A stretch of 37,216 bases of DNA from Cytophagales bacterium (GTDB lineage Bacteria; Bacteroidota; Bacteroidia; Cytophagales; Bernardetiaceae): contig JAAFJX010000033.1 of assembly GCA_013299045.1 (NCBI GenBank), positions 1-37,216 of the forward strand. Reading direction: 5' to 3'. The notes under the pieces were generated by a model. That model was not told the origin of the DNA and searched no databases. It saw nothing but the letters and a program-made list of their open reading frames with translations. The position numbers and the translations under genes were made by a program. This document shows, in pieces, positions 1 to 37,216 of the stretch (position 1 is the first letter of the stretch; each line of letters starts with the position of its first letter).

Positions 1-243
1 ACATAAAATAACCAATACATACAGCTATCAAACATTACCCAAATAAAATACCTTCAAATTGACCAGATACCAATAGTAATAAACAATAAGTACATAATCC
101 CCGCTTTTCGGACTGCAAAAGTGGAGTATGTGATTGGTCTTTCCAAATAAAAAGGAATAATCTTCATAAAAAATTTTCTTTTTTATTTGTTCTGCAAAAC
201 GCTATTATTCTTAATAAACTGATAATTAATAATTTAGTTCTTA
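1..243. other. Intergenic sequence at the window's left edge
   Basis: 243 bp of AT-rich sequence after the ddl-like stop, with no frame or clear terminator. Nothing assignable. Confidence 0.3.
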
Positions 244-2133
244 CTATATCATATATTCTTTGCAGAGAATGTGGTCGTTATGCAGCAAAGTTTTGAGTTT
301 TTCGGCGGAAGGGGCTTTGGTTTCGCCCACCATATAGACTGCTTTTATCTTGCCTTGCAGGTGAAAATAGGTAACCTGCTGGGTGAGTGGATTAAACTCA
401 GGTGCGTATTTCTGCGTGATGCTTCTCGCTTTTTCTATTGTTTCTGCTATAGCTGGGTGCAAAGGTGCTTTTAGCGCGTCCATAACGTCTTGTAAGGTAG
501 GCTTCAAGAGATGCGAGATGGGTAGAATATGGAGGTCGGCCTGTTGGCTGTTGGGCATGAGCATAATAATAGGCTGCAAGTCTCGCGAGGTACATAAATT
601 GGTATAAATACGCCTAGCTGTGTCTAAAATATCGTTTTTGCTCAAGTTAAAACCCGTCATAATGATAGCCGACTTTGGTTTTATTCGGTTACGTTCGGCA
701 GCATTTTGGATTCTGGTATCCAAGTTACGAAGTTGTGTGAGCAAAAGATAGGGTTTCTTTCCTGTTTTGACGCGCTCTGCAAGTGACGTTCTTATTATAT
801 AGGTGAGGAACTGCGTGGCATTGAGTCCAATTTCGGCAGCCTGTCTAAATATGAGCGAAGTAGGCGACATACCGGGTACGGTATTGGTATCTATCAGGAC
901 AATCTTTTTATCTTCGGTAAAAAAGCCATCAATACGCACACAAACGTTGTATTTGAAGTCCACAAATGCGCGGCGGCATATTGCTTGTATCTGCTCAATA
1001 TACTCTGTGGCTATGCCTATGGGTATTTTTTTGCTGCTGCCGCCTGGCTTGTATTTGGCATCAAAATCAAACCCTTCGCTGGTGTGCGAAATGATTTCGG
1101 TAGGCGGAAGCGCAACAGGTTTGCCGTATTCGTCTTGAATAACACCACAGGAGAACTCTTTTCCGTTCAGAAAAGCCTCAAAGAGGACGAGTTCTTCGCT
1201 ATCAAAAGAGGTTAGCGTGGCGCTTTGTTCAGCATAAGTAAAGTAGTCGTCAAGTTTTTGTATCAGTTCGTAGGGACGGTAACATATTACATCGCCTAAA
1301 TCTCCGGCCAGCAGAGATTCGTCCGAAAAAATAACAGGCAGGCCAATTCCCTTATCCAAGTCAATCAAATCTCGGACATACTGTTCTTTGTCTGCCTGTG
1401 AAAAACTGCTCCAGAGAGTTTTTTCTACAGAAATAGAAAACAAGGCTTTATTCATAGAGCGCTTGAACACTTCTAAGTCGTTTTGCTTAACAATGCTGAC
1501 TCCAATAGAAGAGCCTTGATAAGGTGCTTTAACCACAAAGGGAAAACCTAAGTCTTTTTTGAGGTTTTCAAACAAGATTTTCTTGTCGCTTCTCAAGTAA
1601 TCCTTTTTGAGAATGGCCTTATGGCGGCCTGGGTCTAGCCCCATCATAGTCAGGAACTGCTTTTGCACGTATTTGTCTATGCCCATGGCCGAACCAAGTA
1701 TGCCACTGCCCGAAAATGGAATATTGTACCATTCCAACAAGCCCTGTAAGCTGCCGTCTTCACCATAAGGGCCATGAAGCAAGATAAATCCAAAATCAAA
1801 GTATTTTTTAAAGTCAGTAGGGCGTATGAGATGGCCAATTTTTGAAGCCATGAGTGCGAGTTGCTCGTCTGTAAGTACTTTAATAGACTCTACATATATA
1901 TTAAAGCCTTGCAGAACGCTGTCCGTATTGGTTTTTGGCGGATAAAAATCGCGTATTTGAGATTCTTTTAGGAAGCGCTCGTCTAACAGAATAAAATTGC
2001 CGTGGCTATCAACGAAAATAGGAACAGGCTCAAATAAAGTTGTATCTATAGATTCGAAGAAGGTGCGAGCCCCTGCAAAGGAAATTTCGCGTTCGCGGGA
2101 CTGCCCACCAAAAAATACACCTACGCGCATCAT
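244..2133 (-). CDS. ddl: D-alanine--D-alanine ligase-like ATP-grasp protein with C-terminal extension
   Basis: ATP-dependent ligase that would join two D-alanines for peptidoglycan in the cytoplasm. The 629-residue protein has the Ddl N-terminal signature (GVFFGGQSREREIS, residues 5-18), HGPYGEDGSLQG (120-131), the ATP-binding loop VKAPYQGSSIGV (201-212) and the metal-binding end RIDGFF...DTNTVPGM (400-422). It is much longer than ordinary Ddl (about 300-370 aa): an insert of roughly 85 residues follows the ATP loop (about 225-310), and some 170 residues (460-629) of unknown role follow the ATP-grasp core. The usual Mg-ligand Glu in ExNT is Asp415; Asp402 and Asn417 are kept. Two Met codons stand in tandem at the start (2133 and 2130). 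A -7 element lies just upstream. The ATP-grasp family is certain; D-Ala-D-Ala specificity is inferred. Confidence 0.88.
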   Translation of the reverse strand: MMRVGVFFGGQSREREISFAGARTFFESIDTTLFEPVPIFVDSHGNFILLDERFLKESQIRDFYPPKTNTDSVLQGFNIYVESIKVLTDEQLALMASKIGHLIRPTDFKKYFDFGFILLHGPYGEDGSLQGLLEWYNIPFSGSGILGSAMGIDKYVQKQFLTMMGLDPGRHKAILKKDYLRSDKKILFENLKKDLGFPFVVKAPYQGSSIGVSIVKQNDLEVFKRSMNKALFSISVEKTLWSSFSQADKEQYVRDLIDLDKGIGLPVIFSDESLLAGDLGDVICYRPYELIQKLDDYFTYAEQSATLTSFDSEELVLFEAFLNGKEFSCGVIQDEYGKPVALPPTEIISHTSEGFDFDAKYKPGGSSKKIPIGIATEYIEQIQAICRRAFVDFKYNVCVRIDGFFTEDKKIVLIDTNTVPGMSPTSLIFRQAAEIGLNATQFLTYIIRTSLAERVKTGKKPYLLLTQLRNLDTRIQNAAERNRIKPKSAIIMTGFNLSKNDILDTARRIYTNLCTSRDLQPIIMLMPNSQQADLHILPISHLLKPTLQDVMDALKAPLHPAIAETIEKARSITQKYAPEFNPLTQQVTYFHLQGKIKAVYMVGETKAPSAEKLKTLLHNDHILCKEYMI

Positions 2134-2159
2134 ATTTTTGTCGCTATCTAGTTTAAAAA

Positions 2160-2167
2160 CAAAGGTA
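2160..2167 (-). promoter_or_regulatory. Bacteroidota -7 element for the ddl-like gene
   Basis: The minus strand reads TACCTTTG, an exact TAnnTTTG match, about 27 nt before the start codon. No clear -33 TTG is seen at the expected distance. Confidence 0.45.
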
Positions 2168-2338
2168 TGGAAAGTAATTTACAGTTGAATAGGCTTAGAA
2201 ACTGCAAATTGTTGCAAATTAAGGAATTTATCAAATATGTTAGACAAAAAAAGCTATTCTAACCTTCTATATTTTTACCTTAGCAGAGTTTACTGTTCGT
2301 TTTCTGGCATTATAACACAATATAATACCTTTCTTGGC

Positions 2339-2367
2339 TTTGCGTATCAAAAAAGCGCTTAACTTTG
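2339..2367 (+). promoter_or_regulatory. Promoter for the DUF288-like glycosyltransferase
   Basis: TTTG at 2339-2342, then 17 nt, then TAACTTTG at 2360-2367 matches the Bacteroidota -33/-7 layout. It lies inside the TTG-initiated extension of the reading frame (from 2334), so the ATG at 2418 is the better start. Confidence 0.55.
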
Positions 2368-2417
2368 TGCGTTGTTCATTCCTTGTATTTCTAAAGCTCA
2401 TTTCGTTCATTTATTTT

Positions 2418-3443
2418 ATGCCTCTAGCTCAACAAGAAACAAAGCGCTCTTTAGTTATTACGTCCATTGCCGCAGACAATCATCCCGTTCTCAAGCATTA
2501 TGCCTCAGAATGTTCCTCAAAAGGTATTGACTTTATTGTGATGGGCGATGTTATTTCGCCCAATAACTTTCAATTAGAAGGCTGCCAGTTTTATAGCATC
2601 GCGCAGCAAGAGGCCTTACCTTACACGCTAAGTGCTATCTTGCCCAAGAGGCATTATGCGCGCAAGAATTTGGGGTATTTGGAAGCTATCCGACAGGGCG
2701 CAACGCTGATACAGGAAACAGACGACGATAACTGGCCGCTTGCTGATTTTTGGGCGGAAAAAACAGCAAAAGTAGAGGCAAAATCGCTTTATGCACAAGA
2801 TTGGGTGAACCTCTACAATTATTTTTCGGCAGAAAAAACATGGGCACGCGGTTTTCCGCTTGAGCGCATACACAGCAGCCCAAACCCAGAAATGGGTGTT
2901 TTAGAAAATCATTATTGCCCTATACAACAAGGCTTAGCAGACGAAAACCCAGATGTGGACGCTGTGTATCGCTTGACGGCCAAGTTGCCTATCTTTTTTG
3001 AAAAAAATATACGCATAGCAGCGGGCAAAGGGCTTTTGCACCCGTTTAATAGCCAAAACACAGTCTGGTTTCCTGAAGCCTACTCGCTGCTCTATTTGCC
3101 CTCTTATTGCAGTTTCCGCATGACTGATATTTGGCGCAGTTATGTTGCTTTGCGCATTGCTTATGCCAACGGTTGGCATATTTTGTTCGAGTCGCCCTCG
3201 GTTTGGCAGGAGCGCAATGCCCACAATTTGTTGCGCGACTTCAAAGATGAAGTAGAAGGTTATTTGCACAATGCCAAAATTTGCGAAACGCTTTTTGCTT
3301 TGAGCCTGAAAGCTGGTGCGGCGCATTTGGCCGACAATCTTTTGCTTTGTTATGAGGCTTTCATTCGTTTGAACTTGGTTGATGCCAAAGAAATACAGCT
3401 CATTGAAGCATGGAATGCCGATTTGATAAAACTGACTCACTAA
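2418..3443 (+). CDS. STELLO/DUF288-like glycosyltransferase
   Basis: A 341-residue soluble protein resembling the DUF288 (STELLO) family, whose eukaryotic members are glycosyltransferase-like proteins of polysaccharide assembly. The match rests on the block RKNLGYLEAIRQGA followed by ETDDDNWP, roughly residues 95-122, an acidic DxD-type motif for metal and nucleotide sugar, and on an N-terminal Rossmann-like strand (SLVITSIAADNHPVLKHYA). No signal peptide or membrane segment is seen when the ATG at 2418 is used; the longer TTG frame from 2334 would add a hydrophobic stretch, but the promoter lies within it. It stands alone, convergent with hsdR. The product is probably a cell-surface or secreted glycan; substrate unknown. 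Family assignment is from remembered motifs, not a search. Confidence 0.72.
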   Translation: MPLAQQETKRSLVITSIAADNHPVLKHYASECSSKGIDFIVMGDVISPNNFQLEGCQFYSIAQQEALPYTLSAILPKRHYARKNLGYLEAIRQGATLIQETDDDNWPLADFWAEKTAKVEAKSLYAQDWVNLYNYFSAEKTWARGFPLERIHSSPNPEMGVLENHYCPIQQGLADENPDVDAVYRLTAKLPIFFEKNIRIAAGKGLLHPFNSQNTVWFPEAYSLLYLPSYCSFRMTDIWRSYVALRIAYANGWHILFESPSVWQERNAHNLLRDFKDEVEGYLHNAKICETLFALSLKAGAAHLADNLLLCYEAFIRLNLVDAKEIQLIEAWNADLIKLTH

Positions 3444-3490
3444 AATCCTGATGCTTTTTTCGGTCTGCCTGTTTTTTTAGCGCTGACTTG

Positions 3491-6400
3491 CTACTCGGTC
3501 GGTTTGTTATTTATAAAGTCCTCTGCTAACATTTTTGCTTGTGCGATGACTGTGTCCACCGCTCTTTCTTGAAGGTCTGGCGGATAACCGTGTAGTCTTA
3601 AAATTCGCCTTATGTTTCGTCTCAATGCCGATTGTACACTTTCTTTAATTGTCCAATCTATTGTTGTGCTGTTGCGAACTGTTTTTAAAAGTTCTTGTGC
3701 AATGTGTTTTAAAATATCATCGCCCAATATTTTTACTGCACTATCATTTACTTCCAATGCGGTGTAAAATGCATACTCTCTATAATCCAAACCTAAATCA
3801 TCGCCTTTTTTATTGGCATCTCTTATTTCTTTACTTAGTGGTATTAAATATTTCTCTATAAACTCTACACTATCTATTTGTCCATTATGATAGCGTTGTA
3901 TAGCATCTTCTAATTTTTCTGAAAAGGATTTGCTTTGTACTAAATTGTATTTCGATTTTCGTTTTAATTCTTCTCTCAAAAGTTTTTTTAGCAATTCTAC
4001 AGCAAGGTTTTTTTGTTCCATTCCTTGCACTTCTTTCATAAATACATCGTCCAGAATACCAATATTTGGTTTTTTTATTCCTGCGGCATCAAAAATATCT
4101 ACTACGGTGTCGCTGACTATTGCTGCGCTTACTATTTGTTTTATGGCTAAATCTATTTCAGCATTTGTTTTGCCACCACCTTCTATTCTTGTTCTTTCAT
4201 CAAATTTAATGAGCCTTGCCCTTATGGCTTGAAACAGGGCAATATCATCTTTTATAGCATCTATTCGTTCGTGGGTAGCAACCAATGCATAGGCTTTTAA
4301 TAGCTTGGCGGTGGTGTCTATAAAGTTTTCTTTGCCGCTTTCTTGACTAATAATATAATCTTGAATAATGCCTATATACCTAAGTTTTTCTTCAGGTTTT
4401 AGGCTAAAAAACTTTTTCCAATCAAAATATTTTAATTGATATTGAATGCCTTCGTAAAATTCTAAACATTTGGCTACTGCCAATTCATCATCAAGTGTTG
4501 GTTTGCCCTCGCCACCACTTAGGGTATATTCTACTAATGCTTCTTGTAAATACTGTGCTAATCCAAAATAATCTACTATTAATCCGCCTTCTTTAGCATT
4601 ATTAAATACTCTGTTTACTCTTGCTATTGCTTGCATTAGATTTGCACCCTGCATTGGCTTATCGGTGTACATGGTATGCAGTACAGGTGCATCAAAACCT
4701 GTGAGCCACATATCTCTAACGATTACAATTTTTAGTTCATCTTTCTCATCTTTTAGCCTTTCACCTATGGCTTTTCTTTTTTCTTTGCTTCTTAAATGAG
4801 GCTGATACCCTTCTTCATCGGCACTAGAACCTGTCATAATTATTTTTATAGCACCCTTAGCATCGTCATCGCTATGCCAATGTGGTCTTAATGCAATTAT
4901 TTCATTATATAAATCAACGCAAATACGCCTGCTCATACACACAAACATTGCTTTGCCTTCTATTATACTTGTTCGTTTTTCAAAATGAGTAATAAAATCT
5001 TGGGCTACTTTTTGCAATCGGCTTTTGCTGCCTATTACTGCCTCAACACTGCTCCATCTCGACTTCATTTTTTGAGCCACACTCAATTCTTCGGCTTCGG
5101 TAAGCTCTTCTATTTTGTTGTCTAGTTGTAGTTTTTTTTGTTCTTCAATATTGATTTTGGCTACTCTGCTTTCGTAATAAATGGGTACAGTAGCACCATC
5201 TAAAACGGCTTGCTGTATGTCATATACATCTATATACTCTCCAAAAATGGCTTTGGTGCTTTTGTCTTTACTATCAACGGGTGTGCCCGTAAAGCCTATA
5301 TATGAAGCATTGGGCAAGCTTTCTCGTAGTCTTCTAGCAAAACCATCTAACAAGCCGTATTGGCTACGGTGGGCCTCATCGGCTATTACTATAATATTAT
5401 CTCTATGGCTTATTACCTTTGCCTTTTCGCCTATATATTTTACTTTGGGTTCAGTTACTATTCCTGCCTCTGTAGTTTCTACTTCATCATCGTTTTCTAA
5501 ACCAAATTTTTGAATGGTTGTAAATACAATGCCACCCGAAACTACATTTAACAGTTCCTGTAAATGTGTGCGGCTATCGGCTTGCTTGGGTAGTTGCCTT
5601 AATAATTGATTGCAATTTTTAAAGGTTTCAAACAGTTGGTCGTCTAGGTCATTTCTATCAGTAAGTATTAGCAAGGTTGGGTTTTGCATTTGTACATTGG
5701 TAATAAGCATCCCTGCATAAAAAACCATACTTAGGCTTTTTCCACTGCCTTGGGTGTGCCATATTACCCCTGCTTTTTTATCGCCTGCTATTTGGGAAGA
5801 TTGCAATGTAGTTGCCACCGCTTTATTTACTGCATAATATTGATGGTATTGGGCTACTTTTTTGATTGTTATTTTTTCTGTTTTTTCATACACTATAAAA
5901 TTTTGTATGGCATTAAGCAAGGTGTTTTTGTTGCATAAACCTTTTAGCAAAAATTCCATTTGCAAGTCGTGGGTATTTTCTATGCTTATGCCATCTATGC
6001 TTTTCCAAGGTTTATAATATTTAAAACTGCTGCTAATAGTGCCATAGGCTGCACTCCACCCATCGCTTATAATATTTATGGCATTGTAGGTAAATAGACT
6101 TGGTATGGCGTTTTGATAGGTTTGTATTTGATTAAAAGCACTGTCCAAATCGGCCAATTCGCTCACTGCATTTTTTAATTCAATTACCACCAAAGGCAAA
6201 CCATTAACGAATAAAATAATATCGGGTCGTTTGTTTTGATTGCCTTCTATAATGGTGAATTGATTGATTGCCAAAAATTCGTTGTTTTCTGCATTGGCAA
6301 AGTCAACGATATACACTTTTTCGCCTCTTATGCCATCGGCTGTGCGTACTTCTACATCTACACCTTCGGTTAGGTATTTATGAAAAGTTTCGTTGTTGAT

Positions 6401-6649
6401 TAAAGCGTTTGGGCTTTCGGTACGCAATACTTTTTTGAGTGCATCTTCTTTAGCATCTTGGGTAATGGTTGGGTTGAGTTTGTCAATAGCATCACGCAAA
6501 CGGGTAGCCAAAACTACATCGGTATATTGCCTTTCGGGGTGTTCGCCATCAGGTGAAAGGGTAGTACCCAAAATATAGGAATACCCTAAATTTTGAAGAT
6601 AAGAAAGGGCAATTGCCTCTATTTCGTTTTCGGTAATGCTGTTTTTCAT
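3491..6649 (-). CDS. hsdR: Type I restriction enzyme R subunit HsdR
   Basis: Motor and nuclease subunit of a type I restriction system: it translocates DNA with ATP and cuts at a distance when bound to HsdM/HsdS. The 1052 residues show the PD-(D/E)xK nuclease site RPD...ELK (141-159), a Walker A motif HTQGSGKS (298-305), the helicase Asp-box DEAH (424-427), motif III TGTP (454-457) and motif VI QAIARVNR near residue 690. Full length for the family, with no frameshift. It is the last gene of the operon hsdM-RAYT-hsdS-GxxExxY-hsdR. A copy of the GTCTGAATC repeat begins directly upstream of its ATG, so the start region is repeat-derived. The gene appears more AT-rich than the housekeeping genes, in keeping with a mobile defence island. 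Confidence 0.96.
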   Translation of the reverse strand: MKNSITENEIEAIALSYLQNLGYSYILGTTLSPDGEHPERQYTDVVLATRLRDAIDKLNPTITQDAKEDALKKVLRTESPNALINNETFHKYLTEGVDVEVRTADGIRGEKVYIVDFANAENNEFLAINQFTIIEGNQNKRPDIILFVNGLPLVVIELKNAVSELADLDSAFNQIQTYQNAIPSLFTYNAINIISDGWSAAYGTISSSFKYYKPWKSIDGISIENTHDLQMEFLLKGLCNKNTLLNAIQNFIVYEKTEKITIKKVAQYHQYYAVNKAVATTLQSSQIAGDKKAGVIWHTQGSGKSLSMVFYAGMLITNVQMQNPTLLILTDRNDLDDQLFETFKNCNQLLRQLPKQADSRTHLQELLNVVSGGIVFTTIQKFGLENDDEVETTEAGIVTEPKVKYIGEKAKVISHRDNIIVIADEAHRSQYGLLDGFARRLRESLPNASYIGFTGTPVDSKDKSTKAIFGEYIDVYDIQQAVLDGATVPIYYESRVAKINIEEQKKLQLDNKIEELTEAEELSVAQKMKSRWSSVEAVIGSKSRLQKVAQDFITHFEKRTSIIEGKAMFVCMSRRICVDLYNEIIALRPHWHSDDDAKGAIKIIMTGSSADEEGYQPHLRSKEKRKAIGERLKDEKDELKIVIVRDMWLTGFDAPVLHTMYTDKPMQGANLMQAIARVNRVFNNAKEGGLIVDYFGLAQYLQEALVEYTLSGGEGKPTLDDELAVAKCLEFYEGIQYQLKYFDWKKFFSLKPEEKLRYIGIIQDYIISQESGKENFIDTTAKLLKAYALVATHERIDAIKDDIALFQAIRARLIKFDERTRIEGGGKTNAEIDLAIKQIVSAAIVSDTVVDIFDAAGIKKPNIGILDDVFMKEVQGMEQKNLAVELLKKLLREELKRKSKYNLVQSKSFSEKLEDAIQRYHNGQIDSVEFIEKYLIPLSKEIRDANKKGDDLGLDYREYAFYTALEVNDSAVKILGDDILKHIAQELLKTVRNSTTIDWTIKESVQSALRRNIRRILRLHGYPPDLQERAVDTVIAQAKMLAEDFINNKPTE

Positions 6650-6694
6650 TTGTCTGAATCTTGATTTACTTGATTTGAGGATTTACAGGATTTG
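6650..6694 (+). repeat. GTCTGAATC repeat, copy A
   Basis: Starts TTGTCTGAATC and contains the GGATTTACAGGATTTG tail shared with the other copies. It fills the hsdR/GxxExxY junction and encodes the last residues and stop of the GxxExxY gene on the opposite strand. Confidence 0.6.
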
Positions 6695-7061
6695 TTTTTG
6701 AATTAAAAACCTTTTTATACTGCAAACTTGTTGCTCCAAAATTTATTAAAAGCCCAATGTCAAAACCATAAGCAACCACATAGTTTTTGGCTTGTGCCAA
6801 ATGCACATCTTCTAAATTTATTAAGGCTTTTAACTCTACAATTATTTTATTTTCTACTACAAAGTCTGCTCGTCTTGTTCCAACTTCTATTCCATTGTAA
6901 TAGATTGTATGTTCCTGTTCTCTTGTAAAACCCAAACCTACATTTCCTAATTCTATGGCAAGACACCTTTGATAAATCACTTCTTGAAAGCCATTGCCTA
7001 ATGTATTATGCACTTTCATAGCACATCCTATTATTTTATAAGTCAATTCATCTTTTATCAT
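6666..7061 (-). CDS. GxxExxY family protein (PD-(D/E)xK-like fold)
   Basis: A 131-residue protein of the GxxExxY family, recognised by LGNGFQEVIYQ (residues 21-31, containing G-x-x-E-x-x-Y) followed by EQEHTIYYNG and RADFVVENKIIVELKA, which resembles a PD-(D/E)xK nuclease core (D-x(n)-E-x-K). The family is widespread and of unknown biochemical role; several members have been reported next to nucleases or sugar genes. Here it lies between hsdS and hsdR in the same direction, with gaps of about 110 and 16 bp, so it is probably co-transcribed and may be an accessory to the restriction system. The last dozen residues (NSKTNPVNPQIK) come from repeat copy A and are probably not part of the fold. 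Family confident; function not known. Confidence 0.85.
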   Translation of the reverse strand: MIKDELTYKIIGCAMKVHNTLGNGFQEVIYQRCLAIELGNVGLGFTREQEHTIYYNGIEVGTRRADFVVENKIIVELKALINLEDVHLAQAKNYVVAYGFDIGLLINFGATSLQYKKVFNSKTNPVNPQIK

Positions 7062-7063
7062 AA

Positions 7064-7109
7064 TTGTCTGAATCAGAATTTACTGAATTTTAAAATTAAC
7101 AGAATTTTG
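7064..7109 (+). repeat. GTCTGAATC repeat, copy B
   Basis: TTGTCTGAATCAGAATTT at its left end, then ACAGAATTTTG at the right, in the gap between the GxxExxY and hsdS genes. Same orientation as copies A and D1. Confidence 0.6.
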
Positions 7110-7160
7110 TTAATGCAGTTTGTTAGATTGGATTGTTTTTTCTTGATATTTCTATTCATT

Positions 7161-7200
7161 TTGTTTATTCTTTAATCCTGAAAATCCTGATTCAGACTTA
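7161..7200 (-). repeat. GTCTGAATC repeat, copy C (inverted)
   Basis: The minus strand reads AAGTCTGAATCAGGATTTTC and onward. It encodes the last residues of HsdS (SLNQDFQD) and its stop codon. Opposite orientation to copies A, B and D1. Confidence 0.6.
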
Positions 7201-8410
7201 TTTTTCCACTCATCAACTTGGGTAATAAAGTATCACGGGTTTGGGTTAAGGTTTGGATTTGAAGTGAATTATATTTTATCTTTTCGAAAAGAGGTGTTAC
7301 AATTTCTTCAAACTGTTGAACTATATCTTCGTTTCCAATGCAAATATTCAAATCCATGATGTGTCTTGGATAAATATGTGGTTGTGCACTACCTTCTTGA
7401 CTATCGTAAATATTCTTTTGGTTTGATTTTAAAAAAACATAGCAGTAATGAACAAATGGAAAAATGGAACTATCAATGAAGCAAGAATCTGCCGACCAAA
7501 CAGGCATTTGATAAAGTCTTACAAATCCTGCATTTGCTCCTGAACTACTAATTGTAATGACAGGTTCTTTTGTATTAGATTCATTATGATAACAAGAAGG
7601 TTCTAAACCGCCTGCAACAACTGGAAATATTCCTTCAATAGCTTCCGCTTTTGTTATATTTCTGCCTCTTTTAGGCTGTAAAATTTCCCCTACTTTCCCC
7701 ATTTTCCAACCCTTTGGCAACTTGTCTGAATCAGAATTTTCAGAATTTAAGGATTTACAGAATTTTGTATTTATTTGATTATTTTGTTCATTCTTTAATT
7801 CTGTAAATCCTGATTCTGACGATTTTGGAAAGTTGAAATCCACAAACCATTCTTTAAACAATGCTTGTGCCATTGCTTCAAGGGTTTGGTTCATTTGTAG
7901 GTTGAGTTCTATTTTGTCGTCAAGCGAAGTAAGGATTTGGGCGATTTGGGTTTGGGTGGGAAGGTCGGGAATATCAACAGTAAAGTTTTGGAAAGTGCCT
8001 AAATTAATATTGTCTTGAACCGAACCAATAGAATGACTTTGTAAATTCCTTTTAGCAAATTGAAGTTGATATTCCATAAAATCAACATTGCAAACTTCTT
8101 TATTGGGAATAAAGCCAATTACACTATCAGGAAAACAAGCAGGATATTCCAAAATAGCTGTATCAGCAATATTTGCAGCAATGGTTATACAAATAGTTCC
8201 TTTATCCCAAAGTTTACTTTGTTTCAAGCCTTCTTCAGAATACGTCTGTGTATGTTTTGAAATTCTATGATTTGCAGCTTTAATATCTCCTGTTTGTATA
8301 AAAGGATATTTCCCCCCATACAAAAAAGCAGCATCTCTTGGTCTATGCTTTGATTTTCCTCTTGCAAGAACTCCTAATTCCCCCAACTTATATGTTTTCC
8401 ATTCACTCAT
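7172..8410 (-). CDS. hsdS: Type I restriction enzyme specificity subunit HsdS
   Basis: DNA-recognition subunit that sets the bipartite target of the methylase and nuclease. The 412 residues hold two target-recognition domains, each followed by a conserved helical spacer: TRD1 about 1-155 with spacer LPTQTQIAQILTSLDDKIEL and on to about 195; TRD2 from LPKGWKMGKV (about 235) with a second spacer ending TRDTLLPKLMSGKISL. The segment joining the halves (SSESGFTELKNEQNNQINTK and the following SLNSENSDSD) is encoded by two inverted copies of a dispersed repeat, and the C-terminal tail NQDFQD by a third. The gene is intact. It follows the RAYT gene, with a 114-bp gap holding two REPs. The specificity cannot be read from the sequence. 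Confidence 0.95.
   Translation of the reverse strand: MSEWKTYKLGELGVLARGKSKHRPRDAAFLYGGKYPFIQTGDIKAANHRISKHTQTYSEEGLKQSKLWDKGTICITIAANIADTAILEYPACFPDSVIGFIPNKEVCNVDFMEYQLQFAKRNLQSHSIGSVQDNINLGTFQNFTVDIPDLPTQTQIAQILTSLDDKIELNLQMNQTLEAMAQALFKEWFVDFNFPKSSESGFTELKNEQNNQINTKFCKSLNSENSDSDKLPKGWKMGKVGEILQPKRGRNITKAEAIEGIFPVVAGGLEPSCYHNESNTKEPVITISSSGANAGFVRLYQMPVWSADSCFIDSSIFPFVHYCYVFLKSNQKNIYDSQEGSAQPHIYPRHIMDLNICIGNEDIVQQFEEIVTPLFEKIKYNSLQIQTLTQTRDTLLPKLMSGKISLNQDFQD
7722..7767 (+). repeat. GTCTGAATC repeat, copy D1 inside hsdS
   Basis: Begins TTGTCTGAATCAGAATTTTC and ends ACAGAATTTTG. It lies in the inter-TRD linker of hsdS. Its GGATTTACAGAATT (7751-7764) is perfectly complementary to 7797-7810 in copy D2. 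Confidence 0.65.
7789..7826 (-). repeat. GTCTGAATC repeat, copy D2 inside hsdS (inverted)
   Basis: The minus strand reads GTCAGAATCAGGATTTACAG and onward. With D1 it makes an inverted repeat with a 14-bp perfect stem and a 32-nt loop in the middle of hsdS. Confidence 0.65.
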
Positions 8411-8444
8411 AATTTATTTTGATTTGGGTTTACGGTTGGCGAAC

Positions 8445-8470
8445 GTTGGGTCGAACCTGCGTGTTCGCCC
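8445..8470 (+). repeat. REP element 1 (degenerate)
   Basis: Head GTTG, arm GGTCGAAC, loop CTGCGT, arm GTTCGCCC: two changes from the head-arm consensus of the other copies. It lies in the gap between the RAYT and hsdS genes and faces REP 2, a BIME-like inverted pair. Confidence 0.7.
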
Positions 8471-8494
8471 TTTTCTATGTCTTTTGGATAAATT

Positions 8495-8520
8495 GGGCAG
8501 ACACGCAGGTCTGCCCCTAC
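8495..8520 (-). repeat. REP element 2
   Basis: On the minus strand: head GTAG, arm GGGCAGAC, loop CTGCGT, arm GTCTGCCC, a perfect 8-bp stem. It ends 4 bp from the RAYT stop codon. Confidence 0.85.
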
Positions 8521-8524
8521 AGAT

Positions 8525-9349
8525 TTATTTTTCATGAAATTTATCATCCTGCCATTTGGCGGGGTTGTTTATAATATAATTGGAAATGTTTTGATACGAT
8601 TGTTCGTTACGAATAATGTGTTCGTAATAATTGCGTTGCCACAATTTGCCATCAAACGGTTGCCAACCCAAATTTTTTACGCCTCGGATGTATTCATTTG
8701 TTGTCATTGTTTTGAACCATTGCACCACGGTATGTAGGGGCGAACCTATGTGTTCGCCCAAAATGGTGTGTTCGCCCAAAATTGGATTATCGTCCATCGT
8801 AGGGGCAGACCTATGTGTCTGCCCATTATCAACGTTCTGCCCATTATCAACGGATTGCCCATTATCAACGGATTGCCTGTTCATATCAGGGCAGACACGC
8901 AGGTCTGCCCCTACCATTCCGATATTTTCCACGATACAATGAAAATGGTTTGGCATCACAATCATTTCGTTACATTTGATGTCTGGGAATTTGTTCATCA
9001 ATTCAAAATACCATTTTTCAATCATTTTTCCTGCATCATTTAATATCATTTCGGGCGAACACGTCATTTCGGGCAGACACGTCATTTCGGGCGAACACGT
9101 CATTTCGGGCAGACACGCCATTTCGGGCGAACACGTCATTTCGGGCGAACACGTCATTTCGGGCGAACACGTCATTTCGGGCGAACACGTCATTTCGGGC
9201 AGACACGCAGGTCTGCCCCTACCGATATTACCAAACAAACATTCCCGATTTTGAACGCAAATGGTAATAAAATATAAACCCGCCTGCGAATAATCGTATC
9301 CTTTTAGGCGAATTGATTTTCGTTTGTGAATTTCTGGATTATATTTCAT
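8525..9349 (-). CDS. REP-associated tyrosine transposase (RAYT, Y1 family) with REP-derived insertions
   Basis: Single-strand HUH endonuclease of the RAYT group, expected to nick REP hairpins. It starts with the usual MKYNPEIHKRKSIRLKGYDY and GLYFITICVQNRE, carries the HUH motif MPNHFH (H135, H137) and the C-terminal blocks WQRNYYEHIIRNE and YIINNPAKW; Y258 is the likely catalytic tyrosine. Two regions are foreign to the family: residues 43-101, mainly eight six-residue repeats such as SPEMTC, and residues 145-202 (VGADLRVCP, QSVDNG repeats, ILGEH repeats). Both are made of REP and 18-bp repeat DNA, and the frame is unbroken. The ATG at 9349 fits the family N terminus and overlaps the hsdM stop by 11 nt; an upstream ATG at 9364 would add five residues. 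Activity with such inserts is uncertain. Confidence 0.9.
   Translation of the reverse strand: MKYNPEIHKRKSIRLKGYDYSQAGLYFITICVQNRECLFGNIGRGRPACLPEMTCSPEMTCSPEMTCSPEMTCSPEMACLPEMTCSPEMTCLPEMTCSPEMILNDAGKMIEKWYFELMNKFPDIKCNEMIVMPNHFHCIVENIGMVGADLRVCPDMNRQSVDNGQSVDNGQNVDNGQTHRSAPTMDDNPILGEHTILGEHIGSPLHTVVQWFKTMTTNEYIRGVKNLGWQPFDGKLWQRNYYEHIIRNEQSYQNISNYIINNPAKWQDDKFHEK
8734..8759 (+). repeat. REP element 3, inside the RAYT gene
   Basis: GTAG, GGGCGAAC, CTATGT, GTTCGCCC: perfect 8-bp stem of the GA flavour. Read on the coding (minus) strand it gives L-G-E-H-I-G-S-P-L. Confidence 0.85.
8749..8785 (+). repeat. Two-copy tandem repeat of a REP half
   Basis: TGTGTTCGCCCAAAATGG at 8749-8766 and a 19-nt copy at 8767-8785. 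It duplicates the right arm of REP 3 and encodes the ILGEH-ILGEH repeat of the RAYT. Confidence 0.75.
8799..8824 (+). repeat. REP element 4, inside the RAYT gene
   Basis: GTAG, GGGCAGAC, CTATGT, GTCTGCCC: perfect stem of the AG flavour. The coding strand reads G-Q-T-H-R-S-A-P-T. Confidence 0.85.
8825..8878 (+). repeat. Three-copy 18-bp tandem repeat between REP 4 and REP 5
   Basis: Three units of ATTATCAACGGATTGCCC; the first has TTCTGCCC at its end and the last ends in T. They encode QSVDNG, QSVDNG, QNVDNG in the RAYT. Inverted REPs 4 and 5 flank the array. Confidence 0.85.
8889..8914 (-). repeat. REP element 5, inside the RAYT gene
   Basis: Minus strand: GTAG, GGGCAGAC, CTGCGT, GTCTGCCC. 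The coding strand reads V-G-A-D-L-R-V-C-P, a different frame from REP 6. Confidence 0.85.
9053..9196 (+). repeat. Eight-copy 18-bp tandem array of REP halves inside the RAYT gene
   Basis: Eight perfectly phased units, GGGCGAACACGTCATTTC (units 1, 3, 5-8) or with GGGCAGAC (units 2 and 4). Each starts with a REP arm. The array runs into REP 6 at 9197. It encodes residues 52-99 of the RAYT (SPEMTC/LPEMTC). Confidence 0.92.
9197..9222 (-). repeat. REP element 6, at the edge of the tandem array
   Basis: Minus strand: GTAG, GGGCAGAC, CTGCGT, GTCTGCCC. The coding strand reads G-R-G-R-P-A-C-L-P just before the SPEMTC array. Confidence 0.85.
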
Positions 9350-10979
9350 AACCGATTTTAGCAAGGTTTAGTTTAATGGCTTCGTCCAACTCATGGGCTT
9401 TTTGCATTTGTGCTGAAAGTGTGGCTGAAAGCGTTTGCATTTTTTCGTCAAAAGCTACTCCATCTTCGGCTACTTCTTTAAAGTCAATGTATCTGCCTGG
9501 CGTAAGAATGTAGTTGTTTTTGCGTACATCTTCAATAGTAGCACTTTTGCAAAAACCTGGAATGTCCATATAGTCTGAACTACGATTTTTTTGATTAAGT
9601 GATTTCATTGATTTTCCATTTTTCAAATCAGAGCCATCAAGTAAATCATTTTTAATCAGTGGTTCAGACGCTTTTCTCCAATTGTGATAAGTGTCCGAAA
9701 TTTTGGCAATGTCTTTTTCGCTTAGTTCTTTTTGTTTACGGCTAATCATGGTGCCTAATTCTCTGGCATCAATAAAAAGGATTTCGTGCTGCCGATTTCT
9801 GAAACCACCATTGGGCGAAGACTTAGCTTCGCCCTTACTACGAGCCAAAAACCACAAACACGCTGGTATTTGTGTGTTGTAAAACAATTGCGAAGGCAAA
9901 GAAACCATACAATCTACCAAGTCGTTTTCTATCAATTCTTTTCTGATTTGGCCTTCGGTGGCAATTTCAGAACTCATACTACCGTTTGCCAACACAACGC
10001 CTGCCGTTCCAAAAGGTGCTAATTTGCTAATGAACAATTGCAACCAAGCATAGTTGGCATTACCTGTTGGTGGTACTCCATATTTCCATTTATGTGTTTC
10101 GGCTTTGTTGATGTTGTAATCGCTTACGTTAAAAGGTGGATTGGCAATGACATAGTCCACTTTCAATTCGGGGAATTTATCATTCATTAAAGTATCGCCC
10201 AATTCTATTTTGGCATCAATCCCACGAATAGCCAAATTCATTTTAGCCAATTTATAAGTCGTTGGGTTGCTCTCTTGTCCGAAGATTGAAATTTTGCCTT
10301 TGCGGTGTTCGTGCATTTCAATAAAGCGTTCGCTTTGCACAAACATTCCACCACTTCCGCAAGCACCGTCATACACACGTTTTTCGGGTTCGGGGGCAAG
10401 CATATCAACCAATATTTTCACAATGCTTTGCGGTGTGTAAAACTGTCCGCCTCTTTTGCCTTCGGCATCTGCAAACTGTCCCAAGAAATATTCAAATACC
10501 CAACCTAAAATGTCTTTGCCCTTTCCGTCTTTTCCTTTGCTTAATGTAATCGAACCAATTAAATCAATCAATTCTCCCAATCGTTGCTTGTCCAAAGCTG
10601 GTCTTGCATAGTCTTTGGGTAAAACGCCTTTTAAAGTTGGGTTGTCTTTTTCAATGGCATCCATGGCATCGTCAATGTCTTTGCCAATAGTTGGTAGTTT
10701 CGCTCTGTCTTGTAGCCATTTCCAACGTGCTGAGGGCACTACGAAAAATACTTTTTCGGACACACAAATATCTTGCAACTCGTTTTTATAGGCATCGGTT
10801 TCCCAAGTTGCACCTACTTCTTCTTCAAAGATTGGAATTATATCGTCAAAAGCATCAGAAATATATTTTAAGAATATCAAACCCAATACAACGTGTTTGT
10901 ATTCGGCAGCATCCATATTATTACGCAGTTTATCAGCAGCTTGCCAAAGGGTTTTCTCTAATTCTAAATTGTCAGTCAT
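9339..10979 (-). CDS. hsdM: Type I restriction-modification methylase subunit HsdM
   Basis: N6-adenine methyltransferase subunit that protects host sites and is needed for restriction. The 546 residues begin with the helical HsdM N-terminal domain (about 10-150), followed by the SAM-binding motif I YDGACGSGGMF (203-213), motif IV NPPF (280-283) and the conserved LFIDAREL (401-408). Length is typical. Residues 381-389 (SKGEAKSSP) are encoded exactly by a REP element and lie in a variable loop before LFIDAREL. A Ser/Lys/Asn-rich stretch (NGKSMKSLNQKN, about 455-470) also looks unlike the conserved core. It is the first gene of the operon; no good TAnnTTTG match is seen in the 130 bp upstream, only TAAATTG about 35 bp before the ATG. 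Confidence 0.96.
   Translation of the reverse strand: MTDNLELEKTLWQAADKLRNNMDAAEYKHVVLGLIFLKYISDAFDDIIPIFEEEVGATWETDAYKNELQDICVSEKVFFVVPSARWKWLQDRAKLPTIGKDIDDAMDAIEKDNPTLKGVLPKDYARPALDKQRLGELIDLIGSITLSKGKDGKGKDILGWVFEYFLGQFADAEGKRGGQFYTPQSIVKILVDMLAPEPEKRVYDGACGSGGMFVQSERFIEMHEHRKGKISIFGQESNPTTYKLAKMNLAIRGIDAKIELGDTLMNDKFPELKVDYVIANPPFNVSDYNINKAETHKWKYGVPPTGNANYAWLQLFISKLAPFGTAGVVLANGSMSSEIATEGQIRKELIENDLVDCMVSLPSQLFYNTQIPACLWFLARSKGEAKSSPNGGFRNRQHEILFIDARELGTMISRKQKELSEKDIAKISDTYHNWRKASEPLIKNDLLDGSDLKNGKSMKSLNQKNRSSDYMDIPGFCKSATIEDVRKNNYILTPGRYIDFKEVAEDGVAFDEKMQTLSATLSAQMQKAHELDEAIKLNLAKIGYEI
9813..9838 (-). repeat. REP-like element 7, inside hsdM
   Basis: Minus strand: GTAA, GGGCGAAG, CTAAGT, CTTCGCCC: same 4-8-6-8 layout and a perfect stem, with compensating arm changes (G..C to G..C swapped). 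It encodes HsdM residues 381-389. Confidence 0.75.
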
Positions 10980-11114
10980 TGTCTGTTTATTATTCTTAGT
11001 TTATGGGTGCAATTTAGTTTTTTCATTCTTGTTTAAGGCTGTGGTATTTTTATATTGGCTTTCGTTTTTGTCGGACTGTCAATGTTTTGCAAGGGTTTCT
11101 TGGCAATGGGCATA

Positions 11115-12191
11115 TCAAAACGGAGTTGCACAGTGCTTTGCATTCTTTCTGCGCCTTTGCGTGTAGAGCGGTCGCTGCTTGGGCGCAAACTTTTGCAAAT
11201 GTGGACAGGCGCAATCGTGTAGATAGCCCTCGTGGTCGCGTGAGTTCACTTTGCGCTCTTTGAGTTCTTTTTCTTGCTCTTCTATGATTCGCTGGATTTC
11301 TTTTTCGGATAATTTTACAAATTTGTTGAGGTCTGGGCTGCCCGCATCTACCCAGGCGGTGTACCAGAGGTCTCCTACCATCTTGATAGCGGCGCGCATT
11401 TGTCGCTCTACCTGTCCGTTCAGCCATGTGTGGTAGGCTTCCGAGAACTCCCTGGAATAAACCCGTGTTTGTACATTCCCACGCATTTCGTAGCCAAATT
11501 TTCTATCCTCACCCATCTTGAGCGTTAGCTCACGTTCAAATTTTAGGACAGAATCTAAGGCGGCATGCGCATTTTCAACGGCGAGCCAGGCTCTGCTTGT
11601 TACATCTTTTTCATAATGAGCATCTTCAAAAAAGAGGTCGTAGTTGTCAGAGAACAGTTCTGGTAGGCGCGACTCCCAAAAGCCATGTATGCCATACTGC
11701 CCAGTGAGTTGGCCGTTGTAATTGACTGTTGTGTGTAGAGGCACGTTTGCATCACCAATATAATGCCCCAAATCTGCTGCCAGAAGCAAAATTCGCTCTA
11801 CATTCTGCTCCTCAAATGCCTTAGTAAGACGGTATTTCATGCTCACAATATGCCAAGGCACAATGCCATAGGCCATGAGTGTGTCTTCAGAATATTTGGC
11901 TACGGCATCGTTCCAGCGGCGCGGCATGGTTTTGATGGCTTCTTTGCCATAAACGTCAATATCTATATAATGTCGTGGCGCTTCCCCTTCTACGGCATAG
12001 CGGCGACGGTCTGGGTTTACAGAATTTTCTGTTAAGTAAACAATGTTTGCCTTAAAAAAGGAAATCATGGGGGGTGGAAGCGTAAAAACTGCCGTACGAT
12101 TTATCAGTTTATGGGAATAGAACCCCCAACTCATCGCTAAATGAGTCGTTAGTACAAAGCCAATGAATAGAATACTGATTTTTTTGAACAT
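11115..12191 (-). CDS. Secreted zinc-dependent phospholipase C / S1-P1 nuclease-like hydrolase
   Basis: Exported trinuclear-zinc phosphodiesterase-like enzyme. From the ATG at 12191 it has 358 residues with a signal peptide (MFKKISILFIGFVLTTHLAMS); cleavage before W22 would expose the N-terminal Trp that is a zinc ligand in this superfamily. The other ligands line up: H27, D61, H74, H143 and D147 (LGHYIGDANVPLH), H153, H169 and E173 (IHGFWE). The last ligand is Glu, as in Bacillus phospholipase C, where S1/P1 nucleases have Asp, so a lipase role is slightly favoured. The C terminus (after about 310) is charged and ends with a Cys/His-rich, basic tail (CACPH, RRRK). An upstream in-frame start at 12263 would spoil the signal peptide. 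It stands between two operons. Substrate not known. Confidence 0.75.
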   Translation of the reverse strand: MFKKISILFIGFVLTTHLAMSWGFYSHKLINRTAVFTLPPPMISFFKANIVYLTENSVNPDRRRYAVEGEAPRHYIDIDVYGKEAIKTMPRRWNDAVAKYSEDTLMAYGIVPWHIVSMKYRLTKAFEEQNVERILLLAADLGHYIGDANVPLHTTVNYNGQLTGQYGIHGFWESRLPELFSDNYDLFFEDAHYEKDVTSRAWLAVENAHAALDSVLKFERELTLKMGEDRKFGYEMRGNVQTRVYSREFSEAYHTWLNGQVERQMRAAIKMVGDLWYTAWVDAGSPDLNKFVKLSEKEIQRIIEEQEKELKERKVNSRDHEGYLHDCACPHLQKFAPKQRPLYTQRRRKNAKHCATPF

Positions 12192-12311
12192 GGACGCTGC
12201 TTTGAGTTTTTTAAGACAAATTCTTTTCAACACAATTTTAGGCAAAAATTGTAGGCTGGGCAAGCACTACACAGAAAATTAACGAAACAGCATCTTTGTT
12301 GTAACTTAGCC

Positions 12312-13742
12312 TCAAGACATCATCTTACTCTGGCATATAAAATCTGTACGTGGAACATCAGTTTTAGCAATGGCGCTAAAGCCACCAGCCACTTCTGAAA
12401 AATTACGGAAGCCTCTGGCCTGCAAAATACTGGCCGCAATCATGCTCCGATAGCCTCCCGCACAGTGTATGTAGAAGTGCTCGCTAGGGTTGATGTCCTT
12501 TGTCCAGAGGTTGATGTCTGCAAGTGGCCGCAGATAAGCCTCTTCTACGTGTTCGGCAGTATATTCGCCCTCTTTACGTATATCAATAACCTTGCTTTTG
12601 CCAATTTTTACTTCTTCTGCAAACTGCTGTGCCGTGATTCGATTGACAGTATCTATTTCTTTATTAGCTTCTTGCCAAGCCGCAAAACCTCCTTTGAGAT
12701 AACCCAAAATGTTGTCAAAACCCACACGGCTCAGGCGAGTAGCACACTCCGCTTCACGGCCAGCATCAGTTATGAGGATAAGGGGCTGTTTGACATCGCC
12801 TATCATAGCGCCTACCCAAGGGGCAAAGTCTCCATTAATGCCTATATTGATAGATTGAGGGACAAAACCCTTGCAAAAATCTGCACTGCTTCGTGTATCC
12901 AAAACAAGGGCATTGGTTTCTTCCACAAGTACTTCCAGTTCTTGGACGCTCAGTTCGCGCATGGCGTTCTGCATAACGTTCTCAAAGCTATTGTATCCCA
13001 TTTTATTCAGCATGACGTTTGCGCCAAAGTAGGGCGGTGGGGCAAGAAGGCCGTCCGTAACCTCCGCGACGAACTCATGAACGGTCATATCGGCTCTTAA
13101 GGCGTAGTTTTGTTGCTTTTGCAGCCCAATGGTAGAAACGGTTTCTTTGCTCATATTTTTTCCGCAAGCGCTTCCTGCTCCGTGTCCGGGATAAACGGTA
13201 ACGTCGTTTGGCAGGGTCATAATCTTAGAGCGGAGTGAATGAAATAGTGTAGTGGCTAGCTGTTCTTGGGTCATGCTGGTATTTTTTTGGGCGAGGTCTG
13301 GCCTGCCTACATCGCCAATGAAGAGGGTATCGCCACTAAAAATAGTTCTGGGTGTGTCGTTTTCGTCCAACAAGAGATAGCAAGTACTTTCCATAGTGTG
13401 TCCTGGTGTATGCAAAACCTTTATTTTGACTTGGCCAAGTTGGAAAATTTGCTCGTCTTTTGCGCTCACAAACTCAAAGTTGGGCAGAGCATTTGGGCCA
13501 TAGACAATAGGCGCTGCTGTGGCCTTGCTCAAGTCTAGGTGTCCACTAACGAAATCGGCGTGAAAGTGCGTTTCAAAAATATATTTGAGCTTAACTCCGT
13601 CGCGCTGGAGACGCTCCAAGTAAGGCTTAGTTTCGCGAAGAGGGTCAATGATGGCAGCTTCCCCCGCGCTAGTTATGTAGTATGCGCCTTGTGCGAGGCA
13701 GCCTGTATAAATTTGTTCAACTAAAAAAGAAGGTGTGTTCAT
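12312..13742 (-). CDS. CstB/Blh-like persulfide dioxygenase fused to two rhodanese domains
   Basis: Sulfane-sulfur detoxifying enzyme. The N-terminal metallo-beta-lactamase domain (1-235) carries THFHADF (H59, H61, D63), HTPGHT (H115), SGDTLFIGDVGRPDL (D138) and YPGHG (H187), the ETHE1-type persulfide dioxygenase pattern in which one iron is held by two His and an Asp. Two rhodanese domains follow. In the first (about 265-360) the active-site position reads ITDAGRE, without Cys; in the second (about 370-470) C427 in HCAGGYRS is present. This MBL, pseudo-rhodanese, rhodanese order is that of Staphylococcus CstB, which turns persulfide into thiosulfate. It is the last gene of the ArsR-TauE-YeeE operon, 38 bp after DUF6691. 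Oxidation of persulfide is inferred from motifs and context. Confidence 0.88.
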   Translation of the reverse strand: MNTPSFLVEQIYTGCLAQGAYYITSAGEAAIIDPLRETKPYLERLQRDGVKLKYIFETHFHADFVSGHLDLSKATAAPIVYGPNALPNFEFVSAKDEQIFQLGQVKIKVLHTPGHTMESTCYLLLDENDTPRTIFSGDTLFIGDVGRPDLAQKNTSMTQEQLATTLFHSLRSKIMTLPNDVTVYPGHGAGSACGKNMSKETVSTIGLQKQQNYALRADMTVHEFVAEVTDGLLAPPPYFGANVMLNKMGYNSFENVMQNAMRELSVQELEVLVEETNALVLDTRSSADFCKGFVPQSINIGINGDFAPWVGAMIGDVKQPLILITDAGREAECATRLSRVGFDNILGYLKGGFAAWQEANKEIDTVNRITAQQFAEEVKIGKSKVIDIRKEGEYTAEHVEEAYLRPLADINLWTKDINPSEHFYIHCAGGYRSMIAASILQARGFRNFSEVAGGFSAIAKTDVPRTDFICQSKMMS

Positions 13743-13780
13743 TGTTCTAATTTGCTTATAGTTAGTAGATTGTTTGAATT

Positions 13781-14194
13781 TTAATGCGGTAGTTTTTCTT
13801 TAAAAAAGCCATAAACCCATGTGCCCGCTATGGCGCTCAGGAGCGTCAGGAGTATTACGCCAAACCCACTGCCAATTTGCGCAAACAAAGGGCCAGGGCA
13901 AGCACCAGTGATAGCCCAGCCTATGCCAAAGAGCAAGCCTCCAAAGACATGTCCCCAATTAAACGTCTTTTCTGCCCAAATGATTTTTTCGCCATCTAAT
14001 GTTTTGATGTTGAATTTTTTGAGCAAAAACAAAGAGAGCATTCCTACCAAAACGGCTGTGCCTATTACGCCAAACATATGGAAAGATTGCAAGTAAAACA
14101 TTTCTTGAATCCGAAACCAACTGATAATTTCCGCTTTGACGAACACGATGCCAAAAAGCAAGCCCAGAACTAAGTATTTAATTTTTTTCATCAT
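13781..14194 (-). CDS. YeeE/YedE-type membrane protein (DUF6691)
   Basis: A 137-residue integral membrane protein with about four hydrophobic segments (KYLVLGLLFGIVFV, FGVIGTAVLVGMLSLFLL, HVFGGLLFGIGWAI, and a last one near IGSGFGVILLTLLSAIAG). The signature GWAITGACPGPLFAQIGSG is that of the second half of split YeeE/YedE sulfur-compound transporters. The ATG at 14194 lies two bases after the stop of the upstream YeeE gene, a translationally coupled arrangement, so the two halves probably work as one transporter (PmpA/PmpB in bigR operons). It likely moves thiosulfate or another sulfur compound, by context. A longer reading frame begins at 14329 but overlaps the neighbour and is not credible. 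Confidence 0.83.
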   Translation of the reverse strand: MMKKIKYLVLGLLFGIVFVKAEIISWFRIQEMFYLQSFHMFGVIGTAVLVGMLSLFLLKKFNIKTLDGEKIIWAEKTFNWGHVFGGLLFGIGWAITGACPGPLFAQIGSGFGVILLTLLSAIAGTWVYGFFKEKLPH

Positions 14195-14196
14195 TC

Positions 14197-14763
14197 CTAA
14201 AACTGTTTGAGTAAAAAAGGAACAAGCCAGTTGGCAGATACAAAGCCCCCCGCCATGAAGCAACAAGTAGCCACCAAAGAGGGCCATTGCAAACCAGAAA
14301 GCCCCATAATGGCGTGACCGCTCGTGCAACCACCTGCATAGCGCGTTCCAAAGCCGACCAGAAAGCCGCCTAGTACAAAAAAGAAAAAACCTCTGGCGGT
14401 TAGCAAGTTATCCATGCCAAAAATTTGAGGAGGCATGGATTGAGAATAATCGGTAATGCCGAGAACAGTCAGCTTGTTTTTTGTACCTTCAGCCAGAACA
14501 ATAGCTTCGCCAGAGCCAAGAAATTGCGTGGCAACTATGCCTCCCAGAAAAATACCCAGTACAAATAACAAGTTCCAAACTTCGTCTTTCCAGTTATACT
14601 GAAAAAACGGCAGGCCAGCAGGGATACAAGCTGCACAAATATGCCGCAGGGAAGAAGATATACCAAAACTTTTGTTGCCAACTAGCAGCAATGTAGGCAC
14701 TATCAGGCCAATCAAAAGACCAGCGACTGACCAATGCCAAGGTTGTTTGATGATTTCGAGCAT
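14197..14763 (-). CDS. YeeE/YedE family sulfur transport protein
   Basis: A 188-residue membrane protein with about five hydrophobic stretches and the family signature GFGTRYAGGCTSGHAIMG near residues 137-154, including the conserved Cys-containing GGCTSGH block. In full-length YeeE the equivalent halves lie on one polypeptide and carry thiosulfate; here the second half is the next gene. It follows TauE/SafE after 8 bp. Being between an exporter and a persulfide dioxygenase under an ArsR-type gene, it probably handles sulfane sulfur or thiosulfate, but direction of transport cannot be told from sequence. Confidence 0.87.
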   Translation of the reverse strand: MLEIIKQPWHWSVAGLLIGLIVPTLLLVGNKSFGISSSLRHICAACIPAGLPFFQYNWKDEVWNLLFVLGIFLGGIVATQFLGSGEAIVLAEGTKNKLTVLGITDYSQSMPPQIFGMDNLLTARGFFFFVLGGFLVGFGTRYAGGCTSGHAIMGLSGLQWPSLVATCCFMAGGFVSANWLVPFLLKQF

Positions 14764-14771
14764 CGTTTTAT

Positions 14772-15569
14772 TTACTTCAACAGCGTTTCTTTAAGAATGA
14801 TATAAGCACCCATGAGCAATACAAACCAACCAAAAGCTGGTTTTAGCTTATTTCCATCAATTTTTTTTGAAAGACCAATTCCTACAAGAATTCCCCCAAT
14901 GGCCGCCGCTGACATGAACCCAAGCAGAGTCCAATCAATGACGGTGCTGCTGCTTTCACCCAAAAAACCTAACAAAGACTTGGCAGCGATAATGAGCAAG
15001 GACGTGCCTACAGCCTCTTTCATGGGCAATTTTGAAAGGACTACTAGTGCGGGAATTATCAAGAAGCCACCACCAGCGCCTACAAGCCCAGTCAATATGC
15101 CCACTACAGTACCTTCCAGCACAATGAGTGGATAGTTAAACTTTCGCGCTGAGCTACTTAGGTCTTTATCTTGTTCATTCTTTTTGAGCATACTGTAAGC
15201 TGCCGCTATCATCAAGACAGCAAACAAAAGCAGCAAAAAGGTATCTTTTGACAGGCTGAAAGCGGCTGTTTCTATAATTTGTGTGGGAATAGCAGGCACA
15301 ATATAAGCCCTTGTTAAGTAAACCGCCACAATAGAAGGCGCGCCAAAAACTGCTGCAGTTTGTAGGTTTATCAGCTTATCCTTAAAATAGCTGACTGAAC
15401 CAACTGCACTCGTTAGACCCACTACGAAAAGAGAATAAGCTGTAGCAGTAACAACCTGAATACCAAACAAATAAACAAGAACGGGCACTGTCAAGATACT
15501 GCCACCACCACCCATCAAGCCAAGTGATATGCCAATGAGAACCGATGCCATGTATCCGAGTGCTTCCAC
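14772..15569 (-). CDS. tauE: TauE/SafE family sulfite/organosulfonate exporter
   Basis: A 265-residue polytopic membrane protein with about eight hydrophobic segments. The typical start GLMGGGGSILTVPVLVYLFG (residues 18-37) and the internal repeat GLVGAGGGFLIIPALVVLSK (about 161-180) identify the two-fold TauE/SafE fold. In bigR and cst operons the member next to a persulfide dioxygenase is thought to export sulfite made from persulfide oxidation. It starts 12 bp after the ArsR gene and precedes the YeeE pair by 8 bp, so it is co-transcribed. The sulfite substrate is inferred from the neighbours. Confidence 0.9.
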   Translation of the reverse strand: MEALGYMASVLIGISLGLMGGGGSILTVPVLVYLFGIQVVTATAYSLFVVGLTSAVGSVSYFKDKLINLQTAAVFGAPSIVAVYLTRAYIVPAIPTQIIETAAFSLSKDTFLLLLFAVLMIAAAYSMLKKNEQDKDLSSSARKFNYPLIVLEGTVVGILTGLVGAGGGFLIIPALVVLSKLPMKEAVGTSLLIIAAKSLLGFLGESSSTVIDWTLLGFMSAAAIGGILVGIGLSKKIDGNKLKPAFGWFVLLMGAYIILKETLLK

Positions 15570-15581
15570 TTTGTGCTCTGT

Positions 15582-15887
15582 TTATACGTCCTTGCAGCAG
15601 TTTTCAAGGCAGTTGATGATGTTTTGCATCTTAGGAAAACGCAAAGATACAAACTTGTTGCGGCCAACTCTTTCAGAAAGCAGCACACCTTTATCCTCAA
15701 GCAATGTGAGGTGCTGAGAAGCCACCGCCTGCTCTAAACCTAGTGCGGTTTGTACTTCCAGGACAGTCAATTTGCCTTTTTCGGAAAGCAAGTCCACAAT
15801 TTCCAAACGCATAGGGTGCGCAATAACCTTGAGCATATTGGCAGCAGATAGGAGCTTTGCGCTTTCTATTCTTTGATTGAGCCGCAT
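15582..15887 (-). CDS. ArsR family repressor, probably sulfide/persulfide-responsive (BigR-like role)
   Basis: A 101-residue winged-helix regulator: RLEIVDLLSEKGKLTVLEVQ, recognition helix around LEQAVASQHLTLLED and wing VLLSERVGRNKFVSL. It heads the sulfur operon and probably represses it. BigR/SqrR sensors use one Cys in an early helix and one near the C terminus to form a di- or tetrasulfide bridge; here all three Cys (93, 97, 98) are at the C terminus (NCLENCC) and none is in the N-terminal half, so sensing would have to use the C-terminal cluster or a dimer. No ArsR-type metal site (CxC in helix 3) is visible. A palindrome sits between its promoter elements. The ArsR fold is sure, the ligand is an inference. 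Confidence 0.85.
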   Translation of the reverse strand: MRLNQRIESAKLLSAANMLKVIAHPMRLEIVDLLSEKGKLTVLEVQTALGLEQAVASQHLTLLEDKGVLLSERVGRNKFVSLRFPKMQNIINCLENCCKDV

Positions 15888-15912
15888 AAATTTATTGAAC
15901 TAGATAATGGCA

Positions 15913-15941
15913 CAAAGATAGACATATATATATGTATCAAA
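15913..15941 (-). promoter_or_regulatory. Promoter of the sulfur operon
   Basis: On the minus strand TATCTTTG (15920-15913) is an exact TAnnTTTG -7 element, with TTTG at 15941-15938, 17 nt upstream; a second TTTG at 15945-15942 would give 21 nt. It lies about 26 bp before the ArsR start. Confidence 0.6.
15922..15935. promoter_or_regulatory. Operator-like palindrome
   Basis: ACATATATATATGT is a perfect 14-bp palindrome wholly between the -33 and -7 elements. Its place fits repression by the ArsR protein it precedes. Its alternating AT core makes chance symmetry more likely than for a mixed sequence. Confidence 0.45.
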
Positions 15942-16099
15942 CAAATAAAATTACTTTTTTTATTTCCTTTTGTCTTAAAAAGGAAATAAAAAGAATCATG
16001 ATACTTTTGGGCTAAAAAATCTTTTGAAAAATAAAACTTTTTTTCATTTTGTTTGTTTTGCTACGCAAATAATCCTCCGCTTTCTAAATCTTTTCTGTC

Positions 16100-16603
16100 A
16101 TGCAAAAACTCAGAATTTTGACTTTCATTCTGCCGCTTATGCTCCTGTTTCTTGTGGGCAAGGCCGTAGAGCCACAGAATATTCAGAACGCCGACCTCAT
16201 CATTGGCAACTGGCAGCCTAGCGACGGCCGCTCTGTCGTACAAATTTATAAAGGCACTGGTAAAAATGGCGAAGCAACAGACAAATATTATGGCCGAATT
16301 GTTTGGTTATTAGAGCCTAATGATGCCGAGGGTAAACCTCGTGTAGATAAACTCAACCCTGATGAAAAGCTGCGAAGCCGCCCCCTCAAGAACTTAGTCA
16401 TTATGCGCGACTTAGAATTTACTGGCAGCAAAGACGAGCTAGTTTGGGAAGATGGCAGTATTTATGACGCTAAAAATGGCTCTGACTATAGCTTTGAGGC
16501 GAAAATGAATAAGAAAAATACCAACTTGTTAGATGGACGCGGCTATATTGGCATATCTCTCATTGGTCGTACCGATACATGGAAACGCTTGGTCAAAAAG
16601 TAG
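16100..16603 (+). CDS. DUF2147 family secreted protein
   Basis: A 167-residue exported protein of the DUF2147 family, a small lipocalin-like beta-barrel group of unknown function. It has a signal peptide (MQKLRILTFILPLMLLFLVGKA), then IIGNWQPSDGRSVVQIYK, YYGRIVWL, a central NLVIMRDLEFTG and a C-terminal RGYIGISLIGRTDTWKRL, the order seen in the family. Periplasmic or outer-membrane location is expected. It stands alone, divergent from the sulfur operon and 200 bp before the next gene; no clear TAnnTTTG promoter was found upstream, though the 210-bp gap leaves room. Confidence 0.82.
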   Translation: MQKLRILTFILPLMLLFLVGKAVEPQNIQNADLIIGNWQPSDGRSVVQIYKGTGKNGEATDKYYGRIVWLLEPNDAEGKPRVDKLNPDEKLRSRPLKNLVIMRDLEFTGSKDELVWEDGSIYDAKNGSDYSFEAKMNKKNTNLLDGRGYIGISLIGRTDTWKRLVKK

Positions 16604-16739
16604 TCATTTTTTTTGTTTGTTAGCTTAAAGTAAAGCCTTTGTTTTTTCATTGATTAGTATTTTGTTGTGTAATGGTTCGCTGACACAGCCCAGCATCTCT
16701 TGTTTTTATCCTCATGCCCAGTTTTTTTAAGAAAAGCAG

Positions 16740-16767
16740 TTGTTTTACAACTATTTTTCTACATTTG
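16740..16767 (+). promoter_or_regulatory. Promoter of the DUF1697 gene
   Basis: TTG at 16740-16742, 17 nt, then TACATTTG at 16760-16767, 37 bp before the ATG. Confidence 0.5.
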
Positions 16768-16804
16768 CGGTGCATAAAGACTTAAAGTTCATACCATTTG
16801 AGTT

Positions 16805-17341
16805 ATGACTAAACACATCTCCTTACTGCGGGGCATCAACGTAGGGGCACAGAAGAAGATTTTAATGAAAGACCTCAAGGCTCTTTATGAGAGCATAGGT
16901 CTAAAAAATGTAGTAACCTACATACAAAGTGGTAATGTTGTTTTTGAATCCGAACGAAGTGCAGCAGAACTTGCCGTACAAATTCGCGAGGCTATTCAGC
17001 AACATTATGGCTTTGAAGTAAGTGTTTTTTTGCGCGGCCATCAGGACTTTAAGCAAATGGTGGCTAACAACCCTTTCATGACTAGGCCAGACTACCAACC
17101 CGACAGGCTTTACTTTACCATTCTAGATACAGAACCTAGCCCTCAGGATTTAGAAAAACTTACCCCTTTTATTGCTGAAAATGAGCAACTTTTATACGCT
17201 AATGGGGTTGTTTACTTACACGTGCCCGCTTATGGTAGAACCAAACTCAGCAACAACTTAGTAGAAAATAAATTGAAGCTAAGAGCCACCACCCGCAATT
17301 TAAAAACCATGCTAGAGCTTATTCAATTAAGCGAAAATTAA
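16805..17341 (+). CDS. DUF1697 family protein
   Basis: A 178-residue soluble protein of the DUF1697 family. The N-terminal stretch HISLLRGINVGAQKKILMKD followed by LKALYESIGLKNVVTYIQSGNVVF is the family hallmark, and the C-terminal YGRTKLSNNLVENKL fits too. Members are common in bacteria; no biochemical role is established. Full length, with a promoter directly upstream and a weak terminator-like hairpin after the stop, so it is probably a single-gene unit. Confidence 0.88.
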   Translation: MTKHISLLRGINVGAQKKILMKDLKALYESIGLKNVVTYIQSGNVVFESERSAAELAVQIREAIQQHYGFEVSVFLRGHQDFKQMVANNPFMTRPDYQPDRLYFTILDTEPSPQDLEKLTPFIAENEQLLYANGVVYLHVPAYGRTKLSNNLVENKLKLRATTRNLKTMLELIQLSEN

Positions 17342-17343
17342 AA

Positions 17344-17359
17344 AAAATGCGTGCATTTT
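17344..17359 (+). terminator. Possible terminator after the DUF1697 gene
   Basis: AAAATGC, GT, GCATTTT: seven complementary bases per arm around a two-base centre, directly after the stop codon. Short and AT-rich. Confidence 0.3.
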
Positions 17360-17417
17360 AATAAACAAAAACCTTGTCAATTAGTTAGTTACTGAATTTT
17401 AGAAACTATATCAGTTT

Positions 17418-17726
17418 TTGCGTATGTTCCAAACCATTCTTCAAAACAAGCAAGATGTTGATATCATGACCGAAGAGGCCTTGATGACGCAACTTGACGA
17501 GGAGCTTGAGCGTGAGCTTATTCTTTTCAATGATGCGGTAAACTCTTTTGAATATGTTATTCGCACTTTGGTAATGGTATCAGGCTTACACCTCAATAAA
17601 GCCTTTGAAGTTACTCATCACGCCCATCATTATGGTTATGCGACTGTCAAGCTGGGGAGTTTTAATGACCTCAAACCTGAGCGAGATGCCATCTGCCGTG
17701 CGGGTATCTGGGTAGAGATTTTATAA
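17418..17726 (+). CDS. clpS: ATP-dependent Clp protease adaptor ClpS
   Basis: N-end-rule adaptor that binds N-degrons and hands substrates to ClpA/ClpC. The 102 residues show the ClpS core LFNDAVNSFEYVIRTLVMVSGLHLNKAFEVTHHAHHYG in positions about 36-73 (quoted in part: FNDAVNSFEYVIRTL, THHAHHYGYATVKLG); the N-D of FNDAVN and the HHxG region are the amino-acid pocket and ClpA-binding parts. The flexible N-terminal tail (about 35 residues, acidic) is typical. An internal ATG at 17466 would remove 16 residues of that tail. No clp gene is adjacent. Confidence 0.87.
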   Translation: MRMFQTILQNKQDVDIMTEEALMTQLDEELERELILFNDAVNSFEYVIRTLVMVSGLHLNKAFEVTHHAHHYGYATVKLGSFNDLKPERDAICRAGIWVEIL

Positions 17727-17741
17727 AAACTTCCCCCCCCT

Positions 17742-17749
17742 TATCTTTG
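17742..17749 (+). promoter_or_regulatory. -7 element upstream of the TonB-dependent receptor
   Basis: TATCTTTG matches TAnnTTTG exactly, directly after the clpS stop and a C-run. It gives a leader of about 105 nt to the ATG at 17862. No clear -33 TTG. Confidence 0.4.
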
Positions 17750-17861
17750 GTTTGCCTAAACTTTGGACTGCTTTTTGTGCATTTTGAGGCAACCATTAGG
17801 GCGTTTTGCTGCTCTTTACGAATTAATGACCGTTTTTTATCAAACACTTAGCCTTTTTACC

Positions 17862-20231
17862 ATGAACTTCGTACATTCCCATAGTTTTTATACCAAACTG
17901 CTCTTGGTATTTACAGCGTTGTTCGGTTTATGTTTTCAACATCTTCTTCTAGCTCAGAATGACACATCAACGGTTTTTAGGCTAGGTAAAAATGATGTCA
18001 TGGAAGGCAAAACTTCGCTGGACGTACAAATTGTATCGGCAAGCCGTTCTAGCCAAACACTGGGCGAAATTCCTGTTACGGCTTACGTGGTTACGCACGA
18101 AGAGATTGTCCGAAACGGCTATACAACACTCGTTGATGTACTCAAATCAGTGCCTGGTATGCGTGTATCTAAGCCAGGTAGCGGGCCAGATGGCGAAATG
18201 TTTTTGATGCGCGGCTTGATAGGCAACTACTACTGTAAAATTCTTTTGAACAATCTACCTCTACAAAACTCGGTGGCAGGCTCAGTAGCCATAGCCGAGC
18301 AGTTGCCTATTGCGCAAGCAGAACGCATAGAAATCATTTGGGGGCCTTCTTCTGCCATTTATGGTGCTGATGCCATGTCTGGAGTTATCAACATTATTAC
18401 GCGAGTAGGCGAAAAAAGCGCTTATGCTCAAGCCGATATACGAACAGGCAACGACGGCTATCAGCACGCTAACTTTATGGTGGGAGGTAAGTTTGGCCGA
18501 AACAAGAACGTAGTCCGTTACAACGTATTCGGAAACTTAGGCCGCCGTGCCGATACCAACATTAAGTACGACCCCAATAACTACGACCCGCTTTTGGCGC
18601 TGACTACAAGCGCCGAGGAGCGCGAAAATATCAGGAAGTTTAATCCAGATGGATTTTTAGTCTTTATCAAAGATAATTATGGCAACTACCAGGGAGATGT
18701 TTTTGCGCCTAAGTTTGGAAGAATACCACAACAGAGCCAGACTCTAGGCTTTTCCTTGCAGTACAAAAGGCTTCAAGTCAATTTTTTTGATATGTATAGG
18801 CAGGACTTTGCTACCCTGGGCATAAGTCCAGTTATTTTTGGTTATTATGACCCTGACACCTACATAGGCGACCGCCAACACCTTGCGTCCATTTCGCATG
18901 ACCTCGTCTTCAAAAAATGGACAATAACTACCAATGCCAGCTATATGCGCTACCGCTATAACCCGCTCAGTTCAAGAAGTAGTAATTATAGGGACAGTAT
19001 TTATAGCAGCAGAGCCTATCGTTTTGCAGCTTCCGATGACCTTTTTGGCGAGCTATTGATGCGCTACACGCCCGCCAAAGATTTGGAATGGACTTTTGGC
19101 GCTTCTTTGAAGGCATCTAGCTGTATGCCAGAAGGCAATGATTTGGACGAACCTTTTGACATAAAGGATTATCGGCCTTTCTCTAATAACAAGCCAACAC
19201 CTCACCCCATTTTTGGAGATTTTGGCTACAACCCAATCCGAGTTTTTGCGGGTGGTGCTTTTGCGCAGTTCCTCTGGACACCCAAGAGGTGGACAGTCAT
19301 TGGCGGTATGCGCATGGATATGACAACTGCTTATGAAAGCCAGGGCACTATCCCTTTTGAGATTTATCCGCGTGTGGCAGTTCTTTACAAAATTACCAAT
19401 AACCTCTCGGTGCGTGGGAGCATAGGTAGCGGCTTTAAGCCACCTTCACCGAATTTATTTTATACCTCTTTAGCAATTACGAACCCCAATCTTCAACGCC
19501 TGGGAAAGGTTAATTATCAACAAATTCCGAACATTAATCTAAGCCCAGAAACCTTGCGCAACATAGAGTTTGGCCTGCGAGGGCGCTTGGGCACGAATAT
19601 AGAGTTTGATGTTTTGTATTATGACAATTTGCTCGAAAACAGAATTTCAGGGCAGTTTATACCTATTGATACATCTATTTACCGCAATGCTGCTGCCTTT
19701 CCAGGAAATCCAGTCGTTGCGCGGGCTTATGTCAATGACTCCGTTGCCAATAGCCTGCTCTCTGGCACACAGGTTTGGCTTCGTTTCAAAAACATTATTC
19801 GCCCAATCAAACTCAATTTGGACTTTGGTTATCTGCGAACAAGTGGCTCGGAGATATTGCCTAATGGGGGTGGAGAGTTGAGTAATGTCCGTATGATGCC
19901 TAAGTCTTTTGTGCAATGGACGCTCAGTGCGCAACTTAGTGAAAAAGTGTTTTTGCGCTTAGAGAACGTACATTCTTCAGATTGGATTAACCGCAAGGTG
20001 TCTAATGTTAGTCAGCTGAACGACCCTCTCGTGCGCACAAAGGCATACTATGTGATGGACGCTATCCTTAACTTCAACATAAGCAAACAGTTACGTACTT
20101 TTGTGAAAGTTCTGAACGTTTTTGACAAAGGCTATGGCGGTATTGATGTTACTGGCTTTGATGTAGACTTACCCTATAACCCACAGCTCCGTAGAAACAT
20201 TCAGCTCGGCCTGAATTTTGAGTTAAAATAG
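17862..20231 (+). CDS. TonB-dependent outer-membrane receptor
   Basis: Outer-membrane active transporter energised by TonB. From the ATG at 17862 (789 residues) there is a long signal peptide (hydrophobic core LLLVFTALFGLCFQHLLLAQ) and directly after it the plug domain: IVSASRSSQTLGEIPVTAYV, VDVLKSVPGMRVSKPG, RIEIIWGPSSAIYGADAMSGVINIITR. The rest is a beta-barrel with many alternating aromatic strands, ending with a C-terminal strand IQLGLNFELK typical of outer-membrane insertion. No carboxypeptidase-like N-terminal domain, unlike SusC-type receptors, so an iron-siderophore, cobalamin or metal substrate is more likely than a polysaccharide; the sequence does not say which. The frame extends upstream to a TTG at 17763, but that part is not signal-like. 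It is not in a visible operon. Confidence 0.9.
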   Translation: MNFVHSHSFYTKLLLVFTALFGLCFQHLLLAQNDTSTVFRLGKNDVMEGKTSLDVQIVSASRSSQTLGEIPVTAYVVTHEEIVRNGYTTLVDVLKSVPGMRVSKPGSGPDGEMFLMRGLIGNYYCKILLNNLPLQNSVAGSVAIAEQLPIAQAERIEIIWGPSSAIYGADAMSGVINIITRVGEKSAYAQADIRTGNDGYQHANFMVGGKFGRNKNVVRYNVFGNLGRRADTNIKYDPNNYDPLLALTTSAEERENIRKFNPDGFLVFIKDNYGNYQGDVFAPKFGRIPQQSQTLGFSLQYKRLQVNFFDMYRQDFATLGISPVIFGYYDPDTYIGDRQHLASISHDLVFKKWTITTNASYMRYRYNPLSSRSSNYRDSIYSSRAYRFAASDDLFGELLMRYTPAKDLEWTFGASLKASSCMPEGNDLDEPFDIKDYRPFSNNKPTPHPIFGDFGYNPIRVFAGGAFAQFLWTPKRWTVIGGMRMDMTTAYESQGTIPFEIYPRVAVLYKITNNLSVRGSIGSGFKPPSPNLFYTSLAITNPNLQRLGKVNYQQIPNINLSPETLRNIEFGLRGRLGTNIEFDVLYYDNLLENRISGQFIPIDTSIYRNAAAFPGNPVVARAYVNDSVANSLLSGTQVWLRFKNIIRPIKLNLDFGYLRTSGSEILPNGGGELSNVRMMPKSFVQWTLSAQLSEKVFLRLENVHSSDWINRKVSNVSQLNDPLVRTKAYYVMDAILNFNISKQLRTFVKVLNVFDKGYGGIDVTGFDVDLPYNPQLRRNIQLGLNFELK

Positions 20232-20246
20232 ACAAAAAGCATTCTT

Positions 20247-20384
20247 TCATTTATAGTCGGTGGCAGAGTCTATTCCTTTTTTGTTGTTGCGCGAAGCAGT
20301 CATTATTTTTTTAAAAAAATAGGCCGTAAAGCCAATCGTGAGCCCTTGCACGGTTAGCATTAGAATAAGAGAGTCTGTACTCAT
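20247..20384 (-). CDS. Small membrane protein (45 aa), hypothetical
   Basis: A short frame beginning MSTDSLILMLTVQGLTIGFT and continuing AYFFKKIMTASRNNKK, ending DSATDYK. One hydrophobic helix (about residues 5-24) is followed by a basic, then polar tail, the pattern of a single-pass inner-membrane peptide with the N terminus outside. It lies 20 bp after the stop of the TPR gene on the same strand, so could be co-transcribed. The ATG, clean stop and protein-like composition support it, but a chance frame of this size cannot be excluded. No family recognised. Confidence 0.55.
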   Translation of the reverse strand: MSTDSLILMLTVQGLTIGFTAYFFKKIMTASRNNKKGIDSATDYK

Positions 20385-20404
20385 ACTTTTTTTGTTTTTA
20401 TCAA

Positions 20405-21826
20405 TCAATCTATATGAAAGTCATCATTAGGGGGTTTCTCCCAGAAGCTGATGGACATTTTTTTAGAAAGCCAGTCGCCATAAGAAATGCCATATTTTTC
20501 CAGAATACTGAAGTCGTCATAAAAAGCATCGAGCAGTTGTTCGCGCTCTTGATAATGCTCTAGCGCTTTTCTGTAATACTTATCCGCTTCATTTTCTTCG
20601 CCTTTAACCCAATAAGTGTGCCCTAGTCTCATAAAGTCTAAGCCGTCGGGGTTATTCTCGTTGATATTGCGTGTTAGATAAAGTTGGGCAGAGTCGGAAT
20701 GGCCGAGCAGGAACTCCACCCAGCCCAAGTGCCGTAAGTTCCATTTTCGGCTATCGTTGAGCTGTCGAGAGCGCAAGTATAATTTTTTGGCTTTGACCCA
20801 CAAGTTTATTTCTTCGTAGCAATGCGCCAAATTATCCATTAGAATCGGATTATCAGGGTGTAACTCATTCGCTTTGAGATAATAAACAATGGCATTTTTA
20901 TACTCAGAAAGTTCTTTGAGGCAATAGCCTGCACCCTCCCAAACCTGAAAATTATCGGGCAGGAGTTCCAATAATTGTTCGTAATAGCCAAATGCTTTTC
21001 TGTGAGCACCTGTCTTTCCTGTATTGAAGGCTATTTGTATCAACTGCCAATGATTGTGTGGGTCTAGCTTATAGGCTTCTTCGTGGTGTAGAATAGCCTC
21101 GTGGTACAGCCCCAGGCGCTGCAAACAAAAACCAATTTGCCCCATATTCCAGGCATTAGAGGCTTGGATGTCGTAAATTTGTTTATGAATTTTGAGAGCT
21201 TCTTTATAACGATTCAAAGACTGTAAGTTAAAGCCTATCTGTCCGAGCGTCCAAGAGTCATTGGGCAGTAGCTCGAGCGCTTTTTCATGGAACTCCACCG
21301 CCTCTTGTGGTTTTCGTAGTGCAGAATAACAATAGCCAATCTGATTAAGCTCCCATGCGTCTGCTGGCCCCTCACAGGCATTTGCTTGCAGATGAAAGTC
21401 TAGCGAGGTGGCATAATCTTGTAGTTTTTGGTAGCAATACCCTAGTTGGTTGAGCGTCCAGCGGTCTGTACTGATTTCAAGTACTGACTTATATATAGCG
21501 AGCGCTTCTTCGTAACGGCTCAGAAAAGTGAGGCTGTAGCCTGTTTGTTGCAAATTCCATTTGGATGGAAAGAGCTCGGAGGCTTTTTGATAAGCCTCAT
21601 AACTCTGTTTGTATTGTTTAAGATATGCGTGCGCTTGGCCTTTGCGCTGCCAGAGCCACTCTTCGTCGGGCAAGCCTACTAATGTACTTTGAATCAAGTT
21701 AATAGCTTTTTGATAATGCTGTAAAGCCATATAAGCACCCACCACTTCGCGAACATGAGGCAAATGATAGGGGTCATCTTCAATAAGAGGCAAATAAGTA
21801 TTGACTTTCTCTTCCCAGTAACTCAT
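20405..21826 (-). CDS. TPR repeat protein
   Basis: A 473-residue protein made almost entirely of about eleven tetratricopeptide repeats of some 34 residues, with consensus-like blocks such as WELNQIGYCYSALRKPQEAV, WTLGQIGFNLQSLNRYKEAL and YLKANELHPDNPILMDNLAH. The repeated W-x-L-x-Q-x-G-Y/F at the start of each unit shows recent repeat duplication. No signal peptide or membrane segment, so it is probably a cytoplasmic scaffold that binds partner proteins. No catalytic domain. It ends 20 bp before the small membrane peptide gene. The partner cannot be told from the neighbours. Confidence 0.9.
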   Translation of the reverse strand: MSYWEEKVNTYLPLIEDDPYHLPHVREVVGAYMALQHYQKAINLIQSTLVGLPDEEWLWQRKGQAHAYLKQYKQSYEAYQKASELFPSKWNLQQTGYSLTFLSRYEEALAIYKSVLEISTDRWTLNQLGYCYQKLQDYATSLDFHLQANACEGPADAWELNQIGYCYSALRKPQEAVEFHEKALELLPNDSWTLGQIGFNLQSLNRYKEALKIHKQIYDIQASNAWNMGQIGFCLQRLGLYHEAILHHEEAYKLDPHNHWQLIQIAFNTGKTGAHRKAFGYYEQLLELLPDNFQVWEGAGYCLKELSEYKNAIVYYLKANELHPDNPILMDNLAHCYEEINLWVKAKKLYLRSRQLNDSRKWNLRHLGWVEFLLGHSDSAQLYLTRNINENNPDGLDFMRLGHTYWVKGEENEADKYYRKALEHYQEREQLLDAFYDDFSILEKYGISYGDWLSKKMSISFWEKPPNDDFHID

Positions 21827-21909
21827 TAGTAAGGCTAAAATTTTTTTTGAATGCTGCTTATTTTGAACTCACAAAAACGACTCTTTGAGCTTAAAAGTTG
21901 CCTATTACC

Positions 21910-22335
21910 CTACATAAAGTTACAATCTAGCACCTCTATTTGGTAGCTGTCGTTTATTTTTTTAATCTGTAAATAAACGAGTGTTTGGCCTTTGCTGTTT
22001 CCCTTGAGATAAGAATACTTACCTACGGCATAAATGAGGCCATTTTTGGTAGTGCCTTGGTGTGAATATTGAAAACCCTTGGGCTTATATTGCGCAAAAA
22101 AGTCTTTGAAGAGCTGCTCTGCTTCGTTCTTAGTACAGCTTGTCTTTTTGTTCAGAAGATTGACTTCCATAGACTTTTTAAAGTAACGAGCCAGCTCTTT
22201 GGCGCTTCCTACCTGCATGGCAGTCTTCACGTTCGCAATCACTTCTTTGTCTGTCAGTACCACTTGCGCATATGCAGGCAGAACCAGAACAAGCCAGAAA
22301 CCAACAAAAACACTAAACAAACGCATAGAACTCAT
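21910..22335 (-). CDS. DUF4783 family secreted protein
   Basis: An exported protein of about 141 residues of the Bacteroidota-specific DUF4783 family (NTF2/SnoaL-like fold). It has a signal peptide (MRLFSVFVGFWLVLVLPAYA), followed by IANVKTAMQVGSAKELARYF, KKSMEVNL, EAEQLFKDFFAQYKPKGF, YSHQGTTKNGLIYAVGKY and a closing VYLQIKKINDSYQIEVLD. Starts are possible at 22335 (chosen) and 22326; both keep the signal. A -7 element lies about 33 bp upstream. Members often lie next to NAD genes, as here (nadE starts the next transcription unit upstream), but no function is known. Confidence 0.78.
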   Translation of the reverse strand: MSSMRLFSVFVGFWLVLVLPAYAQVVLTDKEVIANVKTAMQVGSAKELARYFKKSMEVNLLNKKTSCTKNEAEQLFKDFFAQYKPKGFQYSHQGTTKNGLIYAVGKYSYLKGNSKGQTLVYLQIKKINDSYQIEVLDCNFM

Positions 22336-22367
22336 AACCAATACTTAGTTTAAACCACAAACAAACA

Positions 22368-22375
22368 CAAAGATA
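22368..22375 (-). promoter_or_regulatory. -7 element of the DUF4783 gene
   Basis: The minus strand reads TATCTTTG, an exact match, 33 bp before the ATG at 22335. No good -33 TTG. Confidence 0.45.
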
Positions 22376-22478
22376 AATAGAATACGCTTCGCTTATGCGT
22401 CTTTACCTCTAAAATTTTTAGAGCTTCCGCATCAAAATATTTTTTCAATGGAGCATTTGAGCACTTAACGAGTCGTCT

Positions 22479-22498
22479 CTTAAAAAGCACTTTTTAAG
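22479..22498 (-). terminator. Terminator-like palindrome after nadE
   Basis: CTTAAAAAG, two bases, CTTTTTAAG: a 9-bp inverted repeat about 30 bp after the nadE stop codon. The T-rich right arm serves either direction. AT-rich, so stability is modest. Confidence 0.4.
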
Positions 22499-22524
22499 GC
22501 AAGGCTGGCTAGAGTCAAATTTGT

Positions 22525-24522
22525 TTAGCTCGCCAGCATTTCTTCTATTTCTTCTTGGAAACCACTCGAGAGAATCGGGAATCTACACCAAGTTTTAGGG
22601 TCTAGGTTTTTGTCGTCTAGGTGGAAAGAAGGTGCATAACGCTCTCTTTTCCATTGATTCCTACTCCAGAGCCTGAAGAACTTAGCCACCCATTCTTTCA
22701 GTGTTTCTCTGGGTATGTTTTGTCTATTAGCTTCCAACAAAGCGAGGCACTCCAGCGGAGATTTTTTATCTCGGATAGCCGCCTCTTCAATCTCATCGAG
22801 TACGTCATAAGGCATGAGGTCATCTTCATCAGTTTGCTTTTGTTCGGCAGGGCGGAGCTCGGCGGTTGGTTGCTGCTGATTTATAAACTTGAGAGCAGGA
22901 ATGTTCAAATTTTCGCCAAGCGGGCCTTCGTGCTCAAGCCAACGCAGCCATTGCCTCAGAAAAGCCTTATCTATACCCGCAATGGGGCTTAGACCACCGC
23001 TCGTGTCGCCGTCCATAGTGGCATAGCCCACGGCAGCTTCCGAACGATTGCTTGTAGAAAGCAAAAGGGCATTGCGTAGGTTTGCAAACATCCATGCCGA
23101 AGGGGCTCGTACCCTTGCTTGTATATTTTGAAGCGTTATGTCATCTTTCTCCCAAGTCAGTGGGCGTTCTATTGCTTTGGCAATAGCTTCTACATAAAAT
23201 TTAACTGCATTGCTGACATTCACTTCGTGGTGGTCGCTACAAAGTGCTTTAGCCACTTCCTTGGCGGCATTTCGCGTAGTTTGCGAACTATTTTTACTGG
23301 GCTGATAGATAGAAGTCAGCAGCAAACGGCCTATTTCTTCGGCATTCTTGGCAGTTTTTATGCCTTTGACATAAGAAATTTTTTCTTTGAAGGCCTCCAA
23401 ACCAATGGCTTTAATACCCATTTTTAGCATCAAAAACGCACAAGCAAGCACAGCGGCGGAGTCTGCACCACCACTCAAAGAAACGACAAAACCACTTGAG
23501 CGGCTTTTACGCATATAATCAAACAAACCGAGCGTAAGCGCACGTGTAAACTCTTCTTCTTGCAAAGTAGGGCTGCTCTCCCAGCTTTGCCCTTTGTTTT
23601 GAGGTGGCTCTGGCTTGATGGAAGGGTACTGAAATGCAATAAAAATACCCGTCTTATCCATATTCGGGACATGGAAAACCGTACTTGCTTGCGCTTGCAT
23701 CATGCGTGCAGCAGCCACATCAATAACGGCAGTTGTCAGCTTGCAATCGTCAAAACCAAGTCGTTCGCCCACAGCCACCAAGCTGCCAGACGAAGCAATG
23801 ATGACACCACCATCATAAATAGCACGGCCAGATTCGTTGCCCAGCAAATTGGCATAAATATAAGCCACACCAAAAGCTCTGGAACCTTCTAAGACAAAAC
23901 GTTTGCGCGTATCCAACTTACCAAAAGCAAAATGGCTTGCGCTCGGGTTCATTATCACATCTACGCCTTGTGCATAGAGGCTGCGCCCAGGACGGTTTGC
24001 TACCCAGGCATCTTCGCAGATTTCAAAACCAATTTTGATGCCACCTACCTCAAAAAACACATCGCCAAAGGCAAAGTTTTCTTGTTGTTTGCTAATTGGA
24101 TTCCATAGCGGCAACTCTATTCGTTTATCGGCCTCCCAAGGTGTAAACCAGCGTGGTTCATAATGAATGCCATTACCCGCCAAAAAACGTTTGGCCACAA
24201 AGCCCATCAGTTGGCCATTGACCAAAAGCGCCGAGGTATTAAAAATACGATTTTGGTACAGAACTGGTAAGCCAATACAGGCTATTAAATCCTGGGTGTG
24301 CGGCACTATCTCCCAGAGTGTTTCTAAGGCTTTTTGGTGGATAGAGGGCGCATAAAACATATCTTCGCAGCCATAACCCGTAACGCAAAGTTCAGGCAGA
24401 CAGAGAATAGTAACTTTTTGATTTTGAGCCTCTTTGATGGCTGTCAAAATGCGGGCTTTGTTACCGCGCCAGTCCATAGGAGTTTGGTTCAGAACCGCCC
24501 CCGCTACTTTGATAAGTTTCAT
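22525..24522 (-). CDS. nadE: Glutamine-dependent NAD+ synthetase
   Basis: Makes NAD+ from deamido-NAD+, ATP and glutamine, the last step of NAD synthesis. The 665 residues have an N-terminal nitrilase-type glutaminase domain with the catalytic triad E44 (LCLPELCVTGYG), K111 (VAKRFL) and C169 (GFEICEDAW), then the synthetase domain with the P-loop SLSGGADSA (348-356) and the conserved STSNRSEAAVGYATMDGDTS near residues 490-509. Length and order are typical of two-domain NadE. It is monocistronic with a divergent long spacer to frr. Confidence 0.96.
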   Translation of the reverse strand: MKLIKVAGAVLNQTPMDWRGNKARILTAIKEAQNQKVTILCLPELCVTGYGCEDMFYAPSIHQKALETLWEIVPHTQDLIACIGLPVLYQNRIFNTSALLVNGQLMGFVAKRFLAGNGIHYEPRWFTPWEADKRIELPLWNPISKQQENFAFGDVFFEVGGIKIGFEICEDAWVANRPGRSLYAQGVDVIMNPSASHFAFGKLDTRKRFVLEGSRAFGVAYIYANLLGNESGRAIYDGGVIIASSGSLVAVGERLGFDDCKLTTAVIDVAAARMMQAQASTVFHVPNMDKTGIFIAFQYPSIKPEPPQNKGQSWESSPTLQEEEFTRALTLGLFDYMRKSRSSGFVVSLSGGADSAAVLACAFLMLKMGIKAIGLEAFKEKISYVKGIKTAKNAEEIGRLLLTSIYQPSKNSSQTTRNAAKEVAKALCSDHHEVNVSNAVKFYVEAIAKAIERPLTWEKDDITLQNIQARVRAPSAWMFANLRNALLLSTSNRSEAAVGYATMDGDTSGGLSPIAGIDKAFLRQWLRWLEHEGPLGENLNIPALKFINQQQPTAELRPAEQKQTDEDDLMPYDVLDEIEEAAIRDKKSPLECLALLEANRQNIPRETLKEWVAKFFRLWSRNQWKRERYAPSFHLDDKNLDPKTWCRFPILSSGFQEEIEEMLAS

Positions 24523-24843
24523 TGCTACACTATTCTTTTTGAATGAATAATTTGCTGCAATATGACAATAAAATTATAGATAAACAATCAATGCAGTTCT
24601 GAATAAATAGTCCTTCCTTAAAATATATATAAAATATTTATTATCAACAAATTAAACAATAATTTTGTCTTTAAAATCTCTTAGGTCTTAGCCTATTTTG
24701 TCAAAAAACTGGCCTTTTGCGAGGCTTGATTTTTTTGCTGTGCCCTACGGTCGGAACTTTCAGCTTATGCTTCTGTTCTGCATCAAGACAAAATTAGAGA
24801 AAACAGGTGTATCAAAGACTACCAAGATATTCCTAAAATAGAC

Positions 24844-24889
24844 AAAGCGCTCTTCTTAGTTCAGCTTGCATCTATTGAAAGCGCTTTTT
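24844..24889 (+). terminator. Terminator-like hairpin upstream of frr
   Basis: AAAGCGCT (24844-24851) and AGCGCTTT (24880-24887) form a perfect 8-bp stem over a 28-nt loop and run into TTTTT. No gene ends nearby on this strand, so its partner transcript is unclear. Confidence 0.35.
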
Positions 24890-24917
24890 AAGGGACAACT
24901 ATTTAAGCCATATATTT

Positions 24918-24948
24918 TTGTAATCTACAAAACTTATTCATAACTTTG
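24918..24948 (+). promoter_or_regulatory. Promoter of frr
   Basis: TTG at 24918-24920, 20 nt, then TAACTTTG at 24941-24948, 32 bp before the frr ATG: a textbook Bacteroidota promoter. Confidence 0.65.
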
Positions 24949-24980
24949 GGCTTCACAAAAACTTTGTCTTTTGAACCAAT

Positions 24981-25544
24981 ATGGAAGAAGATATTAGCTT
25001 GTGTCTGCAAATGGCAGACGAGGCCATGAGCGCCACACTTCAAAGAGCTGCGCAAGATTTAGCTAAAATTAGAGCAGGAAAAGCTACACCTAGTATGCTA
25101 GACCATGTCCGTGTAGATTACTACGGAAGCATGACCCCTGTTGCACAAGTGGCTTCGGTAAGCACTAGCGATGCACGCACGGTGGTTATTAAACCGTGGG
25201 AAAAGAAAATGATTGCTGAAATTGAAAAGGCCATAAGGACTAGCGATTTGGGCATTAACCCACAAAACGACGGTGAGGTTATACGGTTGGTTGTTCCGCA
25301 GCTTTCAGGTGAGCGCCGTCAAGAGCTTGTTAAAAAGGCTAAAGTAGAAGCAGAAAATGCTCGCGTTAAGGTTCGTAACATCAGAAAAGAAACCAATGAG
25401 GCTCTAAGAAAGTTACAAAAAGACGGTGCGCCAGAAGACGCAATCAAAAAAGCCGAAGAGGATTCTCAAAACCTTACGAACAAGTATATCAAAAAAGTAG
25501 ATGATATGGTAGCCGCTAAAGAAACAGAAATAACGACTGTATAG
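24981..25544 (+). CDS. frr: Ribosome recycling factor
   Basis: Splits post-termination ribosomes together with EF-G. The 187-residue protein shows the family blocks LAKIRAGKATPSMLDHVRVDYYG (about 27-49), VASVSTSDARTVVIKPWEK, DLGINPQNDGEVIRLVVPQL and the helical C terminus ERRQELVKKAKVEAENARV to LTNKYIKKVDDMVAAKE. Full length. In many bacteria pyrH precedes frr; here a divergent nadE and a 458-bp gap do, so frr has its own promoter. A strong terminator follows before the tRNA. Confidence 0.97.
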   Translation: MEEDISLCLQMADEAMSATLQRAAQDLAKIRAGKATPSMLDHVRVDYYGSMTPVAQVASVSTSDARTVVIKPWEKKMIAEIEKAIRTSDLGINPQNDGEVIRLVVPQLSGERRQELVKKAKVEAENARVKVRNIRKETNEALRKLQKDGAPEDAIKKAEEDSQNLTNKYIKKVDDMVAAKETEITTV

Positions 25545-25617
25545 CACTTCTGTCTTGAATTTTTGCCCCCTTGCTTTTGCTATTGTTCTAAGCCATGCTT
25601 TTACAGAAGCCCAAGCA

Positions 25618-25656
25618 AAAAGCCCAACAAACAATTTTGTTTATTGGGCTTTTCTT
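25618..25656 (+). terminator. Terminator of frr
   Basis: AAAAGCCCAACAAACAA (25618-25634) pairs with TTGTTTATTGGGCTTTT (25637-25653) with one C/A mismatch; the right arm ends in a T-run. On the opposite strand the A-run gives T's too, so it could also end the tRNA transcript. Confidence 0.7.
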
Positions 25657-25664
25657 ATTGTTTG

Positions 25665-25738
<74 letters not shown>

Positions 25739-25844
25739 AAATCGAGTGCAAAATTATAGTTTTTTTTGTTACCAACAAACTTTTTGCACTCTTTTATTAA
25801 AAAAACAGACTGGATTAGTTGAGCCTAATATTATTATCAACAAG

Positions 25845-26594
25845 CTAATCTTTATACGGAACAATATCTTGCCACGATACCTGCGAAGGCGAAGAGCCAT
25901 CTTCCCAATGAATAGCAGCAGTACTAGCGCTCATAGCGCCTATCTTCCCAGCATAAAGTTTGCCTTGTGTCTGCCAAACAGCCATAACTTTGATGCCTTC
26001 TTTCACGCCAATTACGCCTAGTAATGGTATCATTTGCTCTTCTGTGGTGTCGCTAAGCGTACCATCATCATAGCGTATTTTGTATTGCCTGTAACCTAAA
26101 CTTTCTGTAATGGTGGCCATGTAATAAGAGCCGCTGCCCCAAAGACAAGCAACACGCTGCCCTACCAGAAAACCTGCTGGCGCAACACCAGTAGCTCCAG
26201 AGCCTTGTGCTTGTGTAAGCGGGACAGAGGCTGTGGTGGGTGCTGGCTTTTTCCATATTGTTGCAATGGCAAACTGAGGCGGAAAGTTAAATAAATGCTT
26301 ATGGGTTTTGTCGTCCGTATTCATGCTATACCAGCCACCATCAGCCAATATGAGCAAAGACTGGTTATCAGAGCTCAGAAGCCTGACCCCGCGCCAATGC
26401 TGCGCTACGGTAACAAAGGTAGCATCATCAGGACTCATGCTGTAAATACTGGTATCGGCTGCTATCAAGAGCCTTTCTTGGTGCATAGTCATAGCATGGA
26501 CAGAGTGCCAATTAGCAGCAAACACTATACGTTCTCCGCCAGCGGTATTAGAACGTAAAATACTTCTTCCATCAAATTCAAACAGATAATTCAT
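25845..26594 (-). CDS. Hypothetical protein with two C-terminal Tudor-like domains
   Basis: A 249-residue soluble protein of unknown function. Residues 1-115 look like short beta-propeller-type strands (ERIVFAANWHSVHAM, ERLLIAADTSIYSM, QSLLILADGGWYSM). After a Pro/Thr/Ala/Gly linker (116-142) come two Tudor/Agenet-like barrels: VGQRVACLWGSGSYYMATIT with YKIRYDDGTLSDTTEEQMIP, and GIKVMAVWQTQGKLYAGKIG with AIHWEDGSSPSQVSWQDIVP. Each has the pattern G-x2-V-x-A-x-W, then Y-x-A/G-x-I, then an F/Y/W-x-D/E-D-G strand turn. In eukaryotes such pairs bind methylated Lys/Arg. It lies between a tRNA and a STAS-like gene on the same strand; 65 bp separates it from the latter. Ligand unknown. Confidence 0.75.
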   Translation of the reverse strand: MNYLFEFDGRSILRSNTAGGERIVFAANWHSVHAMTMHQERLLIAADTSIYSMSPDDATFVTVAQHWRGVRLLSSDNQSLLILADGGWYSMNTDDKTHKHLFNFPPQFAIATIWKKPAPTTASVPLTQAQGSGATGVAPAGFLVGQRVACLWGSGSYYMATITESLGYRQYKIRYDDGTLSDTTEEQMIPLLGVIGVKEGIKVMAVWQTQGKLYAGKIGAMSASTAAIHWEDGSSPSQVSWQDIVPYKD

Positions 26595-26659
26595 GTTGCC
26601 AAACGTTTGGTCAAGAGTTAATTACAAAAGATTTATCATTCATTTATGAAACATGATGA

Positions 26660-27079
26660 TTAGTCAGCTTTAGCACACCAATCCAGAGCATTGTCCATAT
26701 CATCTGTAAAAGAAATATTGATATTCATTTTAAGCGCTTGCATGGAGCGCGCCACCAACTCCGAGGCTTTATTCTGAAAAGCACTGCGCTGCGAAAGCAA
26801 CATACAGACTGTTAATTTTTTACCAAGCTCGCGATATGCTCGCGGCCCGTACTGTGTTATAAACCATGCCCTACCTATTGCAGGCGTAGATTCTGCATCA
26901 GAAAGGTCAAAAATGATTCTATGGTACTGGTACTCTTTGGCCAATTTAAGCAGCAGCTCCATAGCAAACTTATAGTCTTCTACTAATACAACGCCCATAA
27001 ACTTCAAAACGATAGTTTCGTTTGGCTTGCTTCGCAGAATACGTGCTGTTTGATTAGTATTAAGGTAAAGTTCTGTCAT
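26660..27079 (-). CDS. STAS/SpoIIAA-like protein
   Basis: A 139-residue protein with an alternating beta-alpha pattern like SpoIIAA/STAS or SEC14-related domains: ETIVLKFMGVVLVEDYKFAM, YHRIIFDLSDAEST, KLTVCMLLSQRS and the closing DDMDNALDWCAKAD. The ALDWC end resembles the d-x2-EAl-x-WL tail of that group, seen in Cytophagales relatives. The start at 27079 is preferred: the longer frame (27169) has a Lys/Cys-rich, unlike-protein N terminus and a -7 element lies within it. A role in protein-protein or lipid binding is possible; a phosphorylatable Ser at the SpoIIAA site is not clear. Not confidently assigned. Confidence 0.6.
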   Translation of the reverse strand: MTELYLNTNQTARILRSKPNETIVLKFMGVVLVEDYKFAMELLLKLAKEYQYHRIIFDLSDAESTPAIGRAWFITQYGPRAYRELGKKLTVCMLLSQRSAFQNKASELVARSMQALKMNINISFTDDMDNALDWCAKAD

Positions 27080-27398
27080 TGAGTTTGGTTGAAGTGCTAA
27101 ACGAATGCTTATATGAGGTGGACATTTATTCTGACATAGTCTAGAAAAAAGCTTAAATATTCGTGCCAAATATAAAAAATACTAAAATAATTTAATACAT
27201 GGCAGCAGTGCTTTTTATATCAATGCCCTAATAACTTTTGAGGCTACAATCAAAAAGATATTTTTAATGATGTAATTATTGCATTTTTTATTTTGAATGA
27301 CAATAAATTTGATAAAATTATCAAGTATTTGGATAAAAAAAAAATTGATAGAATGCTTTTACTCAAAAACTTTTAAGTAATTTTTTTATCATTATTTC
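27080..27398. other. AT-rich intergenic region upstream of the candidate small RNA
   Basis: About 320 bp between the STAS-like gene and the small RNA promoter. It holds the -7-like element at 27167-27174 and A/T-runs; no coding frame is seen. Confidence 0.35.
27167..27174 (-). promoter_or_regulatory. -7-like element of the STAS-like gene
   Basis: The minus strand reads TATATTTG, matching TAnnTTTG, 88 bp before the ATG at 27079. Support is weak without a -33 match. Confidence 0.3.
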
Positions 27399-27429
27399 TT
27401 TGCGATAACCAAAAATACATATACCTTTG
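27399..27429 (+). promoter_or_regulatory. Promoter of the candidate small RNA
   Basis: TTTG at 27399-27402, 19 nt, TACCTTTG at 27422-27429. It points at the hairpin at 27440-27500 and no plus-strand gene follows within 2.9 kb. Confidence 0.6.
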
Positions 27430-27435
27430 CAGCAA

Positions 27436-27505
27436 AGAGAAAAAGAGTCAATCACTCCCTCTGCCAATGAGAGGCAGACAAGCGAAGATTGACTCTTTTT
27501 TTTAT
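27436..27505 (+). ncRNA. Candidate small RNA, about 70 nt
   Basis: Seven bases after the -7 element the sequence gives a 14-bp perfect stem, AAAAAGAGTCAATC (27440-27453) with GATTGACTCTTTTT (27487-27500), enclosing a smaller hairpin TCTGCC/GGCAGA (27460-27465, 27473-27478), and then a run of eight T's. Promoter, stem and T-run are spaced like an autonomous non-coding transcript with its own terminator. The same hairpin is followed by T's on the minus strand and could be the terminator of the heptose kinase gene, ending at 27526. Both may be true. No known RNA family recognised. Confidence 0.5.
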
Positions 27506-27525
27506 TTTCTTAGAATGCCACACTT

Positions 27526-28509
27526 TTATAGTGGGATTAATTTTTCGGCCTCTGCCCAGAGTTTTTCGGCCAAAATTGGTACTACACCAGGATATTCACA
27601 GACTAAGCCACCGCCCAAATTTGCCAGAGCAGACCACTGCGCGGGTTTTAAGCCCAGCCCTAAACCCAGTGCGGCAATGCTTATGACGGTATCGCCTGCA
27701 CCCGACACATCTGCAATTTCGCGCTTATGTGCCTTTGTGTGCGTACAACCTGTTTCTTCCGTTACAAGAACGCCATGTTCGGACAAAGTAACAAAGACGT
27801 GCTCGGTTTCCATACGCTCTGCTAATGCCTGTGCAGCTTCTTGCACTTCCGCAATATCTTGAGGACTAATATCTTGGTTTAAACCCTCTCTGAGTTCTTT
27901 AAGGTTCGGCTTGAACATGGTACAGCCACGATAAGCCCAAAAATTCCGCTTTTTAGGGTCTACGCAAGTGGGAATGTGTTTTTCTTGTGCCCAAGTGAGT
28001 ATCTGACGAATGTTCTGTGTGTGCAAAACGCCTTTGTCATAATCCTCAAAAATGATAACATCAATTTGAGGCAATAAGGCTTCTATGGTGGCTAAAAATT
28101 GAGCATTTTCAGCAGGGCTAAGCGCCTTATCAGTTTCGGCATCTACGCGGAGAAGATGCTGCGTACCAGCTATGATACGGTGTTTGATGGTGGTGGGGCG
28201 TTCTGTAGAAGGGACAATACCCTGCGTAGGAATATGCTCTTGATTCAACAATTTTAGTAGGCTTTGATGATGTTCGTCCTGGCCTACTACCGCGCAAAGA
28301 TAAACTTCCGCGCCCAAAGCTTTAATGTTGCGAGCCACATTAGCCGCTCCTCCCAAGCGGTGCTCGCTTTTGAGGACGTTTACTACTGGCACTGGCGCTT
28401 CAGGCGATATGCGCTCTGCTTTTCCCCAAAGATAGGAATCTATCATTACGTCGCCGACGACCAAAACGGTCAGTCTCTTCATGTGGGCTTCTATTTGTTT
28501 CCAATTCAT
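27526..28509 (-). CDS. hldA: D-glycero-beta-D-manno-heptose-7-phosphate kinase
   Basis: PfkB-family sugar kinase of the ADP-heptose pathway for lipopolysaccharide core. The 327 residues have RLGGAANVARNI (51-62), the HldE-typical FEDYDKGVL (155-162), DPKKRNFWAY (184-193), KPNLKE (200-205) and the PfkB signature DVSGAGDTVIS with catalytic D273. Kinase domain only: no C-terminal adenylyltransferase, so that step must be done by another protein (RfaE2/HldC). The next gene upstream on the same strand, a GT-C-like glycosyltransferase, ends 33 bp before, and both probably share the promoter at 30281-30313. Confidence 0.9.
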   Translation of the reverse strand: MNWKQIEAHMKRLTVLVVGDVMIDSYLWGKAERISPEAPVPVVNVLKSEHRLGGAANVARNIKALGAEVYLCAVVGQDEHHQSLLKLLNQEHIPTQGIVPSTERPTTIKHRIIAGTQHLLRVDAETDKALSPAENAQFLATIEALLPQIDVIIFEDYDKGVLHTQNIRQILTWAQEKHIPTCVDPKKRNFWAYRGCTMFKPNLKELREGLNQDISPQDIAEVQEAAQALAERMETEHVFVTLSEHGVLVTEETGCTHTKAHKREIADVSGAGDTVISIAALGLGLGLKPAQWSALANLGGGLVCEYPGVVPILAEKLWAEAEKLIPL

Positions 28510-28542
28510 AGAACTTTAGGCCAATAATGTTGAGAGCAGGAG

Positions 28543-30219
28543 CTATTTTTTTTGAAAAACTGTTACCATGAACGTGTTGTCGGCAGCTCTTTGGTCATAG
28601 AGAGGTGGATAAAAACTCATTTCTCCCGCTTTTTCGTAGGCTACTCCATTGGGGCGGCGCTCTTTATGGTAAAGCGAATAATGTGAATCCCAAATCAACA
28701 AATCGCCTTTTTTAGCTTTTTCAAGGCTTTTTAAGTTCAAGCCTTCTGCCTTTTTTTCAAAACTTTCAGGGATACGGTCGGCAAAATAGTAAAACATAGT
28801 ATGATTGACAAAGAGCCGCCCCATGCTGTCTTTTTTGGCTGCTTGTTCTGCTTCATACTTCAGATACCACTTAGCAAGTTTTTGGCAAGTTTTATCTTCT
28901 TCCGAAAGAGGCATAGGGCGCACTAAAATTAATACCATAAAAAGACTACCGCCCGCAAAAGAAAGAGCGTGTTGTTTATGGCTTAGCGGTAGCAAAATAA
29001 GAATGATACCTACCAACACACCAAAAAGTGGCTTGAAGTCGCGTACACCTTCTACAAATGCAATGTTGTTGTGTTCATAAGTCATGTAAATTGCAAAAAT
29101 AATTGCAAATGGTAGCAAAGCATATAAAATTCGCCATGAACCAACCGTTTCCTTGTATTCCGAAACCGCCATAGCGCCTATTACAGCCCAAAGTGGGCTA
29201 ATGATGATGAGATAGCGCAAATTACCAGCTGTAGAAGGCCCCATAGGATAAGACTGAATGTTGAACACGCAGTACATTAAAAAATAAAGTACTGCCGGAA
29301 CGAGCAAAAACCATTCTGCCTGCTTGCGCTGCAATACCTTTAAGGCTACATAAGCCACTATGCAGGTAAGCACCAAGCCACCATAGATAGTGCCAGACAT
29401 CAAAAAATAATGCTCAAAGCCTTGTCGTGGGTAATTATCTCCTATTTCCTTTCCTGACTTCAATATCTGGTTCAGCAAATACATGAAATCGTTGGTCAGT
29501 ATCCAACCCCATGTGTTATGGATAAGCGGAAAAACAGCGAGCAGCAGTGCACTCATAAATTGGCGCTGGAAGAGTAAATAGATACCATAAAGCCCAAGAA
29601 ATGGATAAAATTCCTGCCGCACAAAGGCAATGTAGGAAGCAGTGAGCGCGGCTAAATAAAACTTATCCTTTTTTTGCCAATAAACCGCCAAAATTAGCAA
29701 GAAAGCAGAAAGCAGCTCTGAATAATTGCGGAATGCAAGCAAAGCCCAAAATGGCTGTGTAGCCAATAGTATAAAAGCAATAAGAGGTATTTTGAGTTTA
29801 TAGGACTCGGCCACTTTGTAGGCAAAAAAACAGGAAAAAGCAGCCACTAAGCAGTTCACGATTTGAACAAAAGTACTGCCTAATAAAGCAGGAAGCGCAT
29901 AAAGCAATTTAAAACCGGGCTTCTCCCAGTTAGACAAAATAGCGTTAGGATTGTGCCAAAAACGCTTCATTGAGAGATAGTGTGCAGCTTCATCTTGCTG
30001 ATAAAAACCTTCCGAACGCAATGAAAACAGAAAATACAGCAACGCCAAACCTAAAGTTAGCAACAACAAATGCAGAGGTTTTAACAACAAATCAGCTTCG
30101 GGTTCTTTGGGCGTTTGTGGAGGTGCAGCAGTTGGTGCATTGGCTTTAGGGCTTGCTGCTTGCTTTTTTAGTTCTTCGGCTCGGCCGCGTACATACTTAG
30201 GGTCTTTTTTGGCATTCAT
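28543..30219 (-). CDS. Polytopic GT-C-like glycosyltransferase
   Basis: A 558-residue integral membrane protein with about 11-12 hydrophobic segments from residue 45 on. After the first helix the loop FYQQDEAAHYLSMKRFW (about 72-88) carries the acidic DE motif typical of GT-C enzymes of the GT39/ArnT type, which use lipid-linked sugars on the periplasmic side. A large C-terminal soluble part (about 435-558) follows. The N terminus is basic and Pro/Ala-rich (KKDPKYVRGRAEELKKQAAS, then APTAAPPQTPKEP). It is upstream of the heptose kinase gene in what looks like one operon, supporting envelope glycan work; acceptor and sugar unknown. Confidence 0.75.
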   Translation of the reverse strand: MNAKKDPKYVRGRAEELKKQAASPKANAPTAAPPQTPKEPEADLLLKPLHLLLLTLGLALLYFLFSLRSEGFYQQDEAAHYLSMKRFWHNPNAILSNWEKPGFKLLYALPALLGSTFVQIVNCLVAAFSCFFAYKVAESYKLKIPLIAFILLATQPFWALLAFRNYSELLSAFLLILAVYWQKKDKFYLAALTASYIAFVRQEFYPFLGLYGIYLLFQRQFMSALLLAVFPLIHNTWGWILTNDFMYLLNQILKSGKEIGDNYPRQGFEHYFLMSGTIYGGLVLTCIVAYVALKVLQRKQAEWFLLVPAVLYFLMYCVFNIQSYPMGPSTAGNLRYLIIISPLWAVIGAMAVSEYKETVGSWRILYALLPFAIIFAIYMTYEHNNIAFVEGVRDFKPLFGVLVGIILILLPLSHKQHALSFAGGSLFMVLILVRPMPLSEEDKTCQKLAKWYLKYEAEQAAKKDSMGRLFVNHTMFYYFADRIPESFEKKAEGLNLKSLEKAKKGDLLIWDSHYSLYHKERRPNGVAYEKAGEMSFYPPLYDQRAADNTFMVTVFQKK

Positions 30220-30280
30220 ACAATTCTACTTGAATAATCCGTTTTCAGTGCATTAAGGAAAGATTCGCCGATAATTGCTT

Positions 30281-30313
30281 CAAATTTAGGGCATTTGTAA
30301 GCGCATTGCCAAA
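30281..30313 (-). promoter_or_regulatory. Promoter of the GT-C / heptose kinase operon
   Basis: The minus strand reads TAAATTTG (30288-30281) with TTTG at 30313-30310, 21 nt apart; about 62 bp before the start codon. Confidence 0.5.
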
Positions 30314-30450
30314 CTATTGTTTACTTTTTATACAAAAAAATAGCCATTGTCTATTATTCTGAGCTTTTAGGCTATGTGTCATTTGGTGATGCTTAGGCAG
30401 TTTTTTTTAAAGCAAGCACTTGGCTTTAATTTTAAGTGTCAAAAAAATAC

Positions 30451-30458
30451 TACCTTTG
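30451..30458 (+). promoter_or_regulatory. -7 element of the epimerase gene
   Basis: TACCTTTG, an exact match, 29 bp before the ATG at 30487. It lies inside the longer frame from 30436, arguing for the ATG. Confidence 0.5.
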
Positions 30459-30486
30459 CGTTTCTTTTTTTAATGTTTATTGGGTT

Positions 30487-31440
30487 ATGCAAAAGGTGCT
30501 TGTTACAGGTGCAGCGGGTTTTATAGGAAGTCGTTTGTGTCATTATTTACTAGAGTTAGGCAATTACCAAGTGTTTGGCTTGGATAATTTTGACCCTTTT
30601 TATGCCCAAAGCGCCAAAGAGAACAACCTTGCAGCCTTCAGAGGCTCGCCGCATTTTACCTTTGCAGAGCTAGACATCACCAACCATGGTGCGCTGCTAG
30701 ATTTTACGCCTGAGTCTGCCATTGTTGTACATTTAGCCGCTAAGGCGGGCGTAAGGCCAAGTATAGAAAACCCTATGCGCTACCAAGATGTGAACGTACG
30801 CGGAACTCAAAATATGCTAGACGTAGCCAAACGCAAAAACTGTAAGCAATTTGTATTTGCCTCATCAAGTAGCGTTTATGGAGTTAGCCCCACAACGCCT
30901 TGGTCTGAGTCGGACTCCGTCTTGCTACCTATCAGCCCTTATGCCGCCACCAAAATTGCGGGCGAACTTCTCGGGCACGTTTATGCGCATTTGTACAACA
31001 TACGCTTTTTGGCTTTGCGTTTTTTTACAGTCATCGGCCCTGCCCAGCGCCCTGACCTAGCCATTCATAAATTCATTGATGCCATTGAAAACGGCAAAGA
31101 ACTGACCCTCTACGGAGCCGGCAACACCGAGAGAGACTATACCTATGTGGGCGACGTGCTAGAGGCTATCCATGCAGCTATGCACTATGCGGGTAGCCAG
31201 TATGAAGTATTCAATATTGGTAATAACCGCCCAGTTACGCTTCTTAACTTAGTAAAAACCATAGAAAAAGTAGCTGGCAAAACAGCAAAAATCAAACATT
31301 TTCCAGAACAACCAGGCGATGTGCCTATTACCTACGCCAATATTGGCAAGGCGCAAGAAAAACTGGGTTATGCGCCCAAAACGAGCTTAGAAGATGGTGT
31401 AAGGGCTTTTGTAGAGTGGTACAAGACCAAGGCTCTGTAA
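30487..31440 (+). CDS. NAD-dependent UDP-sugar epimerase (UDP-glucuronate 4-epimerase-like)
   Basis: Short-chain-dehydrogenase enzyme that probably epimerises a UDP-sugar for surface polysaccharide. From the ATG at 30487 (317 residues) it opens with the Rossmann motif VLVTGAAGFIGSRLCHYLLE, has LAAKAGVRPSIENP, the catalytic Ser region FASSSSVYG and the Y-x3-K pair SPYAATKIAGE, then LRFFTVIGPAQRPDLA and RDYTYVGDV, all as in UDP-glucuronate 4-epimerases. The R-P after VIGPAQ and the P-x2-A dipeptide support that group over GalE. Position next to heptose and GT-C genes fits envelope glycan synthesis. Confidence 0.85.
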   Translation: MQKVLVTGAAGFIGSRLCHYLLELGNYQVFGLDNFDPFYAQSAKENNLAAFRGSPHFTFAELDITNHGALLDFTPESAIVVHLAAKAGVRPSIENPMRYQDVNVRGTQNMLDVAKRKNCKQFVFASSSSVYGVSPTTPWSESDSVLLPISPYAATKIAGELLGHVYAHLYNIRFLALRFFTVIGPAQRPDLAIHKFIDAIENGKELTLYGAGNTERDYTYVGDVLEAIHAAMHYAGSQYEVFNIGNNRPVTLLNLVKTIEKVAGKTAKIKHFPEQPGDVPITYANIGKAQEKLGYAPKTSLEDGVRAFVEWYKTKAL

Positions 31441-31466
31441 AGAGAGTTTGTATTCATCTCTGTCTG

Positions 31467-31498
31467 ATACGGTTTGAGGCTTGTTTCAAGCACCGTAT
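31467..31498. terminator. Bidirectional terminator-like hairpin
   Basis: ATACGGT (31467-31473) pairs with ACCGTAT (31492-31498), with an inner CTTG/CAAG. It lies between two convergent genes; the right arm overlaps the last codons of the RibD-like gene. Confidence 0.45.
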
Positions 31499-32025
31499 TC
31501 TATTTTGTAGGTCATTATTTGCAAGCCATTTTCGTAGTCTTCTGTTTCTATTAGTTGTAGTTTGCGCTTTTTGATAGATTGACCAAATAGTCTTACTCCT
31601 TGACCTAAAATCAAAGGATTTAACTTGAGTTTGAGTATATCAATTTTTTGATTGTCTAAAAGCCAACCTGCAAAAATACCGCCACCACATAAGTAAATGT
31701 CTGTTCCAATACTTGATTGTATTTTTTCTATTTCAGCAAGTTTCTTTTTAACAACTTGAATATTTGGGTCTGCTGTTTCAAACTTCAGGGTATCTGAAAA
31801 TATAAAATGTTTCATATTTGGATAGGCAGATTGCCCTTTTTGCAAACCATATTTGTACCCAAATTCGTATGTATTTCTCCCCATTATTACGGTATCAAAG
31901 TTTGCTAAGTCTGCTAAATACTTGTCTACACCACTTCCTGTTCCCACAAACCCACTAATGTCATCATTCAAGCCCGAAATAAATCCATCCATTGAACTTG
32001 CTACGTAGTAAATTATTTTTCTCAT
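31486..32025 (-). CDS. RibD C-terminal / dihydrofolate reductase-like protein
   Basis: A 179-residue protein of the RibD_C/dihydrofolate-reductase-like group (YyaP/YwjB type), an NADPH-binding fold with varied or unknown substrates. It starts MRKIIYYVASSMDGFIS, followed by FDTVIMGRNTYEFG, KHFIFSDTL, the glycine-rich DIYLCGGGIFAGWLLD and LKLNPLILGQGVRLFG, all typical. The gene seems more AT-rich than its neighbours and stands alone, which would fit acquisition by transfer. Role uncertain; not a classical FolA. Confidence 0.85.
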   Translation of the reverse strand: MRKIIYYVASSMDGFISGLNDDISGFVGTGSGVDKYLADLANFDTVIMGRNTYEFGYKYGLQKGQSAYPNMKHFIFSDTLKFETADPNIQVVKKKLAEIEKIQSSIGTDIYLCGGGIFAGWLLDNQKIDILKLKLNPLILGQGVRLFGQSIKKRKLQLIETEDYENGLQIMTYKIEYGA

Positions 32026-32313
32026 TCTGCCTTACTATGTTTTGTTGTTTGTTATTGAAGATATTTTTTGGGGTCTAAGCGCTAACGGAAAGAACCCAAC
32101 GCTGATGAAACACGAACTTGATTCCTCCCCAGCGGCGTTTTTTTACAGAGTTCAACTTATTTTTTATCTTTTTCATATCCAGAAACAAACCATATACTTA
32201 ATTTTTTCGGTTTAAGGAAGCCTGCAAAATCTTGTAAATAGAATCTATGAATTTTAGGATTTGCGTTGTTTGGCTGAATGTTGCTTATAACAAAGCACAG
32301 CAATCCCAAAACA

Positions 32314-34473
32314 TTATGCACCTTTGCGCCTATTCCTGCGCTTTTTTGTGTTATTGCCGCCTTTACTTTTTTGCTGGAAAGCAAAACTACCTCCAAGCAG
32401 CATTTTGTCTTCAATAGCGGCAGTTTGGGTAGCAGGGTTTCTGTTGTGTGTGGGCAGAGAATTAGCGTTCGAAGCCTTGTTACTAGCCTCAGCTAGCCAG
32501 GTTTGGTTTTTATCAATGCTTGCAACTACATCATTATGAATCTCTATGATTTCGGGAGCATTATTGGGTGATGTTAGGCGTTTACGCTCTTTTTGAGCCG
32601 CTTCGCGCCGGCTTTTAGCGCGGGCTAGCTGTGCATATTTGCGCGCTATAAAGTTTGTTTTAACAATATCATCAACCAATTTGGCATTTTCTGCTCTTAC
32701 CTCCTGCTTGATATATTTTTCTATCATTAAACTCGCCATAGGTGCAGCCCATACACCTCCAAAGCCTGCATTTTCAACAAAAACGGCAATAGCAATTTTA
32801 GGGTTAGTGCGTGGAGCAAATGCTATAAAAATAGAGTGGTCGTCTCCGTGTGGATTTTGTGCTGTACCTGTTTTTCCACAAATACTGATGTCATCAATAT
32901 ATGCCTTGTGCCCAGTACCAACACGCACCACATCTAACATGGCATCTACAATAGGCTCATAAAAACGAGGCTCAACAGTGGTGGCGTGCTTCATTTTATT
33001 GTGTGGCAGAGCAGTTTTTTGTTTACCATCGTTCACAGATTGCACCAAATGCGGCGTTATATAATGACCCCGATTAGCCATAATAGCTGCTAAATTGGCC
33101 AGTTGTAAAGGTGTAGCGCTTACTTCACCCTGCCCTATGCTCATGGAGTAAATATTTGCTAAACGCCAATTGGACTTTCTACCCTTATATTTTTTATCAT
33201 AATATTCTACCGAGGGCAATCTCCCTGCCTTCTCTTCTACCAAATCGGGGCAAATCTTTTTGCCAAACCCAAAGGACTCTGCGTGTTTATACCATGCCTT
33301 TAGGCCTATTCTGGCATCTTCGTCGGGGTCTTCGGAGCGGCCCTGGCGGATAATTTTGTTAAACGTTTTGTAATAAAATGGATTACAAGAGTGCATAATA
33401 GACCCATGTAAGTTGAGCGGGCTTCTATGAAAGTGGCATTTAACAAGCTCCTGTGAGCAGCTCAGGCGCGTATGAACGCTGTCAATAACACCGTCTTGTA
33501 GGCCAATAAGCGCCTGTAGGAGCTTAAAAGTAGAGCCTGGTGGATAAGCTGCACTGACTGCACGGTTAAAAAGTGGCTTTTCAGGGTTATTTAAAAGTTC
33601 TACGTATTTCTTTTTATTTTCAGTATCCGAATGACTCAATACTGTTGGGTCATAGTTTGGCGATGTTATCATGGCAAGAACTTCGCCAGAGGAAGGCTCA
33701 ATAGCCACTATGCTGCCAGACTTATTGTTCATCAATAGTTCACCAAACTCTTGCAACTGAATATCAATCGTTGTAGTAATGTCTGAACCTGTTTGTGCTA
33801 GTGTATCAAAAGCCCCGTCGCGATAACTGCCTTTATTAACCCCTCGCGCATCAACCATCGTGAAGCGAGTACCGCGGCGGCCACGCAGAATGTTCTCATA
33901 GCTGCGCTCTAGTCCAGACTTTCCAACAAAATCGCCTTGTCCATAGTAAGAACTTGTATCTTTTCTGAGCTGGTCTGGGCTAATTTCTTTAACATAGCCA
34001 AGTACGTTGGCCAAGTTAGGATAATGGTATTGCCGAATACCACGAGCTTCTACAACCACGCCTGGCGCGTCGCTGATACGGTCTTGTAGCCGTGCAAAAT
34101 CTTCTTGAGAAACCGCTTTAACTAATGTGTAGGGTTTAAAGCGCTGTAGGCCTTCTTGGGAGGCTTCGAGGTGGCGGCGAAAAGTACTAATATCCATGCC
34201 GAGCAACCCGCAAAATGACGCTGTATCTTTTATATGAAATGCGTCCGCTATTATCTTTATATCAAAAACTAACTTATTCTCTACCAATAGTTTATTATTT
34301 CTGTCATATATCATACCGCGTAGAGGGTGCTCCGTTTCTTGGCTTAGCGAGTTTCTACGAGCCTCCGCCTCTAGGTCGGGAGACTGAACCTGTAGCCAAA
34401 ATAGTCGGCTTAGATACAGCAAACCAACTAGAATAGCAGCAGCCTGAACAATATATGAACGGGTAATATTCAA
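32314..34473 (-). CDS. mrdA: Penicillin-binding protein 2
   Basis: Transpeptidase of the elongation machinery, anchored in the inner membrane. The 719 residues show an N-terminal membrane helix (about 8-27), the dimerisation-domain motif RGMIYDRN (52-59), SxxK with S314 and K317 (PGSTFK), SxN at S362-N364 (HSCNPF) and KTG at 534-536 (CGKTGTAQ). After the catalytic domain a tail from about 605 is basic and low in hydrophobics, ending NTKKRRNRRKGA; standard PBP2 ends about a hundred residues earlier. No mreBCD or rodA is adjacent, unlike the usual cluster, and the gene faces a DUF3467 gene across 337 bp. A possible leader hairpin was not found. Confidence 0.93.
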   Translation of the reverse strand: MNITRSYIVQAAAILVGLLYLSRLFWLQVQSPDLEAEARRNSLSQETEHPLRGMIYDRNNKLLVENKLVFDIKIIADAFHIKDTASFCGLLGMDISTFRRHLEASQEGLQRFKPYTLVKAVSQEDFARLQDRISDAPGVVVEARGIRQYHYPNLANVLGYVKEISPDQLRKDTSSYYGQGDFVGKSGLERSYENILRGRRGTRFTMVDARGVNKGSYRDGAFDTLAQTGSDITTTIDIQLQEFGELLMNNKSGSIVAIEPSSGEVLAMITSPNYDPTVLSHSDTENKKKYVELLNNPEKPLFNRAVSAAYPPGSTFKLLQALIGLQDGVIDSVHTRLSCSQELVKCHFHRSPLNLHGSIMHSCNPFYYKTFNKIIRQGRSEDPDEDARIGLKAWYKHAESFGFGKKICPDLVEEKAGRLPSVEYYDKKYKGRKSNWRLANIYSMSIGQGEVSATPLQLANLAAIMANRGHYITPHLVQSVNDGKQKTALPHNKMKHATTVEPRFYEPIVDAMLDVVRVGTGHKAYIDDISICGKTGTAQNPHGDDHSIFIAFAPRTNPKIAIAVFVENAGFGGVWAAPMASLMIEKYIKQEVRAENAKLVDDIVKTNFIARKYAQLARAKSRREAAQKERKRLTSPNNAPEIIEIHNDVVASIDKNQTWLAEASNKASNANSLPTHNRNPATQTAAIEDKMLLGGSFAFQQKSKGGNNTKKRRNRRKGA

Positions 34474-34810
34474 GGTAAAAAGGGGCTAAACAACGTTAAA
34501 TAGCCGTAAGTTAGATAATTTGACTATGCCGCAGTATTTCTGTGCATCAAAACAAACACTTTTTTTAAACGAAGTCAATTTTTTTTAATATTTTTTTTGT
34601 GTTTTTTTCGTAGCGTCTATAAAACTCTTTCACAATGGCTTGGCTTATAAAGTACAGACCACTAACGAAGTTAAATCTTATTTTTTAGGATTTGATGAGG
34701 CCAAAACTTTTTTTTTGAGGTCATTCCTTTATTTTAAGTTACTTTTTTTGCATATTCGCACAAATGCCCTTACTATTGCGTTTTTAAGCCACAATCAATC
34801 GCATTGCGCC
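34474..34810. other. Divergent intergenic region between mrdA and the DUF3467 gene
   Basis: 337 bp with many T-runs. A frame from 34640 joins the DUF3467 gene but codes for a hydrophobic, aromatic-rich stretch that does not look conserved. A possible promoter is TTTG at 34714-34717 and TACTTTTT at 34740-34747. No other structure seen. Confidence 0.4.
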
Positions 34811-35122
34811 ATGCAAGAAAACGAACAAAATCAACTGAATATAGAGCTTCCCGAAGACGTAGCCGAGGGAACTTACTCTAACATGGTCATTATTGCACAC
34901 TCACACAGCGACTTTGTGCTCGATTTTGTGCGTATAGTACCAGGTGCACCACGTGCCAAGGTCAAATCACGCATTATTCTTACCCCCGAACACGCCAAAC
35001 GCCTCATGAAAGCCCTGCAAGACAATGTTGAAAAATATGAAACAGCCTTTGGCAGAATCCAAATTCATAATGAGCCTTCCGTTTACCCTATGAACTTTGG
35101 TAGCACCATGGGTGAAGCCTAA
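34811..35122 (+). CDS. DUF3467 family protein
   Basis: A 103-residue soluble protein of the DUF3467 family, common in Bacteroidota and of unknown function. The family block EGTYSNMVIIAHSHSDFVLDFVRIVPG is seen at residues about 19-45 (here quoted in part: YSNMVIIAHSHSDFVLDF), then AKVKSRIILTPEHAKRLMKAL and a C-terminal helix. The ATG at 34811 fits the family's charged start MQENEQNQLNIELPEDVAEG; the frame extends upstream to 34640 but that part is not protein-like. A possible promoter lies at 34714-34747. It precedes the MFS gene by 49 bp. Confidence 0.85.
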   Translation: MQENEQNQLNIELPEDVAEGTYSNMVIIAHSHSDFVLDFVRIVPGAPRAKVKSRIILTPEHAKRLMKALQDNVEKYETAFGRIQIHNEPSVYPMNFGSTMGEA

Positions 35123-35171
35123 AACTTTTTAGATTCTTATCTCATACAAGACGCAGCCTAATTTTAAAAAT

Positions 35172-36404
35172 ATGAGCACTCCTCAGCCCATGCGCAACGC
35201 CAAGTTACTCAACGTTGCTGTCATCATTGCAGCTTTAGGCTACTTCGTGGATATTTATGACCTCGTTTTGTTTAGCATTGTGCGGGTGCAAAGTCTAAAG
35301 TCCTTGGGTTTTTCGGGCGAGGAGCTTACCAGCAAAGGCATTTTGCTGATAGATATGCAAATGCTTGGAATGTTGGTAGGTGGCGTACTATGGGGGGTGC
35401 TGGGCGACAAAAAAGGCCGTTTATCGGTTCTTTTTGGTTCTATTCTTACTTATTCTCTGGCCAATATTGCCAATGGTTTTGTGGACAACATAACAAGCTA
35501 TGCCATCTGGCGTTTTATTGCGGGTGTGGGCTTGGCTGGTGAACTAGGCGCAGGCATTACACTGGTGGCTGAGGTCTTGCCCAAAGAAAAACGTGGCTAT
35601 GGTACTATGATAGTGGCCGTTATTGGCCTTACTGGAGCTGTAGTAGCTGGTTTTTTGCATAATTACTTTGACTGGCGCGTTTGTTATTTCGTAGGCGGAG
35701 GCTTGGGGCTAAGCCTGCTGCTGTTGCGAATTGGTATGGCAGAGTCTGGTATGTTTGCACAAAGCCAAGAAAAAGGTATCTCTAGAGGCAACTTTTTTGC
35801 CTTATTCACCAACAAGACAAGGCTCATCAAGTACTTACGCTGTATTTTTATTGGACTAACCACCTGGTACGTTATTGGCATTTTGGTTACTTTCTCTCCT
35901 GAGTTTGCCAAAGCCCTGAGCGTGGTGGGCGAGGTGTCGGCGGGTACAGCTATTATGTATGCCTATGCGGGTTTAGTAGTAGGCGACCTCATCAGCGGAG
36001 CACTTAGCCAATGGCTCAAAAGCCGCATCAAGGTCATGTTTATCTTCCTAACAGCCAACATCCTTGCCGTAGGAATATTCTTGAACGCTCAAGGCGTTAC
36101 GGCCAATACACTCTATTGGCTTTGTGCCTTTCTGGGAGTTGCATCAGGCTTCTGGGTGATTTTTGTAACAATAGCCGCCGAACAATTTGGCACAAACCTA
36201 CGTGCCACTGTTACCACCACCGTACCCAACTTTGTGAGAGGTGCGCTCGTACCGCTAACCGTATTGTTTCAAACTCTTAATAAAACTTATGGTATTCTCA
36301 ACGCGGCTGTTGCGGTAGGTATTTTTACCCTTTGTGTGGCCATGCTTGCGCTCTATGGTCTCAAAGAAACTTTCCACGAGGATTTGGACTACCAAGAGCA
36401 TTGA
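35172..36404 (+). CDS. Major facilitator superfamily transporter
   Basis: Inner-membrane secondary transporter with 12 predicted helices in 410 residues. Signature motif A is present as GVLGDKKGRLSVL (about 75-87); motif-like RFIAGVGLAGELGAGITLVAE (about 116-136) marks the fourth helix. It resembles sugar- or aromatic-acid-proton symporters more than drug exporters, but no substrate is fixed by sequence. It follows the DUF3467 gene after 49 bp and may be co-transcribed. Confidence 0.85.
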   Translation: MSTPQPMRNAKLLNVAVIIAALGYFVDIYDLVLFSIVRVQSLKSLGFSGEELTSKGILLIDMQMLGMLVGGVLWGVLGDKKGRLSVLFGSILTYSLANIANGFVDNITSYAIWRFIAGVGLAGELGAGITLVAEVLPKEKRGYGTMIVAVIGLTGAVVAGFLHNYFDWRVCYFVGGGLGLSLLLLRIGMAESGMFAQSQEKGISRGNFFALFTNKTRLIKYLRCIFIGLTTWYVIGILVTFSPEFAKALSVVGEVSAGTAIMYAYAGLVVGDLISGALSQWLKSRIKVMFIFLTANILAVGIFLNAQGVTANTLYWLCAFLGVASGFWVIFVTIAAEQFGTNLRATVTTTVPNFVRGALVPLTVLFQTLNKTYGILNAAVAVGIFTLCVAMLALYGLKETFHEDLDYQEH

Positions 36405-36420
36405 TTTTGAGTAGGCCTTT

Positions 36421-36453
36421 TTGAGTTTAACACGCAGATATACCTTACCTTTG
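36421..36453 (+). promoter_or_regulatory. Promoter of the lipoprotein gene
   Basis: TTG at 36421-36423, 22 nt, then TACCTTTG at 36446-36453; the ATG follows 62 bp later. Confidence 0.5.
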
Positions 36454-36515
36454 CAAGTAACATGGCATAGTACAAGCTTACTACTACTTTTTATTTCAAA
36501 TTAAATCTATGTTTT

Positions 36516-37070
36516 ATGTTGAAAAACCTAAAAACCTACTGGCTGTTGCCTTGGGTGCTGGCTTTTGTGCTGGGCTGCCAAAAAGAAAAAGTCCCTGAAC
36601 CGCAAGAAGTGAAGGTCTGTGAAGCACCCGTCTTCTTTTTGGACACCGCCCAACTTCCCCCACCGGCCCTTTATTGCAGAGACGAAGAAGCCCCTTCCTT
36701 TGAGAAAGAGGAACTTCATAAGCTCCTACAAGGCAGGTGGCTAGCTGTGCAACAGACTGGTAACGAACTCTCTGGATACGACCCCATGCCAATGATGGCT
36801 GACACCCTCGGCGGCAATTTTTCTGCCCTCATCATTACCAAGGACTCCTTGTTTTACTTTGCAAACACTTTTTCTGCCGCGAGGTTTAAAGCGCCCCTTG
36901 AGATTGTGCAGAGCACTGTTTCTGGTAAATGGGTAGGCCGATTCACACATTTAGATGGTGGTAGAAGATTTGTACACTATCTCTATGTCTGTGGCAATGG
37001 TATGCTATCGTTTGATAGAACCTATGTTACAGAAAATTACGATGATTTTATTGCGTTCAAAAAAATTTAA
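36516..37070 (+). CDS. Lipoprotein of unknown function
   Basis: A 184-residue secreted lipoprotein. The N terminus MLKNLKTYWLLPWVLAFVLG ends in a lipobox, with Cys21 as the acylated residue (FVLGC). No known domain: the mature part has a Pro/Glu-rich start, a central GNFSALIITKDSLFYF and a C-terminal RTYVTENYDDFIAFKKI that looks like small beta-barrel strands, as in lipocalin-like Bacteroidota lipoproteins. Residues +2 to +5 after the Cys are QKEK, with one acidic residue, so surface export is not indicated either way. A hairpin follows the stop. Confidence 0.7.
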   Translation: MLKNLKTYWLLPWVLAFVLGCQKEKVPEPQEVKVCEAPVFFLDTAQLPPPALYCRDEEAPSFEKEELHKLLQGRWLAVQQTGNELSGYDPMPMMADTLGGNFSALIITKDSLFYFANTFSAARFKAPLEIVQSTVSGKWVGRFTHLDGGRRFVHYLYVCGNGMLSFDRTYVTENYDDFIAFKKI

Positions 37071-37082
37071 TCTTATCTCTAC

Positions 37083-37120
37083 GAGACCAGTGCGCAGGCC
37101 CGTCAAAATTCCTGTGGTCT
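37083..37120 (+). terminator. Terminator-like hairpin after the lipoprotein gene
   Basis: AGACCA and CAGG on the left pair with CCTG and TGGTCT on the right, with a 5-nt bulge on the left, followed by TTTCATTATTTTT. Confidence 0.5.
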
Positions 37121-37216
37121 TTCATTATTTTTAGTCTCAAGGTATTTTTAAATAAAAAGAATTATTCTTATCAGCATTTTTGTAAGAAACTATTACATCA
37201 AATGCAACCCTTGTTT

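Follow-up and report, generated by a model that had tools for sequence, protein, structure and literature searches.

In-frame REP hairpins and tandem arrays in two loops of a RAYT transposase gene from a Cytophagales bacterium and in its relatives

Results

The RAYT gene and its locus

The window, as the whole analysed stretch of 37,216 bp is called here (contig JAAFJX010000033.1 of assembly GCA_013299045.1, from a Cytophagales bacterium of the Bernardetiaceae), harbors a RAYT gene (TnpA-REP, a Y1 transposase) within a type I restriction-modification operon (3491–10979; hsdM, RAYT, hsdS, GxxExxY and hsdR), in which the RAYT ATG and the end of hsdM overlap by 11 bases. The features of the gene are collected in Table 1, where a REP hairpin comprises a GTAG head, an 8-bp stem and a 6-nt loop, and the array copy numbers were read from a draft contig.

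Table 1. Coordinates of the RAYT gene, its motifs, REP hairpins and tandem arrays (positions within the window)
Feature	Position	Strand	Details
RAYT (TnpA-REP, Y1 transposase) CDS	8525..9349	-	ATG start; frame open to TTG at 9364; from the ORF list
HUH motif MPNHFH	8939..8956	-	H135 and H137 invariant in alignment A2
Tyrosine codon Y258, YIINNP motif	8576..8578	-	invariant in alignment A2
REP 1	9197..9222	-	perfect, in frame (RGRPACLP); site 1
18-bp array, 8.6 copies (TRF)	9046..9200	-	hexapeptide, e.g. TCSPEM; site 1
REP 2	8889..8914	-	perfect, in frame (VGADLRVCP); start of site 2
18-bp array, 3.2 copies (TRF)	8820..8877	-	site 2
REP 3	8799..8824	+	perfect, in frame, orientation opposite to gene; site 2
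Two-copy 18-bp repeat adjoining REP 4	about 8748..8783	-	repeat family D3, by eye
REP 4	8734..8759	+	perfect, in frame (GEHIGSPL), opposite orientation; end of site 2, right before helix C
REP 5	8495..8520	-	perfect; 3' of RAYT, between RAYT and hsdS
REP 6	8445..8470	+	degenerate, 2 mismatches; 3' of RAYT

The protein exhibits the motifs MPNHFH, LWQ and YIINNP, with Y258 presumably serving as the nucleophile. The whole protein matched Pfam Y1_Tnp with 25.9 bits (cut-off 23), and the RAYT stretch, which scored 21.5 bits in the genome search and thus fell under the same cut-off, was the sole Y1_Tnp match at E ≤ 0.001 in the genome (4.06 Mb, 79 contigs); NCBIfam REP_Tyr_transpos reached 59.3 bits, under its cut-off of 80, with the C-terminal part alone matched. 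Comparison of the core with that of a close relative (L017) gave a dN of 0.11, less than one tenth of a dS of 1.3 that is itself close to saturation. An AlphaFold run, for which 84 of the 100 genes described below were aligned, displayed pLDDT values of 90–98 in most core blocks, 68–69 in the first 20 residues and mostly 47–61 in the two inserts, so that the loops at site 1 and site 2 are predicted to be disordered. The best PDB fold match was 4er8, a TnpA-REP with a REP hairpin bound (E 4.4e-4; TM-score 0.61 by target length and 0.38 by query length); IS200-type folds stood near it in rank (2f4f, E 6.7e-4; 2xma_B, E 7.5e-4), and whereas the fold is thus matched almost equally by IS200/IS605 transposases, the sequence family and the REPs point to TnpA-REP. 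Judged by sequence, the gene is a RAYT with an intact and conserved catalytic core, which agrees with the preliminary description of the locus, as the residues of its HUH and tyrosine motifs are invariant in the alignment.

That description had also placed four perfect GTAG hairpins and 18-bp arrays of eight, three and two copies inside the transposase frame as coding sequence of two loops. All of them were recovered, two of the arrays by TRF and the two-copy one by eye, and the frame is open throughout. With REPs 5 and 6, both located within 80 bp 3' of the gene, five perfect copies and one degenerate copy are associated with it, while no REP was found within 400 bp on the 5' side. The gene therefore has no inverted REPs on both sides, which PMC2817692 describes as always present at RAYT genes. 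As DNA, the perfect REPs form stable folds (-8.6 to -9.0 kcal/mol, z -4.3 to -4.7), whereas nothing notable was obtained for the 18-bp array (three units, z -0.09). The stems of the convergent pair differ from each other (GGGCAGAC vs GGGCGAAC). The eight-copy array had been proposed to be built on a REP arm; the last bases of its unit are common to the REP 3' arm, and 10 nt are shared with the REPs of the gene itself, compared with a mean of 6.3 and a maximum of 12 for the REPs of other genes. Open reading frames run through the REP in five of six frames for the CTGCGT-loop REP and in four of six for the CTATGT-loop REPs. A further perfect, in-frame 8-bp hairpin with another stem (GGGCGAAG) was observed in hsdM (9813–9834), with GTAG 3 bases before it on the minus strand, in a loop 5 residues longer than that of 3khk; a comparison of this hairpin as an insertion with local relatives gave no rows.

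REP hairpins within the genes of relatives

Relatives were gathered by a class-wide protein search (relatives in 31 of 295 genomes, 29 new loci taken), a family search (4 loci) and an alignment search of genome contigs (best 80 of 423 confirmed stretches taken), in which the contig scan patterns were placed in the core, outside the REPs, and the ranking query contained the inserts. The 114 loci, window included, comprised 102 of full length and 100 distinct genes, the 14 left out of the counts being 12 that did not span the core model in full and 2 duplicates. Two insertion sites were defined from the core model, site 1 at nodes 40–49 and site 2 at nodes 88–124. The share of genes with a site-2 REP is similar across the set although the ranking query held inserts (17 of 27 in the first set, 26 of 36 in the nearer half and 24 of 37 in the farther half of the second set).

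Perfect GTAG hairpins were observed in site 2 of 67 of the 100 genes and in site 1 of 12, leaving 33 genes without a perfect site-2 hairpin. Both sites had been described as short loops in relatives, which applies to site 1 (at most 8 residues in 77 of 100 genes) but not to site 2, which is long, variable and REP-bearing in most genes; relatives with an identical loop and no REP were not encountered among these genes, the loops being different and mostly carrying REPs of their own. The density of GTAG hairpins was 8.2 per kb in site 2, a value inflated by site 2 being itself partly REP sequence, 3.9 per kb in site 1, 0.07 in the core and 0.09 in the rest of the loci. The flanks within 400 bp contained 0.94 and 0.78 per kb, with 1.7 per kb upstream and 2.2 per kb downstream in the first 100 bp and 0–0.2 per kb past 400 bp. 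GTAG words headed a perfect hairpin in 120 of 166 cases in site 2 vs 3 of 108 in the core. Permuted heads in site 2 gave a mean of 13.7 vs 120 for GTAG, much of it from words overlapping the same hairpins (TAGG 111 of 193, GGTA 25 of 92), and nine non-overlapping permuted words headed hairpins in 15 of 781 cases (rows summed).

The orientation of the REPs in site 2 is uneven. Among the 67 genes, 29 carry a convergent pair (26 plain pairs, 2 with an extra reversed REP and 1 double pair) and 24 a single REP; double-foot hairpins occur singly in 8 genes, twice in 1 and together with a forward REP in 1, and the remaining sets are 1 divergent pair, 1 forward tandem and 2 reversed tandems. The first seven stem bases differ in 23 of 30 REP pairs, the window included, and such unlike stems imply paired changes on both arms inside one gene. 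For reversed REPs, one phase was open in 53 of 67 cases and used once. Of the 63 genes with internal REPs for which 400 bp was available to either side, 35 have no REP within that distance, and REPs on both flanks were found in 8 of the 87 genes having such flanks. In four genes from another genus of the phylum (L149, L150, L155 and L156), a forward REP near site 1 and a reversed REP near site 2 were seen by eye, the pair spanning the HUH motif.

Hairpins as DNA and their match to the enzyme

Synonymous codon permutation, which keeps protein and codon usage of each gene, left a mean of 1.7 and a maximum of 7 hairpins vs 147 observed, and for the window gene a mean of 0.03 and a maximum of 2 (100 permutations) vs 4 observed. 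As the hairpins vanish under this permutation, the peptide is not their explanation. In the 26-nt hairpin class, stem positions 3–8 each display at least two Watson–Crick pair types, in a set picked for perfect pairing. The likeness of REP stems follows that of the core proteins (Mantel r 0.51, a value reached in 0 of 2000 permutations), and at 30 of 31 loci the flanking REPs resemble the REPs inside the adjoining gene more closely than those inside other genes. Together, the permutation and Mantel results indicate that it is at the DNA level that the hairpin is maintained or renewed, and that it corresponds to its enzyme.

Loop REPs follow the tree of relatives, which is poorly resolved, neither in site 2 (28 changes vs a shuffled mean of 27.8) nor in site 1 (11 vs 11.5), and stable vertical inheritance of loop REPs was therefore rejected. 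Some tree signal was exhibited by the flanking REPs (24 changes vs a shuffled mean of 30.1, 4 of 300 shuffles as low).

Tandem arrays in the loops

Tandem arrays were detected in site 2 of 41 and in site 1 of 6 of the 100 genes. Within the two loops, every one of the 75 TRF rows has a period divisible by 3; elsewhere in the frame this applies to 10 of 15 rows, and beyond the gene to 69 of 140. The rows overlap, and the requirement for full-length frames biases periods to multiples of 3. Gain or loss of a unit of such a period leaves the frame unshifted. Repeat-length switching had been suggested for a protein loop from the sequence of the window. Phase-variable switching of expression was accordingly rejected for the window gene, though not for all relatives, and length variation of a disordered loop fits. 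In 19 of 33 REP-bearing genes, the best frame-preserving array anywhere in the frame has 8 or more bases in common with the REPs of that gene, and the notion that arrays are always built on REP arms was rejected on this count. Among the 100 genes, L019 has the longest loop at site 2, with 191 residues and approximately 32 copies of a 15-bp unit (TRF) in an open frame. Two loci left out of the set (L021 and L024) have two overlapping frames split in site 2, which may represent decay, assembly error or real frame variation.

REP copies elsewhere in the genomes

The window genome (4.06 Mb) contains six REP copies at up to 2 mismatches, all in the RAYT gene or within 80 bp of it, and none of a reversed-order control pattern; with a narrower pattern at up to 3 mismatches the same number was found, again all at the locus. 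REPINs are pairs of inverted REPs that form a mobile, dispersed population. The window locus has two inverted REPs close together in common with them, but its REPs lie within a coding sequence, at a single genomic place and with the spacer grown into an array, and no copy was detected off the locus at up to 3 mismatches.

Differential distributions were observed in the 11 genomes searched for dispersed copies at up to 3 mismatches. All REP copies found are inside the gene or at most about 100 bp away in five genomes (G000, G051, G160, G072 and G026), copies also occur far from the gene in four (G055, G027, G139 and G038), and no copy of the searched pattern was found in two (G263 and G172). 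One REP variant is dispersed in some genomes of the phylum, with a copy at up to 1 mismatch in 19 of 296 genomes, the window's included, and one genome (G353) harbors a RAYT relative with flanking REPs plus one internal REP. These copy distributions indicate that internal-only and dispersed states both exist. An intergenic hairpin at G000:C27:25114-25135, which lacks a GTAG head and looks like a terminator, was rejected as a REP. Plasmid records gave no match to positions 8400–9400, and of viral contigs two stretches fitted a pattern, neither of which encoded a RAYT relative.

History and neighbourhood of the window gene

The nearest genes by core, L017 (83% identity), L013 and L019, are all without a site-1 insert, and the eight-copy array was seen in the window gene only, among the genes compared. 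L144, from another genome of the class, encodes a protein with 57% identity to that of the window and has in site 1 a GTCG-headed hairpin at the position and in the frame of REP 1; from this matching place and frame, the two genes may have inherited the site-1 REP from a common ancestor. Inserts of 20 or more residues are present in site 1 of 12 genes, with 10 changes on the tree, and site-1 loops of at least 13 residues cluster somewhat (21 genes, 15 changes vs a shuffled mean of 19.3, 5 of 300 as low).

Concerning the neighbourhood, an hsdS-like gene also directly precedes L013, L017, L019 and L144 (for L144, neighbours by eye), and Hsd matches were found around 17 of the 100 loci. L158 (G534) and the window (9339–15887) have a restriction operon with a RAYT near YeeE/YedE-like and rhodanese-like genes (by eye) in genomes of different families, and this shared arrangement may reflect a hot spot in common or joint transfer.

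Discussion

In-frame REPs in tnpA-REP genes have been known in outline since 2018, when Quentin et al. (PMC6006769) reported them within genes of subclass 2.4, which corresponds to Bertels group 4 in the table of that paper, generally between HuH and Y. The window gene shares with this subclass the motifs NH[IFV]H (here NHFH), WQ and YIxNNP, GTAG REPs with a G-C stem base, and in-frame REPs between HuH and Y, represented here by REPs 2, 3 and 4. It differs in its second site with REP and array before the HUH motif, its 18-bp arrays, the absence of REPs from the 400 bp upstream of the gene and the lack of dispersed REPs in the genome, features that are not mentioned in the sections of PMC6006769 considered. 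Convergent pairs, two fixed sites, frame-preserving arrays and genes with internal REPs only are likewise absent from those sections, and nothing nearer than this paper was found among the papers that the literature searches listed. What is added here are measured regularities, the second site, the arrays and REPs that were found nowhere else in the window genome.

Compared with the canonical RAYT and REPtron (Nunvar 2010; E. coli TnpA-REP), the HUH/Y1 fold, the GTAG REPs and the best match to 4er8 are common, but canonical genes are described as always having two inverted REPs as flanks, and REPs as usually abundant, whereas the convergent REPs of the window are internal and few. In other groups, both the GTAG head and the palindrome are important for cleavage (PMC8266576). 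Rickettsia palindromic elements and the intragenic GTAG and CGTC repeats of Di Nocera 2013 are also in-frame palindromes in coding sequences, but these lie in various other genes, whereas those of the window occur in the gene whose product is presumably the cognate enzyme. PMC3733652 describes GTAG and CGTC repeats inside a variety of genes as well as RAYT-like genes that lack flanking REPs.

With moderate confidence, the window gene is interpreted as a RAYT resembling subclass 2.4 whose own REPs gather in and beside it by local action, the in-frame copies in the loops surviving. Local action combined with selection is the simplest account because REP density peaks in the loops, falls over the 400-bp flank and is near background beyond, and because the core is nearly REP-free, the frame is kept and core dN is well below dS. 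The enzyme would act mainly locally, on single-stranded DNA, so that REPs would pile up in and beside its own gene; copies hitting the conserved core or breaking the frame would disappear, and those in frame within the two disordered loops would persist, aided by the four to five of six frames that are open through the REPs. The REP arms, together with a few spacer bases, could then give rise to the 18-bp arrays via slippage or unequal exchange, and internal REPs would keep gene and substrate together in transfer, even without flanking or dispersed REPs.

The main rival, passive tolerance, holds that REPs insert at random and are borne by flexible loops, with neither action on the own gene nor benefit. 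It is close to the view taken in PMC6006769 and PMC3733652, where unrelated genes hold REPs too, and it fits the predicted disorder of the loops, the turnover of REP presence without tree signal and the four genomes that also have copies away from the gene. Site 2, however, although partly REP-made, has a higher REP density than the nearest 100 bp of flank, the 29 convergent pairs vs 1 divergent and the uneven use of open phases are unlike random insertion, and all copies found lie at or beside the gene in five of the 11 genomes searched, with two others containing none; we regard such tolerance as a possible but somewhat unlikely explanation. A quite unlikely further reading is an inside-out RAYT, in which the canonically bounding inverted REPs are now in frame and the enzyme would act on its own gene, exchanging or excising the disordered loop in frame and continually rewriting it while carrying its substrate.

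Three other explanations were considered. Putative autoregulation, in which the enzyme would bind the hairpins of its own gene or transcript, or mRNA hairpins would slow translation and thereby limit dose, could draw on perfect hairpins that are stable as DNA and not accounted for by the peptide; it is nevertheless very unlikely, given the 33 genes without a perfect site-2 hairpin and a position well within the frame, which is an unusual place for translation control. That the loops represent adaptive peptides, for instance for DNA or partner binding, would suit the kept frame and the many arrays, but the peptides vary from gene to gene and in the hairpin phase used, the recurring thing under synonymous permutation is the hairpin and not the peptide, and the loops are disordered by prediction, which renders this highly improbable. 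Repeats building up in a decayed gene, as the unusual length and the scores under the NCBIfam and genome-search Y1_Tnp cut-offs might suggest, are hardly tenable in view of the open frame, the invariant catalytic residues and the dN well below dS.

This group of genes bears on the origin of REPs and on the discrimination of own REPs by RAYTs. Enzyme and presumed substrate are present in one DNA and vary in step, thereby forming naturally matched pairs on which binding and cleavage can be assayed, and RAYT genes with internal REPs offer a direct test of action in cis.
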